Part shown: one piece after another, positions 1-64,000 of the stretch
Numbering within the stretch: position 1 is the stretch's first letter
Layout of the letters: each line of letters starts with the position of its first letter
From: Gemmatimonas aurantiaca T-27
GTDB lineage: Bacteria > Gemmatimonadota > Gemmatimonadetes > Gemmatimonadales > Gemmatimonadaceae
NCBI RefSeq assembly: GCF_000010305.1
Contig: NC_012489.1
Coordinates: 372,001 to 436,000 of the forward strand
Reading direction: 5' to 3'
DNA length: 64,000 bases
The notes under the pieces: generated by a model
The model's input: only the letters and a program-made list of their open reading frames with translations
Told to the model about the DNA's origin: nothing
Databases searched by the model: none
Program-made: the position numbers and the translations under genes

Positions 1-40
1 GGCGATCGATGTCGGTTTGACTGAGCGTTTCCGAAGTCAT
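1..40 (-). CDS. fliM: FliM, flagellar motor switch protein (first 13 codons only)
   Basis: The ATG is at 38-40 and the gene runs out of the window. The visible residues read MTSETLSQTDIDR. FliM proteins begin with a short conserved LSQxEID segment that binds phosphorylated CheY, and LSQTDID fits it. The gene starts 40 bases after the fliL stop, and fliL-fliM is a common gene order, so the two are probably co-transcribed. Only the N-terminal peptide can be judged; the body of the protein is unseen. Confidence 0.8.
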   Translation of the reverse strand, partial: MTSETLSQTDIDR

Positions 41-80
41 GAGCGGGAGCGAGCGTGAGCGAAGAAGGCGGTCGTGCGGA

Positions 81-650
81 TTACTGCACGACGAACTGCG
101 GGAAGTAGAGGCGCTTCACGGTCTGTTTGCCGAAGCGGCCATCCACCGCGGCCTGCAACTCTGTCTTGAAGATTTCGCGCTTCGAGATGTCCGTGAGCTC
201 GTCCACCGTCTTGGTGCCCAATGCGGTCAGGATGATGTCGCGCAACTCGGCGTCGCGGGCCTTGAACTGCTCGAGCGCCGTAGCCTTGCCGGCCTCGATG
301 GCGACGGACAGCAGGAGGAAGCGGCTGCCACCGCTACCCGCCGGATTGAGGACCAGGTTCTCCAGAAGCAGCACCGAAGCCGCTGCGCCTGCTTCCTTGC
401 CTTCCGCGCCACCGTGTTCGCCACCAGCGGCTGCCTCTCCATGCTCGCCCTCGGCGCCTTCTGCGCCGCTGTCGGCGTGGGCGGCCGCGACGATGGGCGT
501 GGTCTTGCCCATCTTCTTGGCGACCATCGGACCGAGGAGGGCGGCACCCGTGCCGCCACCAACAGCGAGGCCGACCGCCACCATGCCGATCAGGATCGGC
601 AACTTGGGCTTGGACGGGGCGGCTTCGGCTTGGGGCTGTTCGCTGGACAT
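81..650 (-). CDS. fliL: FliL, flagellar basal-body associated membrane protein
   Basis: The protein is 189 residues. It has a charged cytoplasmic start, one membrane helix at about residues 16-38 (PILIGMVAVGLAVGGG onward), an Ala/Glu/Gly-rich periplasmic linker at about 50-90, and a C-terminal FliL domain with VLLLENLVLNP and a final hydrophobic YFPQFVVQ. FliL surrounds the stator units next to the motor. An upstream in-frame ATG at 740 exists, but the sigma-54-type promoter at 690-705 lies inside that extension, so the ATG at 650 (MSSEQPQ) is preferred. fliM follows. flgE ends 290 bases upstream behind a hairpin, so fliL starts its own transcript. Confidence 0.93.
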   Translation of the reverse strand: MSSEQPQAEAAPSKPKLPILIGMVAVGLAVGGGTGAALLGPMVAKKMGKTTPIVAAAHADSGAEGAEGEHGEAAAGGEHGGAEGKEAGAAASVLLLENLVLNPAGSGGSRFLLLSVAIEAGKATALEQFKARDAELRDIILTALGTKTVDELTDISKREIFKTELQAAVDGRFGKQTVKRLYFPQFVVQ

Positions 651-689
651 AGAGAAGGCGGAAGAAGTGAATTCGACGCCATAGGGAAA

Positions 690-705
690 AGCACTCCTCA
701 TGCCA
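690..705 (-). promoter_or_regulatory. Sigma-54-type promoter of fliL
   Basis: Read on the minus strand the site is TGGCATGAGGAGTGCT, against the consensus TGGCAC-N5-TTGCA. The invariant GG and GC are exactly 10 bases apart. It lies 40 bases upstream of the fliL ATG at 650. Four other sites with the same spacing are found before flagellar or modification operons in this window. Confidence 0.72.
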
Positions 706-805
706 CGACGAGGGGTTCCGGGGTAATTCTCCGTAAACACCTGTGAGTAAACAGCTTACGGTGTTTGTGGATCGACTGGAGGGAGCCTGGGCTTCGACCT
801 CACGA

Positions 806-851
806 CCGGCAAATACTGGCAGAACCGGCAATTTCCGGCAGAAAGTGCCGG
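806..851. promoter_or_regulatory. Cluster of activator-site half-sites upstream of fliL
   Basis: CCGGCA occurs at 806-811, 825-830 and 835-840. The last copy pairs with TGCCGG at 846-851 to form the palindrome CCGGCA-GAAAG-TGCCGG. The same palindrome occurs near 13602, 22717 and 30544, always upstream of a sigma-54-type promoter. Here the promoter is about 130 bases downstream. I infer an enhancer-type site for the NtrC-family activator encoded at 13631-15094. Confidence 0.6.
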
Positions 852-886
852 GACATTCGTAGCGAACTCTTCAATTTCGAGCGGTA

Positions 887-916
887 CCGCCGACCCCGGC
901 AATACGGGGTCGGCGG
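887..916 (-). terminator. Hairpin after flgE
   Basis: A perfect 12-bp stem (CCGCCGACCCCG and its complement) has a 6-base loop and lies 25 bases beyond the flgE stop. There is no clear T-run, so it is a strong hairpin but not a textbook intrinsic terminator. It separates the flgB-flgE operon from the fliL promoter. Confidence 0.65.
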
Positions 917-940
917 CCTCCACTCAGCCCATCAGCGCGA

Positions 941-2461
941 CTAGCGCTTGATCGTCATCAGTTCCTGCAGCATCTCGTCCGAGGTGCTGACCACCTTGCC
1001 GTTGGCCTGGAAACCGCGCTGGGCCACGATCATGTTCGTGAATTCCTGCGCCAGATCGACGTTGGACATTTCCAGCGCGCCGCTGGTCATCTGCGACTGA
1101 GAACCTTCCAGGGCGAAGCCGAGCACGGCACCGCCGGAGTTCGCCGACTCCTGGTACATGTTGTCGCCGATACGGAGCAGACCGCTCGGGTTGTTGAAGT
1201 CGGCGAGCACGATGCGGGCGAGCGGCGACGTCGTGCCGTTCGTGAAGAAACCCGTGATGAGGCCGAACCGGTCGATCGAGAAGTTCTGCAGCGTGCCGGC
1301 CGTGTAGCCGTTCTGGTCGCGCAGCACGGCCGTCGACGACGTCGACGCGAACTGCGTCAGGCCGTTCACGCCGCCACCGAGCGTCAGGTCGATGCGCACC
1401 GGGTTGGCACCCGGCACCGCGAAGTTCAGCGACGCGCTGATGTTCGTGTTGAGCAGGCCGGCGTTGTCGAACGTGAACGTGCCGCTGTTCTCGCTCGGCG
1501 TGGCCGAATCGGGGCTCATGAAGTAGCCGATCTTGATCTGCGAGTTCACCGGCATGTTGGCCGTGAACTGCACCGCCGGCGGCGGGCCAGCCGAGAACGA
1601 GTAGTCGGCCGGGTTGTTGTACTCCACGCCCGTGGCGCTGTACACACGCACGTTGTCCGGCAGCACTTCGTAGCCGGCGGGCGGCGTCGGCAGCGGGATA
1701 TCACTCGGCGGCGAGTTGCCGTCGGTCTCCACTTCGAACGTCTGCGCCGACGCAATGGGATCGATACGCCAATCCCACGAGTTCGGGCCGGTCTTCCACA
1801 TCTGCAGCTTCACGTCGTGCTTCGTACCCTGTGAATCGAACACACCGATCTGCGTTTCCGTCCACGCCTTCTCGTTGATCGGCAGCGCGCGATCCATCGG
1901 ATCGTTGAAGTCACCCTGGAACACCGGGGCCGACGCGTTCAGGTTGCCGGCAAGCTTCATGTCGGTGGTCGGGTTGGCCGACACCTTCTGACCGAACGGC
2001 AGGCGGATGTCCTGGATACCATCCTGCAACTGACCGTTTTCGTACATACGGCCCTGCACGATGAAGCCGTTCGCGGGCGAGACGAGCTGGCCGAGCGCGT
2101 CCACCTGGAAGTTGCCGGCGCGCGTGTAGAAGCTCTGGTTGCCCTTTCGCACGACGAAGAACGAATCACCCTGGATCGCGATGTCGGTGTTGAGACCCGT
2201 CGTTTCGAGATTACCCTGGTTGAAGATCTGGTCGATGGAGCCGATCTGCATGCCGAGGCCGATCTGGATCGGGTTGATACCACCCTGATCGCCAGGCGGA
2301 CGGCTCGCACCGGCGAGCAGCTGCGCGAAGCCTTCCTTGAAGGTCACGCGGCCGGCCTTGAAGGCGACCGTGTTCACGTTGGCGATGTTGTTACCGATCA
2401 CGTCCATGCGCACCTGGTTGTTGCGCAGTCCGGATACGCCGGCGTAGAGAGAACGAAGCAT
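941..2461 (-). CDS. flgE: FlgE, flagellar hook protein
   Basis: The protein is 506 residues, within the family range. The N-terminus has the axial-protein signature (RSLYAGVSGLRNNQ, then GNNIANVNTVAFKAGR at about residues 24-40). The C-terminus has the matching helix (GALEMSNVDLAQEFTNMI, then QRGFQANGKVVSTSDEMLQ). The middle contains the FlgE D2-like region. It polymerises into the hook outside the cell after export by the flagellar secretion system. A good ribosome site (AAGGA) lies about 10 bases before the ATG. It is the last gene of the flgB operon, and flgD lies 29 bases upstream. Confidence 0.96.
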   Translation of the reverse strand: MLRSLYAGVSGLRNNQVRMDVIGNNIANVNTVAFKAGRVTFKEGFAQLLAGASRPPGDQGGINPIQIGLGMQIGSIDQIFNQGNLETTGLNTDIAIQGDSFFVVRKGNQSFYTRAGNFQVDALGQLVSPANGFIVQGRMYENGQLQDGIQDIRLPFGQKVSANPTTDMKLAGNLNASAPVFQGDFNDPMDRALPINEKAWTETQIGVFDSQGTKHDVKLQMWKTGPNSWDWRIDPIASAQTFEVETDGNSPPSDIPLPTPPAGYEVLPDNVRVYSATGVEYNNPADYSFSAGPPPAVQFTANMPVNSQIKIGYFMSPDSATPSENSGTFTFDNAGLLNTNISASLNFAVPGANPVRIDLTLGGGVNGLTQFASTSSTAVLRDQNGYTAGTLQNFSIDRFGLITGFFTNGTTSPLARIVLADFNNPSGLLRIGDNMYQESANSGGAVLGFALEGSQSQMTSGALEMSNVDLAQEFTNMIVAQRGFQANGKVVSTSDEMLQELMTIKR

Positions 2462-2490
2462 GGTGTGTAGTCCTTGGTGTCAGGTCGCGA

Positions 2491-3291
2491 TCAGGCGCGG
2501 ATCTGGGTGAGCTGGGACATCGGCACTGAGAGCGAGTCGCCGATGATCAGAATCGGATTGCCATTTTCGTACTTCATGCCGGTGATGCGACCGGCGGTGT
2601 ACGTCGTGGCACTCTGGTACAGGCCGCCATCCTTTGCGACGTCGAACTTGTAGGTGTACTGGCCGGGCTCGAGCGGTGGATCAAACTCGTAGTCGCCGAC
2701 ATTGAACGAGGCCTGCCCGGGCTTCACCGCACCGACAATGGCCTGTCCGACTGCTTCGCCCTTGCTGTTGATCATCGTGATGCGTCCCGTGCCGGAGAGC
2801 GAGCCGGCATCCACGACCAGCGTGCCATTGCCTTCCTTGTCGACCCACGCGTTGTTGCCCGGGGTGACGCCCGTCTTCCCGACGGTGGCCATGGCCATCT
2901 GTCCTTCGATGAGCTGCGCGAGTTCGTCGGCGCGCTCGTTCTGTGTTTCTTCGAGTGACACGATGGCATCCTTCATTTCGGCCGTAGCCGACTTCTGCGC
3001 ATCGAGCGACTCGTTCATCTTGAGCAGTTGTTCGACCGTGGAGAACTGGGCGAGCTGCGCGGCCATGTCCTTGCCGTCCATCGGATTGAGCGGATCCTGA
3101 TTCTTGAGCTGCGCCACGAGCATCTTGAGAAACTCGTCGCGACCCATGCCGTTCGGATTCGTCGGCAGGTCACGTGGCGCGGAGGGCTCCGCCGGACCGA
3201 CTGGTGGCTCGGCAGCGGGCGGTTGATCCGCCGCTGTCGTGTTGAACATCGAGCTGTAGCTGTTGTAGCTGCTGCGTGCGGCGGAGATCAT
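2491..3291 (-). CDS. flgD: FlgD, hook-capping (hook assembly) protein
   Basis: The protein is 266 residues. The conserved FlgD N-terminal domain is at about residues 45-95 (DEFLKMLVAQLKNQDPLNPM, then AQLAQFSTVEQL). A beta-rich FlgD Ig/tudor-like C-terminal region follows, and the protein ends GDSLSVPMSQLTQIRA, like other FlgD proteins. It forms the cap under which hook subunits assemble. The ATG at 3291 overlaps the fliK stop as TGATG; a GTG one codon upstream is the alternative. Its place between fliK and flgE is normal. Confidence 0.93.
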   Translation of the reverse strand: MISAARSSYNSYSSMFNTTAADQPPAAEPPVGPAEPSAPRDLPTNPNGMGRDEFLKMLVAQLKNQDPLNPMDGKDMAAQLAQFSTVEQLLKMNESLDAQKSATAEMKDAIVSLEETQNERADELAQLIEGQMAMATVGKTGVTPGNNAWVDKEGNGTLVVDAGSLSGTGRITMINSKGEAVGQAIVGAVKPGQASFNVGDYEFDPPLEPGQYTYKFDVAKDGGLYQSATTYTAGRITGMKYENGNPILIIGDSLSVPMSQLTQIRA

Positions 3292-5486
3292 CACTCGTTC
3301 CCGAGGAAGAAGTTGGGACGGCGCTGCCGCCCCTGCTGCTCTTGCCGGTCTTCACGGGCCTGTGCGGCCTGTTCCCGACGCGAAGAATCCTGCTGTGAAT
3401 CGCGCGACGACTGACGTTCCCACGGTGCGCGTTCGCGTTGACCGTTGCTCGCAGCACCGTCCTGCGACGCCGTCGTCAGCGTCTTGATCGCATCGCGTTC
3501 GAGACCGGTCACCCGTGTGGGGTCGGCCTGTTCCTGACGCGTCCCGCTCACCCGCACCGTGTCTCCATCGAGTCCGTGACGTCCGAGTGCATCCTGCAAT
3601 TCCGCCGTACGCAACCGCATGGAGCCGGCCGTCGAGGCATCGGTGGAGATGTGCGTGCTCACCGTGTTGCCACGGAGATCCACCGTGATCTGCTCCTTCG
3701 TGCCGTTGGCGTTGTCGACGTTGAGCGTCATGCGTGAGAGGGGTGCGGCGGGAGCGTCATCGCGCATCTGCTGGATATCAGCAACACGCTGTACCTGATC
3801 GCTGCCCGTCGTCTGTACTCCCGATGCACGCTCCGTGCCGGTGGTTGAGCTCGCCATGCCACCATGGCCAAACGTGGCACCGAAGGCCTGCGCGTTGTCC
3901 GTCGTGCTACCGATGGCGCTGCCGGCCCGATCACTGCGACGGTGCTCGCTGCGTGACGCTCCACGATCGCGTTCACTCGACGCACCATCTTGATTCGTTG
4001 ACGCATTGTGACTTCCGCGTCCGGCCTGCTGCTGCGCCACCTGCGTCAGACTATCGGTGTTCACGCCCATGCTGGTGCGCGGCGTGGTCGATGCGTCGGC
4101 CACTCGCGCAACCGTTGCCACACCCGCCACCCCGGCAACTCGTGCCACCCCGGCAGCGCTTGCCGAGTCGATTTGGGGCGCAGCGGTCTGCCGTGAGGCG
4201 TTCTGCGTCTGCACGGTACCGGCGCCACGACGCGCGAGCTCGAGATGACCGGGATCCTTCATGCCCAGTGTGCGCAGCCCTTCTTCATTGGCGATGCGCT
4301 GCAGGCGACCGAAGCCGGCGGCATTCTCGTAGCGCCCATCGATGATCACGTCCACCGCTTCGCCACGCGTGTGCGCGGAGTCGCGCGTCCACGTCACAAC
4401 GGATCCATCGCGCGAGCGGCCCTGTTCGTACAACCAGTCCTGCCGTTCCTGGGAACGGGTGGTCTCCACGATCGAGACATCGTGCCCGTACTCGTTCTTC
4501 ATGCGCTCCATCACCCGCTCCACACGTGCGCGTAGCTCGGGATCCAGCCCTTCGAGTGCCTTCACAGGGGTCGCCACATCACCGCTCTTCACGGCCGTGG
4601 TCGTCGCGTGTGCTGCGCCGGCGGCGTTGGCCGCTGCAACAAGTGACGCGAGGTCGTTGTCGCCCTGACGCCCAGATGAGAGAGCGCCGAGCAGTTGTTC
4701 GTTGTTGGTGTCGCTGTCGTTGCCGCCGAGCAGACTGGCGTTGGTGCCGTTCATGATGGCACGTGCGGCCAGTCGGGCGCCGGCGGGCGTGCCGGCCTGC
4801 GCGAGCAGCGCGTCGAGCGCGGCCCGTGCATCGGCCCCCTTCGCGTCGCCCAGCGCCAGCAACTGTTCCACTGATGAGCCGCGGCGCGACGAGACCCGCG
4901 ACAGGGCATCGAGCATGCGCGCACGCTGCGCACCGGCATCGCCGCCCTGCACAACGGGATCGTCGGATCCCTGTTCGGCGGGCTGCGATGTGCTGCGCCC
5001 CGTGCCGTTGTTCGTCGGTTCCACAGACATGGCCAACGCGTCCTTCTGCTTCGACCGCGCATAAGCGGCCAGGTCGATGACATCGGAGGCGCCGTGATCG
5101 TCGGCGCTCAGCTTGAGCAGACCGTACCGCAGCGCTTCGTCGGCGGATGGGGCATCGGGATCGATCGTACCAGTGTCGCCTTCCAGCAGGCGGTCCACGA
5201 TCGAGGCCGCATCTTCGGGGAGCTGTTCGGCCAGCCCTTCGCGCACGGACGGGCCCATACCGGAAAGCAGCGCCAGCAGGGCCGAAAACTCGGCCTTGCT
5301 CACCGGGCGCTCGCGCTCGGTTTCCTGCGTGCTCTCGTCGTCGATGCGCGCTTCCGCGCGCGACTCGGCGCGGGTCGGGCGGCTGGTGCTGCGCGCAGAC
5401 GGGCGTACCGTGTCGCGCACCGCATCACGGGAAGACTCCCGGGGTGTGGCGCGGGTCGGAACCCAGTTCACATCCATGCGACTCAC
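3291..5486 (-). CDS. fliK: FliK, hook-length control protein with an internal M15-type peptidase domain
   Basis: The protein is 731 residues, longer than typical FliK (about 400-600). The C-terminal FliK/Flg_hook domain is at about 584-650 (MTLNVDNANGTKEQITVDL, then MRLRTAELQDALGRHGLD), followed by a charged Gln/Arg tail. Unusually, residues about 310-425 look like a zinc-dependent M15 peptidase of the L-Ala-D-Glu / D-Ala-D-Ala group. The motif SAHTRGEAVD supplies His372 and Asp379, and DPGHLEL supplies Asp411 and His414. The remainder is low-complexity Ala/Ser/Arg-rich sequence, as is normal for FliK. The GTG start overlaps the upstream stop (GTGA); an ATG at 5477 is possible. The role in hook length follows from the C-terminal domain and position. 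The peptidase activity is inferred from the motifs. Confidence 0.88.
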   Translation of the reverse strand: MSRMDVNWVPTRATPRESSRDAVRDTVRPSARSTSRPTRAESRAEARIDDESTQETERERPVSKAEFSALLALLSGMGPSVREGLAEQLPEDAASIVDRLLEGDTGTIDPDAPSADEALRYGLLKLSADDHGASDVIDLAAYARSKQKDALAMSVEPTNNGTGRSTSQPAEQGSDDPVVQGGDAGAQRARMLDALSRVSSRRGSSVEQLLALGDAKGADARAALDALLAQAGTPAGARLAARAIMNGTNASLLGGNDSDTNNEQLLGALSSGRQGDNDLASLVAAANAAGAAHATTTAVKSGDVATPVKALEGLDPELRARVERVMERMKNEYGHDVSIVETTRSQERQDWLYEQGRSRDGSVVTWTRDSAHTRGEAVDVIIDGRYENAAGFGRLQRIANEEGLRTLGMKDPGHLELARRGAGTVQTQNASRQTAAPQIDSASAAGVARVAGVAGVATVARVADASTTPRTSMGVNTDSLTQVAQQQAGRGSHNASTNQDGASSERDRGASRSEHRRSDRAGSAIGSTTDNAQAFGATFGHGGMASSTTGTERASGVQTTGSDQVQRVADIQQMRDDAPAAPLSRMTLNVDNANGTKEQITVDLRGNTVSTHISTDASTAGSMRLRTAELQDALGRHGLDGDTVRVSGTRQEQADPTRVTGLERDAIKTLTTASQDGAASNGQRERAPWERQSSRDSQQDSSRREQAAQAREDRQEQQGRQRRPNFFLGNE

Positions 5487-6262
5487 GGGGTGGTGGGGGT
5501 CGGCTTGGCGACGCTCTTCGTGATGGAGGCGGCGCGGTTGGCCGGCATCACGGTCAGAATCGCCGCCGCCTGCTTGTCGCCCATCAGGGCCAGAATGCCG
5601 CGGATATCCGAGTCGCTCATCTGGTCGAGCACCTTGGCCGCATCCTTGGCGGGCATGGCGCTGAAGATCTTGGCCAGGCGCTGTTCCGGGAGCGGCGTGT
5701 TGAGGGCCGCATCGCGCGCCGTCTTCACGATCGTGGCGGCCGTCGCAGCGGTGGCCTTGGGGTCTTCCTTGGTCTCCGGCTTGTCGGTGGCCTTGGGCGC
5801 CGCGTGAGCATCCTTCGCATCGGTCTTGGAAGCCGACGCCTTGGGGTCCGCCTTCACCGTTCCCGAGGCCGTTGGCGTACCGTGTGCCGCCTTCGAGCCG
5901 GCATTGGCACCGTTGGCGCCAGGATTCGTCCGCCCCTTCCGGAGCTCGGCGCGAGCGGCCTCGAGAACACGAATGCTGTCGGCCGGGGTGAGCGACACAT
6001 CGTCCGGGCTACCATGATCGGTCGCCTTGGCCGAGTCCGCCGCACCGTGCGCGGAATCGCCGGCGGCAGGAGTTGCATGACCATCTGCCCCATGGCCTTC
6101 GCCCTCGGCCTTGCTGGAGTCGGCCGGATGATTCTTCAGGCTATCAGCCAAATGTGCCGAGTCGGCGGAAAACTTCGCCGACGCGCGCATGTACGAATAG
6201 CCGGAGCCGCCGCCCAATCCGGCGAGCAGTCCAACGACTATGGGTATGATCAACGGCTTCAT
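5483..6262 (-). CDS. MotE-like flagellar protein with MgtE-N-type domain
   Basis: The protein is 259 residues. One N-terminal membrane helix (about 3-22) is followed by a long Ala/Asp/Lys-rich spacer. The C-terminal domain, at about 190-250 (RLAKIFSAMPAKDAAKVLDQ, then GDKQAAAILTVMPANRAA), matches the MgtE intracellular N domain. Proteins of this build sit between fliJ and fliK in many flagellar operons (MotE in alpha-proteobacteria, where it acts on the stator protein MotC; YlxF in Bacillus). The start overlaps the fliJ stop by 4 bases. MotE is assigned by architecture and position, not by strong sequence match, so I give no gene symbol. Confidence 0.78.
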   Translation of the reverse strand: MKPLIIPIVVGLLAGLGGGSGYSYMRASAKFSADSAHLADSLKNHPADSSKAEGEGHGADGHATPAAGDSAHGAADSAKATDHGSPDDVSLTPADSIRVLEAARAELRKGRTNPGANGANAGSKAAHGTPTASGTVKADPKASASKTDAKDAHAAPKATDKPETKEDPKATAATAATIVKTARDAALNTPLPEQRLAKIFSAMPAKDAAKVLDQMSDSDIRGILALMGDKQAAAILTVMPANRAASITKSVAKPTPTTP

Positions 6263-6762
6263 CGGGTCGATCCATCACGAGGAGGTACATTCTCAGTCGA
6301 GTCGGCAGAGCGCGGAGCCGACTGATCCTGCTTGCGAGCGAACTGCATGAGGGCCACTTCATCCATCAGGGTGCGGTCGCGCTGGGCCTCGTCCGAACGC
6401 CATGCATCGGCATGACGGGACTTCAAACGGTCCAACACGCGACGGTCGCGTGCAGCCTCTTCAAGCAACTCCTGTGCCTGACGCACTTCGGCATCGGCTT
6501 CCTTCACGGCGTCGCCTGCCACGACCAGGCGTTCGTCCAGGGCGGTGAGCACCGTACCCAGTTGGGTCAGGTGACCAATGCGCGGGCCATTGCCCCGCGC
6601 GGCATGCAATTGCGCCTCCGAATCGGAGCGCAGGGTCTGGAGGGAGAGTCGGGCCTCGGCCGCTCGATCGGCGGCATCCCGGGCCGAGGCCAGCTCACGC
6701 GCCTTGGCCTGTTCGTGCTGCTCCCGCAGTTCCAGAATGCGCTGCAGGCGGAATCGGAACAT
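6259..6762 (-). CDS. fliJ: FliJ, flagellar export coiled-coil stalk protein
   Basis: The protein is 167 residues, almost entirely predicted coiled coil, and starts MFRFRLQRILELREQHE, a typical FliJ N-terminus. FliJ is the central stalk of the FliI ATPase ring and escorts export chaperones. Its ATG overlaps the fliI stop by one base, and its end overlaps the next gene by 4 bases. Sequence conservation in FliJ is low, so the call rests on the N-terminus, the coiled coil and the position after fliI. Confidence 0.88.
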   Translation of the reverse strand: MFRFRLQRILELREQHEQAKARELASARDAADRAAEARLSLQTLRSDSEAQLHAARGNGPRIGHLTQLGTVLTALDERLVVAGDAVKEADAEVRQAQELLEEAARDRRVLDRLKSRHADAWRSDEAQRDRTLMDEVALMQFARKQDQSAPRSADSTENVPPRDGSTR

Positions 6763-8135
6763 CAGCGCCTCTTCACCGACGCTTCGATCGCTTCCGCGAT
6801 GTCATTCAGCGCCTGATAGGTGTCCCCGTACGGGGTGATCTCGTCGGGCCGTTGCTGCAGGAATTCGAGCACACGGTGCCGATAGGCGATGGCGGCATCC
6901 ACGTAGGGATCACTCCCCTTCTGGTACGCGCCCACCATGATGAGATCTTCTTTTTCACGATACGCCGCTTCCAGCCGGAGCATTGCCGCACCGCTGCGTC
7001 GCTGCGCTTCGTTCGTGATGTGATCCTTCACGCGGCTTTTCGAATCGAGCACATCGATGGCCGGGAAGTGATTCTGTGCGGCCAGGCGTCGCGTGAGCAC
7101 GATGTGCCCGTCGAGAATCGATCGAGCGGCGTCGGCGACCGGTTCGTTGAAGTCGTCACCGTCCACGAGCACCGTGTAGATGCCCGTGATGCCGCCGCGC
7201 TCCCCATTGCCGGCGCGTTCGAGCAGCCGTGGCAGGTTCGCGAACACCGATGGCGGATAGCCCTTCGTGGTGGGCGGCTCGCCCGTGGCCAGGCCGATTT
7301 CGCGCCATGCCATCGCCACACGCGTCACCGAGTCCACCATCAGCAACACTTCCTTGCCCTGATCCCGGAAGTATTCGGCAATGGCCGTTGCGACCAGCGC
7401 ACCGCGGGCGCGCACCAGCGCAGCCTGATCACCGGTGGCCACAATCACCACAGACCGCGCCAGTCCTTCCGCACCCAGCGAATTCTCGAGGAACTCGCGC
7501 ACTTCACGACCACGCTCACCCAGCAGCGCGATCACGTTCACATCGGCTTTCGCAGAGCGCGCCACCATGCCCAGCATGGTGCTCTTGCCCACGCCGGAAC
7601 CGGCGAAGATGCCAACACGCTGACCACGGCCGATGGTGAGCAGGCCATCGATCGCGCGCACTCCCGTCTCCATCGGGCGGTCGATCGTTTCGCGTTGCAG
7701 TGGGTTGGGCGGTTCAGCCGACAGCGACACCCGCTCGATGGTATCGAGCTTGCCCTTGCCATCGATCGGATGCCCCAGGCCGTTGAGTACACGACCCAAC
7801 AAGCCAGGTCCCACGTCCACGCCAAATGAGCGCCCCAGTGGCTGCACACTCGCGCCGGCATGCAGGCCATCGAGCTCACCCAATGGCATCAGCAGTACGT
7901 TGCGTTCGTTGAAGCCCACCACTTCCGCCAGCACCGATCGGTCGCGTGCATGGTTGGTCACGCGGCACAACGACCCCAGGCCCACATCGATGCCGGTGGC
8001 TTCCACCACCAGACCCACGACGCGCGTCACCCGACCATACGGTGCAAACCGCTCCGCACGTCCCAAGCGATCGGTCAACGCATCCAGCGGCGACTCGGCG
8101 TCACTGAGCGCCGTGTTGTAGACGGGAGTCTTCAT
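6762..8135 (-). CDS. fliI: FliI, flagellum-specific export ATPase
   Basis: The protein is 457 residues, the usual FliI length. Walker A is FAGSGVGKSTML, Walker B is EVLLMVDSVTR, and the ATPase signature region is SILDGHIVLTRRLA. The C-terminus carries the FliI/F1-type helical domain. FliI energises protein export at the base of the flagellum and works with FliH and FliJ. An open frame continues upstream into fliH, but MKTPVYN at 8135 starts 9 bases after the fliH stop and gives the expected length. Confidence 0.96.
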   Translation of the reverse strand: MKTPVYNTALSDAESPLDALTDRLGRAERFAPYGRVTRVVGLVVEATGIDVGLGSLCRVTNHARDRSVLAEVVGFNERNVLLMPLGELDGLHAGASVQPLGRSFGVDVGPGLLGRVLNGLGHPIDGKGKLDTIERVSLSAEPPNPLQRETIDRPMETGVRAIDGLLTIGRGQRVGIFAGSGVGKSTMLGMVARSAKADVNVIALLGERGREVREFLENSLGAEGLARSVVIVATGDQAALVRARGALVATAIAEYFRDQGKEVLLMVDSVTRVAMAWREIGLATGEPPTTKGYPPSVFANLPRLLERAGNGERGGITGIYTVLVDGDDFNEPVADAARSILDGHIVLTRRLAAQNHFPAIDVLDSKSRVKDHITNEAQRRSGAAMLRLEAAYREKEDLIMVGAYQKGSDPYVDAAIAYRHRVLEFLQQRPDEITPYGDTYQALNDIAEAIEASVKRR

Positions 8136-8143
8136 GGACACGG

Positions 8144-8800
8144 TCACGCCTGGATGCCCGCGAGCATGCGGTAGGCACGCTCGAGCGACGTATCCACACG
8201 ACCGTCGATGATGCGCTCGCGGCCTTCGGTGAGGCAGCCGCCACGCTGAATGTTGGTGTCGGCCAGCCAGCGCAGCGTACGCACGCCGGCACCGGGCGCC
8301 CGATCGAGCACGGGACGACATGCCGCCAGATCATCCGGATGCAGGCGCACCGTGATCTCTTCGTCAATCGGATACTGCTCGATGGCGGTGGTCACGAGAT
8401 CGCACACAAACGTGCGATCGGCCAGGATCTCGCGCTGCAGTACATGACGCGCCACCAGCACCGACAAGGCGGCGATGTTCTCTTCGGCATTGCTCAACCA
8501 CCGGGCTTCATGCATCTGCACCGAGAGCACCGCCTCGTTGAGCGCACTGGTGGTGTGGGCAATGGTTTCTTCCAGCGTCGCACGGGCCGCGCGCTCACCA
8601 TCGGCTCGGCCGCGCGCGTACGCGTCGGCTTCGATGCGGGCGCGTTCGGCTGAGAGCCGCACGGCAAAATCGGCTTCGAGATGCTCCAGCGACACGGCTG
8701 GGATGGCGGGCAGTGCGGCATCCGGTGCCGGCACGTCCGCGAAATCCGCGAACGTGTCGACCATCGGAAATTCATCGAGGGACCAGGGCGTGGCGTGCAT
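8144..8800 (-). CDS. fliH: FliH, flagellar export ATPase regulator
   Basis: The protein is 218 residues. The middle (about 50-110) is Ala/Glu/Arg-rich helix with the glycine-spaced coiled pattern of FliH. The C-terminal half (VLVARHVLQREILADRTFV, then VRLHPDDLAAC) matches the FliH/HrpE V-ATPase E-subunit-like domain. The N-terminal Trp near residue 6 (MHATPWSLDEF) fits FliH anchoring to FlhA/FliN. The ATG at 8800, after GCGGAA, is chosen; ATGs at 8824 and 8827 would overlap fliG by 14-17 bases. FliH holds FliI at the export gate. Confidence 0.85.
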   Translation of the reverse strand: MHATPWSLDEFPMVDTFADFADVPAPDAALPAIPAVSLEHLEADFAVRLSAERARIEADAYARGRADGERAARATLEETIAHTTSALNEAVLSVQMHEARWLSNAEENIAALSVLVARHVLQREILADRTFVCDLVTTAIEQYPIDEEITVRLHPDDLAACRPVLDRAPGAGVRTLRWLADTNIQRGGCLTEGRERIIDGRVDTSLERAYRMLAGIQA

Positions 8801-8810
8801 GGGATTCCGC

Positions 8811-9857
8811 TCAGACGATGACATCATCGGTACCCGCGCTCAACACGATTTCGCCCGTCTCTTCCAGTGCGCGCACCTTCGAGACGATGTCCGTCTGTGC
8901 CGCTTCGACATCGCGCATCTTGACCGGTCCCAGGAACTCCATCTCTTCCTTGAGGCCTGCCACGGCGCGCTGCGACATGGTGCCCATGATCTTCTGCTTG
9001 AGGTCCGGGCTCGCGGCCTTGAGAGCCAGCGCGAGCTGCTTGACGTCCACTTCGCGCAGCAGACGCTGCAGGGACTTGTCGTCGAGCGAGGACAGATCCT
9101 CGAACACGAACATGAGGTTCTTGATCTGATCGCTGAGATGCGGATCCTTCTCGGCCACCAGGTCGAGCACTTCCTTCTCGAGCGACGAGCTGACGAGGTT
9201 GAGCACTGCGGCCACTGCGGCCGGGCCACCCACGCTCGACATACCCTGCGAAAACGCGAGGTCCGCTTCGTTGCCGATCGCGCGCTCGACCAGCGAGATC
9301 ATCTCGGGCGACACCTTCTCCATGCGGGCAATGCGGAACATGACCTCGCCACCGAGCGCGGGGTCGAATTCACGAATGATCGCGGCCACGTGTGCCGGGT
9401 CGAGATGCGCGAGGATCAGCGCGATGGTCTGCGGGTGTTCACCGCGCAGTGTGTTGCCAAGCTGCTGCGGATCGGCACGACGCAGACGGCCAAAACGATC
9501 GCTATCAGCGAGCTGACCCTGGATACGCTTGAGGATCTGTTGCGCCTTGGCCGGACCAAACGCCTTCTCGAGTACGTCCTTGGCGAACTCCACGCCGCCG
9601 GTGGTGATCGAGTCCACGCCGAGCGTGATCTCGAGCCACTCGAGCAGCACGGCATCGATCGTGGTGGGCGGCACCCGATCGAGCTGCGCCATTTCCAGCG
9701 CGACGATTTCGGCTTCTTCCGGGTGCAGACCGCCGGTGATCTTGGCGGCATGCTCGGCACCGATCGCCATGCACAGGATCGCCACCTTCTGGCGTCCCGT
9801 CAGGCGATCCGGTGCGTACCGATCGTCGGTGTTCTTGTTGCGGGCAACGGCAGTCAT
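8811..9857 (-). CDS. fliG: FliG, flagellar motor switch protein
   Basis: The protein is 348 residues. It starts near LTGRQKVAILCMAIGAEHA and carries the FliG middle domain (ALILAHLDPAHVAAIIREF, the EHPQTIALIL region) and a C-terminal domain with the charged torque helix (DLSSLDDKSLQRLLREVD). FliG links the MS ring to the stator and sets torque direction. The ATG at 9857, after CCGGAA, is preferred; a GTG at 9875 overlapping the fliF stop is the alternative. It lies directly after fliF, as usual. Confidence 0.96.
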   Translation of the reverse strand: MTAVARNKNTDDRYAPDRLTGRQKVAILCMAIGAEHAAKITGGLHPEEAEIVALEMAQLDRVPPTTIDAVLLEWLEITLGVDSITTGGVEFAKDVLEKAFGPAKAQQILKRIQGQLADSDRFGRLRRADPQQLGNTLRGEHPQTIALILAHLDPAHVAAIIREFDPALGGEVMFRIARMEKVSPEMISLVERAIGNEADLAFSQGMSSVGGPAAVAAVLNLVSSSLEKEVLDLVAEKDPHLSDQIKNLMFVFEDLSSLDDKSLQRLLREVDVKQLALALKAASPDLKQKIMGTMSQRAVAGLKEEMEFLGPVKMRDVEAAQTDIVSKVRALEETGEIVLSAGTDDVIV

Positions 9858-9871
9858 GGTGTTTCCGGCGC

Positions 9872-11494
9872 TCACTGACGGAGCCAGTTGCGGACGACGC
9901 GAAGTGCGGCATCCGGGCGCTGGTCAACGGTGGCCATGGCTTGTTCGCGCTCCGGCGTCGTCGGCGGCGGCGGCAGCACGATCTGACGGCGCTGTTCTTC
10001 GATGAGCGCCATCTGATCCATCGGTTCTTCGTCGAGCATTTCCTGCATGGCCTGCTGCATCTGCGTGCTGGCCGGCAATTCGGCATACGCAGGAGCTGCA
10101 GGAAGCACGGCCGGCGCTTCGATCTGCTGCTTCTTCGGACGGAGCAGCACCACCGTCACCAGCGCCAGGATGAGCAGTACCACGAGGGCGGCGATCGCCA
10201 CCACCGGCTTCGGGTTGCTCTGAATGCGACCCAGCAGATCGGTGGGCACCGGATTGGTTTCCTTCACGGCCACTACCGGCGCCGGCATATCAAACGGCGC
10301 GCTGACCACCGAGATCATGTCGCCGCGCGTGGAGTCGACGCCCAGTGCATTGCGCACCAGCGCTTCGATGCGCGTGAGTTCGTCCGGCGTACGGGTTTCG
10401 ATGGTCGGCGCTACCGGCGGCAGAGCCGCAGCGGCTGCAGCAGCGGCGGAATCGGCCGGCACCGGAGCGGCCGGCGGCAGCACCACCCGATCGGCCACCA
10501 GCACGGCCACCGTGAGCTTCTTGATGTTGCCGACGGCGCCCGTGAAATTCTCGACGCTGCGGGTGTTTTCGTATGACGTAGCCGTGGTGGAGTAACCCGC
10601 ACCCTGCTGCGGATTGCTCGGTGTCACTTCGGCCTTCTGTTCCGTGGCAATGGCCTGCCGGTCAGGATCAACCGCCTGCACCGTGCGTTCGACCTTGTCG
10701 AAGTTCATCGACGCCGACACCTGCACACGCGCATTGCCCGAACCCACCAGGCTCGAGAGCAACTTGTCGGCCTTCTGTTCGAGGTAGGACTCGGCTTCGC
10801 GCTGCACCGAGAGCTGCCGGCTGGTCAGGCCGGCCATCGAACCATCGTCTTCCATGGTGAGTGCTTCGCCACGTTCGTCCACGATGGTGACATGTTCGGG
10901 CTCGAGGCCACCCACGCTGCTGGCCACCAGGCTGGCGATGCCACGCACGGCTTCTGCGCGCGGCGCAATGCTGTTGTTCATCGCCAGCGTCACGGAAGCC
11001 TTCGACGGGCGCTCGTTCTGCTTGAAGAGCTGATCATCCTCGATGGCGAGGTGGACCTTCACGCTCTTCACGTCTTTCATCTTGCTGATGGTGCGCTCGA
11101 GTTCCCCTTCGAGTGCCCGGCGATAGTTCACCTTCTGCGTGAAGTCCGTCATGCCCCAGGTGGGCTTGTCGAACAGTTCGAGGCCCGGGCGTCCGGAATT
11201 CGGCACGGTGCCCGCCGCGAGATCCACACGGGCGCGCGCCAGGTCGGCGCTCTGCACCATGATCGTCGAGCCGGTCCGATCGAGTTCGTACGTGATGCCG
11301 GCTTCGGTGAGCTTGTCGGTCATCGCCTTGACCTGCTCCACCGGCACATCGGCGTAGAGCGGGACCATCGTGGGCTTGGTGGCCCAGCGGGAGACGCCAA
11401 ACACCAATGCCGTCACGACGACACCGACAGCGATGATCATCGCCTGTCGTGCGCCGCCGAGCCGGCCGGTGAGGGATTCGAGCAAAGAGTTCAT
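9872..11494 (-). CDS. fliF: FliF, flagellar MS-ring protein
   Basis: The protein is 540 residues. TM1 is at about 17-38, the YscJ/FliF ring-building domain at about 40-210 (VPLYADVPVEQVKAMTDKL, then GRPGLELFDKPTWGMTDF), a second periplasmic domain follows, and TM2 is at about 430-451. A cytoplasmic tail ends RPDAALRVVRNWLRQ, the FliG-binding end. It builds the inner-membrane MS ring, the first flagellar structure. fliE lies 18 bases upstream and fliG follows. Confidence 0.97.
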   Translation of the reverse strand: MNSLLESLTGRLGGARQAMIIAVGVVVTALVFGVSRWATKPTMVPLYADVPVEQVKAMTDKLTEAGITYELDRTGSTIMVQSADLARARVDLAAGTVPNSGRPGLELFDKPTWGMTDFTQKVNYRRALEGELERTISKMKDVKSVKVHLAIEDDQLFKQNERPSKASVTLAMNNSIAPRAEAVRGIASLVASSVGGLEPEHVTIVDERGEALTMEDDGSMAGLTSRQLSVQREAESYLEQKADKLLSSLVGSGNARVQVSASMNFDKVERTVQAVDPDRQAIATEQKAEVTPSNPQQGAGYSTTATSYENTRSVENFTGAVGNIKKLTVAVLVADRVVLPPAAPVPADSAAAAAAAALPPVAPTIETRTPDELTRIEALVRNALGVDSTRGDMISVVSAPFDMPAPVVAVKETNPVPTDLLGRIQSNPKPVVAIAALVVLLILALVTVVLLRPKKQQIEAPAVLPAAPAYAELPASTQMQQAMQEMLDEEPMDQMALIEEQRRQIVLPPPPTTPEREQAMATVDQRPDAALRVVRNWLRQ

Positions 11495-11512
11495 GGAGGG
11501 GATGCGCGACGC

Positions 11513-11833
11513 TTAGGACTGCATGCTGATGACACTGCGATAGGCTTCGACGACCTTGTTCCGGAGCTCGATGAGCATGTCGAGGGCGATGCCGGCTTCT
11601 TCCGAGGCGGCCATCACTTCGTGCAGTTCGACGTTTTCGCCGGCGGCGAATCGCTTCGTCAGATCACCGGAGCGATCGCGCGCGTCGCTGACTTCATTGA
11701 TCGCGCGGGTGAGCGTGTTGCCGAAGGAGTTCTCGCCGGTGCCGACGTCTCCGACGGGCACCTGTGTGGTCAGGCCACGATCCTGGCCGAACTGCGGCAG
11801 GCTGCGGGTGATCAGGTCGAGACGCGTCTGCAT
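11513..11833 (-). CDS. fliE: FliE, basal-body MS-ring/rod adapter
   Basis: The protein is 106 residues, typical for FliE. The conserved C-terminal half reads HEVMAASEEAGIALDMLIEL, then RNKVVEAYRSVISMQ, which is the FliE signature. The middle has FGNTLTRAINEVSDARDRSG. FliE joins the MS ring to the proximal rod and is exported. It lies between a small unknown gene and fliF in the flgB-flgC-fliE-fliF order. Confidence 0.95.
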   Translation of the reverse strand: MQTRLDLITRSLPQFGQDRGLTTQVPVGDVGTGENSFGNTLTRAINEVSDARDRSGDLTKRFAAGENVELHEVMAASEEAGIALDMLIELRNKVVEAYRSVISMQS

Positions 11834-11918
11834 GGGGGCGGTGTCAGGAGAAAGCGAAACGGAGAACGAGCGAGATCAGAACGACGGATCAGTGACGCGG
11901 AGGCGTTACGCGAGTGCC

Positions 11919-12302
11919 TTAGGCGCGCACATCGAGGCGCACACCACGAGCGGCCGGCGGCGCCGGATTCGTGGCTTCCTTGATGCGGCTGTACGTCAGT
12001 GGGCCGAGGGCGGCGGTCTTCGCGAAGAAATTCCGCTCTTCGCTCGTGAGCACGCTCCACAACGTGGGATCGGTGCCGGCCGGTGCTTCGGGTGGCACGC
12101 TGCTCTGCGTGGCACCGGCGCCGGCAATCGGCGTCTGCGGCTTGAGCGTGTTGGCCTGCGCGGCGCGGGCCTGCTGACCCGCCTGCTGCGCCGTCCCCGT
12201 CTGTCCGTTCTGCGCCGCGCGATTGGCATCGCGATTCGCATCGGGACGCGAGAGCGGACCGAAGGAGTTCAGGGGATTGTTGTTGATGCCGTTGACGCTC
12301 AT
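11919..12302 (-). CDS. Unknown small protein in the flagellar basal-body operon
   Basis: The protein is 127 residues and I do not recognise its family. Residues 1-75 are Asn/Gln/Ala-rich and likely disordered. Residues about 77-112 look folded (TLWSVLTSEERNFFAKTAAL, then GPLTYSRIKE), and the end is charged (GVRLDVRA). There is no signal peptide or membrane helix. It sits between flgC and fliE, on the same strand, 85 bases before fliE. A disordered N-terminus and short helical core would suit a secreted rod component, a chaperone or a regulator, but nothing in the sequence decides between them. Confidence 0.6.
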   Translation of the reverse strand: MSVNGINNNPLNSFGPLSRPDANRDANRAAQNGQTGTAQQAGQQARAAQANTLKPQTPIAGAGATQSSVPPEAPAGTDPTLWSVLTSEERNFFAKTAALGPLTYSRIKEATNPAPPAARGVRLDVRA

Positions 12303-12331
12303 GGGATTCTCGAGTGGTGCTTTAGGAGTGA

Positions 12332-12416
12332 AGCGGCGAGCCGGGAACCGATGCGGTGTCGGAGAGGAGGAGGAGGAGGAGGAAGTGACCTCACACCGAT
12401 TCCCGGACCCGCCGCT
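12332..12416 (-). repeat. Stem-loop enclosing a GAG trinucleotide run
   Basis: Between flgC and the small unknown gene, AGCGGCG, CCGGGAA and CGGTGT (12332-12359) face ACACCG, TTCCCGG and CGCCGCT (12392-12416) as an imperfect inverted repeat. The loop contains a run of about seven GAG units (12363-12383). On the transcript the loop is pyrimidine-rich. It may attenuate or process the mRNA between flgC and fliE. Confidence 0.5.
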
Positions 12417-12441
12417 GTGTTACTCAGGTGTTGCGAGTCGT

Positions 12442-13050
12442 TCAGATGTCGAGTGCTGCGCGGAGCATGGACTTCGCGGTCTGGAAGACCGCCGCGTTGG
12501 CTTCGTAGATGCGCTTGGCATCCATCAGCTTCACGAGTTCCTGCGTGGTGTCGATATCGGGGTAGCGCACATAGCCGTTGCCGTCGGCGTCGGGATGACC
12601 GGGCTCGTACACGAGACGGCCTTCGCCCTGGTCTTCCGCCACGCCAGCCACACGCACGCCGAACTCACCGCCCATCACACCATCCGCGCCGCCGGTGACC
12701 GGTAGGACCGGCACCTGGAAGGTCTGCGCCGCATCCGTGATGGGCACTTCGAAGGCCGGTGCACCGGCGACGTTCTGGTTGCCCAGCGTCTGCGCCGTGA
12801 CATTGCCGGGGTTGAACAGCGCGTTCTGCGCGGTGGCCGATTCGAGCACCACTTCGCGACGCTTGTACGGCGTGCCATCGGTGCCGCGCGTGACGTCGGC
12901 GTTGGCGATGTTCTGCGCGATGGTTTCCATGCGCTGGCGCTGCGCGGAGATCCCGCTGGCGGCGATCCCCATCGACTTGAACATCGGGCGCACCGGCGAC
13001 TGTCCCGGAATCGGGAGCAGCGCGAGCGGGCGGGTCGGATTGATCGGCAT
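12442..13050 (-). CDS. flgC: FlgC, proximal rod protein
   Basis: The protein is 202 residues from the ATG at 13050, which overlaps the flgB stop as TGATG. An internal ATG at 12984 (MFKSMGIAASGISAQRQRM) would give 180 residues and a more typical start. The rod signature is present at IAQNIANADVTRGTDGTPYK, interrupted by extra residues before PYK. The C-terminal axial helix is intact (TQELVKLMDAKRIYEANAAV, then FQTAKSMLRAALDI). It forms part of the periplasmic rod. Confidence 0.93.
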   Translation of the reverse strand: MPINPTRPLALLPIPGQSPVRPMFKSMGIAASGISAQRQRMETIAQNIANADVTRGTDGTPYKRREVVLESATAQNALFNPGNVTAQTLGNQNVAGAPAFEVPITDAAQTFQVPVLPVTGGADGVMGGEFGVRVAGVAEDQGEGRLVYEPGHPDADGNGYVRYPDIDTTQELVKLMDAKRIYEANAAVFQTAKSMLRAALDI

Positions 13051-13352
13051 CAACCGCCTCCACCCTTGATCGCGGTGCGCAGGCTCTGGTACGTCTTTTC
13101 GAGCAGGCGTGACGTGGCGAGAAAGCGGAGCTGCTCATCGGCGAGCGCCACCATCTCGTCTTCGACATTCACCGGATTGACGGTGGCCTGCGCGTTCCCG
13201 GTCTTCGCTTCCAGCGCGAAGCCGTCGCCATTGTTCACGGTCGCCTTGGCGACACGATCGGCGATCCCTCGCGAACGGTCCACGCTCTTGTCCAGCGCCG
13301 CCTTGAGAGGCGACGCCGAGGTCGTGCGTTCTATGAGTCCGAAGAGTTTCAT
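13050..13352 (-). CDS. flgB: FlgB, proximal rod protein, short and divergent
   Basis: The protein is 100 residues, against about 110-140 for most FlgB. The C-terminal half is convincing (VNVEDEMVALADEQLRFLAT, then SRLLEKTYQSLRTAIKGG). The N-terminal half aligns with the rod helix (LKAALDKSVDRSRGIADRVA), but the usual NIANxxTPGY motif is replaced by VAKATVNNGDGF, and the central loop is missing. The start MKLFGLIERT at 13352 follows the sigma-54-type promoter at 13393-13408; a longer frame from 13409 would include that promoter. First gene of the operon, directly before flgC. Confidence 0.85.
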   Translation of the reverse strand: MKLFGLIERTTSASPLKAALDKSVDRSRGIADRVAKATVNNGDGFALEAKTGNAQATVNPVNVEDEMVALADEQLRFLATSRLLEKTYQSLRTAIKGGGG

Positions 13353-13392
13353 GGGTAACCGGAGTGAGGGAGAACTATCCGGGCCCAGTAAA

Positions 13393-13408
13393 AGCAATGG
13401 GCGGGCCA
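13393..13408 (-). promoter_or_regulatory. Sigma-54-type promoter of the flgB operon
   Basis: On the minus strand the site is TGGCCCGCCCATTGCT: TGGC, then TTGCT, with GG and GC 10 bases apart. It lies 41 bases before the flgB ATG. Two activator-type palindromes lie 135-210 bases further upstream. The -24 element falls inside the hairpin at 13399-13440. Confidence 0.8.
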
Positions 13409-13440
13409 AACGTTCAGAGGGTGAACGTCGGGACCCGCCC
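13399..13440 (-). terminator. Hairpin overlapping the flgB promoter
   Basis: GGGCGGG (13399-13405) pairs with CCCGCCC (13434-13440), and inside it ACGTTC pairs with GAACGT (13410-13415 and 13423-13428). It lies about 190 bases beyond the activator gene stop. It may end that transcript, although it also contains the -24 element of the flgB promoter. Confidence 0.5.
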
Positions 13441-13541
13441 TATGATGCTAAGTCATTAATTCAGATAATGTTACAAGTGTCTGCCGGTATGCGCCCCGCA
13501 GTACATCCTTCTATCCGGATCATTGGAAATAGGCCATGATA

Positions 13542-13620
13542 TGGCAATATTTGCCGCTTCCCATGTGACCCAAGTTGCCGTGTGACCGCTGACGCGCGAT
13601 CCGGCAACTCGTGCCGGATC
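13542..13620. promoter_or_regulatory. Two activator-type palindromes upstream of the flgB operon
   Basis: Site one is TGGCA-ATATT-TGCCG (13542-13556). Site two is GATCCGGCA-ACTCG-TGCCGGATC (13598-13620), a perfect 9-bp inverted repeat around a 5-base spacer. Site two ends 10 bases before the activator stop codon. Both share GGCA-N5-TGCC with the sites near 835, 22717 and 30544. Confidence 0.65.
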
Positions 13621-13630
13621 GACCACCTGC

Positions 13631-15094
13631 TCACTCCTCGTCGTTCTCGCGACCAGGGCCGTTCAGCTTGTTGCGCAGGGTGCGTACGCTGATCCCGAGC
13701 ATGTCAGCAGCCTTCGTTCGGTTATTATCGGCAGCTGCCAGCGCATGCTGAATAAGAACCCGCTCCGCATCGGCAACATTGAGCGATGACAGGGCGATGC
13801 CGCCGTTGGGCGGGGTGTTCATGCTCCCGGGGGCAGCAGCGGCTCCGCTGACGGCGAGCACCGGCTGCGCCCCCGGCGTGGCAATGGCCCGCGGGCGCAT
13901 GTTCGGCGCACCGAGGGAATGGGCGAGACCAAACCGCGTCCCTTCGAGGCAGTGCGGCTGAATGATCGGGTCGGGAGTCAAAATGACCGCCCGTTCGATG
14001 ACATGCTGCAGCTCGCGGATATTGCCGGGCCATGGATACTGCTGGAGTGATTCCAGCGCGTCCTGCGACAGCCCTTCGATCTTCTTGCCGATCTCGGCCG
14101 CGGTGCGCATGGCAAACCGCAGGGCCAGCACGGGCACGTCTTCCGCGCGATCCCGCAGGGGCGGGATCAGGACGGGAATGGTGGACAGTCTATAGTAGAG
14201 GTCCTGCCGGAACGTCCCGTGATCGGCTTCCATGGCCAGATCGCGGTTGGTGGTGGCCACAATACGGACATCCACCTTGATGGGTGACGTTCCACCAACC
14301 CGCTCGAACTCCTGTTCCTGCAGTACACGCAGCAGCTTGGCCTGCAGGTCCAGCCGCATCTCGGAAATTTCGTCCAGCAGCAGGGTGCCGCGGTTGGCCC
14401 GCTCGAACGCACCCTCCACCCGCTTGATGGCTCCGGTGAAAGCGCCCTTTTCGTGTCCAAACAGCGCCGATTCGACCAGCCCTTCGGGCAGGGCGGCGCA
14501 GTTGAGCTTGATGAAAGGCTTGTCCCGCCGCTCGCTCTGATCGTGAATGGCCCGGGCGAACAGTTCCTTGCCGGTACCGGACTCGCCCTGGAGCAGCACG
14601 GTCGCCCGGGTGGGTGCAGCCATGGAGACGGTCTGCAGAATGCGCCGGATGGCGGGCGAATCTCCAATGATCTGCCGCTCATTCCGGAACTGCATGACCT
14701 CCTTCCGGAGCGTCTCGTTCTCTCGGCGCAGTCGTACGAACTCCAGCGCCTGGTCCACCGCCAGCTCGAGCTGCTGCGGGCGGACCGGCTTGGTGATGTA
14801 GTCGATCGCGCCGGCCTTGATCGACGTCACCGCGTGTTCGATGCTCGCATGCCCGGTGAGCATGATGAGCGGGATGTCGTATCCCTCCCGGGTCAGGAGC
14901 TGGATGAACTCCAGCCCCGTCAGTCCGGGCATGCGGTAGTCGGAAATGATGAGGTCGATGCCACCCCGCTCCAGCACTTGCAGCGCTTCCGGAACGTTCC
15001 GGGCGCCGACGGGGGTGTGACCGGCCTGTGCGAGGGTGTCCTCGAGGATCAGGCCGACCGCGACTTCGTCATCGACGTACAGGATCGTGGCCAT
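13631..15094 (-). CDS. NtrC-family sigma-54 response regulator, predicted flagellar activator
   Basis: The protein is 487 residues from MATILYVDDE. The receiver domain (1-115) has Asp8, Asp9, phosphoacceptor Asp52 and Lys102. The AAA+ domain (about 142-370) has GESGTGKE (170-177) and the sigma-54 contact loop GAFTGA (217-222) intact, then LLDEISEM. A Fis-type helix-turn-helix is at the end (NNRTKAADMLGISVRTLRNK). It should activate sigma-54 promoters, as FlrC/FleR/FlbD do in other flagellar systems. It is flanked by flgB and flgL, both with sigma-54-type promoters. Its kinase is not adjacent; the soluble kinase at 44586-45281 is one candidate. Confidence 0.93.
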   Translation of the reverse strand: MATILYVDDEVAVGLILEDTLAQAGHTPVGARNVPEALQVLERGGIDLIISDYRMPGLTGLEFIQLLTREGYDIPLIMLTGHASIEHAVTSIKAGAIDYITKPVRPQQLELAVDQALEFVRLRRENETLRKEVMQFRNERQIIGDSPAIRRILQTVSMAAPTRATVLLQGESGTGKELFARAIHDQSERRDKPFIKLNCAALPEGLVESALFGHEKGAFTGAIKRVEGAFERANRGTLLLDEISEMRLDLQAKLLRVLQEQEFERVGGTSPIKVDVRIVATTNRDLAMEADHGTFRQDLYYRLSTIPVLIPPLRDRAEDVPVLALRFAMRTAAEIGKKIEGLSQDALESLQQYPWPGNIRELQHVIERAVILTPDPIIQPHCLEGTRFGLAHSLGAPNMRPRAIATPGAQPVLAVSGAAAAPGSMNTPPNGGIALSSLNVADAERVLIQHALAAADNNRTKAADMLGISVRTLRNKLNGPGRENDEE

Positions 15095-15193
15095 TGCGGC
15101 GCGAACGGAAAGGCGGGATGTCCCGGCGCTGTAAGGCTGGTGCCAGCCGGGTGACGCGTGGCGCGCCTGTGCGTCCTTCTCAGGAAGCGCACC

Positions 15194-15208
15194 CGGCAAA
15201 AATAGCCG
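15194..15208. promoter_or_regulatory. Activator-type half-palindrome upstream of flgL
   Basis: CGGCA-AAAAT-AGCCG differs by one base from the CGGCA-N5-TGCCG pattern found at four other loci. It lies 40 bases upstream of the flgL sigma-54-type promoter and between the divergent activator and flgL genes. It is the weakest member of the set. Confidence 0.45.
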
Positions 15209-15247
15209 CATGGATCACAAAACGCGACGGTTTGCCTCGCGTCGCGG

Positions 15248-15264
15248 TGGTCCGGCCCTTGCAT
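15248..15264 (+). promoter_or_regulatory. Sigma-54-type promoter of flgL
   Basis: TGGTCCGGCCCTTGCAT has GG and GC 10 bases apart and a perfect TTGCA; the -24 half (TGGTCC) is weaker. It lies 104 bases before the flgL ATG, with a sigma-28-type candidate just downstream. Confidence 0.6.
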
Positions 15265-15267
15265 CTC

Positions 15268-15294
15268 TCAAGCTTGCCGGGGGCGTTCCGATAC
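15268..15294 (+). promoter_or_regulatory. Sigma-28-type promoter of flgL
   Basis: TCAA (15268-15271), 15 bases, then TCCGATAC (15287-15294), against TAAA-N15-GCCGATAA. Together with the sigma-54-type site this gives flgL a middle and a late promoter, as is common for hook-associated proteins. Confidence 0.55.
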
Positions 15295-15367
15295 TTCCAG
15301 AAGGAAGATTCTACCGGCAGGATCGCCGCTTCCGCGACGGGTCCGCACCGGTCCTATCAGATTCTCG

Positions 15368-16276
15368 ATGCGCGTTACCAATTCGATCATCACCGCGAAC
15401 AGCAAGCTTCGCCTGCAGACGGGTCTGCAGGGGATCGATCGCTTGCGCGATGACATCTCGACCGGCGTGACGATCCGGAAGATTTCGGACAACGCGACGA
15501 GCGGTGGTGAGATCGTGCGTATCGGCAGCTCGATGCGCGCCCTGACGCAGTTCAAGCGCAACACCGACTCTGGCATCGCGCGTGCGCAGGCGGAAGAAGG
15601 CGTGCTGAATCAGCTCACCAACACCGTCACGCGCGCGTCGGAAATTGCGCTCACGCAGATCGGCACCACGGCCACCGCGCAATCACGTCTGGTCGTGAAA
15701 GCCGAAGTGGATCAGTTGCTGAACCTCGCGTCGTCACTCGGCAACACCCGTTTCGGCGACGAGTATCTCTTTGGCGGCAATCGCGCCAACGAAGCACCGC
15801 TCTTCGATCCGGCACCGGCTACGGGTTCGTTCTCCCGTCTCATGTTGGCCGGCAATCCCGTCGATCCGAGCGGCAACATCACGCTCGAAGTGGGCGACAA
15901 CAAGTTTGTCACGCCCACACACAACGCGACGCAGGTATTCCTCGATACGGATGCCCTCGCAGCGCTGCGCGATCTGTCCACCGCACTGGGGGACAATGAC
16001 ACGGCGGCCATTCAGGCGGCGACGGCGCGCCTCAACACGGCGACCAGCAATGTCCAGACGTTGATCGGCGCGCAGGGTGCGCGCGTCAACGAGATGGAAG
16101 ATGCGAAGGTGAATCTCGCGACGATGGAGATGAACCTGAAAATGTTCCGATCCGATTTGCGTGACACCGAGATCGATCAGGCGATGGTCGAATTGGTAGG
16201 CAAACAAACACTGTATCAGGCCGCGATGAGCGCGACGTCGCGCATCCTGGGCCTGAGTCTCGCCAACTATCTGTAA
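15368..16276 (+). CDS. flgL: FlgL, hook-filament junction protein (HAP3)
   Basis: The protein is 302 residues. It has a flagellin-like N-terminal D0/D1 region (MRVTNSIITANSKLRLQTGL, then LRDDISTGVTIRKISDNATS), the FlgL segment LGNTRFGDEYLFGGNRANEA, and a C-terminal helix ending TSRILGLSLANYL. It is exported and forms the joint between hook and filament. FlgK is not in the window. fliW begins 6 bases after its stop, the common flgL-fliW pairing. Confidence 0.94.
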   Translation: MRVTNSIITANSKLRLQTGLQGIDRLRDDISTGVTIRKISDNATSGGEIVRIGSSMRALTQFKRNTDSGIARAQAEEGVLNQLTNTVTRASEIALTQIGTTATAQSRLVVKAEVDQLLNLASSLGNTRFGDEYLFGGNRANEAPLFDPAPATGSFSRLMLAGNPVDPSGNITLEVGDNKFVTPTHNATQVFLDTDALAALRDLSTALGDNDTAAIQAATARLNTATSNVQTLIGAQGARVNEMEDAKVNLATMEMNLKMFRSDLRDTEIDQAMVELVGKQTLYQAAMSATSRILGLSLANYL

Positions 16277-16282
16277 AATCCC

Positions 16283-16774
16283 ATGGGACTGGCAGTCATG
16301 AACGCATCGCAGGGCACGGTTACGATCACGCATCACTTCGGGACGATCGAAGTCTCGGAGGAAGCGATGATGACCTTTCCGACGGGTGGCCTCTTCGGCT
16401 TCGAGCGCGTCACGCAGTTCGCGCTTCTTCCCGCCGCGCGGCAGGGGCTCTGGTGGCTCATTGCACCAAACGCCGACGCCACGACCTTCGTGTTGGCCGA
16501 TCCCTTCGTGCTCGACGGCGATTACGCCATCGATCTCGGTGAGCGGGAAGGCGCAGACCTCGCGCTCGACGACGCGAACGACGCATTTGCCCTGGTGATG
16601 CTCACGTTGCCGGAAGGCGCCGCGCCCACGGCCAACATGCGCGCGCCGATCGTGTTCAACCTGGCCAAGCGTCTGGCGGCGCAGGTGGTGAGCCGCGATG
16701 AGTCGCACGAGCTGCAGAAGCCGGCAAATCTTGCGCTGTATCCACTGCAGGAAGGCGGCGTGTCGCTGGCCTGA
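16283..16774 (+). CDS. fliW: FliW, flagellar assembly factor and CsrA antagonist
   Basis: The protein is 163 residues. FliW features include FGTIEVSEEAMMTFPTGGLF, then GFERVTQFALLP, and the end segment APIVFNLAKRLAAQVV. In Bacillus and Campylobacter FliW binds either flagellin or the translational repressor CsrA, coupling flagellin synthesis to its export. No csrA follows here, although flgL-fliW-csrA is a frequent order; the next 320 bases hold only a terminator and a long inverted repeat. The flagellin leader at 32253-32288 carries a plausible CsrA target. An internal ATG at 16298 is an alternative start. Confidence 0.94.
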   Translation: MGLAVMNASQGTVTITHHFGTIEVSEEAMMTFPTGGLFGFERVTQFALLPAARQGLWWLIAPNADATTFVLADPFVLDGDYAIDLGEREGADLALDDANDAFALVMLTLPEGAAPTANMRAPIVFNLAKRLAAQVVSRDESHELQKPANLALYPLQEGGVSLA

Positions 16775-16807
16775 TCGTGTGATCGGCTGCTGCCGCGTCT
16801 GACGGGA

Positions 16808-16841
16808 AACGCCGGTGTTCGCCATTGCGAATGCCGGCGTT
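16808..16841 (+). terminator. Intrinsic-type terminator after fliW
   Basis: AACGCCGG and CCGGCGTT, continued inwards by TTCGC and GCGAA with two wobble pairs, make a 15-bp stem with a CATT loop, followed by TT. It lies 34 bases after the fliW stop. Confidence 0.8.
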
Positions 16842-16855
16842 TTGGCTTGGCGGGT

Positions 16856-17094
16856 AACAGCGGGGGGAACACTGATGACACAGAAACGGCACGGAACCGC
16901 ACGGATACAGCACTCGTTTCTGCACGGTCCGTGCAACGCACTGAGAATGCTTTTTTGAAATGAAAACGGGCGCATCAGATGCCCCCGATTCAATCAAAAA
17001 AAATGGTCACGAATCACTTCGAACTCATCGCCGCGCGTGTTGTATCCGTGCGGTTCCGTGCCGTTTCTGTGTCATCAGTGTTCCCCCCGCTGTT
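16856..17094. repeat. Long inverted-repeat element, copy 1
   Basis: The arms at 16856-16909 and 17041-17094 are 54 bases and perfectly complementary, separated by 131 bases. The outer part (ACAGCGGGGGGAACACTGAT and following) is identical to the element at 62882-63039; the inner part differs. The spacer holds a small palindrome (TGCACGG-T-CCGTGCA, 16921-16935) and two A/T runs, with no convincing ORF. It fills the gap between convergent fliW and the glycosyltransferase gene. It is probably a MITE- or REP-like element that may also terminate transcription from both sides. Confidence 0.85.
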
Positions 17095-17099
17095 CCCCA

Positions 17100-19049
17100 C
17101 TATGCCGCCGAACGCTCCGCACTTTCCGGAAGCACACCTGTCGCATCAGCCGGCAACGGATAGGCAAACGATTCATGCGCGAGTCGATCGAACAGCCCCT
17201 GCAGCGCATGGCCATAGTCCGATAGCGCGAGAAACGGGGCCGTCGGGAGTGCGGCGCGCATCTTTTCGCACACCTGGGCCCGGAACGGAGCATCGGTGGC
17301 CAGTCGGACAGTGAGATCGACGTAGGCATCAGCATCGGCCGCCACGAGCTCGTCGAGGCCAATCGACTGCACAATGCTTGCGTCACCGGTGCCACGCAGC
17401 CAGGGAGAACGACGCGTCACCGCGGGCACGCCGGCCTGCAGGGCGAGTGCCACGGAGGTGGAGCTGCCATGCGGGAACGTACCAAGGTACACGGTGGCCA
17501 GCTCGTACAGTTGATGCGTGTCTCTCGGTGAGAGTTCACGCAGTACGATGATACGCCGCGGATCCACACGGTGAGTGCGACAGGTCGACTCGATCAGGCC
17601 ATGCAGGCTCGTCGCACCACTCACCCCTGACCAGCCCGGATTGAATGGCGCGAGAACGAGCACACTGCCTGGAATGCGTGCCAATGCCCGCACCCACGCA
17701 TCCAACTGCACGGGCACGATCTTGTCCACCGCGCCGCCGTTGTAGAGCACCACGGCGTTGGCCGAGATGCGGAGCGCTGCGCGGTTGATCGGACGCACCG
17801 CCGGTTGTGGTACAAACGGCAGATAACTGAGCAACACACGCGGAATCTCGGCGAACTCCTCACGACACTCGCCGAGCAGCGACGCACGCGACTCCGGCGC
17901 CGGCGCCACGGTGGCGACATGCGTGAAACTGGAGAAACCCGTGGACATCGGCACGTAGCTGTTCATCAGGATCTGCACCCGCGCCAGTCGTGAACTCACC
18001 AGCAGATCGGTTGGCGACGCGCCAATCGTCGCCGCATAGGAATACACGAACACGTCGAGATCATCGGCATGAATGCGATCGACCATCTGCCGCACATCCA
18101 GACCATTGAGCGTGCGGACCGCACTGACAAAGCGAAACAGGCGCTGGTACAGCGAGATGTCATGCTCGCACTGCCGGTCCACGAGATCCTGCGAGTACAC
18201 GATGATCTCGTACCGTTCCTGGTCGAAATGCTCGAATTGCGAGCAGAACGCCTGAGGGTCGGGGTGTTTCATGATCGTCCGCAGCAGGATGCCAAGCCGA
18301 ATGCGACGATTGGCCGGACGCAGTGCGGTCGGACCGGGGCCCGACCCGTGCAGCGTCTCGATCTGTCGGGTCATCGCCTCGATGAGGCCGGCGCGGGCAT
18401 CCAGCACGGGGCGTACCTGCACATCCGAGTAGATGACCATGCCGATGTCGAGGTGTCGGATGGTCGTGTTGATCAACGCCGCGAGTCGCTGGCGCAGAGC
18501 CGGCGCATCCACCTGCTGCTTCAGCCAATCGAGCATTTCCGGCAACCAGGCCACGTACTTGGCATCGTCACCGATCGCCCGGTACACCGGCCGCACGAAC
18601 AGCCAGGTCAGGTATCGCTCCATGACATGTTCGGGACAGGTGTGCAGGTCCCGCATGATCGGCATTTCCCATGGCTGGGCATCGAGCACCGCAATCGTGA
18701 AGGCATGCGCGGCCATCGGATGCGACCAGCCGGCTGCCATGATTTCACGCGCCGCCGCGATACGGCTGGCGACTGCGGCCGGTCGATCGAACACCAACCC
18801 GAGCTGCGTCGACACATCGGGGCGCTGGAACAGACGCGCGCGCAGCACCGTCTCCACTTCTTCCCGGGAACACTGACTCAATGACGCACACAACTGCTCG
18901 CGTGAGCTGCGCAGCAACGCCAACCACTCCGCGCGTGGCGGAGGAGCGAGCAGCGGCCAATCCTGACCATTGCGGAACCAACTTGCCACATCAGCCATAC
19001 CATCGGCCAGCGTAGCGCACTTTGATGCAGCGTCTTGCGACATTGGCAT
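17100..19049 (-). CDS. GT41-like (SPINDLY/HMW1C-type) glycosyltransferase, predicted flagellin-modifying
   Basis: The protein is 649 residues. The N-terminal 230 residues are helical. The C-terminal part shows the two-lobe GT-B fold of O-GlcNAc-transferase-like enzymes: RRIRLGILLRTIMKHPDP, then HFDQERYEIIVYSQDLVD, and the nucleotide-sugar lobe with YELATVYLGTFPHGSSTSVA, then LALQAGVPAVTRRSPWLRGT. HMW1C and SPINDLY relatives transfer sugars directly to protein Asn or Ser/Thr. It is the last gene of an operon behind a sigma-54-type flagellar promoter. Flagellin is the likely acceptor, but this is inferred from context only. There is no signal peptide, so it acts in the cytoplasm. Confidence 0.7.
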   Translation of the reverse strand: MPMSQDAASKCATLADGMADVASWFRNGQDWPLLAPPPRAEWLALLRSSREQLCASLSQCSREEVETVLRARLFQRPDVSTQLGLVFDRPAAVASRIAAAREIMAAGWSHPMAAHAFTIAVLDAQPWEMPIMRDLHTCPEHVMERYLTWLFVRPVYRAIGDDAKYVAWLPEMLDWLKQQVDAPALRQRLAALINTTIRHLDIGMVIYSDVQVRPVLDARAGLIEAMTRQIETLHGSGPGPTALRPANRRIRLGILLRTIMKHPDPQAFCSQFEHFDQERYEIIVYSQDLVDRQCEHDISLYQRLFRFVSAVRTLNGLDVRQMVDRIHADDLDVFVYSYAATIGASPTDLLVSSRLARVQILMNSYVPMSTGFSSFTHVATVAPAPESRASLLGECREEFAEIPRVLLSYLPFVPQPAVRPINRAALRISANAVVLYNGGAVDKIVPVQLDAWVRALARIPGSVLVLAPFNPGWSGVSGATSLHGLIESTCRTHRVDPRRIIVLRELSPRDTHQLYELATVYLGTFPHGSSTSVALALQAGVPAVTRRSPWLRGTGDASIVQSIGLDELVAADADAYVDLTVRLATDAPFRAQVCEKMRAALPTAPFLALSDYGHALQGLFDRLAHESFAYPLPADATGVLPESAERSAA

Positions 19050-19056
19050 TGTTGAA

Positions 19057-20334
19057 TCAGGCAGCCTGATCGGCGGCTGCGTCCGGAGCGGTGGGCAGGA
19101 TCATCGAAGCTGCCTGAGCATCGACGCGATCCGGATGGGGAAGGGGAAGGCCTTCGCGATGACGGTCAATCACGGAGCCCAGGTGCTGCACCAGCGTATG
19201 CAACGAGAACCGTTCACGGGCACACGCCTGGCCACGCTCGGCGCGTGCCTGTGCCTCCGGTGAGGAGGCCGTGCGCAGCGTGTCGGCCACCACATCGGCG
19301 ATCGTGCGTGCATCACCGTCCCACCAGGTGAATTGCTCACGACCAATCTGTGCATCGATGAAACGATTGCTGTCCGAGATCACGGCCGATCCGGCCTGCA
19401 ACCCGAGCAGGAACCGATCGTGTACCGAGTCGGTGGTACCGGGCTGCACATTCAGCACGCCGATCGCCGCCGCCATCAAACGCCGCACATCCGGCAGCGG
19501 CGTACCAGGCAGGAACGTCGCACCAGATGTGGCGGCGTCGAGATGATGCCATTCACCGCCGACAAACGTGACCGGCAGCGAACGCAGCGCGCGCGCCACC
19601 GCCGTTGCGCGGCGAATGCGGGCGAGGTGATCACCATGGGCGGCCAACGCGTGCCATCGGGTGTCGCACAGACTGGCCGGCATGACCGCGCGAGCAACAT
19701 CCCACAGACGCAGCGGCACAGGAGACGCGCCCAATGCGTCGGCGATGGCCAACACGGCGCGTAGTCCTTGCGCATCGACGGTGCGGCGCAGCATCGACTC
19801 GTACTGCAACGGATCGCCGCCCTTGCTTGCAAAGAGTACCGTGCCGGTTCGCTCAGCGAGAGGCAGGGATGCGCGCGTCCATCGTGATGTGGCCAGCCGA
19901 AACAGCCCGCGGTGACTGCCGGCGGGCGAAATGGCGACCGAGGTATCGTGGTGACCGTCGTCGCCGTGCAGAAAGACCGTGTGTGTCGACGGGGTCTCGT
20001 GTCTGGTGGGATAGTAGCTCGGACTGTCGAGCATCAAACCCACGTAGGGCACGCCCAGTGTGTCGTAGGCCGACGTGCCATCGGCGCCGGCAATGTTGGC
20101 GCCATACCCCGAGTAACCGCAGAAAAACGCCGTACGGTTCTCCATGACGATGCGTCGCAGCTCGGTGGGCGTGGACAGGCGCGACAGATCGAGCACCTCA
20201 GCGCTCCACCCGGCGTCCACAAAAGCCCGCGCGAGATCGTTGGAGAGGTACGACAACACATCGTAGCTGCTGACGCCCGTGCACAACACGACATGACGTC
20301 GTGCTTGCCGATTGGCATCTCCTGCGACGGTCAT
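19057..20334 (-). CDS. Glycosyltransferase-like protein (DUF3880/CgeB-like)
   Basis: The protein is 425 residues from MTVAGDANRQ, four bases after the aminotransferase stop. Readable features are an N-terminal Rossmann-like start (HVVLCTGVSSYDVLSYLSND), VPYVGLMLDSPSYYP, and a C-terminal lobe with GVLNVQPGTTDSVHDRFLLG, then LQAGSAVISDSNRF. The pattern of a cell-wide 'GLQAG-A-SDSNRF' segment followed by a helix and a final RERFS resembles glycosyltransferases of the DUF3880/Glyco_trans_1_2 kind. Donor and acceptor cannot be told. Its operon partners make an amino sugar. Confidence 0.6.
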   Translation of the reverse strand: MTVAGDANRQARRHVVLCTGVSSYDVLSYLSNDLARAFVDAGWSAEVLDLSRLSTPTELRRIVMENRTAFFCGYSGYGANIAGADGTSAYDTLGVPYVGLMLDSPSYYPTRHETPSTHTVFLHGDDGHHDTSVAISPAGSHRGLFRLATSRWTRASLPLAERTGTVLFASKGGDPLQYESMLRRTVDAQGLRAVLAIADALGASPVPLRLWDVARAVMPASLCDTRWHALAAHGDHLARIRRATAVARALRSLPVTFVGGEWHHLDAATSGATFLPGTPLPDVRRLMAAAIGVLNVQPGTTDSVHDRFLLGLQAGSAVISDSNRFIDAQIGREQFTWWDGDARTIADVVADTLRTASSPEAQARAERGQACARERFSLHTLVQHLGSVIDRHREGLPLPHPDRVDAQAASMILPTAPDAAADQAA

Positions 20335-20338
20335 GCGA

Positions 20339-21493
20339 TCAGCGACCGAAAAACGCGCGCACAACCTGAACGACACGCCCCACCTGATCTTCAGAGAGCG
20401 TCGGGAACATCGGCAGACTCAGGAGTTCAGCGGCGGTGCGTTCGGTGATCGGCAGCGCACCTTCGGCGTACCCGAGATGGGCATAGGCTTCCTGACGATG
20501 CAGAGGCACTGGGTAGTGCAGGCCCGCGCCGATACGCGCCGCGGTGAGCACGCGGCGCAGCTTCTCTCGTACCGGTGTGCGTACCACATACAGGTGCCAC
20601 ACATGTTCGGCCCACGAAGCGACCTGCGGCAACGACAATTCCCCGATGTCCCCCAGTGCTTCCTGATACCATCGCGCCACCCGCTGGCGTCCGGCCGTGG
20701 CCGCATCCAGATCCTGCAGTTTGATGCGCAATACCGCGGCTTGAATGGCATGCAGGCGGCCGTTGTACCCCTCGCTCACATGTACGTACTTCTCGCGCTG
20801 ACCGTGTTCCCGCAACCGGCGCACGCCCTCGAGCACCCGCGGATCATTCGTGGTGACGGCACCGCCTTCACCCACCGATCCAAGATTCTTGCCGGGATAG
20901 AACGAGAAGGATCCGGCGACACCCATGGTACCGGCCGAGCGTCCGCGATAGCGCGCGCCATGGGCCTGCGCCGCGTCTTCCACGATCCAGAGGTGGTGCT
21001 TTGCCGCGAGGGCGAGCAGCGGGTCCATGTCGGCTGTCTGGCCGTACAGATGCACCGGTACAATGCCCACCGTGCGCGGACCGATCGCCGCCGCCACAGC
21101 GGCCGGATCGAGTGTCATCGTGATGGGATCAATGTCCACGAACACCGGTCGCCCGCCGGCCTGCGAAATCGCCTCTGACGTGGCGATGAAGGTATGGGAC
21201 GCGGTGATCACCTCATCGCCGGGCTTGATGCCGAGCGACAGAAAGATGAAACGCAACGAGTCTGTGCCGTTGGCCACGCCGATGGCGTGCTGTGTGCCCA
21301 CATAGGCCGCGAACTCCCGCTCGAAGCCTTCCACTTCGGGACCGCCGACAAAGGCGGCCGAACGCAACGCACGGCGAAACGCGGCGACAAATTCCTCTTC
21401 GCGCGCCCGATGGGGTTCCACGAGATCGAGGAACGGGATCGGCGCTGCGTCCGTGATGAGGGTGTCGAGCGCAGACACAAGACTGTTGGACAT
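20339..21493 (-). CDS. DegT/DnrJ/EryC1/StrS-family sugar aminotransferase
   Basis: The protein is 384 residues, the usual family length. PLP-site features are visible: ANGTDSLRFIFLSLGIKPGD, IVEDAAQAHGARYRG with the PLP-binding Asp, and the Schiff-base lysine in SFSFYPGKNLGSVGEGGA. The C-terminal HYPVPLHRQEAYAHLGY is also typical. These enzymes transaminate keto-sugar nucleotides. The neighbouring Gfo/Idh oxidoreductase overlaps by one base (TGATG). Such a pair commonly oxidises and then aminates C-3 of a sugar nucleotide (WlbA with WlbE/WlbC-like enzymes), so a 3-amino sugar is the best guess. The exact sugar is unknown. Confidence 0.9.
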   Translation of the reverse strand: MSNSLVSALDTLITDAAPIPFLDLVEPHRAREEEFVAAFRRALRSAAFVGGPEVEGFEREFAAYVGTQHAIGVANGTDSLRFIFLSLGIKPGDEVITASHTFIATSEAISQAGGRPVFVDIDPITMTLDPAAVAAAIGPRTVGIVPVHLYGQTADMDPLLALAAKHHLWIVEDAAQAHGARYRGRSAGTMGVAGSFSFYPGKNLGSVGEGGAVTTNDPRVLEGVRRLREHGQREKYVHVSEGYNGRLHAIQAAVLRIKLQDLDAATAGRQRVARWYQEALGDIGELSLPQVASWAEHVWHLYVVRTPVREKLRRVLTAARIGAGLHYPVPLHRQEAYAHLGYAEGALPITERTAAELLSLPMFPTLSEDQVGRVVQVVRAFFGR

Positions 21494-22557
21494 CAGGCAG
21501 CCCCTCGCAGCGTCGTCAGACCTGCGTGCTGGAGTTCACGAAGGGAGTTGAGCTGGTGCTGTGCGGCTTCGAGGATACGGACCACGCGCAGGCCGGCGCG
21601 GCCATCGCTGCGTGGTGTCTTGCCGTTGTGAATGCAATCCACGAGGTGTTCCACTTCCACGGCCAGCGCTTCACGGCCGCTGAGTTGCGGCACGAGCATG
21701 TCGCCCTGCCGGTAGCTCACGAACTGCTGGTAGATCTCGCCGGGAGACGCTTCCTTGGCGATCGACACACCGCGGTCGTAGATGCGCACCTTCTCCGACG
21801 GCTCCACGTCATCGTACACGATCATGCGCTGCGAGCCGCCGACAATGGTGCGGCGCACCTTGGCCGGCGCCAACCAGTTCACGTGCACATGCGCGAGCAC
21901 GTTGCCCGGGTACGTGACCGTGAGATACGCGATGTTCTCTTGGGATCCGCCGGCGTGTGTGGCGCCCAGGCAGTGCACGGACACCGGATCCTGGCCATCG
22001 AGCAGATAGTCGATGATGCTGAGGTCGTGCGGAGCGAGATCCCAGATCACGTTCACGTCACTCTGGAACAGTCCGAGGTTGATGCGCACACTGTCGATGT
22101 AGAACAGGTCGCCCATCGAGCCGTCATGCAAGGTGTCGTACATCTTCTGCACGGCCCCGGTATAGACAAAGGTGTGGTCGACGGCACACACCAGTCCATT
22201 GCGCTCCGCCAAGGCGATCAGCTCTTCGGCGTGTTCGGCGCTCGTGGTGAATGGCTTCATCACCAGCACATGTTTGCCGGCCAGCAGAGCACGCTTGGCG
22301 AGCTGGTAGTGCGAGGCGGCCGGCGTGGCGATCACCACCAGGCGCACCCGCGGATCATCGATCACCGAGCCCGGATCATCATTGGCCGCCGGTACGTGGA
22401 ATTCACGCGCCACCGCTTCCGCGCGCTCGCGGCGCATGTCGGCCACACGCTCCACGCGACAGCGCGGGTGACGGTTGAAGTTGCGGATGAGGTTGGGACC
22501 CCAGTATCCGCAGCCAATGATGCCAACGCCAATGTCTGCCTGATGATTGCTGGTCAT
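21493..22557 (-). CDS. Gfo/Idh/MocA-family sugar-nucleotide oxidoreductase
   Basis: The protein is 354 residues. An N-terminal NAD-binding motif (VGIIGCGYWGPNLIRNF) is followed by the family catalytic-lysine segment (HVLVMKPFTTSAEHAEELI, a variant of the usual EKP) and the C-terminal sheet domain with VNVIWDLAPHDLSIIDYL. It probably oxidises a sugar nucleotide to the keto form used by the aminotransferase that follows. First gene of a four-gene operon behind the sigma-54-type promoter at 22629-22644. Confidence 0.9.
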   Translation of the reverse strand: MTSNHQADIGVGIIGCGYWGPNLIRNFNRHPRCRVERVADMRRERAEAVAREFHVPAANDDPGSVIDDPRVRLVVIATPAASHYQLAKRALLAGKHVLVMKPFTTSAEHAEELIALAERNGLVCAVDHTFVYTGAVQKMYDTLHDGSMGDLFYIDSVRINLGLFQSDVNVIWDLAPHDLSIIDYLLDGQDPVSVHCLGATHAGGSQENIAYLTVTYPGNVLAHVHVNWLAPAKVRRTIVGGSQRMIVYDDVEPSEKVRIYDRGVSIAKEASPGEIYQQFVSYRQGDMLVPQLSGREALAVEVEHLVDCIHNGKTPRSDGRAGLRVVRILEAAQHQLNSLRELQHAGLTTLRGAA

Positions 22558-22628
22558 GGGAAAGACCGGGTGTGATACATGGTGATGCCGCGGGAAGACC
22601 TTCGCCTTCCGATATCACGATCCCTAGA

Positions 22629-22644
22629 AGCAAAAACCGAGCCA
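22629..22644 (-). promoter_or_regulatory. Sigma-54-type promoter of the amino-sugar/glycosyltransferase operon
   Basis: On the minus strand the site is TGGCTCGGTTTTTGCT: TGGC-T-C against TGGCAC, a perfect TTGCT, and GG and GC 10 bases apart. It is 72 bases before the oxidoreductase ATG. A CGGCA-N5-TGCCG palindrome lies 73 bases upstream. The surrounding 60 bases are notably AT-rich. Confidence 0.75.
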
Positions 22645-22716
22645 GTTATAAACTATTGATATTCAACACCTTACGATTGGTCGGCCAACGCATTTTCTGC
22701 ATCGAATTCCACGGGT

Positions 22717-22731
22717 CGGCAATTTGTGCCG
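22717..22731. promoter_or_regulatory. Activator-type palindrome upstream of the amino-sugar operon
   Basis: CGGCA-ATTTG-TGCCG is an exact match to the pattern near 836, 13602 and 30544. It lies just beyond the stop codon of the preceding gene and 73 bases upstream of the sigma-54-type promoter. Confidence 0.65.
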
Positions 22732-22734
22732 GTG

Positions 22735-23868
22735 TTACGCGGCAGGTCTTTGCTGTTCCCTGGAATGCTCGCTCATGACACGGTCTCCCAGTGATCGACG
22801 GACCAGCGACGCCAGCCGACCGTGCCCGGCATCGGTCAGGTGGATGTGGTCGAGAAACGAGATGGCTCCCCCGGCCAGTTCGTCGGCCGTATTGGCGTCC
22901 ACGAACTGCACCCCGGACGCGGTACAGGCCTGCGCCAGCCAGCGTGTGAAAGGTGCGGCATGGGACCGCAGCACACCCGAGGCATGGAGGGGACGAAAGG
23001 CGCCGAGCTCCTGCACAAATGCGCCGGCCAAACGCGCCTCCGCGGGCTCCGGTGCTCGTGCAAGGAAATCGAGGTGTGGCTGAAGCACGTAGAGTACGTG
23101 GGCGTTTCGGGACTCAGCCAACAGGCCAAGGGCTTGCAGCTCCCGCATCATGAGCAGGGCCGCGGGATCCTCCGGCCACGCGTTGGGCTCAAGAGCCCAA
23201 CCCGCGTCGCGCGTGAGATCACCATCTCCGGCGTTCCAGAAGGGCAACGTGCCATGTGCGGCATCACGAGGCCACGACAGTGCGAAGATCAGATCGAGGA
23301 CTCCACCCACCACCACCGCGGTGCCACCCTCAGGAAGACAGGCCTCCACCATCAGGCGCTGCTGTACGAGGTTGCTCCCTTTCACCGACGCATTGAACGC
23401 ACAGAGATCGCCGTGGGCGTTGAGCCGGCTAGCCACATGCGCACTATCGCTCTGCACACCAACACCCCAGCTCGTACTGTTGCCAACGACCAGCACCTGT
23501 GGATGGGAGGACGCGAGCCACTGCGCGCGGCTCAGCGGTGCCTCGCCGCGCATGGTGATGCGGTATCCGTCAGCATCGGTGCGAATGCCGACCAGCGCGA
23601 CGTTGGGCGCCGCCATCGTCATCAGATACGGTGCCGGCACGAGCGGGACCGCATAACCGCGCAGCACGTCGGCGCCATGCCGGGCAATGGTGAGGAGTCG
23701 GCGATCGGCATCATCGAGGTCGAACGATGTCTCCGCATGCACCTCACGGTCTCCACACAGGCGTGAGATCTCGGCGAGCGCCGATTCGCGCAATGCCGTC
23801 TCCCACCAATGGGCACGCAATCGCCCCAGCGCCATGCGCAGGAACAGTGCGTCGGCGACATGGCTCAT
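22735..23868 (-). CDS. SGNH/GDSL-hydrolase-like protein
   Basis: The protein is 377 residues. Block I is VLVVGNSTSWGVGVQSD with a candidate catalytic Ser; a Gly/Asn block follows (CAFNASVKGSNLV), and the catalytic pair DHIHLTDAGH is near the end. This order fits SGNH hydrolases, which cleave or transfer O-acyl groups on sugars and lipids. No signal peptide or membrane helix is evident, so a cytoplasmic substrate such as an acylated sugar nucleotide or modified flagellin is likelier than a wall polymer. Last gene of the ACP/ligase/LuxE/LuxC operon, 21 bases after luxC. The family call is moderate and the substrate is unknown. Confidence 0.65.
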   Translation of the reverse strand: MSHVADALFLRMALGRLRAHWWETALRESALAEISRLCGDREVHAETSFDLDDADRRLLTIARHGADVLRGYAVPLVPAPYLMTMAAPNVALVGIRTDADGYRITMRGEAPLSRAQWLASSHPQVLVVGNSTSWGVGVQSDSAHVASRLNAHGDLCAFNASVKGSNLVQQRLMVEACLPEGGTAVVVGGVLDLIFALSWPRDAAHGTLPFWNAGDGDLTRDAGWALEPNAWPEDPAALLMMRELQALGLLAESRNAHVLYVLQPHLDFLARAPEPAEARLAGAFVQELGAFRPLHASGVLRSHAAPFTRWLAQACTASGVQFVDANTADELAGGAISFLDHIHLTDAGHGRLASLVRRSLGDRVMSEHSREQQRPAA

Positions 23869-23889
23869 TGGAGCGGCGCGCCGATCACT

Positions 23890-25098
23890 TCACCACCCCT
23901 GAGGCGCGATGTGCACGCGACGGGTGAATTGCTGGAAAAGATCGTAGCCATCCCAGACGTGATGAAACGCCAGTGCCTGGCCCACGGGTACAAATCGATC
24001 GATCCCGCGCCCGTTGAAATGGCGTGCCGCCTGCACGATGTCTTCGCGCGATAGACCAAACACGGTCAACGTCTGATCGCGGCGGGCGAGGTGCGACCCC
24101 AGCGCTTCGAGCGACGGCAACACCACATCGTGAAACAGACCGCCGCCCGGAGCGACGCGCCGCAGCGTGTCGAGCGTGCCGAGTTGCACGACGGTGACTT
24201 CCGGTGATACGGTGAGCACATGGGTGGCGCCTTCATCGATGGTGGCACGTGCCGCTTCTGTGAGTTTGGCCAACACCGTGCCCGCCTCACTGTACACACC
24301 ACGTCGGGTGGCCGCTGCCGCCACACGCTGCCAGAAATCGCCGCGCACCCGGTCGGCGGTGACAGCGTCACCGATCCACGCCACCAGGCGGGGAGAAGCG
24401 CAGGCATTCTGATCGAACCAGAAGGCATCATTGGCAAAGCGATCGGCCAGCGCATCACGTGCCGACTCGTCGAGCGCTTCCACCGCACCGGCATGCAAAG
24501 CGGAGGCGCTGTACCGATCGGGAAAGACCAGCTCGATGGCGTGTGGTGGCAACGGCAGGGCCCGCAGCGACGATACGGCCGCGTCACCACCCCACAGCAC
24601 CCGGACATCACACAGCGCGGAGAGCGCCGTGGTGAGCGCATCGTCATGACCGTAGCGCACGAACACGGCACCGGCCGCCACATCGGCGTGCTCACTGTCC
24701 TGCAGCACGGTTTCCACCACCGTAGCGACCCGCGCGCCAATGCCGCTCAGACGCTGAGACAATCGGACCACGTTGCGATTGCCCATCAGCAAGGAGAGGA
24801 TCCACGAGTACACGAACAGCGTGTCGACATTCGACGGTGGCACATGGAACACGGTGCCGCGCGGCACGAGCACGGACTCGCTTCTTTCCACGGCCCGCAG
24901 ATGTGTCTCGAGCCGGCGGGTCTCCACCGGACGAAGCCAGAACGCGAGTGCCTGAACCGCGCCTTCCCGGCGCAGCGATGGATCCGAGGACAGGGCACGC
25001 GACAGAGCGTGCGTGAACGCCAGCGTCCGCGCATCGAACGGTACCAAGGACGGTGCCGCGTGCAGTTGTTGCGCGATCTGTTCAATATCTACCGTCAT
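23890..25098 (-). CDS. LuxC-like acyl reductase
   Basis: The protein is 402 residues. It has the aldehyde-dehydrogenase-like fold of LuxC: VPRGTVFHVPPSNVDTLFVY, NRNVVRLSQRLSG, a candidate catalytic cysteine in FWFDQNACASPRLVAW (about residue 233), and the LuxC C-terminus GIDRFVPVGQALAFHHVWDG. LuxC reduces enzyme-bound fatty acyl groups to aldehydes with NADPH. The start overlaps the LuxE-like stop (TGATG). There is no luciferase gene nearby, so a role in light production is not implied. It probably makes an aldehyde or alcohol used in flagellar or surface modification. Confidence 0.85.
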   Translation of the reverse strand: MTVDIEQIAQQLHAAPSLVPFDARTLAFTHALSRALSSDPSLRREGAVQALAFWLRPVETRRLETHLRAVERSESVLVPRGTVFHVPPSNVDTLFVYSWILSLLMGNRNVVRLSQRLSGIGARVATVVETVLQDSEHADVAAGAVFVRYGHDDALTTALSALCDVRVLWGGDAAVSSLRALPLPPHAIELVFPDRYSASALHAGAVEALDESARDALADRFANDAFWFDQNACASPRLVAWIGDAVTADRVRGDFWQRVAAAATRRGVYSEAGTVLAKLTEAARATIDEGATHVLTVSPEVTVVQLGTLDTLRRVAPGGGLFHDVVLPSLEALGSHLARRDQTLTVFGLSREDIVQAARHFNGRGIDRFVPVGQALAFHHVWDGYDLFQQFTRRVHIAPQGW

Positions 25099-26270
25099 CA
25101 CAGGCTCGCTGCCGCCGTCGTCGCAATCACATCACTGCATCCGCGCAACTCGGCGCGCGGCACACGACCGAGCACCACAAATCCCTTGCCACGACGTGAT
25201 GCACCCGGTGCATCTTCGTGCACGATCACGCCGCGGTCTTCGGTCAGGATGGAATGACCGGGATAACTGCGCGGCAAAAGGCTCAACACCTGGATCACGC
25301 CCTCGGTGCCATGCGGTACCACGTCCAGTGTACGCGGGTCGCGGACAATCACATCGGCAAAATCCGGCGGATACAGCAGGCCATCGTCACCCTCGAGGAA
25401 GACGCCGCCGATCTGCTCCACCATGCCGTAAAAATTGTGTACGCGGGCGAGGCCTGTCTGTTCGCGCAGGCGATCCTTGAATACCACGTCGGACACGGAG
25501 CGTTCGATCAGCTTCTTCCAGCCACCCGAATGCACCAGAATGCCCTGCGACAGATCCATGCTGCCGGCCGGCATCTGCTCTACCAGGGCCTGCCAGGCCA
25601 GGAACGTGAAGCCGAACATGAGAAACGGCGCATGACCATGCCGTTCGAGGAACCGGGCGATGATCTCCGGCTGCGGCACCAACGTGTCGTCGAGCGCAAA
25701 GGCATGCGCGGCACCAAACGTCATCATGCCTAGGACACCGGCGCCACGGGCGCTGAGTGCACCCCGCCCTTTGATGATGGACGGGGTGTCGATCACCAGC
25801 ATCGGCAAGCGCTTGGGGCCGAGCAAGGTACCCATGATGCTCGCCAGCGCCGTGCGTTGCTGTGCGGCCGCCTCACGATCGAGCACGATGCGGCTTGGCT
25901 GTTGTCCGCTGGTGCCGCTCGACACGAGCACGGTGGCGATATCCGTATCGGCAATGCTCTGGAGCTGGTGGCTCTTGAACAGCCCCACCGGCACCCAGGG
26001 CACATCGGCCAACGAGGAAATGCCGTGTTGCACGTGAGGAAACAGGGCATTCACCATTCGGGCGTACGGCTCGGAGCACGCCCGATGATGCGATGTCAGC
26101 GCTGCCAGCTCTGCCCGCAGTCGCTCTGACTTGGTCTCCTGCGGGTGTGTGTACTGCGGCACGGCCAGCAGGTCGGCAAGTGCCGTCGCATGATCCGAAG
26201 CCGCGATCACCGATTCGGCGATCACCGATTCGGCGAGCACGGGTTCAACGAGTACAGGTTCTGCGATCAT
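25098..26270 (-). CDS. LuxE-like acyl-protein synthetase
   Basis: The protein is 390 residues. It matches the LuxE/PaaK-type adenylate-forming family: TVLVSSGTSGQQPSRIVLDR (ATP loop), LVIDTPSIIKGRGALSARG, ILVHSGGWKKLIERSVS, VHNFYGMVEQIGGVFLEG and LGRVPRAELRGCSDVIA. LuxE activates a fatty acid and transfers it, through a cysteine, to the reductase LuxC. The next gene is LuxC-like and overlaps by one base, so the two surely work together. The N-terminus carries short repeats (EPVLAESVIAESVIA) from the tandem DNA repeat at 26203-26262. Confidence 0.88.
   Translation of the reverse strand: MIAEPVLVEPVLAESVIAESVIAASDHATALADLLAVPQYTHPQETKSERLRAELAALTSHHRACSEPYARMVNALFPHVQHGISSLADVPWVPVGLFKSHQLQSIADTDIATVLVSSGTSGQQPSRIVLDREAAAQQRTALASIMGTLLGPKRLPMLVIDTPSIIKGRGALSARGAGVLGMMTFGAAHAFALDDTLVPQPEIIARFLERHGHAPFLMFGFTFLAWQALVEQMPAGSMDLSQGILVHSGGWKKLIERSVSDVVFKDRLREQTGLARVHNFYGMVEQIGGVFLEGDDGLLYPPDFADVIVRDPRTLDVVPHGTEGVIQVLSLLPRSYPGHSILTEDRGVIVHEDAPGASRRGKGFVVLGRVPRAELRGCSDVIATTAAASL
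26203..26262 (-). repeat. In-frame 15-bp tandem repeat at the start of the LuxE-like gene
   Basis: There are four units of 15 bases. Units one and two (26203-26217 and 26218-26232) are identical; units three and four diverge. They encode the repeats ESVIA/ESVIA/EPVLA/EPVLV. A unit change would alter length by five residues but keep the frame. Confidence 0.8.
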
Positions 26271-27736
26271 AGTGCCCGCCGGAGTGCGGGGTAGTCCACC
26301 TTGCCTGACGAAGTGCGTGGCAGCGCCTCGATCGGCTTCACGACGATGTTGCGCTGCTGGACCCGCAACTGTGACGAGAGCTGCTGTACCAGAGAACGCA
26401 GTGCCGGATCGTCAGGCGTTGCGGCAGGCATCACCGTGAAGACCACCAGTTGATTGTCCGTTTCGATCACCGCTGCCGGGAACGCCACGGACAGTTGCCG
26501 TTCGATGGCATCGAGATCGATACGCACACCAAACAGTTTGCCGATACGCTTCACACGACCGGTGATCGTAAGACATCCATCGGCATCGAGGTGGCCAATG
26601 TCTCCCGTGCGCAGCGATCCACCCAGTTCGTCACCCAGTGCCAGCTCCTCACGTGTGGTGGCATACCCCAGCATGACATTGGGACCGCGGTACCACACTT
26701 CACCGTCCTCGTCATGGGCGAGCAGCGGACCAGCGGCCGCACCATCGACGAGCTGACGAATCTCGATGGTGCCACCGGGAATGACACGTCCCGCACTGCC
26801 GACGCGGGCGGGCAGCCAGTCGTGCGGCATCACGGTGATGCGGGCCGTCGCTTCGGTCTGGCCGTACATCACATGAAAGCGTCCGCCCCGAAGCTGCATG
26901 AAGGCGTGCAGGCGCTCCACCGATTCATCGCGTAGTCGTCCGCCTGCCTGTGTCATGACCCGCACGGATGACGGGACTGCACGCGCTGCTCCCAGTCGTT
27001 CGAGCATTTCGTACATGTACGGCACACCAGCCAGTGCGGTGACGTTGTGTTGTTTCACCGCGCTCCAGAAGGCACCATCCATGAAACCCTTGTCTGTCAC
27101 CACCACAGATGCGCCGGTGGCCAGGTGACTGGTGAGCAGCGAAAGCCCGTATGCGTAGTGCAACGGCAGGCACGTAATCGCCCGATCCGACGCGTCGATG
27201 GACAATGCCTCGGCAATGCTGCGTGCGTTGGCCACCACGGCCTGTTCGGTCAGGCGCACCAGTTTTGGGCTCCCTGTCGAACCCGACGTAGCCAGGCCAA
27301 ACGCAAACGTGTCATGCACAGTGGCGAGGCCGTACTGATCGGCCACGGGGGAACGAAAGAGCCCGTTCACAGTGGCGATCGGCTGCGGATCGGACACCGA
27401 TTGCGCGTCCGATGTCACCACACACACCGGCCGATAGGTTGCGATGAGTCCATCGCGCACCTGCGTGTCGAGTGATCCGTCCACCAGCACCACGCCAAAC
27501 CCGGCGGCGCGCAGCGACAGCAGCGCCACGATGGATGCGATGTCGTTGCGTACCTGCAGGAACACCAAGGCGGGAGCGCGCAGGTGTCTGTCGACGCACT
27601 CTGGTGCGAGGTCCCGCAACCAAGCCGCGCGCGCGGTATCCACACGCTCTCGCAGATCCTGGTAGCGCACAGTCTCGCCACTCGTCGCGTCGATCAGTGC
27701 GATCGCGTCAGGTGCTCCGGCGTCGAGCAACATCAT
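26267..27736 (-). CDS. AMP-dependent acyl-adenylate ligase
   Basis: The protein is 489 residues from MMLLDAGAPD; the longer open frame upstream is only the antiparallel shadow of the SDR gene. ANL-superfamily motifs are present: FGLATSGSTGSPKLVRLT (A3), YGQTEA (A5), GSLRTGDIGHLDADG (A7), and the catalytic lysine in PRTSSGKVDYPALR (A10). It activates a carboxylic acid as acyl-AMP and passes it to CoA or a carrier thiol. An acyl carrier protein is two genes upstream in the same operon, so loading ACP is the likely job. ATGA overlaps with both neighbours. Confidence 0.9.
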   Translation of the reverse strand: MMLLDAGAPDAIALIDATSGETVRYQDLRERVDTARAAWLRDLAPECVDRHLRAPALVFLQVRNDIASIVALLSLRAAGFGVVLVDGSLDTQVRDGLIATYRPVCVVTSDAQSVSDPQPIATVNGLFRSPVADQYGLATVHDTFAFGLATSGSTGSPKLVRLTEQAVVANARSIAEALSIDASDRAITCLPLHYAYGLSLLTSHLATGASVVVTDKGFMDGAFWSAVKQHNVTALAGVPYMYEMLERLGAARAVPSSVRVMTQAGGRLRDESVERLHAFMQLRGGRFHVMYGQTEATARITVMPHDWLPARVGSAGRVIPGGTIEIRQLVDGAAAGPLLAHDEDGEVWYRGPNVMLGYATTREELALGDELGGSLRTGDIGHLDADGCLTITGRVKRIGKLFGVRIDLDAIERQLSVAFPAAVIETDNQLVVFTVMPAATPDDPALRSLVQQLSSQLRVQQRNIVVKPIEALPRTSSGKVDYPALRRAL

Positions 27737-28470
27737 GGCACGTACCCGCCATCGACCGGCAGTACGACACCGGTGATATAGGAGGAGGCATCGCTGGCCA
27801 GGAAGGTGATGGCGCGCGCGACTTCTTCCGGTCGGCCCACACGTCCCATCGGTACGCGGGCGCGAATGGCGTCCTGCTCCGATGTTGAGTATTCCGCAAC
27901 CAGATCCGTGTCGATCCACCCCGGTGCGACGGCGTTCACGCGAATACCCCACGAGGCACACTCGGCGGCGGCTGTGCGCGTCGCGGCTTCCAGCGCGGCT
28001 TTTGACGCGGCATAGGCGGTGCGGCCCGCCACGCCGTGGGAAGCGAGCACGGACGACACATTGATGATGGCGCCATGCCGTGCGCGCTGCATCAGACGCA
28101 TGGCGCTTTGCAGACACAGGATGGCACCCGTGGTGTTCACCGCAAAGGCCGCGTCGATGGCCGCACGATCGAGGGTGCCCAGCAGGCCGCTCGGCATGAC
28201 GCCGGCATTGTTCACCAGCACATCGAGACGCTTGCTGTGCGAGAAGATCGTACGAAACGCGTCGGCAATGGACGTTGCCTCGCTCACGTCGAGCAGCAGT
28301 GGTACGGCCGTTCCCGGGCCGAGCGCGGTCAGCCGTTCTGCGACACGCTCGCAGGCGGCGCGCTCTCGCCCGGCCACGAAGACGGTGGCGCCATCGCGGA
28401 CAAACTGTTCCGCGGTGGCGGCCCCGATACCGCGGGTTGCCCCGGTCACACACACCACCGGTGACGACAT
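27733..28470 (-). CDS. FabG-like short-chain dehydrogenase/reductase
   Basis: The protein is 245 residues from MSSPVVCVTG. Classic SDR motifs are present: VTGATRGIGAATAEQF (cofactor), NNAGVMPSGLL, active-site Ser in INVSSVLASHG, and YAASKAALEAATRTAAAE (YxxxK). The end VLPVDGGYVP is typical of FabG. It probably reduces a beta-keto acyl group on the neighbouring carrier protein, giving a 3-hydroxyacyl group; reduction of a sugar is the alternative. The start overlaps the ACP stop by one base. Confidence 0.92.
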   Translation of the reverse strand: MSSPVVCVTGATRGIGAATAEQFVRDGATVFVAGRERAACERVAERLTALGPGTAVPLLLDVSEATSIADAFRTIFSHSKRLDVLVNNAGVMPSGLLGTLDRAAIDAAFAVNTTGAILCLQSAMRLMQRARHGAIINVSSVLASHGVAGRTAYAASKAALEAATRTAAAECASWGIRVNAVAPGWIDTDLVAEYSTSEQDAIRARVPMGRVGRPEEVARAITFLASDASSYITGVVLPVDGGYVP

Positions 28471-28736
28471 CAGAACGTGATGCCGTGTTTGCCGAGAATG
28501 GTGCGCGCTTCGGGGAAGCTGCTGAGGGCGAGCACTTCTTCCGTTTCGAGCATCACATCGAATGCTCCTTCGATGGCCACGATGAGCTGCATGTGAGCCA
28601 CCGAATCCCACGTCGGTGTTTCGCGATAGGCCAGCGTCTCATGGTCGACACCCGGCGCCAGTTCGAGCGCCGCGGTGAAGGCGTCGCGCAGTCGGGTGAG
28701 TGCGTCGGTCTGTGCTGGGGAAGTCACGATGGACAT
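28470..28736 (-). CDS. Acyl carrier protein
   Basis: The protein is 88 residues, acidic and helical. The phosphopantetheine attachment site is TWDSVAHMQLIVAIEGAFD, with Ser in DSV in place of the usual DSL. The helix following the site (IEGAFDVMLETEEVLAL) matches ACPs. It would carry the acyl chain between the ligase, the SDR and the LuxE/LuxC or acyltransferase steps. A separate ACP inside a modification island points to a dedicated acyl group. Confidence 0.9.
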   Translation of the reverse strand: MSIVTSPAQTDALTRLRDAFTAALELAPGVDHETLAYRETPTWDSVAHMQLIVAIEGAFDVMLETEEVLALSSFPEARTILGKHGITF

Positions 28737-28789
28737 GATGAGAGGACGAAGATGATGAAGTCGAGCGAGCGTGTGTTGGGGCGGGCCTG

Positions 28790-28820
28790 TGTCGTGCCCG
28801 TGTCGTGCCCGTGTCGTGCC
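28790..28820. repeat. 11-bp tandem repeat after the GNAT gene
   Basis: TGTCGTGCCCG occurs two full times and a nine-base third time, ending at the stop codon of the GNAT gene. It occupies part of the 83-base gap before the ACP gene. Confidence 0.7.
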
Positions 28821-29437
28821 TATGCCGCGCGCGACCGGCGACGGGCCCAGGCGTCCACGGTGGCCTGCAACGGGGCGGGCTGGTAGCGGTCAGGCGTGAG
28901 CACGTAGTCGAAGTACTCCACCCCCCGGATGTCGTGCTGGCCGGAGCGCACGAACCCGAGTCGGGCATTGATGCTCTGCATGACACCGTTGTCGTCCCGC
29001 ACACAGGTCTCGATGCGCGCGATACCCAGCGAGTCAAACGCGACACCGAGCAACAACAGCTCGGCTTCCAGTGTGTAGGGCGCCTCGCGTGCGCGGGTGT
29101 CGTCGATCACGAGACGACCCTTTTCCGCGCGTGAGCGGTCCTCCGCAATACCATAGAGTGCCGTGGCGCCCACCACGACGCCGTCCTTGCGTGTGATCGC
29201 CCACTGGATATCGTCTCGCCGATCCTGATAGCCCGCAAACCACTTCGACTGCTTCTCCACCGTGAGTGGCTCCGGTTGATGCAGGAAGTACGAGGCCCGT
29301 TCGGTGTTGCGGAATCCGATGACGGTGTCGTGATGCTCGGGGCCGTAGGGCACCAGATCGATCAGGGCTCCCAACACGGGCTGTGCGCGGAAGGCCAGCA
29401 CCTGGTCGGCTACGGCAGGAGAGGATGTCCCACTCAC
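28820..29437 (-). CDS. GNAT-family N-acetyltransferase
   Basis: The protein is 205 residues and starts with GTG one base after the preceding stop. The GNAT fold of the RimJ/Acetyltransf_3 kind is seen in IDLVPYGPEHHDTVIGFRNT, YELL-like AELLLLGVAFDSLGIARIET, and VMQSINARLGFVRSGQHDIR. PseH and related sugar N-acetyltransferases have this build. With an aminotransferase in the partner operon, N-acylation of an amino sugar is the likely role. The donor could be acetyl-CoA or the acyl-ACP of the same operon; the sequence cannot tell. Confidence 0.82.
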   Translation of the reverse strand: MSGTSSPAVADQVLAFRAQPVLGALIDLVPYGPEHHDTVIGFRNTERASYFLHQPEPLTVEKQSKWFAGYQDRRDDIQWAITRKDGVVVGATALYGIAEDRSRAEKGRLVIDDTRAREAPYTLEAELLLLGVAFDSLGIARIETCVRDDNGVMQSINARLGFVRSGQHDIRGVEYFDYVLTPDRYQPAPLQATVDAWARRRSRAA

Positions 29438-29438
29438 G

Positions 29439-30395
29439 TTATGCTCCGCTCAAGGTGTCGATGAATCGTTCGGTGAGCGCAAACGCGGTGGTTGCGCCGC
29501 ATCCGATGGGGAACGGGCTCAGAGTCATCTCTCCGTCTTCTTCCACCATGACAAACGACGACGCGCCCAACTGCTCGAGTTCCTGCTGGACATAGAAGGC
29601 GACTGAAGCGTCGGCTGCATCCCAGGCAAAGGCGATGGCATGATCGCGCCACCCACTGCCCGCTGAGACGACCGACGAAGCCGGCAGGCTGCCTAGGTGC
29701 ACGATGGTGCGTGCCGGGGTGATCAGGTCCGTGGCTTCGGCGATATCGCTGACGATCTGCACCAGCGGCACCTGTTGGTCGGATGGCGTCACGCCTTCAT
29801 CGCGGCCGAACTGTTGTGCATTGCGGGCGATGAGCTGCTGCAGCACGGGGTCGGCGGTGACCGCTACCATACGCCCCGACGACATCGTGCATGCCGACAG
29901 CACACCGGCACCTGCTCCGGGGTCGAGATCGATGTAGTTGTCATCACCGAGCAGTGCCTGCTCGAGGAAGTTGCGGAGTTCCGCCTGGGCGCCGGTGTCC
30001 TGTTCGGCCCGCAGGAAGGCGAGCACGGTGGGGTGTCCGAGTTCCGCCTCGGTCACGCCGAACTGGAATCGTGGTGCGCCCGGCGCGTATTCGGTCAGAC
30101 TCGGGATGACCACCAATTCGCCCGCGATCTGCCGCTGCTGCACTGCGGCGTCGGCACTGGCGCACTGGTCGAGCAACCGGCGCGCGTGCTGCATGGCCGG
30201 ATGGTCAAATGGCAGCAGGGATGCTGCTTGCTCGAACGTCATGGCGGCACTGCGCACATGGCCGCGCTGAAGCGCATCCGCGACCAGTTGCGGCAGCAGA
30301 GCGGCCAGGGCGTCAGCGGGTTGTTCGGACGGCTGGTCCGTCCAGGATGCAACCACCGGTTCGATGAGCGATGAATCCGTAGCGAACAGTGACAT
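29439..30395 (-). CDS. Degenerate methyltransferase-like (FkbM-like) protein
   Basis: The protein is 318 residues. The first 80 residues are helical and TPR-like (AAMTFEQAASLLPFDHPAMQ). A region at about 150-250 reads NYIDLDPGAGAGVLSACTMS, which resembles the SAM-binding motif of FkbM-type methyltransferases, followed by PLVQIVSDIAEATDLITPAR. The motif is recognisable but the later FkbM landmarks are unclear, so the enzyme may be inactive or belong elsewhere. First gene of the ACP/ligase/LuxE/LuxC operon, behind the sigma-54-type promoter at 30445-30460. I do not assign a substrate. Confidence 0.55.
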   Translation of the reverse strand: MSLFATDSSLIEPVVASWTDQPSEQPADALAALLPQLVADALQRGHVRSAAMTFEQAASLLPFDHPAMQHARRLLDQCASADAAVQQRQIAGELVVIPSLTEYAPGAPRFQFGVTEAELGHPTVLAFLRAEQDTGAQAELRNFLEQALLGDDNYIDLDPGAGAGVLSACTMSSGRMVAVTADPVLQQLIARNAQQFGRDEGVTPSDQQVPLVQIVSDIAEATDLITPARTIVHLGSLPASSVVSAGSGWRDHAIAFAWDAADASVAFYVQQELEQLGASSFVMVEEDGEMTLSPFPIGCGATTAFALTERFIDTLSGA

Positions 30396-30444
30396 GGCGG
30401 CACGTAAAAGAAGTCATGGGCCGAGAGGCCGGCAGCCGCTGAAA

Positions 30445-30460
30445 AGCATTAACTGTGCCA
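30445..30460 (-). promoter_or_regulatory. Sigma-54-type promoter of the acyl-modification operon
   Basis: On the minus strand the site is TGGCACAGTTAATGCT: a perfect TGGCAC, ATGCT at -12, and GG and GC 10 bases apart. It lies 50 bases before the first gene. The palindrome at 30544-30558 is 84 bases upstream. Confidence 0.78.
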
Positions 30461-30543
30461 TCTGTAAGTCATTGCATTAAAACAACTTGAAAATCACGCC
30501 CTCGTGTACTGCTTCCCCGAGGGCGGCAAGGCATGGTCAGTCG

Positions 30544-30558
30544 CGGCAGGAATTGCCG
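30544..30558. promoter_or_regulatory. Activator-type palindrome upstream of the acyl-modification operon
   Basis: CGGCA-GGAAT-TGCCG is an exact match to the pattern near 836, 13602 and 22717. It sits in the 176-base gap between two minus-strand genes. Confidence 0.65.
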
Positions 30559-30571
30559 GTGGTGTGACGAC

Positions 30572-32056
30572 TCAGGCCAAGGTGTTGGAGGGAGAAATGT
30601 TCGGAGGGCTGCTCAAGGCAGCGCCCAAGGCCGCGATCGCGCCGCCCCAGTCCCCGGGGGACGGCTGTCGGATCAGGGTGGCCGTTGGGTACCAGGGGGT
30701 ACGATTGGAGCGCAGACCCCAGCGCCAGTCGGGTGAATACGGGAGCAGGACCCAGGTGGGCAAGCCCAGTGCACCGGCGAGATGCGCCAGGCCGGTATCA
30801 ACGGTCACGATGCCATCGATTGAAGACAGCAAAGAGGCAGTTTCAAGCCAATTTACGCTCAGTGCTGGTGCTTCAAATGATTCTGATGGTGTTTCCTCTC
30901 CCAACTGCATCCACACCCAATCGACATCGCGGATCCCCTCGATCGCTGACACCCACTCGTTCCCGATATCGCGCAGGTTGGTGGCCAGGAAGTTCGGGTT
31001 CCCCCGCAGTACCAGCCCCAACCGTCGGCGCGCGGATGCCACGCGAGGCGTCAACTCCATGTCGGTGCGCAGATAGGGCACCCGGTCACTCCCGGTCTCT
31101 CGATCGGCACCGAGCAGCAGGGGCAGCGACAGCACCGGCACCGCGTAGTCGGTGGTCGGGGCCTGACCCACCGGCACCGCATCCAGCCCAGAGGCCTGCA
31201 AGAGTGAGACAGCCGATTCCGGCGCCTCCACAATGACCCGTGCCGCGCCGCGTTCGGTCAGCAGCGGCACATAGCGCACGAAATGGAAGAGGTCGCCTAT
31301 CCCCTGTTCGAACACCACTACTATAGATGAGCCAGCCAGCGGCTCACCACGCCACGCCTTGCTGCCGGCGGGAATCGCTGGCAGTCCGCGGTGTTCGAAG
31401 TCGCTCCAGCCATGCGCGGTCGCGCCACCCAAAAGCCGAGTCAACGCCCGCTGCATCCGGGTGGGACTGTGGGCTGGGCGGAGCGTTTCGGCCTTCTTGA
31501 GCAGCTTGAGGGAATCTTCGAGCTGCCCCTGGCTGTGACGCACCTGGGCCGCGGTCAGCCACAGGGCCGGGTTGTGCTTGTCGGCGCTGGTCGCCCGCTG
31601 GGCCAGGCGCCAGGCCTGGTCGAGATTCCCCATCGCGCGGTGTGCGCCCGCCTGGGCTCCGAGCACGGACGGATGATTCGGCAGCGTGCGGGCCACCAGG
31701 TCGAAGCAGTGCAGGGCCGCATCCGGTGCGCCCACATCGAGTAGTTGCGCGCCCAGGGCATGGGCGTCGTTGGGAGAGAGACGTTCGAGATTCTGGGCGT
31801 CCAATGTCGCCAGGGCGGCTCGCGCCCGACTCCGCTGACCGGCTAGCTGCCAGGCGGTCGCCACCATGCGGGCCACCGGTACCTGGTCCGGCAATGCCGC
31901 AGCCACCGGCTCGAGCAGTGTGGCCGCCTCACGATACCGACCGCTTGCCAACGCGGCTTCCCCCGCCGCGAGTTGTGCAACGAGTTGCTCGGTCAGCGGG
32001 GGCGTGTGTGGCGTCGCCAGGGGGCGATCGTCGCCGCGATGTGCGGTCTCGGTCAT
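30572..32056 (-). CDS. TPR-containing GT9-like glycosyltransferase, predicted flagellin-modifying
   Basis: The protein is 494 residues from MTETAHRGDD. The N-terminal half has TPR-like repeats (GRYREAATLLEPVAAALPDQ; AALHCFDLVARTLPNHPSVL; QLEDSLKLLKKAETLRPAHS). The C-terminal half has the GT9/heptosyltransferase-like core: SIVVVFEQGIGDLFHFVRYV, LGLVLRGNPNFLATNLRDIG and SSIDGIVTVDTGLAHLAGAL, then GLPTWVLLPYSPDWRWG. TPR-GT9 proteins often lie beside flagellin genes and are thought to glycosylate flagellin. This one is divergent from flagellin, with only 239 bases between them. Acceptor and sugar are inferred from position. Confidence 0.8.
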   Translation of the reverse strand: MTETAHRGDDRPLATPHTPPLTEQLVAQLAAGEAALASGRYREAATLLEPVAAALPDQVPVARMVATAWQLAGQRSRARAALATLDAQNLERLSPNDAHALGAQLLDVGAPDAALHCFDLVARTLPNHPSVLGAQAGAHRAMGNLDQAWRLAQRATSADKHNPALWLTAAQVRHSQGQLEDSLKLLKKAETLRPAHSPTRMQRALTRLLGGATAHGWSDFEHRGLPAIPAGSKAWRGEPLAGSSIVVVFEQGIGDLFHFVRYVPLLTERGAARVIVEAPESAVSLLQASGLDAVPVGQAPTTDYAVPVLSLPLLLGADRETGSDRVPYLRTDMELTPRVASARRRLGLVLRGNPNFLATNLRDIGNEWVSAIEGIRDVDWVWMQLGEETPSESFEAPALSVNWLETASLLSSIDGIVTVDTGLAHLAGALGLPTWVLLPYSPDWRWGLRSNRTPWYPTATLIRQPSPGDWGGAIAALGAALSSPPNISPSNTLA

Positions 32057-32189
32057 GCGCGGTGGTGGTGAAGGGCCATTGATGAAATGACGACGGCCCC
32101 CTGCGAAACGGCACATCCGGCGGCCCACGAACAGCATGTCAGCGGCGTGACATTTCGGGCCATTTGCGCCGTCAAGTTTTCAATGTCGC

Positions 32190-32240
32190 TCAAGTTCGTT
32201 TCCGCTGTGACGACACTGAGAACTGACCGCGATTCGATAG
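32190..32240 (+). promoter_or_regulatory. Candidate sigma-28-type promoter elements of flagellin
   Basis: Two weak readings exist. TCAAGTTC (32190-32197), 11 bases, then GACGACAC (32209-32216) has a fair -35. TTCGATAG (32233-32240) shares CGATAGTC with the flgM promoter but lacks a -35 at the right distance. No good sigma-54 site was found. The true promoter cannot be fixed by eye. Confidence 0.35.
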
Positions 32241-32252
32241 TCGAGTCCGGAC

Positions 32253-32288
32253 GAGGCACGGATGCCTCAGCTTCATTATCAAGGAGGA
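32253..32288 (+). promoter_or_regulatory. Flagellin leader hairpin and ribosome site, predicted CsrA target
   Basis: GAGGCA-CGGA-TGCCTC (32253-32268) forms a 6-bp hairpin with GGA in the loop. The local sequence CACGGATG is one base from the CsrA core CARGGAUG. Thirteen bases on lies AAGGAGGA (32281-32288), a strong Shine-Dalgarno that also holds GGA motifs, 7 bases before the ATG. In Bacillus, CsrA bridges two such sites on hag mRNA and FliW relieves it. fliW is in this window. Confidence 0.6.
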
Positions 32289-32295
32289 TAGTCTC

Positions 32296-33051
32296 ATGCG
32301 TATCAACACCAACGTCGGCGCCCTGACCGCTTCGCGTAACGCGTTCGTCAACAACATGGCCACCGAGTCCAGCATGCGTAAGCTGAGCTCGGGTCTGCGT
32401 ATCAGCCGTGCGGCTGACGACGCGGCAGGTCTTGCGATTGCGAACAAGCTCCGCGCGCAGCACCGTGGTCTCCAGGCTGCGTCGAACAACGCCGAGCAGG
32501 GCAATGCGCTCCTGCAGATCGCCGAAGGTGCAGCGTCGACCATCGAGCGTATCATCGAGCGTCAGAAGGAACTGCTGGTGCAGTCTGCTTCGGGTCAGAA
32601 CGCGTCGGTGTCGTCGACGCTGACCACAGAAGTGAGCACGCTGAACACGGAAATCGGTCGTATCGTCAGCGCGGCCAAGTTCCAGGGTACGGCAGTGTTT
32701 GCGTCGCACAGCTTCGCGGTTGACGAAGATGGCGCCACGTTCGCGGTCAACGCCGCGTACACGGCTCCGGGCTCGGCTCCCACGTCGTCGACGGGCGCGG
32801 ACACGAACCTGCAGTCGATCAACGACGTACTGGCCAACATCGGTGCTGGTCAGAACCGTCTCGACTACACGGTGCAGAACCTCAAGTCGGCCATCGTGAA
32901 CGTCAAGGCCGCCGAATCCACCATTCGCGACGTCGACATGGCGGAAGAAATGGCCAACTTCACGAAGAACAACATCCTCACGCAGGCGGCGCAGGCGATG
33001 CTCTCGCAGGCGAATCAGGGCTCGCAGTCAGTTCTGAACATCCTCCGCTAA
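32296..33051 (+). CDS. fliC: Flagellin, filament protein
   Basis: The protein is 251 residues, a short flagellin. The N-terminal D0/D1 region is canonical (MRINTNVGALTASRNAFVNN, KLSSGLRISRAADDAAGLAI, ANKLRAQHRGLQAASNNAEQ). The C-terminal D1/D0 region is NLKSAIVNVKAAESTIRDVD, MAEEMANFTKNNILTQAAQA and ending QGSQSVLNILR. The variable domain is reduced to a small region (about 130-175) with a Ser/Thr-rich patch, APTSSTGADTN, a possible glycosylation site. The leader suggests translational control by CsrA. It is flanked by a glycosyltransferase gene and fliD, and a hairpin follows the stop. Confidence 0.97.
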   Translation: MRINTNVGALTASRNAFVNNMATESSMRKLSSGLRISRAADDAAGLAIANKLRAQHRGLQAASNNAEQGNALLQIAEGAASTIERIIERQKELLVQSASGQNASVSSTLTTEVSTLNTEIGRIVSAAKFQGTAVFASHSFAVDEDGATFAVNAAYTAPGSAPTSSTGADTNLQSINDVLANIGAGQNRLDYTVQNLKSAIVNVKAAESTIRDVDMAEEMANFTKNNILTQAAQAMLSQANQGSQSVLNILR

Positions 33052-33078
33052 TACCGAAGGACCCACAGCGTGATATGA

Positions 33079-33110
33079 CCCCGGGGTCGGCGTAACAGCC
33101 GGCCCCGGGG
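33079..33110 (+). terminator. Hairpin after flagellin
   Basis: A 13-bp stem (CCCCGGGGTCGGC with one G-U pair) has a GTAACA loop and lies 27 bases after the flagellin stop. There is no T-run. It probably separates abundant flagellin mRNA from the fliD message. Confidence 0.75.
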
Positions 33111-33141
33111 TATGGCCTTAGGCAGACGTATCGAGGCGCCC

Positions 33142-35196
33142 ATGACTACCCCGTTGAATTTTGGTGGCTTGAGTAGCGGCGTTCAGTGGAACGACATCGT
33201 CGACACGACGATCAAAGCCCTGGAAGCCCGTCAGGTCACACCCATCACCGACCGCATCACACTTCGCAACAAGCAGAAGGAAGCTTGGACGAAGTTGCAG
33301 GGGTTGGTGAACAACATGAACAGTGCCGCACTCGCGGTGCGTCGTGCCGGTTTCGGTGGCTTCCAGGCCACGGTTCCCACGAGCGCTTCGAGTGGGCGGA
33401 GCCTGCTCACTGCGTCCGCCACGTCAGCAGCGACCGCTGGTCGCTATCGCGTGGAAGTGTTGCAGACAGCAGATACCGCCAAGCTGGCCGGCGGTTCGGT
33501 CGCCGACACCACGGCGGCGCGCAATCTGTCGGGTTCATTCACCGTCAATGGCGCCACGATCTCTGTCGATGCGGCCGATTCACTGACCGCCATTCGCGAC
33601 AAGGTCAACGGTGCGAATGCCGGCGTCACGGCCACTATCGTATCGGAAGGCGGTACGGCGGGTCGCCTGGTGCTCACGAACAATGCATCGGGTGCCACCA
33701 AGCTCGATATCGGCGATGGGGCAGAAGGTCTCGGGCGTGAGTTGGGTTTCCTCGACTCACGCTCGAAGCCCATTTCCTCTTCCACGGTGGCGGCCGCTGC
33801 CGCCATGGGGCTGGCGGTGTATCCGCAGCCGGCGTCCATTCGTGTCGGCCACGTCACCATCACTGCGGATCTGGCAACGGAATCGATCTCCTCGATTGCC
33901 GCCAAGATCAATGCGGCAGGTGGTTCGGCGTCCGTGGAATCGGAACAGTACGGCGACGAAACGCGCTATCGCCTGGTGACGGACGGCAATGTGTCCGCCG
34001 TCGGTGGTGATCCGAACTCGCAGGCCGTGATCGATGCGCTGGGGATGGCCACGGGTACCTCTGGCGCGGTGCGTCAGACGGTGCAGAGTGCCGCGTTCAC
34101 CGATGGCAGCGATGCCCCGGTCTCGGCGTCCACCGCATTGACCTCACTCAAGGTCGATGGAGCTTCGGCCAATCTCGTCGTCGGCGATGCCATCAATATC
34201 CGCGGCACCCGTGGTGATGGCACCGCGGTGTCGTACGGTATCGTCATCGAGCCGGGCGACACCATGCAGTCGTTGCTCGACCGGATCAACGATGCCAGCT
34301 CGGGTTTTGGCTCCGGCAGCCGCACGGCGTCGGCCGAACTTGGGCCCGACGGGCGTATTCGCCTCACCGACGATACTGGCGGCGCCTCGCGCATGTCGTT
34401 CTCGATGAGCGTGACGCACGCCAACGGCACCACCGGTTCACTTGGCGCCACCAGCACCGCCGTCGCCGGACGCAGCCGCGAGCTGCAACAGGGTCGCGAT
34501 GCCATCGTGCGCGTCGACGGACAGGAGTTCACGCGTTCGAGCAACACCTTCTCGGATGTGGTGAACGGCGTCGCCATCACGTTGCAGACAGCCGAACCCG
34601 GCACGACGATCGATCTGGCGGTGGAGCGCGATGAAAAAGGCGCGGTCGACGCGACCAAGAAGCTCGTGGATGCCTACAACGAGATCCGCAGCTTCTACGA
34701 TGAGCAGCGTGCCACGGATGCGCCGCTCTACGGCGACGGCAACCTGCGTCGCGTGGTGAACACCTTCACCGAGGCCCTGCGGGCCGACGTATCGGGTACC
34801 AATGCGACCTACGGCCGCAGTGTGAACGTGGGACTGATGCTCGATCGGGCCGGCAAGCTCACGTTCAACGAAGCGGATTTCAAGAAGGCGTTTGCCGACA
34901 AGCCAGCGGAAATCGAGACCCTGTTCGGCATGTCGGGTATTGGCGGGGCCTTTGTGGTGGCCACCGACAATGCCACACGTTTCGGCGAAGGGCCGATCAG
35001 CACGTCGCTCAACAGCATTCTCGAGAACGTCAACACGCTGCAGAATCGCGAAGCCGAGCAGAAGAAGCGGCTGGAAGATCGACGCATGCAGTTGATCCAG
35101 CAGTACACGCGCATGGAAGAAGCCCTGTCCCGGCTGCAGCAGCAGAGTGGATCTTTGCTGGCTTCAGTGCAGGGACTTCAGGGAAGCAGTAACTGA
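33142..35196 (+). CDS. fliD: FliD, filament cap protein (HAP2)
   Basis: The protein is 684 residues from MTTPLNFGGLSSGVQWNDIV, a good FliD N-terminus. The FliD N domain (about 1-110) is followed by repeated flagellin-hook-like beta domains (ATPASIRVGHVTITADLATE-type segments, LVVGDAINIRGTRGDG). The C domain runs from GRSRELQQGRDAIVRVDGQE to a coiled coil (NTLQNREAEQKKRLEDRRMQ) and the end LSRLQQQSGSLLASVQGLQG. It caps the growing filament. An upstream ATG at 33112 would overlap the flagellin hairpin and is rejected. Confidence 0.95.
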   Translation: MTTPLNFGGLSSGVQWNDIVDTTIKALEARQVTPITDRITLRNKQKEAWTKLQGLVNNMNSAALAVRRAGFGGFQATVPTSASSGRSLLTASATSAATAGRYRVEVLQTADTAKLAGGSVADTTAARNLSGSFTVNGATISVDAADSLTAIRDKVNGANAGVTATIVSEGGTAGRLVLTNNASGATKLDIGDGAEGLGRELGFLDSRSKPISSSTVAAAAAMGLAVYPQPASIRVGHVTITADLATESISSIAAKINAAGGSASVESEQYGDETRYRLVTDGNVSAVGGDPNSQAVIDALGMATGTSGAVRQTVQSAAFTDGSDAPVSASTALTSLKVDGASANLVVGDAINIRGTRGDGTAVSYGIVIEPGDTMQSLLDRINDASSGFGSGSRTASAELGPDGRIRLTDDTGGASRMSFSMSVTHANGTTGSLGATSTAVAGRSRELQQGRDAIVRVDGQEFTRSSNTFSDVVNGVAITLQTAEPGTTIDLAVERDEKGAVDATKKLVDAYNEIRSFYDEQRATDAPLYGDGNLRRVVNTFTEALRADVSGTNATYGRSVNVGLMLDRAGKLTFNEADFKKAFADKPAEIETLFGMSGIGGAFVVATDNATRFGEGPISTSLNSILENVNTLQNREAEQKKRLEDRRMQLIQQYTRMEEALSRLQQQSGSLLASVQGLQGSSN

Positions 35197-35203
35197 CCGA
35201 TAC
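35176..35203 (+). promoter_or_regulatory. Possible sigma-28-type promoter of fliS
   Basis: ACCGATAC (35196-35203) overlaps the fliD stop and equals the cheA -10 box. The expected -35 position reads CTTC or TTCA rather than TAAA, so only half of the promoter is convincing. It is 61 bases before the fliS ATG. Confidence 0.4.
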
Positions 35204-35263
35204 TCCTACGTGTAGAGGCTGACGCCTCGCCACGATCAGATCACCGCTTCCCGTCTGCGCCGC

Positions 35264-35662
35264 ATGTCATACACCACACTGCAGTCCAACTATCGCGAGA
35301 TGGAAATCCATGCCGCCTCGCCGGAAAAGTTGCTCTGCATCGTCTTCGAGCAGTTGGTCGTCAATCTGGAACGCGCCCGCATCGCGATCGAACGCAAGGA
35401 CGTCGAGCTCCGGGTCGTGGCGCTGCGCCGGGCCCGCGGCCTGGTGACCGAGTTGCTCACGACCCTCGATGTCGAAAAGGGCGGGCCGCTCGGTGTGGAG
35501 CTGGCCGGTATGTATCAGGTCATGTTGGTCGAGTTGGTGGATGTCGGGATGCGCGGTGATCTCAAGGTCATGCGCCAGCTCGTCAACATCGCCACACAAC
35601 TGCGTGACGGATTTGTGGGCGCGGAGCGTCAACTGGCGGCGCAGCGTCTGAAGACCGCATGA
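35264..35662 (+). CDS. fliS: FliS, flagellin export chaperone
   Basis: The protein is 132 residues. FliS features are SYTTLQSNYREMEIHAASPE, KLLCIVFEQLVVNLERARIA and the helical remainder with VTELLTTLDVEKGGPLGVEL. FliS binds the C-terminal helix of flagellin and prevents early polymerisation. It follows fliD, the standard order, and its stop overlaps the next start (ATGA). Confidence 0.93.
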   Translation: MSYTTLQSNYREMEIHAASPEKLLCIVFEQLVVNLERARIAIERKDVELRVVALRRARGLVTELLTTLDVEKGGPLGVELAGMYQVMLVELVDVGMRGDLKVMRQLVNIATQLRDGFVGAERQLAAQRLKTA

Positions 35663-36147
35663 ACCGCCTGATTCCGTTCATGTCTCCCCGTGCGACTGCG
35701 GCCTCCGGTTCCGGAAGCCGCGCCGACCGCCGCGCAACGGCGGCGCGCGAAGCGCTCTCGCTGTGTGCCGACGCGGATGCGTTGGCGCGCGAAGCATCGC
35801 GCGTCTCGTCGGCCGAACAGCACCGACTGTTGGCGTTGCTCGAGCAGCGGGACGAGATCATGCAGGATCTGGCCGAACAGTTGGCCATCCTGCGGCACGA
35901 ACGGCCCACGGCTGACAGCGCGCTCTTTGCCGCCACCGAACGTGTGGTGGATGAAGCGGACGCGCTGGTCGCCGAGGTCTGCGCGGCGGTCAGCACCACG
36001 CAGCGTGTCACGCTGGATCTGGCCGCACGGGTCGCCACTCGCGTCGAAGAAATTCGCGCCGAACTCGATGCCGTCCAGCGTGCCGCGCATGCCAATGTCG
36101 GCTACGCAGCGGCGTCGACCACGCGATTGGTCGACCGGGTGCGCTGA
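35659..36147 (+). CDS. FlgN/FliT-like flagellar export chaperone (candidate)
   Basis: The protein is 162 residues, all helical. HRLLALLEQRDEIMQDLAEQ is the kind of 'LL-x-RDE-I' helix seen in FliT and FlgN chaperones. The rest is Ala/Glu/Arg/Val-rich coiled coil ending VGYAAASTTRLVDRVR. It overlaps the fliS stop by 4 bases, and fliD-fliS-fliT is a frequent order, so a chaperone for FliD or hook-associated proteins is likely. There is no firm family match. Confidence 0.6.
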   Translation: MNRLIPFMSPRATAASGSGSRADRRATAAREALSLCADADALAREASRVSSAEQHRLLALLEQRDEIMQDLAEQLAILRHERPTADSALFAATERVVDEADALVAEVCAAVSTTQRVTLDLAARVATRVEEIRAELDAVQRAAHANVGYAAASTTRLVDRVR

Positions 36148-36149
36148 TC

Positions 36150-36467
36150 ATGTCGGCTGCCCCGGAGCGTTTTGGACAGCTTCTCCAGGAGAAGCTGGAC
36201 GAACTGGATGCGGCGGCCGAACAGGAAATGCTGCTGGCCTTCGATGAGGTCGAGCAGTTGCGATTGCAGGCTGCGGCGCTGGTGACGCGGGGCGAACATC
36301 GCCCCTGGGCCACCGGCGCCAATACGAAGTACCAGCACGACCAGGTGGTGCCGGAAGCGCCACCGCCAACACTCGATATCCGTTTTCCGACCCGCCCGGC
36401 CGACAAGGACCAGGCAGGACCGGGGGATGGAGCTTCTTCGAAGCGACAGGGACGTCGCGTTCCGTAA
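36150..36467 (+). CDS. Unknown small protein after the fliS cluster
   Basis: The protein is 105 residues, family unknown. It has an N-terminal helix (RFGQLLQEKLDELDAAAEQE, then MLLAFDEVEQLRLQAAALV) and a Pro/Lys/Arg-rich, probably disordered tail. It begins 2 bases after the preceding stop, so it is co-translated with the chaperone-like gene. The short helix plus loose tail would suit an accessory export or chaperone protein. No function is claimed. Confidence 0.55.
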   Translation: MSAAPERFGQLLQEKLDELDAAAEQEMLLAFDEVEQLRLQAAALVTRGEHRPWATGANTKYQHDQVVPEAPPPTLDIRFPTRPADKDQAGPGDGASSKRQGRRVP

Positions 36468-36486
36468 TTTGGAATATCTGGACCAG

Positions 36487-36514
36487 TAAAGTTACTGGCC
36501 CGGGCTGCCGATAG
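36487..36514 (+). promoter_or_regulatory. Sigma-28-type promoter of flgM
   Basis: TAAAGTTA, then GCCGATAG, with 16 bases between TAAA and GCCGATAG, one more than the enteric standard. The -35 box lies inside the inverted repeat CCAGTAA-AG-TTACTGG (36483-36498). The flgM ATG is 28 bases downstream, with GAGGAGGAGG as ribosome site. Confidence 0.78.
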
Positions 36515-36541
36515 TCTCCTAGTGAGGAGGAGGATCCTTAT

Positions 36542-36826
36542 ATGAAGATCAACAGCTACATCGACACCCTTCGTACGACGCCGGCCAATCCCACGGCCGT
36601 TCCGCGTCCGGCGCAGGAAGTCACGCAGTCTCCGGCCACTCGGCCGGTCAAGTCGGATTCGGTCCAGATCTCGGACGCCGGTCGCCGCCTGAACGCAGAA
36701 CAGCGTGAAGCGATCGACCCGGAACGGGTGGCTGAACTTCGGCAAAAAGTTCTGTCCGGCGCCTACAACACCCTCGATGTGGTGGATCAGGTCGCCCGAC
36801 GCATTCTCACGCGTGGCGAGCTGTAG
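36542..36826 (+). CDS. flgM: FlgM, anti-sigma-28 factor
   Basis: The protein is 94 residues, a typical size. The N-terminal half is loose (MKINSYIDTL and a Pro/Thr region). The sigma-binding half reads SDSVQISDAGRRLN, then ERVAELRQKVLSGAYNTLDV and VARRILTRGEL, the FlgM signature. It holds the flagellar sigma factor inactive until it is exported after hook completion. It sits behind its own sigma-28-type promoter, giving feedback. FliA itself is outside the window. Confidence 0.92.
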   Translation: MKINSYIDTLRTTPANPTAVPRPAQEVTQSPATRPVKSDSVQISDAGRRLNAEQREAIDPERVAELRQKVLSGAYNTLDVVDQVARRILTRGEL

Positions 36827-36868
36827 TCGTCGCGCCTCTCATTCCGGTCTGGTCAGGAGATTGGTGAC

Positions 36869-37240
36869 ATGAAGTTTCTTGTGGTCGACGATTCTGCGAC
36901 GATGCGTCGCATCGTCATCAATTCGCTCCAGCGGATCGGGTTCAACGATACCGTCGAAGCCGGCGACGGGCAGGAAGCGCTGGCGAAGTTCGACAGTTCC
37001 ATCAAGTTCATCATCACCGATTGGAACATGCCGAACATGACCGGTACCGAGTTCACGAAGGTGCTGCGGTCGCGCGATGATGGCCGGCACGTGCCGGTGC
37101 TGATGGTGACGGCACGCTCCGTGAAGGAAGACATCCTCACGGCGATGGAAGCGGGTGTCAACAACTACATCGTCAAGCCGTTCACGCCCCAGGTGCTGAA
37201 GGAGAAGATCGACGCGCTTCTGCCGGCTGCCGCAGCCTGA
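36869..37240 (+). CDS. cheY: CheY, chemotaxis response regulator
   Basis: The protein is 123 residues, a single receiver domain. The acidic pocket is Asp7/Asp8, the phosphoacceptor Asp51 (FIITDWNMPNMTG), with Thr81 and Lys103 (NNYIVKPFTP). The match to motor-binding CheY, including DWNMP, is strong. It binds FliM when phosphorylated. A ribosome site, AGGAG, lies 9 bases before the ATG. cheZ follows 10 bases later. Confidence 0.95.
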   Translation: MKFLVVDDSATMRRIVINSLQRIGFNDTVEAGDGQEALAKFDSSIKFIITDWNMPNMTGTEFTKVLRSRDDGRHVPVLMVTARSVKEDILTAMEAGVNNYIVKPFTPQVLKEKIDALLPAAAA

Positions 37241-37250
37241 GGATTGACCA

Positions 37251-37928
37251 ATGACCAGTGCTCGTGCACATGAAGTGTTGTATGAATCCGAGGCTGCGCT
37301 CCGCCTCGTTGATCAGGAGCTGACTGGACTTCACGACGTGCGTGACGTCAGTCCCGTTGTACCCACGATCTCCCTCGCCGACTTGCCGAACATTCTCGAG
37401 CAGGCGAACGCGCAGATTCTCAATGTGCTCGCGCGACTCCGCGAGAGCCGCGCCGCCCTGCAGACAACCGCTCTGGAGCGACTCCAGACCACGCACGAAA
37501 AGATCCGTGAAGTGACCACCGCGACCGAAGATGCGGCGATCAATATCATGGATGCTTGTGACCGCGCCACGCAGATGGTGGACGAACTCGATACGATCGA
37601 TTCGGATGCCGCACCGGACCGCGAGAAGGCGGCGGGCATCCGGGCCACACTGCGCGATGAGCTGTTTCTCATGATGGGCGCGCTGCAGTTCCAGGACATC
37701 ACGTCGCAGCAGTTGGCACACGCCTCGTCGGTGCTGGTCGATATGGAAGAGCGCCTGCTCGAGGTTGCCCGTCTATTCGATCACAACGTCGAAGACACGC
37801 AGGTGTTCCGCGCGGGCAGTGCGCCCGACGAGAAGACCTACGATCCGAATGCGACGACGAAAAACGCCGAAGGCCGTCAGGCGCTTGCCGACGAGTTGTT
37901 CACCAGCGTCAAGGCGCCAGCCGCGTAA
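37251..37928 (+). CDS. cheZ: CheZ, CheY-P phosphatase
   Basis: The protein is 225 residues. It forms a long helical hairpin with the catalytic motif MMGALQFQDITSQQLAHASS; Gln in FQDxTxQ is the phosphatase residue in CheZ. The C-terminal GRQALADELFTSV resembles the CheY-binding tail (DDLL-like) of CheZ. It directly follows cheY, as in proteobacteria. A second phosphatase, CheX, occurs further down, so this locus appears to have both kinds. Confidence 0.9.
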   Translation: MTSARAHEVLYESEAALRLVDQELTGLHDVRDVSPVVPTISLADLPNILEQANAQILNVLARLRESRAALQTTALERLQTTHEKIREVTTATEDAAINIMDACDRATQMVDELDTIDSDAAPDREKAAGIRATLRDELFLMMGALQFQDITSQQLAHASSVLVDMEERLLEVARLFDHNVEDTQVFRAGSAPDEKTYDPNATTKNAEGRQALADELFTSVKAPAA

Positions 37929-37953
37929 TCCCCCCGGTTGCGCGATGGTCTTT

Positions 37954-37988
37954 CACGGCCCGTTTCCTCGCTGAGGGAGCGGGCCGTG
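37954..37988 (+). terminator. Hairpin after cheZ
   Basis: CACGGCCCG pairs with CGGGCCGTG (9 bp), with an inner CCTC/GAGG helix. It lies 26 bases after the cheZ stop and 70 bases before the cheA promoter. There is no T-run. Confidence 0.7.
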
Positions 37989-38059
37989 TGTGTTGGCGCA
38001 CCGCCCGCCACCCGCGGTCGATACGTTCCGCGTCCACGAACAAGATCCGCACAAAGCGG

Positions 38060-38087
38060 TAAACCTGCGGACGGTCCCGACCGATAC
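38060..38087 (+). promoter_or_regulatory. Sigma-28-type promoter of cheA
   Basis: TAAA (38060-38063), 16 bases, then ACCGATAC (38080-38087). The spacing is the same as at flgM and cheW. It is 67 bases before the cheA GTG. Confidence 0.72.
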
Positions 38088-38154
38088 TCGATGAGGTCGC
38101 GAGTGCCATGACCGGTGCTCGCAAAAAATCAATGAGTCCTTCTACGGTCCTACC

Positions 38155-40413
38155 GTGTCTCCACTGAATCTCGATGATGCCGCCACGCTGCTGATGCAGC
38201 TCGAGGCGACTGACCTGGCCGACCTGGCCGTGCTTCGTGATGCGCTCACCGATCTCGCCTTCGAGAACCGGGTGCCGCTCCGGGCGCAACCGTTCGTCGC
38301 CCGTGCTGCACGTGTTCTCGGCAGTGTGGTCAATGGTTCTGCCGCCGACGCTCAGGCCGCATTCACCGAAGTGGGCCAGGCGATCGAAGAGGCCATGAAG
38401 GTGGTCGAAAAGGAAGGTGGTTCGCCCGCGCCTGTGGCTCAGGCCATGGCCAGCACGGTTGGTGGTGCGGTGGGCATCGCGATCGCTTCAGGTGCCAAGT
38501 CTTCGGTGCAGGAAACGGCAACGCCGGTCGCGGCGGTGTCCCCGACGCCGGAGCCGGTCTCAGTACCCGCACCAGTACCCGCACCAGTGGCCGCGCCGGT
38601 TGCCGTGGCGGCTGCTGCGCCGATTGCGGCTCCAGCGGCTGCCCCGGTTGCTGCCAAGCGCACGGCGGCTGAAGAACGATTGGCCGATGATGTGGACCGC
38701 GATCTGCTCTCCGATTTCATCGCCGAGAGTGGTGAATGCGTGACCAACTCAGAGTCCGCGCTGCTGCAACTGGAAGAAAATCCCACCGACGAAGAAGCCG
38801 TCAACACGGTGTTCCGTGCATTTCACACGGTGAAGGGTACGTCGGCATTCCTGGGGCTCACGCGTGTCGCCGAGTTCGCCCACGAAGCGGAGTCGTTGCT
38901 GAGCCGCGTGCGCGACAAGGAAATCTCGTACACGCGTGGTTGCGCCGATCTGTCGCTGCGGTCGGTCGATATGCTGAAGGATCTGTTGGCGGCGGTCGAG
39001 AAAGCGCTGGCCAGCGATGGTCGGTGCCTGTTGCCCGCCGGCTATGATGAATTGAAGGATGCGGTGGCCGGGTACGATCCGGCACGCGATGGCAATGGTG
39101 TGACGCTGGCGGTCGCGGCGAGTGAGGACATCTTCCCGGTGGCGCGTGACGGCGAAGCCGATGCACCGGCCGCCGCGGGACAACAAGCCAATGCCAAGGC
39201 GCGCACCGAGTCGAGTGGCGATGCCACGATCCGTGTGCGCACCGATCGCCTCGACCGACTCATCGACATGGTCGGTGAACTGGTCATCGCGCAGACCATC
39301 ATCGCCGGCGACGACACGATCGACAGCACCACGCAGCATGAACTGCAGCGCAAGGTGACACACGCCGGAAAGATCGTGCGTGAGTTGCAGGACCTGTCGA
39401 TGTCCATGCGCATGGTGCCGCTGCGCCCGACCTTCCAGAAGCTCGCGCGTGTCGTGCGTGATACCGCCGCCAAGGCCGGCAAGACCGTGCAGTTCATCAC
39501 CGAAGGCGATGACGTCGAAATCGATCGCAACATGGTGGATCGCCTCAGTGATCCGCTCGTGCACATGGTGCGCAATGCCGTCGATCACGGTGTCGAGCCC
39601 CCGCAGGAGCGTCAGGCCAACGGCAAGGCGCCGATGGGGATCGTGCGTCTGCGCGCGTACCACGCGTCGGGCAACGTCGTCGTGGAGTTGATCGACGACG
39701 GTCGCGGATTGCACCGGGAGAAGATCGTGAAGAAGGGGCTCGAGAAGAAGCTCATCGAGACCGACAAGGGCATGAGCGACAGTGATGTCTTCAACCTCAT
39801 CTTCGCGCCCGGCTTCTCGACGGCCGAAAAGGTGACGGACATCTCCGGACGTGGCGTCGGCATGGACGTCGTGCGCCGCAATCTGGAAGTCATCCGGGGC
39901 CGCATCGACATCACGTCGGCGCCCGGACATGGCACCACCTTCGCCATTCGTCTTCCGCTCACGCTGGCCGTCACCGACGGCATGCTGGTGCGTGTGGGCC
40001 AGGAACGTTTCATCGTGCCGCTCACCCACATCCACATGAGCTTCCGCCCCGAGCCGTCGATGCTGTCGACAGTGGCCGGCAAGGGCGAAGTGGTGCTGTT
40101 GCGCGGTGAACTGATGCCGATCGTGCGCTTGCACCGACTCTTCGGCGTCGATGACGCCGTGCAGTCACCGCTGGACGGTCTGTTGATGATCGTCGGCGAT
40201 GGCAATCGTCGCACGGCGCTGCTCGTCGACGATCTGCTCGGTCAGCAGCAGGTGGTCGCCAAAACACTCGGCGAGGGGCTCGGCAAGGTGCCGGGGGTCA
40301 GCGGCGGCGCCATTCTCGGCGATGGTCGTGTCGGGCTCATTCTCGACGTCAATGAAACGCTGTCGCTCGTGCAGACCGACGATGACAGCGCGCATCGCCG
40401 GACCGCAGCCTAA
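38155..40413 (+). CDS. cheA: CheA, chemotaxis histidine kinase
   Basis: The protein is 752 residues with a GTG start. Residues 1-88 form a helical domain without a His site, followed by a Pro/Ala/Val linker (about 125-168). The HPt domain has phospho-His224 in FRAFHTVKGTSAFLG. Dimerisation (about 365-420), the ATPase domain (HMVRNAVDHGVEPP, VVELIDDGRGLHREKI, DISGRGVGMDVVRRN) and a CheW-like P5 domain follow. No clear CheY-binding P2 is seen between HPt and dimer domains. It autophosphorylates and feeds CheY and CheB. Receptors (MCPs) are not in the window. The extra N-terminal domain is unusual. Confidence 0.95.
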   Translation: MSPLNLDDAATLLMQLEATDLADLAVLRDALTDLAFENRVPLRAQPFVARAARVLGSVVNGSAADAQAAFTEVGQAIEEAMKVVEKEGGSPAPVAQAMASTVGGAVGIAIASGAKSSVQETATPVAAVSPTPEPVSVPAPVPAPVAAPVAVAAAAPIAAPAAAPVAAKRTAAEERLADDVDRDLLSDFIAESGECVTNSESALLQLEENPTDEEAVNTVFRAFHTVKGTSAFLGLTRVAEFAHEAESLLSRVRDKEISYTRGCADLSLRSVDMLKDLLAAVEKALASDGRCLLPAGYDELKDAVAGYDPARDGNGVTLAVAASEDIFPVARDGEADAPAAAGQQANAKARTESSGDATIRVRTDRLDRLIDMVGELVIAQTIIAGDDTIDSTTQHELQRKVTHAGKIVRELQDLSMSMRMVPLRPTFQKLARVVRDTAAKAGKTVQFITEGDDVEIDRNMVDRLSDPLVHMVRNAVDHGVEPPQERQANGKAPMGIVRLRAYHASGNVVVELIDDGRGLHREKIVKKGLEKKLIETDKGMSDSDVFNLIFAPGFSTAEKVTDISGRGVGMDVVRRNLEVIRGRIDITSAPGHGTTFAIRLPLTLAVTDGMLVRVGQERFIVPLTHIHMSFRPEPSMLSTVAGKGEVVLLRGELMPIVRLHRLFGVDDAVQSPLDGLLMIVGDGNRRTALLVDDLLGQQQVVAKTLGEGLGKVPGVSGGAILGDGRVGLILDVNETLSLVQTDDDSAHRRTAA

Positions 40414-40483
40414 GGCGGTGCTGGGGCGCTTGGCGGCGGGTATCATGCCGCTGGCCCCCAATATCGCATCCGCAAATCCGTAG

Positions 40484-40511
40484 TGAAGCTCCGCCGCCGG
40501 AGCGCCGATAC
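40484..40511 (+). promoter_or_regulatory. Sigma-28-type promoter of cheW
   Basis: TGAA (40484-40487), 16 bases, then GCCGATAC (40504-40511). The whole spacer (40488-40503) is itself the inverted repeat GCTCCG-CCGC-CGGAGC. It lies 53 bases before the cheW ATG and should drive cheW-cheB. Confidence 0.72.
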
Positions 40512-40564
40512 TCTCAGTTCCAGGGCCATGCGTGCCCTGGCTCTCAATCTCAATCGAGTTCGCC

Positions 40565-41071
40565 ATGAGCACGCCGCTCTCGCAGTCCGACAATGCCACC
40601 GCCACGCTGTCGCGTGCCGGCAAATACCTGACGTTCTTTCTCGCCGGCGAAGAATACGGCCTCGAGATCCTGAAGGTCAGTGAAATCATCGGCATGCAGC
40701 CGATCACCCGGGTGCCCCGCATGCCGGAATTTGTGCGGGGAGTCATCAATCTCCGCGGCAAGGTCATCCCCATCACCGATCTGCGCAGCAAGTTCGGCAT
40801 GGATGTGGAGAATGCGGGAGAGAGCTGCATCATCGTGGTGCAGATGAAGGGCGTGCAGACCGGCATCGTGGTCGACCGGGTGAGCGAAGTGGTGGCGATT
40901 GCCGAGAGTGACATCGAAGACGCGCCGACCTTTGGCGCTGGCATCCGCACGGAATTCCTGCTCGGCATCGGTAAGGCCGGCGGCCGTGTGAAGCTGCTGC
41001 TCGATATCGACAAGGTGCTGGCCACGTCCGAACTTGCCGCCCTCGAAGCGGCCCAGGCGCACGCCGACTGA
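40565..41071 (+). CDS. cheW: CheW, chemotaxis coupling protein
   Basis: The protein is 168 residues from MSTPLSQSDN. The CheW domain is complete: YLTFFLAGEEYGLEILKVSE, IIGMQPITRVPRMPEFVRGV, INLRGKVIPITDLRSKFGM, GIVVDRVSEVVAI and KLLLDIDKVL. It couples receptors to CheA at the membrane. An in-frame ATG 33 bases upstream is less likely because this start gives the normal CheW N-terminus. The remaining che genes follow closely. Confidence 0.95.
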   Translation: MSTPLSQSDNATATLSRAGKYLTFFLAGEEYGLEILKVSEIIGMQPITRVPRMPEFVRGVINLRGKVIPITDLRSKFGMDVENAGESCIIVVQMKGVQTGIVVDRVSEVVAIAESDIEDAPTFGAGIRTEFLLGIGKAGGRVKLLLDIDKVLATSELAALEAAQAHAD

Positions 41072-41109
41072 GTGCGCGGTACTCACGCTGTTCGCAGGAC
41101 ATCCCAATA

Positions 41110-41949
41110 ATGGCTGTGACCGAGTCGCCGACCGGTTTTCTCTCGGAGTGTGAACTCACTGCCGGGCAGTTTTCCCGGATCACGCGCATGCTCCATGAGC
41201 ATGCCGGGATCCGGATGCGGGAAGGGAAAGAAGGACTGGTTCGTGCGCGCCTGACGAAGCGGCTGCGCAAGCTCCAGCTCCCCGATTTCGACGCGTATCT
41301 CACGTTTGTGGAACGCGATCCGACCCGTCGCGAGTTCGCCGAGATGATCGACGTGCTCACGACCAACAAGACGAGCTTTCTGCGCGAAGCCTCGCACTTC
41401 GATTTCCTGCGCAGCGAGGTGTTTCCGAATCTGGCAGGCACCGTGCGCATCTGGAGCGCGGGCTGCTCATCCGGCGAGGAGCCCTACACGCTCGCGATGC
41501 TGTGCAACGAAGGCATTCGGGATATCGCGTCACGGGATGTACGAATCCTGGCGACCGACATCAGTCATCGCGTCCTGGCGCAAGCCAAGGCTGGAGTGTA
41601 TCCCGCCGAGCAGATGAATGACGTGCCGGATGCGTGGATGCAGAAGTACTGGTCGCAGAAGCAGGACACGGCGGGTCGCACCGTTTGTGAAGCAGATCGT
41701 TCACTGCGCAAGCTGGTCCAGTTTGCGAAGCTGAATCTGATGGAACGGTGGCCGATGCAGGGACCGTTCGATGCCATTCTCTGCCGCAATGTCATGATCT
41801 ACTTCGACAAGGCCACGCAGCAACAGCTCGTGGAGCGCTACTGGGCGTTGCTGCGCCCCGGTGGCCACTTCTTTGTCGGGCATTCGGAGAGTCTCACCGG
41901 CCTCACGCACCGTTTTCGGTACGTGCAGCCCGCGGTCTATGTCAAGTAA
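41110..41949 (+). CDS. cheR: CheR, chemoreceptor methyltransferase
   Basis: The protein is 279 residues. The CheR N-terminal helical domain is followed by the SAM-dependent core: RIWSAGCSSGEEPYTLAMLC (SAM motif), DVRILATDISHRVLAQAKAG, and FDAILCRNVMIYFDKATQQQ. It ends HFFVGHSESLTGLTHRFRYV, all diagnostic. It methylates receptor glutamates for adaptation, opposed by CheB. cheD begins 2 bases after its stop. Confidence 0.96.
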   Translation: MAVTESPTGFLSECELTAGQFSRITRMLHEHAGIRMREGKEGLVRARLTKRLRKLQLPDFDAYLTFVERDPTRREFAEMIDVLTTNKTSFLREASHFDFLRSEVFPNLAGTVRIWSAGCSSGEEPYTLAMLCNEGIRDIASRDVRILATDISHRVLAQAKAGVYPAEQMNDVPDAWMQKYWSQKQDTAGRTVCEADRSLRKLVQFAKLNLMERWPMQGPFDAILCRNVMIYFDKATQQQLVERYWALLRPGGHFFVGHSESLTGLTHRFRYVQPAVYVK

Positions 41950-41951
41950 AC

Positions 41952-42464
41952 ATGGGAATCATCGCGCCGGCGCGAGCCGTGGAGCGGGTGGTCGGCGTCG
42001 CCGACCTCAAGGTGTCGAATACGGCAGGTGAGCGCATCATCACGTACGCTCTGGGCAGTTGCCTGGGGATCGTGATCCACGATCCAGTGGTGGGTGTCGC
42101 GGGCATGTTGCACGTGATGCTACCGACGGGAACGATCGATCCGGTGAAGATGCAGGACAAGCCGGCGATGTTCGTGGACAGTGGGGTGCCCATGCTGTTC
42201 AAGGAGTGCTACAAACTGGGTGCGAAGAAGGAACGCATGCAGGTGAAGGTTGCGGGTGGGGCGCACGCCGGGGCCTGTGAAGAGGATGATCGCTTCCAGA
42301 TCGGCAAGCGCAACATGATCGCGCTGCGCAAGCTCCTGTGGAAGAACGGTGTGATGGTGCACGCCCATGATACGGGTGGTGTTCAGACGTCGCGCACAAT
42401 GTGGGTCGATGTGACCTCGGGTGAGGTCACGCTCAAGATCAACGGTACCGAAAGCAAGCTCTGA
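41952..42464 (+). CDS. cheD: CheD, receptor glutamine deamidase
   Basis: The protein is 170 residues from MGIIAPARAV. Catalytic Cys is in TYALGSCLGIVIHD and His in GVAGMLHVMLP. KVAGGAHAG and VHAHDTGGVQTSRTMWVDV are family landmarks. CheD deamidates receptor glutamines, and in CheC/CheX-bearing bacteria it also links to the phosphatase. It lies between cheR and a response regulator. Confidence 0.94.
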   Translation: MGIIAPARAVERVVGVADLKVSNTAGERIITYALGSCLGIVIHDPVVGVAGMLHVMLPTGTIDPVKMQDKPAMFVDSGVPMLFKECYKLGAKKERMQVKVAGGAHAGACEEDDRFQIGKRNMIALRKLLWKNGVMVHAHDTGGVQTSRTMWVDVTSGEVTLKINGTESKL

Positions 42465-42855
42465 AGAGCGGACTGACGCATGGCCTTCAACGTTCTGGTA
42501 GTGGACGACAGTGCCGTCATGAGGCAGATGGTCGTCCGGACATTGCGAATGAGTGGACTTCCCCTGGGCCAGGTGCATGAAGCCGGCAATGGTGAGGAAG
42601 GACTCTTTACGCTGCAGGAGCAGTGGGTCGACCTGCTGCTGCTGGATATCAACATGCCCGTCATGAATGGCGAGGAGATGCTGCGGCGTCTGCGTGCCAA
42701 TCCCGAGACGGAGCAACTGCCGGTGATCGTGGTCTCCACGGAAGGCAGTGAAACACGATTGCATGCGCTGCAGGAACTTGGCGCCGCGATCGTGCGCAAA
42801 CCCTTCGCGCCAGAGACGCTGCGCGACACCATTCTGCGTATAACGGGAGTCACCG

Positions 42856-44486
<1,631 letters not shown>

Positions 44487-44510
44487 CGAGCTTCCGGAAG
44501 ACCACCATAA

Positions 44511-44552
44511 AAACAGCACGCGGCGACCGGGTCTGGTCGCCGCGTGCTGTTT
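44511..44552. terminator. Bidirectional terminator between cheB and the histidine kinase gene
   Basis: A perfect 18-bp stem, AAACAGCACGCGGCGACC and its complement, has a GGGTCT loop, flanked by A-rich and T-rich ends. It serves the two convergent genes. Confidence 0.9.
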
Positions 44553-44585
44553 GTACGTCTGGCCTGTGGTGTTCGGCGGCCCGCG

Positions 44586-45281
44586 TCAGTTGGCGGCCGG
44601 CATCTCCAGGCGCACCGTGGTGCGGCCGTCCTCGCGCTCGAAGGCAATGGACCCGTTCACCACTTCGAGGAACGCGGCAACCAGTGCCAGGCCGATGCCC
44701 GCGCCGCGCACGCCCTGTTTGCCAGACACAAACGGCTCCATCACCTGATCGCCGAGCGATGTGGACACACCGCTGCCGGTATCGGTCACCGTGACTTCGA
44801 CGCGATCACCGAGCGCCTGCACCGCCACCGTGATACGGGACTCCGGTGGCGCTGCCTCATGGGCATTCAGGAGCACCTCCGCCATGACATCCCGCCACCA
44901 GATCTGGTCGGCCAGGATGGAGACCCCGGGGGCGAGCGACATCGCGACCTCGCGAGTCGGATGTTCGCGGCCGAACTGCTCGACGGCTTCCGCGATACCA
45001 CTGCTCACGTCCATCGGCACCCGACGCATCGCACCGGCCCGGGCGAATCGTGTCACCCGGGCGAGGTATTGCACCATGCTCTCTGCCGCCCGCTGGATCT
45101 CACTGACGTCAGCATACGTCGACGAATCCGGCGGCAGTTCCGACAGTAGCAGCTCGCTGTAGGTCCGCACGACCGTGGAAAAGTTGTTCAGGTCATGCGA
45201 AATCCGCCTCGCGAAACGCACCAGCGTTTCATTCGATGCGGTATTTGTGGGAGACGGCATAGAACCCGTAGAATATGGCAT
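44586..45281 (-). CDS. Soluble histidine kinase without a sensor domain
   Basis: The protein is 231 residues from MPYSTGSMPS. There is no membrane segment or PAS domain. The phospho-acceptor helix is RFARRISHDLNNFSTVV (H-D/E-LNN type, as in NtrB-like kinases). The ATPase domain has AEVLLNAHEAAPP (N box), VTDTGSGVSTSLGDQVMEPF (G1/F box) and GAGIGLALVAAFLEV (G2). It may be the partner of the sigma-54 activator at 13631, as FlrB/FleS kinases are for FlrC/FleR; this rests on its place beside the chemotaxis genes. Other ATG starts exist at 45260, and a TTG at 45293. Confidence 0.88.
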   Translation of the reverse strand: MPYSTGSMPSPTNTASNETLVRFARRISHDLNNFSTVVRTYSELLLSELPPDSSTYADVSEIQRAAESMVQYLARVTRFARAGAMRRVPMDVSSGIAEAVEQFGREHPTREVAMSLAPGVSILADQIWWRDVMAEVLLNAHEAAPPESRITVAVQALGDRVEVTVTDTGSGVSTSLGDQVMEPFVSGKQGVRGAGIGLALVAAFLEVVNGSIAFEREDGRTTVRLEMPAAN

Positions 45282-45337
45282 CTTGCAGTCCAACCAACAG
45301 CGTCGTCAGTCGGTCTCTTTTCTTCTTGGAGTTAAAC

Positions 45338-45949
45338 GTGTCCGTTCCCGCCGCACGCCCCGCCTTTGGTCTTATCAGCGTCGCCCTCACGGCCCTGCTG
45401 CTGCCCCTGGCGACCGCCACAGCCCAAAAGGCTCCGCCGGTTGCCGAACAGATTGCTGCTGCCGTGTTGGCGCTGCCCACCGAAATGCGGGATGGCGCAG
45501 GAGTTCTCGGATATAAGACGGTCGGCAAGCTCGAAGTTCTCCGCCCCACCAAAAATGGCATGCTCTGTCTGGCCGACGATCCGGCCGAAGAGCAGTTCCA
45601 TGTGTCCTGCTACGCCGACTCCATGGACCCCTTCATGGCCCGTGGCCGCTCTCTCCGTCTGCAGGGCACCACTGGCGCCCAGGTGGACACCGTGCGGTTT
45701 GCCGAAGTGAAGTCCGGCAAGATCAAGATGCCCACGCAGCCTGCCGCGTTGTATCAGATCTTCGGTGCGAAGGACGCCTATGATGCCGCGTCCAACACCG
45801 TGAAGAATGGCCGCAGCTTGTTCGTGGTGTACATCCCCTTCGCTACCCCACAGAGCACCGGACTCTCCACCACACCGTCAGACACCAAGCCGTGGCTGAT
45901 GCTCCCGGGCACCGCCAAGGCGCACATCATGTTCACCTCGAAGATGTAA
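45338..45949 (+). CDS. Secreted protein of unknown function
   Basis: The protein is 203 residues with a GTG start after TTGGAG. A clear signal peptide (AFGLISVALTALLLPLATAT, cleavage near AQK) precedes a mature part without recognisable motifs. It contains one Cys pair in GMLCLADDPAEEQFHVSCYA and a hydrophobic end GTAKAHIMFTSKM. It is exported to the periplasm or beyond. Its stop overlaps the next start by one base. Function not assigned. Confidence 0.75.
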   Translation: MSVPAARPAFGLISVALTALLLPLATATAQKAPPVAEQIAAAVLALPTEMRDGAGVLGYKTVGKLEVLRPTKNGMLCLADDPAEEQFHVSCYADSMDPFMARGRSLRLQGTTGAQVDTVRFAEVKSGKIKMPTQPAALYQIFGAKDAYDAASNTVKNGRSLFVVYIPFATPQSTGLSTTPSDTKPWLMLPGTAKAHIMFTSKM

Positions 45950-46680
45950 TGTCTCCCGCAAAGAAGCGGACGAGTGTCTCCGTGCGGGACGTTTCAGCTC
46001 CCGCACCCGCTTCGGCGATTGCCAAGCCACTGACCACCCGTCGACTCACGCAGGCGATCGCCGAGCTTTCCGAGCGAGATACTCGGCTTGGCGCGGCGAT
46101 TGCCGCCGTGGGGCCCTGCACGCTGCTGCCCCGTACCGAAGGGACACACTTCGGGCACCTCGCCCGCAACATCGTGTATCAGCAACTCTCCGGGTCCGCC
46201 GCTACGACGATTCACGGACGTTTCCTGAAACACGTGTCGGCGCATCTCGGTGTGGAAACCGAGCACCCGACGCCGGAGTCGGTGCTCGGGATCGACGATG
46301 ACGCGCTGCGCGGATGTGGTCTGTCGGTGGCCAAAGTGCGGGCCATCAAGGACCTCGCGCAGCATGTCATCGACGGGCGGCTACCGCTCGATCGCCTCGA
46401 TGTCATGTCGGATCAGGAGATCATTGACGCGCTGGTCCCGGTCCGTGGGATTGGTCCGTGGACGGCCCAGATGTTTCTGATGTTCCGACTGGGTCGCCCC
46501 GATGTGTTGCCGGTGCTCGATCTTGGCGTGCGCAAAGGAGCACAGCGCATCTATCGCACGAGGGCCCTTCCGGACGCGGCACGCCTCGAGAAGATCGCAA
46601 AGACCTGGCGGCCGTGGGCGAGCGTGGCCAGTTGGTATTGCTGGCGGGTGCTCGATCTCGAAGACGCTGGCGGTTGGTGA
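45949..46680 (+). CDS. DNA-3-methyladenine glycosylase, AlkA-like HhH-GPD protein
   Basis: The protein is 243 residues from MSPAKKRTSV. The core is HFGHLARNIVYQQLSGSAAT, then the helix-hairpin-helix LVPVRGIGPWTAQMFLMFRL and the catalytic Asp in DVLPVLDLGVRKG. These match AlkA/MAG-type glycosylases that remove alkylated purines in base-excision repair. The first 30 residues are loose and basic. It overlaps the preceding gene by one base, though the two are functionally unrelated. Confidence 0.92.
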   Translation: MSPAKKRTSVSVRDVSAPAPASAIAKPLTTRRLTQAIAELSERDTRLGAAIAAVGPCTLLPRTEGTHFGHLARNIVYQQLSGSAATTIHGRFLKHVSAHLGVETEHPTPESVLGIDDDALRGCGLSVAKVRAIKDLAQHVIDGRLPLDRLDVMSDQEIIDALVPVRGIGPWTAQMFLMFRLGRPDVLPVLDLGVRKGAQRIYRTRALPDAARLEKIAKTWRPWASVASWYCWRVLDLEDAGGW

Positions 46681-46707
46681 CGGCACACACTCGGCACGGG
46701 AACATCG

Positions 46708-48114
46708 ATGGACGACAGGCGCGACGAAACATCCAGCGAAGCGCACGGTGAGTTCGTTCGGCGGGTGCACACGCCGGTGTCCGTCGAAGAGCTCTTTGCC
46801 TGGCACGAGCGACCGGGCGCGTTTCAGCGACTGTCGCCACCGTGGGAAGACATGGAACTGCTGGTGCCGCATGAAGGCATTCACGACGGTGCACGCGTCA
46901 CCGTGCGCATGCACACCGGCCCGGTGCCATCCACGTGGCGCATCGAACACCGCGACTATGTCGCCAATCGACAGTTTCGCGATGTGCAGCTCGAAGGTCC
47001 GTTCGACGAGTGGGTGCATACCCACCGTTTCGAAGCGGACGGACGTGGCAGTGTCCTCGAGGACCATATCCGCTATGCGTTGCCCCTTGGTGTCGTCGGT
47101 GAGATGGCCGCCGGATGGTTCACCCGGGATACCCTCGATCGGGTTTTCACCTACCGCCATCGTTTGCTCGTGAATGATCTGGCACGACATGCGGCCTACG
47201 CGGAACGGCCACGTCTGCGCATTGCCATCACCGGTGCGAGCGGATTCATCGGCACCCAACTGTCGGCGTTTCTGACCACTGGTGGTCACGAGGTTGTGCG
47301 CATTGGTCGTGGCGACGTACGGCCTGGCGTGGTGGATGTCGCCTGGAATCCCGAGCGCGGACAATTGGATCCCCGTGCGCTCGAGGGCATCGACGCCGTG
47401 GTGCATCTGGCTGGTGCATCCATCGCGGATCGGTGGACCAAGGCACATCGTGAGGCCATCCGATCGAGTCGGGTGGAGGGCACGTCGCTGTTGGCGCATA
47501 CGTTGGCACAGCTCGATCGCAAACCGGCGGTGTTGCTCAGCGGGTCGGCCATCGGGTATTACGGCGACCGCCGTGACGAGGTGCTCGATGAATCGAGTGT
47601 GCCCGGCGACGACTACCTCGCACAGACGGCCGTCTTGTGGGAAGGTGCGACCGCACCTGCTGAACGCGCCGGTATTCGTGTGGTGCATTTGCGCACCGGC
47701 ATTGTGCAGGGGGCTCGTGGAGGCGCTCTTGCCAAGCTGGCGCCCCTCTTCCGTTGGGGGGTCGGCGGGAAGCTCGGCGACGGTTCGCAGTGGATGAGCC
47801 CCATCGCGTTGTCCGATCACATGGCCGCGGTGCACTTCTGCCTCATGGAAGGTGCGGTGCGCGGGCCGGTCAATCTGGTCATTCCCGAAGCCGTCACCAA
47901 CGACGAGTACACGCGTGTGATGGGGGAGGTGCTGCATCGCCCGACCTTGGCCACCGCACCGGCTTTTGCCTTGCGGATGGTGCTGGGGGCTGAAATGGCC
48001 GACCTGACCGTGTTGGCCAGTCAGCGGGTCCGTCCTGGCGTGCTCGAACGTGCGGGGTTCCGGTGGGACTTTCCAGAACTGGAAGGCATGCTGCGTTTCG
48101 AGCTGGGCGCGTAG
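46708..48114 (+). CDS. Fusion of SRPBCC domain with TIGR01777-type NAD epimerase (YfcH-like)
   Basis: The protein is 468 residues. Residues about 14-160 form an SRPBCC/polyketide-cyclase-like domain (FVRRVHTPVSVEELFAWHER, RPGAFQRLSPPWEDMELL). Residues about 168-468 are a YfcH-type epimerase with LRIAITGASGFIGTQLSAFL, VVHLAGASIADRWTKAHREA, IGYYGDRRDEVLDESSVPGD and a C-terminal RPTLATAPAFALRMVLGAEM. This fusion is known in other bacteria and is not new. The substrate is unknown. It stands alone on the plus strand. Confidence 0.9.
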   Translation: MDDRRDETSSEAHGEFVRRVHTPVSVEELFAWHERPGAFQRLSPPWEDMELLVPHEGIHDGARVTVRMHTGPVPSTWRIEHRDYVANRQFRDVQLEGPFDEWVHTHRFEADGRGSVLEDHIRYALPLGVVGEMAAGWFTRDTLDRVFTYRHRLLVNDLARHAAYAERPRLRIAITGASGFIGTQLSAFLTTGGHEVVRIGRGDVRPGVVDVAWNPERGQLDPRALEGIDAVVHLAGASIADRWTKAHREAIRSSRVEGTSLLAHTLAQLDRKPAVLLSGSAIGYYGDRRDEVLDESSVPGDDYLAQTAVLWEGATAPAERAGIRVVHLRTGIVQGARGGALAKLAPLFRWGVGGKLGDGSQWMSPIALSDHMAAVHFCLMEGAVRGPVNLVIPEAVTNDEYTRVMGEVLHRPTLATAPAFALRMVLGAEMADLTVLASQRVRPGVLERAGFRWDFPELEGMLRFELGA

Positions 48115-48273
48115 GACAACGCGAACGCCGAGCGCCTCTCCATTCGCCACCGGTCAGCCTTCACGCCAGCGGACTCATGGGGAACATAGGGTGCACGGGC
48201 AGACGATGGTCTCTATCGTTCAGAGAGAGTGGGTGAATCCCAATAGCATGACCAGCGTCAATTGAGGTGGATC

Positions 48274-49725
48274 ATGGCATGTTGTCTGCCGTTCGCGTAC
48301 CCGCGAGTTCGCAGGATGCTGATTCCCGCATTCGCGGTGTGTGTTGCCATCCTCGGTGCACCCTCTGCGGCCATTGCACAGGCGCACATCCAGGGCATTG
48401 TGCTGGATTCGTTACGAACGCGCGCGCCGCTGGTCGGTGCCACCGTGGTGATCGTCGAGCAGAATCGCTACACGACGAGTGATTCACTGGGACGCTTTCG
48501 ATTTGACGGTGTGCCGCTTGGGCGCGCCACGCTGGGCGTGTTGCACCCGTTGCTCGATTCGCTCGATTTGCAGTTGCCGCCCACGGCCGTCGACGTTGTG
48601 GCCTCGGGCGCCGTGGCCACGGTGACGATCCCACCGGCCGTGCGCATGTATGCGCAACTGTGCGCCGATGGACGCGACAACGATGGCGGGGTCATAGTTG
48701 GGCGGGTGCGTGATATCGACGATGGCACGCCGATCGTCGGGGCGGCCGTGGCCACCGAGTGGTTGGAGTACACGGTGGGGTCGAACGGCTCAACGCCGAA
48801 GGGCGTCGCGATGGCGGCACGCTCCGACGCCAAGGGCATGTTTGTATTGTGCAATGTACCGACGCAGGTGCCTCTGTCGGTGCGGGTACGGCACAATGGC
48901 GTGGTGGCCGGGCCGTCGCGTGTCGTGCTCGACGATCGTTTGCTGGGGCGGACCGAGTTGGGGATGAGCCTGCGAGACACGGCGGCGCGTCATGTGAGTG
49001 TGGTGGATTCCATCATATCGCGCGACAACGTCCGTGGTACGGCGATGCTGCGTGGTCGCATTCTTCGGGCGGACCGTTCGCCGGCTGCGTTCGCGGCTGT
49101 CGGTGTCATAGGCACGGGTCGGGTGACCCGCGCGGACAGTAGCGGCCTATTCAGCCTGGAAGGCATCGCCGCAGGTACTCGAACCATCGATATCCGTTCG
49201 GTCGGATCTTTGCCGACGCTGCAGAGTCTGGAGTTTGCCACCGGCGCTGTGCTGGATACCAGCTTCGTGCTCGCGCCATTGCCGCAGATACTGCCGACGT
49301 TGAAGACATCCGAGCGATACCGTGCCAGTTTCGAACAGGCAGGATTCTATGATCGGCGGCGGATGGGACTTGGTGCCTTCGTGACGGAAAGCGATATCCG
49401 TCGGCATGGCGCCGTGGATCTGACGAACGCTCTCATTGGAGTCCGGGGCATCCGGGTGGATGGAGGCGTAGTCCGTGGAATGCCGTACATGCGCGGCTTT
49501 GGCCAGTCGACCTGTATTCCGGTGTTCTTTGTCGACGGTCTGCGGTTCCTGGTGGATGGCCCGTGGCCGGGGCCTGGTGTCGTCTACCCATACAGTGATC
49601 TGCTCGGTGTCATACCCGGATCACAGATCAAAGGCATTGAAGTGTACGCCAGCGCCGGCAGTATTCCGCCGCAGTATCACGTGCCTGCCGAGGGATGCGG
49701 GTCCATCGTGATCTGGACCCGTTGA
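48274..49725 (+). CDS. Exported protein with carboxypeptidase-regulatory-like domains and a TonB-plug-like end
   Basis: The protein is 483 residues. A signal peptide (LIPAFAVCVAILGAPSAAIA) is followed by beta-sandwich segments starting AHIQGIVLDSLRTRAPLVGA, VIVGRVRDIDDGTPIVGAAV and AMLRGRILRADRSPAAFAAV. The final 120 residues (FVTESDIRRHGAVDLTNALI, GVRGIRVDGGVVRGMPYMRG, CIPVFFVDGLRF) resemble a TonB-receptor plug, but there is no beta-barrel. Such stand-alone proteins are abundant in Gemmatimonadota. The ATG at 48274 follows GAGGTGG; a TTG four codons earlier is less likely. Confidence 0.82.
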   Translation: MACCLPFAYPRVRRMLIPAFAVCVAILGAPSAAIAQAHIQGIVLDSLRTRAPLVGATVVIVEQNRYTTSDSLGRFRFDGVPLGRATLGVLHPLLDSLDLQLPPTAVDVVASGAVATVTIPPAVRMYAQLCADGRDNDGGVIVGRVRDIDDGTPIVGAAVATEWLEYTVGSNGSTPKGVAMAARSDAKGMFVLCNVPTQVPLSVRVRHNGVVAGPSRVVLDDRLLGRTELGMSLRDTAARHVSVVDSIISRDNVRGTAMLRGRILRADRSPAAFAAVGVIGTGRVTRADSSGLFSLEGIAAGTRTIDIRSVGSLPTLQSLEFATGAVLDTSFVLAPLPQILPTLKTSERYRASFEQAGFYDRRRMGLGAFVTESDIRRHGAVDLTNALIGVRGIRVDGGVVRGMPYMRGFGQSTCIPVFFVDGLRFLVDGPWPGPGVVYPYSDLLGVIPGSQIKGIEVYASAGSIPPQYHVPAEGCGSIVIWTR

Positions 49726-49735
49726 TACGCTTGGG

Positions 49736-50815
49736 TCAGCGAAAGAACGCGTCCCGGTGCAGGTCGATGAAAGCATCATCGACAAGCTCCGGGTGCAGGG
49801 TCTGCAGCCGTGTCAGAAGGTCCGCCTGACCCGACGAGAGTTGCTCGTGCGTGTCGAAGGTCCAGGTGCCACGCACCAACCCCTGTCGGCGGAGCACCTC
49901 GAGAATACCTGGCAGGCAGCCACGATACCCGTTGGCGGCATCGAAGATCACGGCATTGGCCATTGTGAGCGCCGCTCCACGTGTCAGCCACGCATTCGGT
50001 AGCGAGGTGGCACCGCTGGCGCGCCAGGCCTGAATCTCGCGCAGCATTTCCACGGCACGCGAGGTCCACACGGCCCACTGCCCGAGCAGTCCGCCGACAA
50101 AGTGCCGAGTATACGCACGGCCTCCACTGGTGACCGGCACATCGGTCACCAGATCGGGCACGATGGCATCGTCGTTGCCGGTGTACAGCGCGATGTCGTC
50201 GCGTCCGGCGTCGGCCAGTGCACGCACCACGTCCAAAGTGGCATACCGATCGAACGGCGCCACCTTGATGGCCACTACGTTTGCGATTTCCGCGAACTCC
50301 CGCCAGAACGTGTAACTCAGTCGACGACCACCAACGGCCGGCTGGAGATAGAACCCGAACAGCGGAATGGCCTCCGCGACGCGACGGCAGTGCGCAATGA
50401 TCTCGGCGTCGGTGTGCTCACGCCATGCACCCAATGACAACAGCCCGCAGTGATAGCCGAGAGACAACGCCATCTGGGCTTCGCGCAACGCCTGGGCCGT
50501 ATCGCCGATGAGCCCTGCGACACGCACGAAAGGACGTGGATCATTGGTCAGTGCCGTCGCCGCCGTTTCTGCGGCCAACTCGAGCACCGGACGATACAGG
50601 CCGATCTTGGCATCGTGGATCGGAAAGCCGGTAGTGTGCACGCCAACGGCCATGCCGCCCGCACCGGCGGCCACGTAGTAGCGCGTCAACGCCCGCTGAT
50701 GTCGCTCGTCCAACGTGCGCGAGGGCGTGAGCGCCAACGGATGGGCGGGGATCACCTGCCCCTGCTGCAAGTGCCGCCGCACGTTGAACACCGCGGTGCT
50801 GTCAGAAACGCCCAT
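49736..50815 (-). CDS. DapA-family (dihydrodipicolinate synthase-like) aldolase
   Basis: The protein is 359 residues from MGVSDSTAVF. It has a TIM-barrel with VIPAHPLALTPSRTLDERHQ, VAAGAGGMAVGVHTTGF, the Schiff-base lysine in VVAIKVAPFDRYATLD and the tyrosine in LFGFYLQPAVGG. It is longer than DapA (about 290), with an extended C-terminus, so it is probably a pyruvate-dependent aldolase or lyase of another pathway. It overlaps the next gene by 14 bases and probably works with that NAD-epimerase-like protein. Confidence 0.85.
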   Translation of the reverse strand: MGVSDSTAVFNVRRHLQQGQVIPAHPLALTPSRTLDERHQRALTRYYVAAGAGGMAVGVHTTGFPIHDAKIGLYRPVLELAAETAATALTNDPRPFVRVAGLIGDTAQALREAQMALSLGYHCGLLSLGAWREHTDAEIIAHCRRVAEAIPLFGFYLQPAVGGRRLSYTFWREFAEIANVVAIKVAPFDRYATLDVVRALADAGRDDIALYTGNDDAIVPDLVTDVPVTSGGRAYTRHFVGGLLGQWAVWTSRAVEMLREIQAWRASGATSLPNAWLTRGAALTMANAVIFDAANGYRGCLPGILEVLRRQGLVRGTWTFDTHEQLSSGQADLLTRLQTLHPELVDDAFIDLHRDAFFR

Positions 50816-51824
50816 CACGCACCTCGAATTTGGTGGGCTTGGCCAGCAGGCGACCCCCATCGCGGATCCAGCGTACCGCCCATGCGCAGAGTGTCTCCAG
50901 CGGCAAGGCCTGGTGTGGCAATCGTTGCGTCAGTGCGGTCACATCCCCGATCAGCGCCTCGGTACCCTCTGCGCCACTGAAGGTCACGGGCACCTCAGCG
51001 TGGCGCGCCACACACTCGGCGATCGTCCGCACGCTGACCGTCGGGCCGGTGACATTGAGCGGCTGTTGATGGGCGTCGACCGAGGCTTCGCCAAGCGCGC
51101 GCAGCGCCAGGCGATTGGCGTCGCCCTGCCAGATGACGTTCACGTACCCGGTGTCCAGCGCCACCGGTTCGCCGTTCAGTACCTTGCGCGCCACTTCCGT
51201 GACCACACCGTAGCGCAGGTCGTTCGCATAGAACAGGCGATACAGCAACAAGGGCGAGCCCGTACGATGTGTCACGCTCTGAAACACCCGTTCGCGGCCG
51301 ATGCACGAGGCGGCATACTCGCCGTCGGGGCGCAATACATCGGTTTCACGCGAACCATCGCTTGGCAGCACCACGCGCCCGTACACATTGCCCGTGCTGA
51401 AACACACGATGCGTGATCCGGCGTAGCGCTCGGCGACATGGACGGACGCCACCACATTCTGCGTCCAGGTGCCCACGGGGTCCCCTGATGTGCCGAACTT
51501 CTGTCCGGCCAGCCACAGCACGTTTGGTGCGTGGGGCAGCGCGGCGACCGCGTGCGGGTCGGCGAGATCCGCCCGAATCACCTGCACACCCAGCGCTTCC
51601 AGAGCAGTCGCCGCGGTGGCATCGCTGAATCGCGACACCGCGATCACACGTCGTGACGTGCCGTCGAGTGCGCGCCGTGCCATGCGTACCAGCGAGGGGC
51701 CCATCTTGCCACCCGCGCCCAACACCAGCACATCGCCATCGAGCGACGTCAGCGCACTGACGGTGGCATCATCGGGTTCGGAGAGCCGTGCCTCCAGCTC
51801 CGCTTCGGTGCGCGGCGCGTTCAT
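50802..51824 (-). CDS. NAD-dependent epimerase/dehydratase-like protein
   Basis: The protein is 340 residues from MNAPRTEAEL. The Rossmann motif is VLVLGAGGKMGPSLVRMARR, followed by APNVLWLAGQKFGTSGDPVG and IVCFSTGNVYGRVV. The extended-SDR active site YxxxK is altered: the Tyr is in GEYAASCIGRE and the Lys position is Cys. It may be a binding protein or use another catalytic base. It lies between the DapA-like gene and plsC. Confidence 0.82.
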   Translation of the reverse strand: MNAPRTEAELEARLSEPDDATVSALTSLDGDVLVLGAGGKMGPSLVRMARRALDGTSRRVIAVSRFSDATAATALEALGVQVIRADLADPHAVAALPHAPNVLWLAGQKFGTSGDPVGTWTQNVVASVHVAERYAGSRIVCFSTGNVYGRVVLPSDGSRETDVLRPDGEYAASCIGRERVFQSVTHRTGSPLLLYRLFYANDLRYGVVTEVARKVLNGEPVALDTGYVNVIWQGDANRLALRALGEASVDAHQQPLNVTGPTVSVRTIAECVARHAEVPVTFSGAEGTEALIGDVTALTQRLPHQALPLETLCAWAVRWIRDGGRLLAKPTKFEVRDGRF

Positions 51825-51834
51825 GGCGGAGGGC

Positions 51835-52605
51835 TCAGGTCTCCGCGCTGTCGGTGGCGCACTTGGGCAGGCCCAGTTCGGCCGAAAGCCTACGACGCCC
51901 CGCATCGATACGTTCGCGGGTCATCTGCTTGAGCGTGCCGATATCGGCCATCGTCATGCCCTTGGTCTCGATGGGCTCCAGCATCTCGGCCAACGCCCGC
52001 GAGCGCAGGAAACGAAACGTGCCCTTGGCCATGGCGTTGCGTGTCCCGGCCACGGCGATGGGCAGGATCGGCGCGCCACTCTCGATCGCCAACCGGAAGG
52101 CGCCGTCTTTGAACGGCAGCATTTCCGATGTGCGTGAGCGGGTGCCCTCGGGGAAGATCATCACGCTCACGCGCTTTGCGAGGCGGTCCCGACACTGCGC
52201 GATGGCATCGAGCGTCGAGTCGCGATTGCCACGCACCAGCTTCACATCGCCGGCCATCTGCATCATCCAACCCATGCAGGGGATCTTGAACATCGTATCC
52301 TTGCTCAGCCACTTCATTTCCCACGGAAAGCAGCTGATGAGGAAGACGTCGGCATAGGACTCATGATTGGCGACCACGACATACGGACGTCGTGGGTCGG
52401 CCAGTCGTCCGCGGGTGTGGAAGCTCCAGAGGCCATTGATGCGGGTGGCGCAGACGGCCACGAGTCGGAATGCCCGTCCCGCCGCATACCGTCCCTTGTC
52501 GAAAGGCGCGGTGAAGGCGTACACGATGGCCACGATTGGTGTGCCGATAAGCACACACACCACGGTTTCCACCCACGCCCACCAATTCAGCACCGTACCG
52601 ATCAT
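51835..52605 (-). CDS. plsC: PlsC-type 1-acylglycerol-3-phosphate acyltransferase
   Basis: The protein is 256 residues from MIGTVLNWWA. It has an N-terminal membrane helix (about 8-30) and the acyltransferase motifs NHESYAD (NHx4D, catalytic His), RGNRDSTLD, MIFPEGTRSRTSE (FPEGT) and APILPIAVAGT. It makes phosphatidic acid at the inner membrane. An ATG at 52665 would add 20 residues and is less typical. Confidence 0.93.
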   Translation of the reverse strand: MIGTVLNWWAWVETVVCVLIGTPIVAIVYAFTAPFDKGRYAAGRAFRLVAVCATRINGLWSFHTRGRLADPRRPYVVVANHESYADVFLISCFPWEMKWLSKDTMFKIPCMGWMMQMAGDVKLVRGNRDSTLDAIAQCRDRLAKRVSVMIFPEGTRSRTSEMLPFKDGAFRLAIESGAPILPIAVAGTRNAMAKGTFRFLRSRALAEMLEPIETKGMTMADIGTLKQMTRERIDAGRRRLSAELGLPKCATDSAET

Positions 52606-52618
52606 ATCAGGGAGTTCA

Positions 52619-53083
52619 TCAAGGAGAGGGGGGCGATACAGCGGCAGGAGTTGGATCGGTGGCAAAGCGTTTGAGACGCGCCACCATGGCAGCCAGTCCC
52701 GCCTCCCGCGCGCCGAGTCCGATATCGGTCATGAGCAGCCGCACATAGTCCGACGGCAACGCCAGCGTCACCGACGGCGGCTGATCATTCACCGCCGCAA
52801 AGGTGATGGCTAGTACCGCCGCCACCGTGGGGGACTGGCGCGCGTTCACGTCGGCGTAGAAGTGCATCGTGCCGTCGGCCTGCCGTTCGGGAAAAATGTC
52901 CACCCGCGTCTGGCACTCCGGCACGGTGAACGCCGCGCGATCGAGCGTGGCGAAGCGCTCCGGCAGCGGCTCCAGCTTCTTCGACCAAGCCAGCAGCGCC
53001 TGCATCTTGTCTTCGCGGCCGAGCAGCCGGAATTGGCGCAGCGTCCTGGCAAGTGTGGGCGGGAGATCGGACGGGTCGGACAT
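52619..53083 (-). CDS. sufE: SufE-family sulfur-transfer protein
   Basis: The protein is 154 residues from MSDPSDLPPT. SufE features are TLRQFRLLGREDKMQALLAW, the cysteine segment FTVPECQTRVDIF (the acceptor Cys), and VAAVLAITFAAVNDQPPSVT. It takes persulfide sulfur from a SufS-type desulfurase for Fe-S cluster assembly. No other suf gene is nearby. A much longer open frame upstream is only antisense to the adaptor gene. Confidence 0.9.
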   Translation of the reverse strand: MSDPSDLPPTLARTLRQFRLLGREDKMQALLAWSKKLEPLPERFATLDRAAFTVPECQTRVDIFPERQADGTMHFYADVNARQSPTVAAVLAITFAAVNDQPPSVTLALPSDYVRLLMTDIGLGAREAGLAAMVARLKRFATDPTPAAVSPPSP

Positions 53084-53195
53084 GGGGTGCAACCTAACGT
53101 CACCCGCAAATGTGGGTCGAAAGTCGGTCGATGCCGCTGGCAACGGATCCCCTGCGGGGTTGCCATCACTCGGGGGGCCTGACATGCTAGGGCCC

Positions 53196-54182
53196 ATGGA
53201 GCACTCTCGCGCTTTTCGCCGTTCGATGACCGCCGTGCTGCTGGGCGTCAGTGCCAGCGCCTGCCGCTCCGCCACTTCGACCTCCACCGCTGTTGGGACC
53301 CTCGAGATGATCGAGGTCGATGTCGGACCGCTGCAGCCGGCGCGCGCGGTGCGTGTGCTGGTCAATGAAGGTGATGTGGTACGGGTCGGTGACACGCTGG
53401 CGGTGTTCTCCACCCCCACGCTGGCTGCCTCCACCGCACAGGCCGAGGCACGTGCCGACGCGGCAGGGCAGAATGCCCGTGACATTGCCCGCGGTGCCCG
53501 GCCGGAGGAGATCGCACGGGCGGAAGCAGAGTTGCGGGCTGCCGATGCCGATGCGGAGCGCACGGCCGCCGATCTGGCGCGTCTCGAACCACTGGCGGCC
53601 AGCAGTAATGTGAGTCGTGCCACCCTCGACGCGGCCCGTGCGGGAGCTCGGATGGCGGCGGCGCGACGGGACGCGGCCCGCGATGTGTTGGCGTTGCTGC
53701 GCGCCGGAGCCCGACGTGAGCAGCGTGAGGTTGCGGCCGCCGAGGCCCGCAGCGCCCAGGCCGCCGTGCAGGGAGCACGGGCATCGGCCAGTGATCTGGT
53801 GCTGCTTTCCACCGTCGACGGCGTGGTCTCCAGTCGGAACGTGGAACCGGGCGAGGTGCTCCAGGCCGGCCAGAGTGCCATCACGGTGGGGCAGCCGTCA
53901 CGTCCCTGGGCTCGAATCTACGTGTCGCAATTTGTGCTGCCGCATCTCAAGCCCGGTGATTCGCTGACGGCCCGCCTCGACGGTGACACCACGCGCTACC
54001 GTGGTCGTATCGCGGCCATTGCCACCAAAGCAGAATTCACACCACGCGTGGCGCTCACCGAGCAGGAACGCGCCGACCTGCTGTTTGGTGTGAAGGTGGA
54101 ATTTGCCGATCCCACGGCACGCTTGCGCGCGGGGCTGCCCGTCACCGTGCAACTCCCCACGGCACCGCGTGACCAGCCCTGA
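53196..54182 (+). CDS. HlyD-like periplasmic adaptor subunit
   Basis: The protein is 328 residues from MEHSRAFRRS. It has an N-terminal signal with a lipobox-like Cys (LLGVSASACRS). The biotinyl-lipoyl half (ARAVRVLVNEGDVVRVGDTL) is followed by a long coiled coil (about 80-190) and a second lipoyl half (DGVVSSRNVEPGEVLQAGQS). It bridges an inner-membrane ABC exporter and an outer-membrane channel. An ABC ATPase and permease follow, as in YbhG-YbhF-YbhR-like systems. No outer-membrane factor is nearby. Confidence 0.88.
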   Translation: MEHSRAFRRSMTAVLLGVSASACRSATSTSTAVGTLEMIEVDVGPLQPARAVRVLVNEGDVVRVGDTLAVFSTPTLAASTAQAEARADAAGQNARDIARGARPEEIARAEAELRAADADAERTAADLARLEPLAASSNVSRATLDAARAGARMAAARRDAARDVLALLRAGARREQREVAAAEARSAQAAVQGARASASDLVLLSTVDGVVSSRNVEPGEVLQAGQSAITVGQPSRPWARIYVSQFVLPHLKPGDSLTARLDGDTTRYRGRIAAIATKAEFTPRVALTEQERADLLFGVKVEFADPTARLRAGLPVTVQLPTAPRDQP

Positions 54183-54933
54183 TCGTTCCGCGGCGGTGGT
54201 GCGTACACAGGCGCTCCACAAGCGCTTCGGAACACTCGTCGCCGTTGCCGGTCTCGATCTCGAAATTGCCCGCGGAGAAGTGTTTGGACTCCTGGGTCCC
54301 AATGGTTCGGGCAAGACCACGACCATCCGCATGTTGTGCGGTCTGGTGTTGCCCACCAGCGGCACCGCGCAGGTGGCCGGGTTCGATATCACCACTGACG
54401 CCGAGTCGGTGCGCCGTCGTATCGGATACATGTCGCAGCGCTATGGTCTGTACGATGAACTCACGGTGTTCGAGAATCTGCGGTTCTACGCGTCGGTGTA
54501 TGGACTCGTGGGTCGCGCACGCGAGCGTCGACTGGAACAGCACATCGAAGCGCTTGGACTCGGCGGACGTCTCACGCAGCGCGCCGGCACGCTGAGTGGC
54601 GGATGGAAACAACGCCTCGCCCTTGCCTGTGCCACGGCGCACGAACCGGATCTCGTGTTTCTCGATGAACCCACCGCCGGTGTCGATCCCGCAGCGCGGC
54701 GCACGTTCTGGGAGATCATCTACACCCTCGCCCGCGGCGGAACCACGGTACTGGTCACCACGCACTACATGGACGAAGCCGAACGCTGTCAGCGGCTCGC
54801 CTTTCTGTCGCGCGGTCATCTGATCGGTGTTGGGACACCCGCGCAGATCACCGAACAGTTTCACGCCAAGACGGTCGAAGATGTGTTCGTCATGCTGCAA
54901 CAGCGTGACGAACAGCAAGGTGTGGCGGGATGA
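54169..54933 (+). CDS. ABC-2 transporter ATP-binding protein
   Basis: The protein is 254 residues with a GTG start inside the end of the adaptor gene. Walker A is GLLGPNGSGKTTTIRML, the signature is GTLSGGWKQRLALA, Walker B is DLVFLDEPTAGVDPAARR, and the His switch is VLVTTHYMDEAER. CcmA/YbhF-like. It powers export through the next gene, which it overlaps by 4 bases. Confidence 0.93.
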   Translation: MTSPDRSAAVVRTQALHKRFGTLVAVAGLDLEIARGEVFGLLGPNGSGKTTTIRMLCGLVLPTSGTAQVAGFDITTDAESVRRRIGYMSQRYGLYDELTVFENLRFYASVYGLVGRARERRLEQHIEALGLGGRLTQRAGTLSGGWKQRLALACATAHEPDLVFLDEPTAGVDPAARRTFWEIIYTLARGGTTVLVTTHYMDEAERCQRLAFLSRGHLIGVGTPAQITEQFHAKTVEDVFVMLQQRDEQQGVAG

Positions 54934-56069
54934 TGGTGGCGCGCCTGTTCGATCGCATCCGACACTGGACCGTGTGGCCCATGCTGTGGAAGGAATTTCT
55001 GCAGCTCCGGCGCGACCGGCTCACGTTTGCCATGATGACCGGACTACCCGCCGTGCAGTTGTTGCTCTTCGGGTATGCCATCCAGACCGATGTGCGCAAA
55101 CTGCCCACGGTGGTCGTGGACGAATCCCGTTCCAGCGAGAGTCGTCAGTTGGTGCAGGTGCTCGCCAATACCGACAATTTCCGCATCATCACCAGCGTAC
55201 CTGATCGCCACGTGGCCAGGCGTTGGATCGAGCGTGGCGACGCGCGGGTGGCGCTGGTCATTCCGCCGGACTACCAGCGCAATCTGCGCAGCGGGAAGAC
55301 GGGGGTCGCGCAGTTGCTCATCGACGCCGCCGATCCACAGTCATCGGGTGCGGCGATCTCCGGTGCGCAACTCGCTGCCCAGGCACGGGGCGCCCAGCTT
55401 CTGGCGACGCGCTACCAGTTGCAGCCGCCTGTCGAGATCCGCGTGCGTCCCTGGTACAATCCCGCGCAGAAGAGTGCGGTGTTCATCGTGCCGGGCATCG
55501 TGGGAGTGTTACTCACCATCACCATGACTCTCATCACCAGCACCGCCATCGTGCGGGAGCGCGAACGCGGCACGCTCGAGCAGCTCATCGTCACGCCCAT
55601 CGGCAAGTCGAGCCTGATGCTGGGGAAGTTGATCCCGTTCATGCTGGTGGGCTATGTGCAGATGACGGTGGTGCTGTCGCTGGGGGTGTGGTTTTTCGAC
55701 ATCCCCATCCAGGGCAGCCTGCCACTGCTGTATCTGCTCTCCCTGGTGTTCATCGTGGCCAGTCTCGGCGTGGGGCTGCTCATCTCCACGGTGGCCCGCA
55801 GTCAGGTGCAGGCCATGCAGCTCAGTTTCTTCTTCTTGCTGCCCAACATCCTGCTGTCGGGATACATCTTTCCCCGCGCCGCGATGCCCGAGCCGGCACA
55901 GTGGCTCGGGCTGTTGCTGCCGCTCACCTACTTTCTGGACATCCTGCGCGGGGTGCTGCTCAAGGGCATCGGCGTGGGTGACCTGCTTCGCCAATTGGGC
56001 GCGCTGTCCCTGTTGGCATTCGTGCTCTTTACCGTGAGCGTGAGACGGTTCTCCAAGACGCTCGACTGA
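54930..56069 (+). CDS. ABC-2 type permease
   Basis: The protein is 379 residues. One helix is near residue 30 (MMTGLPAVQLLLFGYAIQTD), a periplasmic domain of about 130 residues follows, then five helices (IVPGIVGVLLTITMTLITST, MLVGYVQMTVVLSLGVWF, LPLLYLLSLVFIVASLGVGL, LSFFFLLPNILLSGYIFPRA, LLRQLGALSLLAFVLFTVSV). It matches YbhR/YhhJ-like exporters. Its substrate is probably a drug or membrane compound. Confidence 0.9.
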   Translation: MMVARLFDRIRHWTVWPMLWKEFLQLRRDRLTFAMMTGLPAVQLLLFGYAIQTDVRKLPTVVVDESRSSESRQLVQVLANTDNFRIITSVPDRHVARRWIERGDARVALVIPPDYQRNLRSGKTGVAQLLIDAADPQSSGAAISGAQLAAQARGAQLLATRYQLQPPVEIRVRPWYNPAQKSAVFIVPGIVGVLLTITMTLITSTAIVRERERGTLEQLIVTPIGKSSLMLGKLIPFMLVGYVQMTVVLSLGVWFFDIPIQGSLPLLYLLSLVFIVASLGVGLLISTVARSQVQAMQLSFFFLLPNILLSGYIFPRAAMPEPAQWLGLLLPLTYFLDILRGVLLKGIGVGDLLRQLGALSLLAFVLFTVSVRRFSKTLD

Positions 56070-56075
56070 CGGCGC

Positions 56076-57059
56076 TCAGTCGTGTCCGCGAACGGGCTGC
56101 GCCCGATACGGCGCTTCGAGTTGCGCGATCTCGTCGGCGGTAAGATCCACGTTGACGGCGGCAATGGCATCGTCGAGCTGTGCCAGCTTGGAGGCCCCGA
56201 CGATCGGCGCCGTCACGGTCGGCTTGGAGAGCAGCCAGGCCAGTGCCACCTGCGCCATCGGAATGTCGCGGGCTTCGGCCACGCGGCGCACGGCGTCCAC
56301 CACCGACCAACTCACCGTATCGTCATACAGCGTATGGCCATAGGTATCGGTGGCCGCTCGCGTGGACGCGCTGCGATCACTCACGCTGGCACGGGATCCG
56401 GCCAGCAGACCGCGCGCCAGCGGCGACCAGGGCATCACACCGATGCCTTCCGCGGCACACAGGGGCAGCATTTCCCGCTCCTCTTCGCGGTAGAGCAGGT
56501 TGTAGTGGTTCTGCATGCTCACAAAACGCGCCCAGCCACGCCGTTCGCTCGCGCTGAGCGCGCGAGCAAACTGCCACGCCCACCCAGAGCTGGCGCCGAT
56601 GTAGCGCACTTTGCCTGACTGGACCAAGTGCTCCAGCGCCCCCAGCGTCTCGTCGATGGGTGTGTGGGGGTCGAAGCGATGGATCTGGTACAGATCGATC
56701 GTATCGATGCCGAGCCGTCGGAGACTGGCTTCGCACCCCTGCACGATGTGCTTGCGCGAGAGTCCGCGCATGTTGGGGCCGTCCGACATCGGGTAGTTCA
56801 CCTTGGTCGCGATGACCAGTTCGTCCAGTCGGCCAAATTCCCGTAGCGCGCGCCCCGTCACTTCCTCACTCACGCCCAGGGAATACATGTCGGCCGTGTC
56901 GAAGAAGTTGACGCCCTGTTCGATCGCCCGTTGGAAGAACGGGCGGGAATCGGCCTCCGACAGCACCCACGGCCGCCAGTTTGGGGTACCGAAGGTCATG
57001 CAGCCGAGGCAGATCCGGGAGACGGTGAGTCCCGTAGTACCAAGCGTGGTATAGCGCAT
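56076..57059 (-). CDS. Aldo/keto reductase
   Basis: The protein is 327 residues, complete. Catalytic tetrad: Asp and Tyr in NFFDTADMYSLGVSEEV, Lys in VIATKVNYP, His in LYQIHRFDPH. NADPH-site segment: VALAWLLSKPTVTAPIVGAS. It is related to the YajO/YghZ group of general aldehyde reductases. It stands alone, convergent with the ABC permease and divergent from msrP. Confidence 0.92.
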   Translation of the reverse strand: MRYTTLGTTGLTVSRICLGCMTFGTPNWRPWVLSEADSRPFFQRAIEQGVNFFDTADMYSLGVSEEVTGRALREFGRLDELVIATKVNYPMSDGPNMRGLSRKHIVQGCEASLRRLGIDTIDLYQIHRFDPHTPIDETLGALEHLVQSGKVRYIGASSGWAWQFARALSASERRGWARFVSMQNHYNLLYREEEREMLPLCAAEGIGVMPWSPLARGLLAGSRASVSDRSASTRAATDTYGHTLYDDTVSWSVVDAVRRVAEARDIPMAQVALAWLLSKPTVTAPIVGASKLAQLDDAIAAVNVDLTADEIAQLEAPYRAQPVRGHD

Positions 57060-57192
57060 CGGGTCTGTGCAGTGAGGGAGCGACCCTGATCAGAAACCGA
57101 AGGGTCGGTGTACCGGCGATTCGAACGGGAACCGAATGCTGTGCGTCCTGATAAAATGTAGGTACCTGTCCGATTCCTTCACCTGACCGGCC

Positions 57193-58098
57193 ATGCTCAT
57201 TCGCAAGCCCGACGACATCGCCTCCTCGGAGATCACCCCCGAGGGGTTCTACCAGAACCGGCGTGCCTTCATGGGGACGGTCGGAGCTATCGCCCTTGGC
57301 AGCGCCGTGTTGCCAGGTGTGGCCCGTGCTGGCGCCATGCAGGACGATAAGGTCACGCCTGAAGAAGACGCGACGAGCTACAACAACTTCTACGAGTTCG
57401 GTACCGGCAAGGAAGATCCGAAGGAGCAGGCCAAGGATTTCCAGCCGATGCCATGGTCGGTGAACGTGGAGGGCATGGTGAAGACGCCGCGTCCCTACAC
57501 CTTCGACGAATTGCTCGGCAAGCTGCCGGTGCAGGATCGGGTGTACCGTATGCGCTGCGTCGAAGCCTGGTCCATGGTGATCCCATGGCAGGGCGTGCAG
57601 CTCAAGGATGTCATCACCCGGCTGCAACCGTTGCCGAGCGCCAAGTTCATCGAGTTCACGACGCTGCTCGATCCCAAGCGCATGCCCGGGCAGCGCCGCG
57701 CGGTGCTGCCGTGGCCGTACAAGGAGGCGCTGCGCATGGACGAGGCGAACAACTCGCTCACCCTGTTGGCCACGGGCATGTACGGCAAGGCACTGCCCAA
57801 TCAGAACGGCGCGCCGCTCCGTCTCGTGACGCCGTGGAAGTACGGCTTCAAGGGCATCAAGAGCATCGTGAAGATCCGTTTCACCGACAAGATGCCCAAT
57901 ACCACCTGGAACGACGCGAATCCCAGCGAATACGGTTTCTACGCCAACGTGAATCCGACCGTGGATCACCCGCGGTGGAGCCAGGGGAAGGAGCGCCGTA
58001 TCGGTGAGTTCCTGCGTCGCAATACGCTGATGTTCAACGGCTACGCCGACCAGGTCGCGTCGATGTACTCCGGCATGGATCTGCGGAAGAACTACTGA
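57193..58098 (+). CDS. msrP: MsrP, periplasmic methionine-sulfoxide reductase, molybdenum subunit
   Basis: The protein is 301 residues, slightly shorter than in E. coli. The Tat signal is FYQNRRAFMGTVGAIALG. The molybdopterin-ligating Cys is in RVYRMRCVEAWSMVIPW. Others: VGHGxx-type PWPYKEALRMDEANNSLTLL and KYGFKGIKSIVKIRFTD. It repairs oxidised methionines in periplasmic proteins, fed with electrons by MsrQ, whose gene follows 7 bases later. Confidence 0.95.
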   Translation: MLIRKPDDIASSEITPEGFYQNRRAFMGTVGAIALGSAVLPGVARAGAMQDDKVTPEEDATSYNNFYEFGTGKEDPKEQAKDFQPMPWSVNVEGMVKTPRPYTFDELLGKLPVQDRVYRMRCVEAWSMVIPWQGVQLKDVITRLQPLPSAKFIEFTTLLDPKRMPGQRRAVLPWPYKEALRMDEANNSLTLLATGMYGKALPNQNGAPLRLVTPWKYGFKGIKSIVKIRFTDKMPNTTWNDANPSEYGFYANVNPTVDHPRWSQGKERRIGEFLRRNTLMFNGYADQVASMYSGMDLRKNY

Positions 58099-58105
58099 GT
58101 CCCTG

Positions 58106-58765
58106 GTGAAATCCCGTTTTCCTGCGCTGGAGGCGCCGGTCCGCCGTTGGGTGCGACCGGCGCTCTGGCTTCTGGTCGTGTTGCCGGTACCGATGCTGGT
58201 GGCGCAGCTACTGCTCAACCAGCTCGGTGCCGATCCGATCGATAAACTCGAACGGCTCTCAGGGCTGTGGGCCCTGCGGTTTCTGGCGGCGTCGCTGGCG
58301 GTCACCCCGCTCATGCGCCTGACCGGGTGGGGATGGCTGGTGGCTCAGCGCCGATTCCTCGGCCTTGCCGCCTTCTTCTGGGCGCTCGGGCACCTGTCCG
58401 TGTATACGGTGCTCGACTGGTTCTTCGATTGGGCCGAGATCGGAAAGGACATCGTCAAGCATTTGTACATCACGTTGGGGATGCTGGCCTTCGTGTTGAT
58501 GATCCCGCTGGCCCTGACGTCCACCAAGGCTTCCATCCGGCGTTTGGGCGGCGTCCGATGGAATCGTTTGCATGCGTTGGTTTATGTCTCCGCGATTGCC
58601 GCGTGCTTTCATTTCGTGTGGGCAGTCAAGAAGGACATAACCCAGCCGATCTTCTATGGCACGGTGGTCGCTGTCCTCCTGGCATTCCGGGTGGTCTGGC
58701 GAATCGACCGGCGCTCGTCATCCCGATCCGTGTCCGGCGACACACAATCCAAGCCGGTGGGGTGA
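58106..58765 (+). CDS. msrQ: MsrQ, heme-binding membrane subunit of the MsrPQ system
   Basis: The protein is 219 residues with a GTG start. Six hydrophobic helices with the ferric-reductase-like fold: ALWLLVVLPVPMLVAQLLLN, FLGLAAFFWALGHLSVYTVL, YITLGMLAFVLMIPLALTST, LVYVSAIAACFHFVWAVKKD. Heme His candidates are in ALGHLSV, RLHALVYV and CFHFVW. It passes electrons from the quinone pool to MsrP. Confidence 0.92.
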   Translation: MKSRFPALEAPVRRWVRPALWLLVVLPVPMLVAQLLLNQLGADPIDKLERLSGLWALRFLAASLAVTPLMRLTGWGWLVAQRRFLGLAAFFWALGHLSVYTVLDWFFDWAEIGKDIVKHLYITLGMLAFVLMIPLALTSTKASIRRLGGVRWNRLHALVYVSAIAACFHFVWAVKKDITQPIFYGTVVAVLLAFRVVWRIDRRSSSRSVSGDTQSKPVG

Positions 58766-58828
58766 CGGTCGTGCCCGGTGGTCGTCCTGCTCTGGGACCA
58801 ACCGCCCTACTTCACCGTCGCTCTGCCC

Positions 58829-61678
58829 ATGTCACCAGTGTCCGACGCGCCGTCGCGTCGAGCCGAGACTCGATCTCGGTCTGATCGCCCTACGCCGGTC
58901 CGCGGCTTTTCGGCCGTACCTGCCGGGGCGCCAAATGCACGTTGGGAACACTACCTCATCGGATCCGCGGCCGTCTACGTCGCCATCGTGACGGTGTGGC
59001 TGGTGTCGCTCCATGGGCGTTCCATCGATTTCTTCGGCGTCATTGGTGTACTGCGACTCCTGTCGCCGTTCCCGGTCGCCGGCGTGGCACTGTATTTCGC
59101 GTGGCGCGCATCGCGTGAACTGTCACTGGATCTGGGCAGCCGGAAGTTTTGGCGGCTGCTGATCACTGTGTTGGTGCTGGTGATGGTCACGCCCTGGCTG
59201 CGCTTCATGCCCATCCTCCCGGTGGCGTGGCTGGATACCACGGTGCGTCTGAGTCTGACGCTGAGCGGGCCGCTCCTGATGCTGGTCGCCCTGCTGCAGC
59301 TTCCCAGTGCTCCGCACAGCGACACCGACAAGTCGAAATTGTGGCTCGACATCGCGACGGTGGTCGTCGGTGGCTTGCTGGTGGCGTGGTACAACCTCAG
59401 TACGGCACGACTGGCCGATGGGCCGCTCGTGCAGATCGCGTTTCAGCTCCTGCACGTGTTGTCGGTGCTGGATCTGGTGTTGGTGCTGGTGGCTTCGATC
59501 CTGTGGCGACGCACGGCGCTGATCCCCCGGGCCAACATTCTCGTGCTCATTGGTGGCGCACTGCTCGTGCGTTTCCTCGGCCACGTCGCGTCGATCAGTG
59601 AAATGCATGGTGGCGAAGGACTGCCCGATCTCGGTTTTGTGGTGCGGCCCGCGGCCTGTTTCCTGATGGCGGCCGCAGGCTGGTTGAGCAGTGCCACCGT
59701 GATGCGGCGCGATGTACGCCCGTCGCGCGACCGGGATGGACCTTCGGTCAGCATTCTGCCATATGCCGCCGTGGTGCCGGGGTTTGCGCTGCTCCTGCGC
59801 ATGGCGTTCGAGGAGCGGCATCAGCCGCTGCTTGGCCTGGTGCTGGGGGCGGCCGCACTGACCGCCATCGCCTTCGTGCGGCAGTTCGCCGCGTCTCGTG
59901 AGGCCGTGAGCACACTGGCCGAAGCCAGCGCGCGCGACAGTGAAGCCCGGTTCCGCTCGCTGGTACAGCATTCCAGCGATGTCATCATGATTGTGGACCC
60001 GGATGGCACGCTGCGTTTTGCCAGCCCGTCCATGTCCACGGTGTTCGGTCATGAACCGTCACGGATCGTGGGCACCAATCTGTTGTCCCTGTTGCACGTG
60101 GAAGATCAGCAGCACGCCGTGCAGTTCCTCGAAGAACTGGCGCGATCCGGTGCCCGCACGGGTGCGGGTTCGCCGGGTGTGCTCAAGCGGGAGTGGCGTC
60201 TGGCGCACTCCGACGGTAGCTGGATGACCGTCGACAATGTGGGCACCAACCTGTTGCGGGAGCCTGTGGTGCGCGGCCTCGTGCTCAACTCGCGTGATGT
60301 CACCGAGCAGAGCATGATCAAGCAGCAGTACATCCACCAGGCGTTCCATGATCCTCTCACGGATCTCGCCAACCGGTCGCTGTTCCTGTACCAGGTGGGC
60401 CATGCGCTGGCACGCGGTGCTCGCCAGCACTCGCCGGTGACGGTGCTCTTCCTCGATCTCGACAACTTCAAGACGGTCAACGATTCGCTCGGCCATGCCG
60501 CCGGTGATCGCCTGCTCGTGGACGCCGCGCGCCGTCTGGCGTCGTGTGTGCGCTCGAGTGACCTGATCGCCCGTTTGGGTGGCGACGAGTTCGCCGTGCT
60601 GGTGGAAGACGCGCAGTCGGTGGAAGAGGTGTTGGTGGTGGCTTCCCGCATCGGGACGGCCCTGTCGCGGCCATTCATGCTGAGCGGCAAGGAAGTGTTC
60701 GTGAGCGCCAGCGTCGGCATCGCGCGTTCGTCACGCGGTGAATCGTCCGATGAGCTGGTGCGCAACGCGGACGTCGCGATGTACGTGGCCAAAACCCGCG
60801 GCAAGGGACAGCACGTCCTGTTCGAACAGGAAATGCATGACGCGGCGCTGGAACGGCTGGTGGTGGAGGCCGATCTCCGCCGTGCCATCGAACGGGAAGA
60901 GTTTTTCCTGGAGTTCCAGCCCATCGTGGAACTCGATACGGGCAACATCATCGGCGCCGAAGCGCTGGTGCGGTGGTTGTGCCGCGAGCGGGGCACGGTG
61001 CCGCCGGGCGTATTCATTCCGATCGCCGAGGTGACGGGGCTCATCGTGCCGATCGGCAAATGGGTCTTGCGCAGGGCCTGCCGTGAGGCGCAGCGGTGGA
61101 CCCGCGAGCGTGGAATTGCGGCGCGGATCACGGTGAATCTGTCGGGTCGACAACTGCAGGATGCCGGGATCGTGGACGATGTCCGTCAGGCCCTGGAAGA
61201 GACGGGACTCGATCCGACGCAACTCGTGCTCGAGATCACCGAGAGCATGTTGATGCAAAACACCGATGTCTCCATGGCGCGTCTGACGGCGCTCAAGGAA
61301 CTGGGCGTGTCATTGGCCATCGACGACTTCGGTACCGGTTATTCTTCCCTGAGTTATCTGCAGCGCTATCCGATCGACATCCTGAAGATCGACAAAGCGT
61401 TCGTGGACGTCATCGACAAGGGGGGCGAAGGACCGGTACTGGCCAGCGCGATCGTGGCGCTCGGGGATACGCTGCGGATGAACACCGTGGCGGAGGGGAT
61501 CGAGACGGAGGCCCAGCGTGGGCATCTGCTCACCCTGGGATGTGAGCTGGGGCAGGGGTTCCTGTTCTCGCCGCCTCTCGATGAGGAGGAGTTCTGGCAT
61601 CTCCTGCTCGCCCGTGGCTCACGCGTGCCGTTTGTCAGTCGCCGGCTTCGCGACAACGGTGAACAACAGGCAGCCTGA
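58829..61678 (+). CDS. Membrane PAS-GGDEF-EAL cyclic-di-GMP signalling protein
   Basis: The protein is 949 residues from MSPVSDAPSR. About eight membrane helices span residues 45-355. PAS is at about 370-485 (SEARFRSLVQHSSDVIMIVD). The GGDEF domain has an intact LGGDEFAVLVED near residue 583. The EAL domain begins near 695, with IIGAEALVRWLCRERG near 709, VLEITESMLMQN and AIDDFGTGYSSLSYLQRYP near 831. Both active sites look intact, so it could make or break cyclic-di-GMP. The sensor's input is unknown. A GTG 51 bases upstream is possible. It may influence motility, but it is not in a flagellar operon. Confidence 0.94.
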   Translation: MSPVSDAPSRRAETRSRSDRPTPVRGFSAVPAGAPNARWEHYLIGSAAVYVAIVTVWLVSLHGRSIDFFGVIGVLRLLSPFPVAGVALYFAWRASRELSLDLGSRKFWRLLITVLVLVMVTPWLRFMPILPVAWLDTTVRLSLTLSGPLLMLVALLQLPSAPHSDTDKSKLWLDIATVVVGGLLVAWYNLSTARLADGPLVQIAFQLLHVLSVLDLVLVLVASILWRRTALIPRANILVLIGGALLVRFLGHVASISEMHGGEGLPDLGFVVRPAACFLMAAAGWLSSATVMRRDVRPSRDRDGPSVSILPYAAVVPGFALLLRMAFEERHQPLLGLVLGAAALTAIAFVRQFAASREAVSTLAEASARDSEARFRSLVQHSSDVIMIVDPDGTLRFASPSMSTVFGHEPSRIVGTNLLSLLHVEDQQHAVQFLEELARSGARTGAGSPGVLKREWRLAHSDGSWMTVDNVGTNLLREPVVRGLVLNSRDVTEQSMIKQQYIHQAFHDPLTDLANRSLFLYQVGHALARGARQHSPVTVLFLDLDNFKTVNDSLGHAAGDRLLVDAARRLASCVRSSDLIARLGGDEFAVLVEDAQSVEEVLVVASRIGTALSRPFMLSGKEVFVSASVGIARSSRGESSDELVRNADVAMYVAKTRGKGQHVLFEQEMHDAALERLVVEADLRRAIEREEFFLEFQPIVELDTGNIIGAEALVRWLCRERGTVPPGVFIPIAEVTGLIVPIGKWVLRRACREAQRWTRERGIAARITVNLSGRQLQDAGIVDDVRQALEETGLDPTQLVLEITESMLMQNTDVSMARLTALKELGVSLAIDDFGTGYSSLSYLQRYPIDILKIDKAFVDVIDKGGEGPVLASAIVALGDTLRMNTVAEGIETEAQRGHLLTLGCELGQGFLFSPPLDEEEFWHLLLARGSRVPFVSRRLRDNGEQQAA

Positions 61679-62879
61679 TCGTCATCGCCGCACCACCATT
61701 TCGCAGCCACCGCTCGACGCGTTCCTGATTGCCGCACCGGGATTGGCGCCGTTGATTGCGGCCGAATGCACCACGCTGGGCATCACGCCGGTGGAGGTGA
61801 CGGCGGCCGGTGTGGCGGTGCAGGTCACGCCCCGCGAGCTGTTCACGATCAATTGCTGGTCGCGGCTGGCCAGCCGGGTGATTGTGCGGCTCGCGCACTT
61901 CGATGCCCGGGATTTTGCGACGCTCGAAAAGCAGGCCGCCCGGGTGCCATGGACGCGGGTGATCTCGCCTGCAGTGCCGGTGCAGTTGCGGGTGACGTGC
62001 CGGAAGTCTCGGCTCTATCACTCGGACGCGGTGGCCGAGCGCGTGGCGCGTGGCATCGTGAATGCGGTGCCCAATGCGCAGATCCTCGGAGCTGCGGCAA
62101 AGGACGAGGACGATGAGTTGTCCGAAACGTTGGCACCGGATGCGCCAACGCAGCTCATCGTCGTGCGCTTCGAACGCGATCACTGCGTGATCAGTGCCGA
62201 CAGTTCGGGCACGTTGCTGCACCGTCGCGGTTGGCGGCAGGCCATCGCCAAGGCGCCGCTCCGGGAGACACTGGCCGCGGTCATGCTGGCGGCGATGCCC
62301 TGGGACGGCGAAATCCCGCTGGTCGATCCGTTTGCGGGCTCCGGCACGATCGGTATCGAAGCGGCGTTGCGTGTGCGTCGCATCGCGCCGGGGCTGACCC
62401 GCTCTTTCGCCATGGAGCACTGGCCCGACGCCGATGCGAGCATGCACGCCGGTGTCCGGGAGAGCGCGCAGCAGCAGGTGCGTCCGAGCATCGGGGTGCC
62501 CATCGTGCTGCGCGACCGTGACGCCGGGGCGATCGTGGCAGCGCGCGCCAATGCGGAACGCGCTGGTGTGCTGGCCGATGTCACCATCGAGCAGGGAGCA
62601 CTCTCGGAAACGGAACTCGCGCAATACGGCGCTCGAGGTCTGCTGCTCACCAACCCGCCCTACGGACACCGTATCGGTGACGGGGCCGATCTGCGCGGAC
62701 TCTACGCGCGACTCGGCGACGTGTTGCGCGTCGGCGGACGCGGGTGGCGTCTCGCCATGCTGATGCCCAACGATCGTGCGCTGCTCGGTCAGTTGCGATT
62801 GTCGGTGTCGCCGCTGTTGCGCACGAGCAATGGTGGATTGCCCGTCGCATTGCTGGCAACGGCGCCTTCGAAAGGGTAG
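61659..62879 (+). CDS. THUMP-domain class I methyltransferase (RlmL-N-like 23S rRNA m2G methyltransferase)
   Basis: About 406 residues from a GTG that overlaps the previous stop; no ATG is available near the conserved start (LDAFLIAAPGLAPLIAAECT). An N-terminal THUMP domain is followed by the UPF0020 methyltransferase with DPFAGSGTIGIEAALRV and RGLLLTNPPYGHRI (the NPPY motif). It resembles the N-terminal half of E. coli RlmKL, which makes m2G2445 in 23S rRNA. The start is uncertain. Confidence 0.85.
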   Translation: MNNRQPDRHRRTTISQPPLDAFLIAAPGLAPLIAAECTTLGITPVEVTAAGVAVQVTPRELFTINCWSRLASRVIVRLAHFDARDFATLEKQAARVPWTRVISPAVPVQLRVTCRKSRLYHSDAVAERVARGIVNAVPNAQILGAAAKDEDDELSETLAPDAPTQLIVVRFERDHCVISADSSGTLLHRRGWRQAIAKAPLRETLAAVMLAAMPWDGEIPLVDPFAGSGTIGIEAALRVRRIAPGLTRSFAMEHWPDADASMHAGVRESAQQQVRPSIGVPIVLRDRDAGAIVAARANAERAGVLADVTIEQGALSETELAQYGARGLLLTNPPYGHRIGDGADLRGLYARLGDVLRVGGRGWRLAMLMPNDRALLGQLRLSVSPLLRTSNGGLPVALLATAPSKG

Positions 62880-62881
62880 GC

Positions 62882-63039
62882 GGTACAGCGGGGGGAACAC
62901 TGATGACACAAAAACAAAGCAGATAGTCGCAGATACGGCCTGACAACGATCAACAGCCGAACAGCACACACAATAAAGAGTGTTGTATCTGTGTCGATCT
63001 GTTTTGTTTTTGTGTCATCAGTGTTCCCCCCGCTGTACC
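62882..63039. repeat. Long inverted-repeat element, copy 2
   Basis: The arms at 62882-62936 and 62985-63039 are 55 bases, 51 of them complementary, around a 48-base spacer. The outer 26 bases (ACAGCGGGGGGAACACTGAT and six more) equal copy 1 at 16856-17094. The inner arms are unlike copy 1 but still pair. It fills the gap between convergent genes. Confidence 0.85.
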
Positions 63040-63041
63040 CG

Positions 63042-63479
63042 TCAGACGCGGAACCGATCTCCCCGCCAGGCTTTGATCTGCTGCTTGATCTCCTTGGACG
63101 TGAGAGCCGGATTGGCAATCACCTGCTCAACGAGAGCCGGCAATTCGACATCGCTGGCAAAGCGCAGCGCGACGTAGTGTCGCGGGCGCAGCGTGGTGAT
63201 GGCACGCGCGGTGAGCTCCGGTGACAACACACGCTGGAAGCGTACCTGCTCCTCGAGCCGGATCAGACGATCCTGCACGCGCAGGGGAGAGAGTCGCGAG
63301 ACGGCCACCACGCCGATGAGGGCGAGGCTGCCGACGAGGAAGTAGCCGGTCTCCGCGCCTGGCGCCTTCACAAATCGGACGATTGTCCAGATCAGAAAGA
63401 TCGCGGCCAGGGGGCTGGTGAAAAAATGGTAGTACGGCGTGAGCTGCGTGTGATTGGCGTAGTTCTGATTTTCACTCAT
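63042..63479 (-). CDS. DUF6526-like small membrane protein
   Basis: The protein is 145 residues from MSENQNYANH. Two membrane helices (FFTSPLAAIFLIWTIVRFV; TGYFLVGSLALIGVVAVSR) precede a cytoplasmic part with LRVQDRLIRLEEQVRFQRVL, then RHYVALRFASDVELPALVEQ and ALTSKEIKQQIKAWRGD. This layout fits the DUF6526 family, whose role is unknown. It overlaps the end of the NadR-like gene by 8 bases. Confidence 0.75.
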   Translation of the reverse strand: MSENQNYANHTQLTPYYHFFTSPLAAIFLIWTIVRFVKAPGAETGYFLVGSLALIGVVAVSRLSPLRVQDRLIRLEEQVRFQRVLSPELTARAITTLRPRHYVALRFASDVELPALVEQVIANPALTSKEIKQQIKAWRGDRFRV

Positions 63480-64000
63480 GGTCTGCAAGGTTGAAGGGAG
63501 ACGGTGGTGAAGACAGCAGTGTGTCGATGAGATTCGTAGCGATGGACAGGCGCTCAGGCCAGTCGCCTCGCACGATGGTGTAGGGGGCGCCAAGCCGATC
63601 CAGTGTGGTCACGAACAGCGTGTGCATCTCCTCTCGGCGATCCCCTCGATCGCGGACGCCGTCCGCAATCCACGGCACATCGATGTCGAGCAGGAGATAG
63701 TGGTCCGCACGTCGGGCAATGGCCAGCGCTTCGAGGGCGGGCGGGCAGTCGCCGAAATAGTGGTGACTGTAGGCCACATTGCTCACCAGATCCGTGTCGT
63801 GCAGCAGCAGAGTGTTGCCGAGTGCTCGCGAACGATCGATGTACTCGTCTTCGTAGGACGCCTGACCACGGGCCAATCCCTCACGATCGGCCAACACCGG
63901 CGGCGTGCCCTTCAGGCGCGTGAACTCGCGTACGTACTCGGGGACACACAGCACGTGGTAGTGTGCCGCCAACTGTAGGCCCAGGGTGGTCTTGCCGACA
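63472..64000 (-). CDS. NadR-like nicotinamide-riboside-kinase-type ATPase (5' end outside window)
   Basis: At least 176 residues are visible. The frame enters at the window edge with GKTTLGLQLAAHYHVLCVPE, the end of a Walker A loop, then YVREFTRLKGTPPVLADREG, LLHDTDLVSNVAYSHHYFGD and HYLLLDIDVPWIADGVRDRG. These match the kinase domain of NadR, which phosphorylates nicotinamide riboside in NAD salvage. Whether an NMN adenylyltransferase domain precedes it cannot be seen. Confidence 0.82.
   Translation of the reverse strand, partial: VGKTTLGLQLAAHYHVLCVPEYVREFTRLKGTPPVLADREGLARGQASYEDEYIDRSRALGNTLLLHDTDLVSNVAYSHHYFGDCPPALEALAIARRADHYLLLDIDVPWIADGVRDRGDRREEMHTLFVTTLDRLGAPYTIVRGDWPERLSIATNLIDTLLSSPPSPFNLADHE

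Follow-up and report, generated by a model that had tools for sequence, protein, structure and literature searches.

A conserved small protein encoded between flgC and fliE in the flagellar operon of Gemmatimonadota

FliE, FlgB and FlgC form the proximal rod, the innermost part of the flagellar drive shaft, which is considered to belong to the universal core of the flagellum. A gene lying between flgC and fliE is unusual, as the first-pass annotation of the locus described here had remarked; in the records of Bacillus velezensis and Thermomicrobium roseum the two genes are only 10 and 30 nt apart respectively, with nothing between them. FliE is described in PMC8546590 as contacting FlgB, FlgC, FliP, FliR and the MS ring, so this junction is the expected place for an extra protein encoded between flgC and fliE.

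Such a protein, which we call X, is encoded in the window analysed here, i.e. the whole stretch of 64,000 nt (G000:C1:372001-436000) from a genome in one contig of 4,636,964 bases. The order on the minus strand is NtrC-type regulator, flgB, flgC, X, fliE, fliF, fliG, fliH, fliI and fliJ, with fliH and fliI named from position and sequence only. The principal features are as follows.

13631 to 15094, minus strand: NtrC-type sigma-54 response regulator, 5′ of flgB (Pfam Response_reg, Sigma54_activat and HTH_8)
13394 to 13408, minus strand: candidate sigma-54 type -24/-12 promoter TGGCCCGCCCATTGC, before flgB (consensus fit; conserved in congeners)
13050 to 13352, minus strand: flgB, 100 aa, unusually short (TIGR01396 positions 79-131 of 131, i.e. 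the C-terminal part of the profile only)
12442 to 13050, minus strand: flgC, proximal rod (TIGR01395, 138 bits; PF06429/PF00460)
11919 to 12302, minus strand: X, small flagellar-operon protein of 127 aa, ATG at 12302 and stop ending at 11919 (open reading frame, family, synteny and dN/dS)
11922 to 12107, minus strand: C-terminal core of X, the last 62 aa (alignments and AlphaFold2 helices)
11513 to 11833, minus strand: fliE (PF02049, 8e-23; TIGR00205)
9872 to 11494, minus strand: fliF, MS ring (PF01514/PF08345)

The promoter fits the -24/-12 consensus of sigma-54. The pattern alone is weak, with seven matches in the window against 3.3 expected; TGGCC-N6-TTGC is present 5′ of flgB in all 25 congeners that have flgB in the locus, and the candidate promoter adjoins the gene for the NtrC-type sigma-54 activator. 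X is very likely co-transcribed with flgB, flgC, fliE and fliF from this promoter. Across the genus loci the starts of X, fliE and fliF mostly have no clear Shine-Dalgarno sequence, and the leaders are C/T-rich and G-poor; by contrast the flgC start often has GGAGG. We note two other features of the region. FliO and FliP appear to be fused in one ORF of 617 aa just outside the window (G000:C1:368671-370524; L157:3671-5524), with PF04347 at 24-95 and PF00813 at 420-612, and the flagellar operon encodes an MgtE_N-like protein (PF03448; window 5483-6190, minus strand) that is perhaps of MotE type.

X shares with FliE, FlgB and FlgC its operon, a similar size, the absence of cysteine and, probably, the step of assembly. 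Unlike them, it has no profile match to the rod family (PF02049, PF00460, PF06429 and TIGR01396), and its structure models have no long terminal D0 coiled-coil helices. FlgM is likewise small, disordered and cysteine-free, but a separate FlgM is encoded at 36542-36826 of the window (PF04316), a family to which X has no match. The N-terminal rod-binding domain of FlgJ (the rod cap) acts in rod assembly, and X might be imagined as a stand-in for it; however, a Rod-binding domain (PF10135) is encoded at G000:C1:352122-352271, and X does not match it. Replacement of FlgM or FlgJ by X was rejected, both being encoded elsewhere in the genome.

Conservation and distribution of X

Alignments of X reveal a common layout. 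A non-polar start of the MSINGI type (M-S-I/V-N-G-I) is followed by a variable linker of Ala, Pro, Gly, Thr and Ser, and then by a conserved core containing the helix region PPGTDPxLWSVLTxEERxFFA, a GPLTYG motif and a C-terminal RGxRLDVRA. Eight residues (L73, E77, F81, G88, P89, Y92, G106 and R108 in L041 numbering) are invariant among 29 aligned sequences from four families (f1, f2, f4 and f5) of Gemmatimonadota. Median dN/dS, calculated for 325 pairs among 26 congeners, is 0.14 in the core, which is under purifying selection; residues 1-20 have a median of 0.37 and the linker one of 0.47. The first-pass annotation had reported a 127-residue protein with a conserved segment, LWSVLTSEERNFFAKTAALG, which is present in the translation, and the reading frame is real: X is a real, conserved and undescribed protein gene. 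It is single-copy; a candidate second copy (L002 match, E = 0.06) sits inside an unrelated ORF of 439 aa and was discarded. X has no Pfam family above cut-off (the best being RoxA-like_Cyt-c, E 0.14), no match in NCBIfam and no significant match among PDB sequences. A literature search, with most subscription journals outside its reach, found no paper describing X and no occurrence of the phrase 'between flgC and fliE'.

AlphaFold2 predictions are of low confidence. The model of full-length X, made with 38 sequences (pLDDT 58.6), has helices at 79-83 and 87-98 with disorder elsewhere, and that of the core alone (pLDDT 67.4) has helices at 14-19 and 22-33 and a less certain one at 39-46. A fold search with the low-confidence core model as query gave no match. 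A chain predicted to be mostly disordered with short helices is more likely to be a linear binder than a folded enzyme.

X was sought by BLAST (E <= 0.001) in 200 Gemmatimonadota genomes and matched in 51 (L050, where the frame is ambiguous, was left out of X counts). The same settings gave FliE in 58 genomes; the two samples are taken as identical because the listed genome handles agree. X was matched in 50 of the 58 FliE-positive genomes and in one of the 142 that are FliE-negative (Fisher p about 2e-37, with genomes treated as unrelated). The single match without FliE, in G031, extends over part of the query at 34% and contains an internal stop; it was taken as chance, and there is no FlgC or FliE match in the 3 kb around it. 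The eight FliE-positive genomes without a BLAST match comprise two (G134 and G006) with a diverged X in the flgC-fliE gap (profile E of 3e-15 and 9e-8, on a small test set) and six with a different ORF, here called Y. Since X, diverged X or Y is found in each case, all the FliE-positive genomes of the sample carry an extra ORF in the gap. Within the genus 27 of 30 genomes have X; limiting the count to genomes with completeness of 90% or more and contamination of no more than 5% gives 16 of 16.

The position of X is equally constant. Among 51 loci of the phylum sample (50 plus L053) FliE is downstream of X in every one, and FlgC is upstream in 48, the remaining three beginning at a contig end; the order flgC-X-fliE is thus found in 48 of the 48 loci showing both neighbours. 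A scan of GTDB r220 genomes, a set that shares genomes with the phylum sample, gave 37 loci, all encoding X in a flagellar context. FliE follows X except in L062, where the contig ends in X, and FlgC precedes it except in L063, L075, L082 and L084, where the contigs begin at or near X. Beyond Gemmatimonadota X was sought by this GTDB r220 scan, which used the single pattern GTDPxLW[ST]VL. A plasmid collection gave no match to X, although FliE was found in 32 records. We note that one record titled Candidatus Kuenenia stuttgartiensis (L085, CALQGY020000005.1) contains a Gemmatimonas flagellar operon together with the hairpin of the genus; its flgB, flgC, fliE and fliF products share 67-79% identity with those of the window, so we read it as Gemmatimonas and the title, or the binning, as an error.

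The annotation had proposed that the linkage be checked in relatives and had named absence from related flagellar operons as telling against the protein. No such absence was observed; X is present in 50-52 of the 58 FliE-positive genomes, and wherever a locus shows both ends of the flgC-fliE gap, X lies within it. A gene locked to this gap and present where FliE is present is therefore a lineage-specific flagellar component. Sampled chiefly within Gemmatimonadota, where it appears lineage-specific, X is almost certainly a genuine, undescribed flagellar component at the level of the phylum.

Y (105-150 aa, MRVLPYF...GxKLDLKG) occupies the gap in each of the six FliE-positive genomes of family f10, which belongs to another (sister) class and has only the phylum in common with the genome of the window.

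L054:2322-2693, minus strand: Y
L055:1909-2226, plus strand: Y
L056:2379-2828, minus strand: Y
L057:2836-3150, minus strand: Y
L058:2231-2575, minus strand: Y
L059:2569-2883, minus strand: Y

Y resembles X in position, size, lack of cysteine (none in the six copies) and a C-terminal G-x-K/R-L-D-hydrophobic-K/R motif. Unlike X, it has neither the LWSVLTxEERxFFA nor the GPLTYG motif; comparison by hhalign aligned 15 columns (probability 9%, E 0.0036).

FlgB length, cysteine content and export signals

In X-bearing genomes (L005, L012, L034 and others) the middle of FlgB is shorter by about 40 residues than in the sister class (L054-L059). The spacer between the N-terminal landmark 'LD' and the C-terminal landmark 'EM..LA' measures 41-54 residues in the 36 X-type loci that gave a clean measurement, and 87 in each of the six Y-type loci. 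The spacer pattern found no match in 11 loci, and for L052 and L053 a spurious start further upstream made the measurement wrong. A Phe is kept in the corresponding region in most copies of the X-type protein, while much of the following part is absent. The product of flgB in the window has no Pfam match, being missed by the Pfam rod models. Compensation for FlgB cannot be the whole story, since in the sister class an extra ORF fills the gap although FlgB is full-length.

In the genome of the window all 13 exported flagellar proteins are cysteine-free (0 Cys in 4,186 residues), against five of 20 cytoplasmic flagellar proteins (32 Cys in 5,332 residues); the proteins were named partly from position and sequence, not all by profile. 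Among relatives, which are non-independent sequences, cysteine is absent from 58 of 58 matches of FliE, 54 of 55 of FlgC and 47 of 48 of FlgB, compared with 4 of 32 of FliG, 4 of 31 of FliH and 2 of 30 of NtrC. FliF is cysteine-free in 57 of 57 matches though it is not exported by the flagellar route, so the pattern is not a mark of export alone. The avoidance of cysteine by exported flagellar proteins is our own count, no paper for it having been found in the literature search. X has no cysteine in 5,671 residues of 50 copies, nor in 3,162 residues of the core in 51 copies (L020, L021 and L037, cut by contig ends, were left out of a count of 47 X proteins). In this respect X appears to resemble the exported flagellar proteins and to differ from most of the cytoplasmic ones. 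Disordered proteins are cysteine-poor in any case, and so the pattern is only suggestive of export.

X has no membrane or Sec-like hydrophobic stretch, the highest 15-residue Kyte-Doolittle mean being 1.2; if it leaves the cytosol, flagellar export is therefore the likely route. The signals of early export substrates are described in PMC8983047 as a non-polar N-terminus and a gate-recognition motif. A short non-polar N-terminal segment is present in X; by inspection most full-length copies start M-x-[ILVT]. The gate-recognition motif has the form F-x-x-x-hydrophobic, and no conserved example was found in X, where it occurs in 17 of 50 copies only and at shifting places.

The hairpin between flgC and X

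The first-pass annotation had placed a stem-loop enclosing a run of GAG before the protein. The stem-loop is there, but the loop in the operon mRNA is (CCU)n; the GAG run is its complement and lies on the non-transcribed strand.

12332 to 12416, minus strand: mRNA hairpin between flgC and X, specific to the genus (folding and covariance model)
12359 to 12374, minus strand: pyrimidine loop UCCUCCUCCUCUCCGA, nearly invariant (one occurrence in the genome)

The 156-nt leader folds with an energy of -56.3 kcal/mol (z = -3.97), one of 200 shuffles being as good. The loop (UCC)nUCUCCGA is nearly invariant among hairpin copies. A covariance model found the hairpin, on the X-coding strand, in 21 of the 26 informative loci of the genus (of the 27 in all, L153 is uninformative because its contig starts inside X), and in nine of the 37 GTDB r220 loci. 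It was found in six of 118 genomes of the family, all of the genus Gemmatimonas and with one match each. When 20 hairpins are aligned 90.2% of stem cells pair, compared with 30.5-44% after slides of one to three columns to either side, and changes on both sides are seen in 41 cells against 13.0 in shuffles (L093 was left out of alignment A5, having the same hairpin as L090, and L140 out of A8, having the same score as L139). The hairpin is thus a new mRNA element, conserved through compensatory changes in the stem and a loop that stays fixed.

Read in the sense of the mRNA, the stem columns contain 45 G-U or U-G cells against 14 A-C or C-A cells. The excess of G-U over A-C on this strand favours a sense RNA, and the sense strand folds better than the antisense in 17 of the 20. 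Both observations disfavour a hairpin on the antisense strand, which would present a GGA-rich, CsrA-like loop.

Several known kinds of element were considered and rejected. A scan for loops of 3-8 nt found no terminator-like site in 11400-13650, and the stem is followed by no T run nor by T-rich sequence, unlike an intrinsic terminator. A dispersed repeat or REP is discounted by the single occurrence of the loop motif in the genome of the window, allowing up to one mismatch, and by one model match per genome in the six family genomes that have the hairpin. The only Rfam hit was to mir-128 (20.4 bits, against a gathering threshold of 49). Pairing of the loop with the Shine-Dalgarno sequence of flgC does not correlate with hairpin presence: L005 and L147 have neither hairpin nor GGAGG, L142, L148 and L152 carry the hairpin but no GGAGG, while in L006, L136 and L137 it is GGAGG that is present and the hairpin that is missing.

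The first-pass annotation had treated stem-loop and protein as one unit. This did not survive, the stem-loop being confined to one genus and missing even from congeners that keep X. In L136 and L137 X is retained, the hairpin is absent and the flgC-X gap is 9 nt; the hairpin is also absent from L005, L006 and L147. Since it can be missing while X stays, the hairpin is a separate cis-element. Situated just past the flgC stop codon, it most likely affects the stability of the flgBC message or passage from flgC to X-fliE.

The probable role of X

The suggestion that the locus encodes a new rod-export or regulatory component was right in kind, X being undescribed and linked to the flagellum; the mechanism is a matter of inference. 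Our preferred interpretation, to which we would give somewhat less than an even chance, is that X is exported by the flagellar type III system and acts at the FliE-FlgB-FlgC junction. X would leave the ribosome largely unfolded, its N-terminus short and non-polar, and would be exported among the early (rod) substrates. It could then dock onto the junction by way of its aromatic helix (LWSVLTxEERxFFA) and GPLTYG...RGxRLDVRA tail, and there stabilize the proximal rod, or complete it, where FlgB is some 40 residues short. In Gemmatimonas the hairpin would be an mRNA element in its own right that probably affects the balance between the flgBC and X-fliE messages or their stability. This interpretation draws on the co-occurrence and synteny, the selection on the core, the lack of cysteine and of a Sec-like stretch, the disorder, the non-polar N-terminus and the FlgB spacer. 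Counted against export are the scattered gate-recognition motif and the five of 20 cytoplasmic flagellar proteins that lack cysteine too.

If X instead stayed inside the cell, it might be an export helper (a chaperone or pilot) for FliE, FlgB or FlgC, with the aromatic helix holding the substrate and the disordered arm reaching the export gate. Its small size, short helices and disorder, the placing of its gene directly before fliE and the lack of a conserved gate-recognition motif would all suit such a role. However, most of the cytoplasmic flagellar proteins examined contain cysteine, which is absent from 50 of 50 copies of X, and known helical chaperones are far longer than its helical core of about 20 residues. 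Moreover, early subunits are described as unchaperoned in PMC8983047, and we consider a helper somewhat unlikely. A cytoplasmic position would also be required of a non-exported structural accessory of the MS ring, the FliF collar or the export gate, because X has no membrane segment or Sec signal; such a role is quite improbable, although fliE, fliF and fliG lie downstream and the co-occurrence across the phylum fits any role in the core motor.

X could alternatively be a regulator (an anti-activator, anti-sigma factor or checkpoint sensor) that signals the completion of the rod, possibly removed by export as FlgM is. Its architecture is FlgM-like in general terms, cysteine-free and disordered, and the sigma-54 operon adjoins the gene of an NtrC-type activator. 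Yet that gene is upstream of the operon and does not adjoin X, the genome has its own FlgM, and X matches neither FlgM nor any DNA-binding family in Pfam or NCBIfam, making a regulator distinctly unlikely. Lastly, long ORFs are frequent on either strand of high-GC DNA, and X might have been a spurious overlap with the hairpin alone of importance. This is already refuted by conservation of the amino acid sequence across the phylum, the low dN/dS of the core, the lack of internal stops in 50 of the 51 BLAST matches (the exception being the chance-like match in G031) and the retention of X where the hairpin is absent.

Returning to an exported X, its most specific form would apply to the class Gemmatimonadetes. 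There the proximal rod would combine a FlgB trimmed by the central loss of about 40 residues with an X that takes over the lost contacts, the hairpin tuning the ratio of flgBC to X-fliE in Gemmatimonas. We regard this full combination as unlikely; if true, the flagellar drive shaft would have been remodelled at its base. X is in any event a marker for flagellated Gemmatimonadota, and is open to a simple genetic test by a single knockout. A phylum-wide extra protein in the proximal-rod operon, together with a shortened FlgB, suggests that a lineage can rebuild even the base of the drive shaft.

Follow-up and report, generated by a model that had tools for sequence, protein, structure and literature searches.

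The leader of the flagellin gene of Gemmatimonas aurantiaca T-27 is very probably the flagellin-mRNA arm of a FliC-FliW-CsrA homeostat, which would place that circuit in the Gemmatimonadota with csrA and fliW split apart. This FliW-CsrA feedback on flagellin is considered so probable because the leader carries a conserved CsrA-type hairpin and the genome encodes both CsrA and FliW. The window, meaning the whole 64 kb stretch of DNA that was analysed, corresponds to C1:372001-436000 of the single-contig genome (4,636,964 bases), has its closest relatives in Gemmatimonas and the Gemmatimonadaceae, and all of its features described here lie on the forward strand. The flagellin gene (fliC/hag, 32296-33051, 251 aa; Pfam Flagellin_N 1e-27, Flagellin_C 5.9e-25) is followed by fliD for the filament cap (33112-35196; FliD_C 1.3e-33, FliD_N 9.1e-14), fliS for the flagellin chaperone (35264-35662; FliS 1.9e-23), and flgM for the anti-sigma-28 factor (36542-36826; PF04316 1.1e-7), which has its own sigma-28-like promoter upstream. 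Further to the left are flgL for a hook-filament junction protein (15368-16276; TIGR02550 3e-43, above the cut-off) and, 6 nt behind it, fliW (16283-16774, 163 aa; PF02623, E=8e-26), correctly recognized in an initial annotation made from the sequence. The FliW protein matches the solved FliW structures 2aj7 and 5dmb and is the only FliW of the genome.

The hairpin ahead of the flagellin gene

The predicted high-affinity CsrA-type site, BS1 (32253-32268), consists of the arms GAGGC and GCCUC in a 5-bp stem around the hexaloop ACGGAU (32258-32263), a loop of the form ANGGAN; the hairpin ends 27 nt 5′ of the flagellin ATG at 32296, and its pairs have probabilities of 0.95-1.0. The initial annotation had reported a hairpin at this place with GGA in its loop, and both its sequence and the position of the GGA were confirmed; it had however read the arms as GAGGCA (32253-32258) and TGCCTC (32263-32268) around a CGGA tetraloop (32259-32262) closed by an A-U pair, while CsrA is known to bind the hexaloop form, here on a 5-bp stem. 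With both strands of the 64 kb window counted, only six ANGGAN hairpins have a stem of 5 bp or more, and two of the six are in the flagellin leader; an ANGGAN hairpin arose in 23 of 5000 dinucleotide shuffles of that leader. When the genome was searched for further leader-like hairpins by RNA model and by exact pattern, the model gave a single strong match, the flagellin leader itself (E=1.5e-15), with the next at 0.3. A hairpin at C1:2506497 (arms GGGGA and TCCCC around ACGGAU, E=0.33) was treated as a chance occurrence, with no convincing gene downstream; two adjacent ANGGAN hairpins at 36422-36458 resembled a second pair of CsrA sites, but they lie in or at the end of a small ORF (36150-36467) upstream of the flgM promoter and the fold predicted there is a different one, so that they too are probably due to chance. 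An Rfam search with the flagellin leader and eight related loci returned no family.

Relatives of the flagellin, gathered in 150 Gemmatimonadota genomes as well as in a public genome collection, provided 54 distinct leaders. The BS1 hairpin is present in 51 of the 54, against 0.24 expected from shuffles, although these counts come from related genomes and are not independent; across the relatives, the loop GGA lies 30-41 nt from the start codon. In an alignment of 49 leaders, from which the three without the hairpin and two close duplicates were excluded, every stem cell is paired (245/245), compensatory changes occur at all five stem positions, and the loop reads A-N-GGA-N in all 49; A-GGA thus stays constant even as the arms vary. 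The structure of two helices has 78.6% of its cells paired, compared with 38.8-52.9% after the partners are slid by one to three columns. This pattern, with the two arms changing together while the unpaired loop stays the same, suggests that a protein recognizes the loop in the RNA.

Some individual leaders deserve mention in their own right. The three hairpin-less leaders (L173, L176, and L179) all belong to one paralogous flagellin type (MPGLSINTN...) from a deep lineage with several flagellins, and their sister flagellins have the hairpin. The RNA model also located a flagellin leader at a contig end in genome G006, where the gene is cut; that leader was in neither the training set nor the protein search. 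A contig labelled Candidatus Kuenenia stuttgartiensis (CALQGY020000133.1) encodes two flagellins behind leaders of the Gemmatimonas type, with 67% identity to the query, and is likely misbinned.

The pattern of variation also bears on two readings that do without CsrA, and both were rejected from it. The repeat is nearly a perfect palindrome and follows a promoter-like element, and so could be a DNA operator bound by a transcription factor at the flagellin promoter; an operator, however, would be expected to keep its arms and vary its spacer, whereas here the arms change in compensated pairs, the A-GGA spacer does not change, and the position is fixed relative to the start codon (30-41 nt), which leaves this explanation scarcely credible. 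Alternatively, the hairpin could be purely structural, as an mRNA stabilizer, attenuator, or thermometer that CsrA does not bind. Stable leader hairpins can stabilize mRNA, and the adjoining 5′ hairpin described below looks like such an element, but an unpaired A-GGA held invariant at a fixed distance from a GGA-bearing Shine-Dalgarno would not be expected of it, and the hairpin is not followed by a T-run. Nor would a structural element be expected to track csrA across phyla. In flagellin leaders of Bacillota, Actinomycetota, Spirochaetota, and other phyla, an ANGGAN hairpin with at least 4 pairs is found in the same place in 36 of 59 cases (0.32 expected). Among the 50 of these genomes checked for csrA, the hairpin is present in 29 of 36 with the gene and in one of 14 without it, the exception being a small metagenome bin; the Fisher p-value of 2.5e-6 is weakened by shared ancestry, since most csrA-less genomes are Lactobacillales-type. 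A purely structural role is consequently regarded as very unlikely. One feature does speak against a CsrA site: the stem of 5-6 bp is longer than in most SELEX winners, which have stems of four or fewer bp (PMC7652899).

The leader from promoter to start codon

A putative sigma-28 promoter can be read at 32189-32216, with a -35-like element, CTCAAGTT (32189-32196), a 12-nt spacer, and a -10-like element, GACGACAC (32209-32216). In most related leaders a -10-like (G/T)(C/A)CGAnA recurs about 44 nt ahead of the hairpin, so the flagellin mRNA probably starts near 32222. Folded from that position (32222-32300), the leader contains three consecutive hairpins: a 5′ hairpin, BS1, and a weak hairpin at the Shine-Dalgarno. 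The 5′-terminal hairpin (32227-32250) appears in both the MFE and the centroid fold with pair probabilities of 0.91-1.0, and its loop has no GGA. It is kept as a fold but not as a sequence: the mean folding z is -1.71 across 51 leaders, whereas control stretches further upstream average -0.11. It may act as a stabilizer of the 5′ end or as a spacer.

The flagellin Shine-Dalgarno was read as AAGGAGGA (32281-32288), within the region CAAGGAGGAT, which has GGA at 32283 and 32286 ahead of the ATG. A second GGA in the Shine-Dalgarno, described in the initial annotation as 13 bases on, is therefore present, but 14 nt separate it from the hairpin; the first Shine-Dalgarno GGA is 20 nt away from the loop GGA (23 start to start), within the 10-63 nt taken as the range for bridging by a CsrA dimer. 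This second, candidate CsrA-type site, BS2 (32275-32292), could form a weak 6-bp hairpin with the hexaloop AAGGAG (32281-32286) over the Shine-Dalgarno. The pair probability of the BS2 hairpin is 0.03-0.36 depending on the ends chosen, and 57% of its cells are paired phylum-wide; the GGA is conserved, while the hairpin is conserved only partly, though certain relatives have a convincing one (TCATC/GATGA and CCATC/GATGG around AAGGAG). Folding from 32200 gives a different pairing around the Shine-Dalgarno, so a hairpin there is not firmly claimed, and given its weakness BS2 may be single-stranded.

From these features we infer CsrA binding, translational repression, antagonism by FliW, and the transcription start itself. 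In the proposed scheme, sigma-28 would direct synthesis of a flagellin mRNA whose leader measures about 75 nt. On this leader, a CsrA dimer would dock on the loop GGA of BS1, and the docked dimer would bridge to the Shine-Dalgarno GGA and block ribosomes. Cytoplasmic flagellin would occupy FliW until flagellin export frees it, and the freed FliW would then bind the C-terminal helix of CsrA (V51/N55) and lift repression. CsrA might instead bind the leader with its main effect on mRNA stability or localization rather than on translation. CsrA also lowers the hag transcript in B. subtilis (PMC6529632), and CsrA-FliW affects flaA mRNA localization in C. jejuni (PMC4894983), but a second GGA in the Shine-Dalgarno at bridging distance is the classical design for blocking ribosomes (PMC7652899), and this alternative is judged unlikely.

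A leader of the same kind also stands ahead of a second gene in two species of one deep-branching genus (G003:C7:4586-4869, L245/L255; G007:C109:21724-22015, L246/L256). It has the three hairpins, a sigma-28-like -10 box, and both ANGGAN sites, and the gene behind it encodes a protein of 76-79 aa that is 63% identical between the two species and has no Pfam match. The gene is a candidate for a second, non-flagellin CsrA target.

csrA and fliW in the genome and across the phylum

The usual neighbor of fliW, csrA, is absent within the 64 kb window, as the initial annotation had observed; it had proposed a search of the rest of the genome, with absence there counting against a CsrA site. Exactly one copy was found. 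It lies on the reverse strand at C1:349738-350040, 22 kb to the left of the window, where it follows flgK after a few bases and has motA nearby. The distance from csrA to fliW is 38 kb, and it is about 29-43 kb in other sampled Gemmatimonadia genomes with both genes on one contig. With few exceptions among the Gemmatimonadia loci examined, csrA immediately follows flgK and fliW immediately follows flgL, while a deep Gemmatimonadota lineage (L194) has flgK-csrA-flgL-fliW in one stretch; because this lineage retains the four genes together, an ancestral cluster was probably not lost but broken apart between csrA and flgL. In B. subtilis, fliW overlaps csrA, and the resulting coupled translation sets a 1:1 ratio (PMC6529632). 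Unlike that adjacent, translationally coupled operon, the Gemmatimonas genes form separate flgK-csrA and flgL-fliW pairs, each behind a hook-filament junction gene, and at this distance fliW-csrA coupling cannot set the CsrA:FliW ratio. In this genome neither csrA nor fliW has an evident Shine-Dalgarno of its own, and the gaps to flgK and flgL are of only a few nt, which suggests that their translation is coupled to flgK and flgL, respectively.

By alignment, the CsrA protein (100 aa) has the RNA-binding residues L4, R6, and R44, together with a C-terminal extension and the FliW-contact residues V51 and N55 (sought as V/I51 and N55). In C. jejuni, FliW binding depends on both V51 and N55 (PMC7829508), and E. 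coli CsrA has K55 where the Gemmatimonas protein has N55. Beyond the usual FliW-type extension, CsrA in this genus has a long, variable tail rich in Ala, Pro, Ser, and Thr (L191:5739-6041 in the locus set). Four genomes that encode FliW (L129, L136, L137, and L138; three of the four from one genus) have a CsrA without N at residue 55, which is needed for FliW binding in B. subtilis as well as in C. jejuni, and these proteins are natural variants of the FliW contact.

Flagellin is encoded in 40 of the 150 Gemmatimonadota genomes, and of these 39 have CsrA and 39 have FliW. Among the 110 genomes without flagellin, CsrA was found in four and FliW in one, some of the exceptions to co-occurrence being fragmented assemblies, G006 among them. 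Within this phylum, then, CsrA hardly occurs outside flagellated genomes. Two genomes (L199 in G074 and L197 in G147) have a short CsrA of 59-69 aa without N55, with no match to FliW or flagellin in either genome; these proteins are possibly freed from flagellar duty or decaying.

A broader proposal is tentative, and rather doubtful as it stands: the homeostat of the Gemmatimonadia may have been rewired, with CsrA synthesis coupled to FlgK and FliW synthesis to FlgL, so that the ratio of repressor to antagonist would be set at two sites and not via fliW-csrA, while the three-hairpin leader would be a portable module, found also on the non-flagellin gene of the related genus.

Comparison with characterized systems

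The initial annotation had compared the leader with Bacillus hag. The CsrA reading is supported by the two-site layout, by the phylum-wide covariation of the hairpin, and by the presence of csrA and fliW with the right residues, but Bacillus is not the sole model, as C. jejuni flaA, the closest proven relative, matches the Gemmatimonas leader even more closely. In the flaA leader, two hairpins present ANGGA loops 21 nt apart, the second hairpin covers the ribosome-binding site, and compensatory changes occur among species; CsrA repression was demonstrated there by mutation and footprinting, with FliW as the antagonist (PMC4894983). Like flaA with its SL1 and SL2, the Gemmatimonas leader has two adjacent GGA sites, the first in a hexaloop and the second, possibly in a hexaloop too, over the ribosome-binding site, at the similar GGA spacing given above. 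Unlike flaA, it has a further hairpin 5′ of the pair, its SL2-like hairpin is weak, its predicted leader is longer (45 nt in flaA), and its csrA is linked to flgK, all in a different phylum. B. subtilis hag likewise has two CsrA sites, one over the Shine-Dalgarno, and B. subtilis shares with Gemmatimonas a FliW, a long-tailed CsrA with N55, and, in the proposed scheme, the logic of flagellin feedback (PMC7652899, PMC6529632). The E. coli glgC leader has a GGA in a hairpin loop just upstream of a Shine-Dalgarno GGA, the two bridged there by one CsrA dimer; however, glgC is a different target gene with four sites, and E. coli controls CsrA by the CsrB and CsrC RNAs, with no FliW (PMC7652899).

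Literature searches on Gemmatimonas and CsrA returned nothing relevant, and no paper on FliW-CsrA control of flagellin in Gemmatimonadota was found; an article on flagella in G. phototrophica (PMC9862903) makes no mention of FliW or of a carbon storage regulator. This kind of system is already known from C. jejuni and B. subtilis, and what differs here is the phylum, the split gene arrangement, and the added 5′ hairpin. Backed by strong covariation evidence, the leader would bring flagellin control by FliW and CsrA to a little-studied phylum, where the near restriction of CsrA to flagellated genomes supports the view that controlling flagellin is among the old tasks of CsrA. The separated genes also offer a natural experiment on how the FliW:CsrA ratio is maintained once csrA and fliW are uncoupled.
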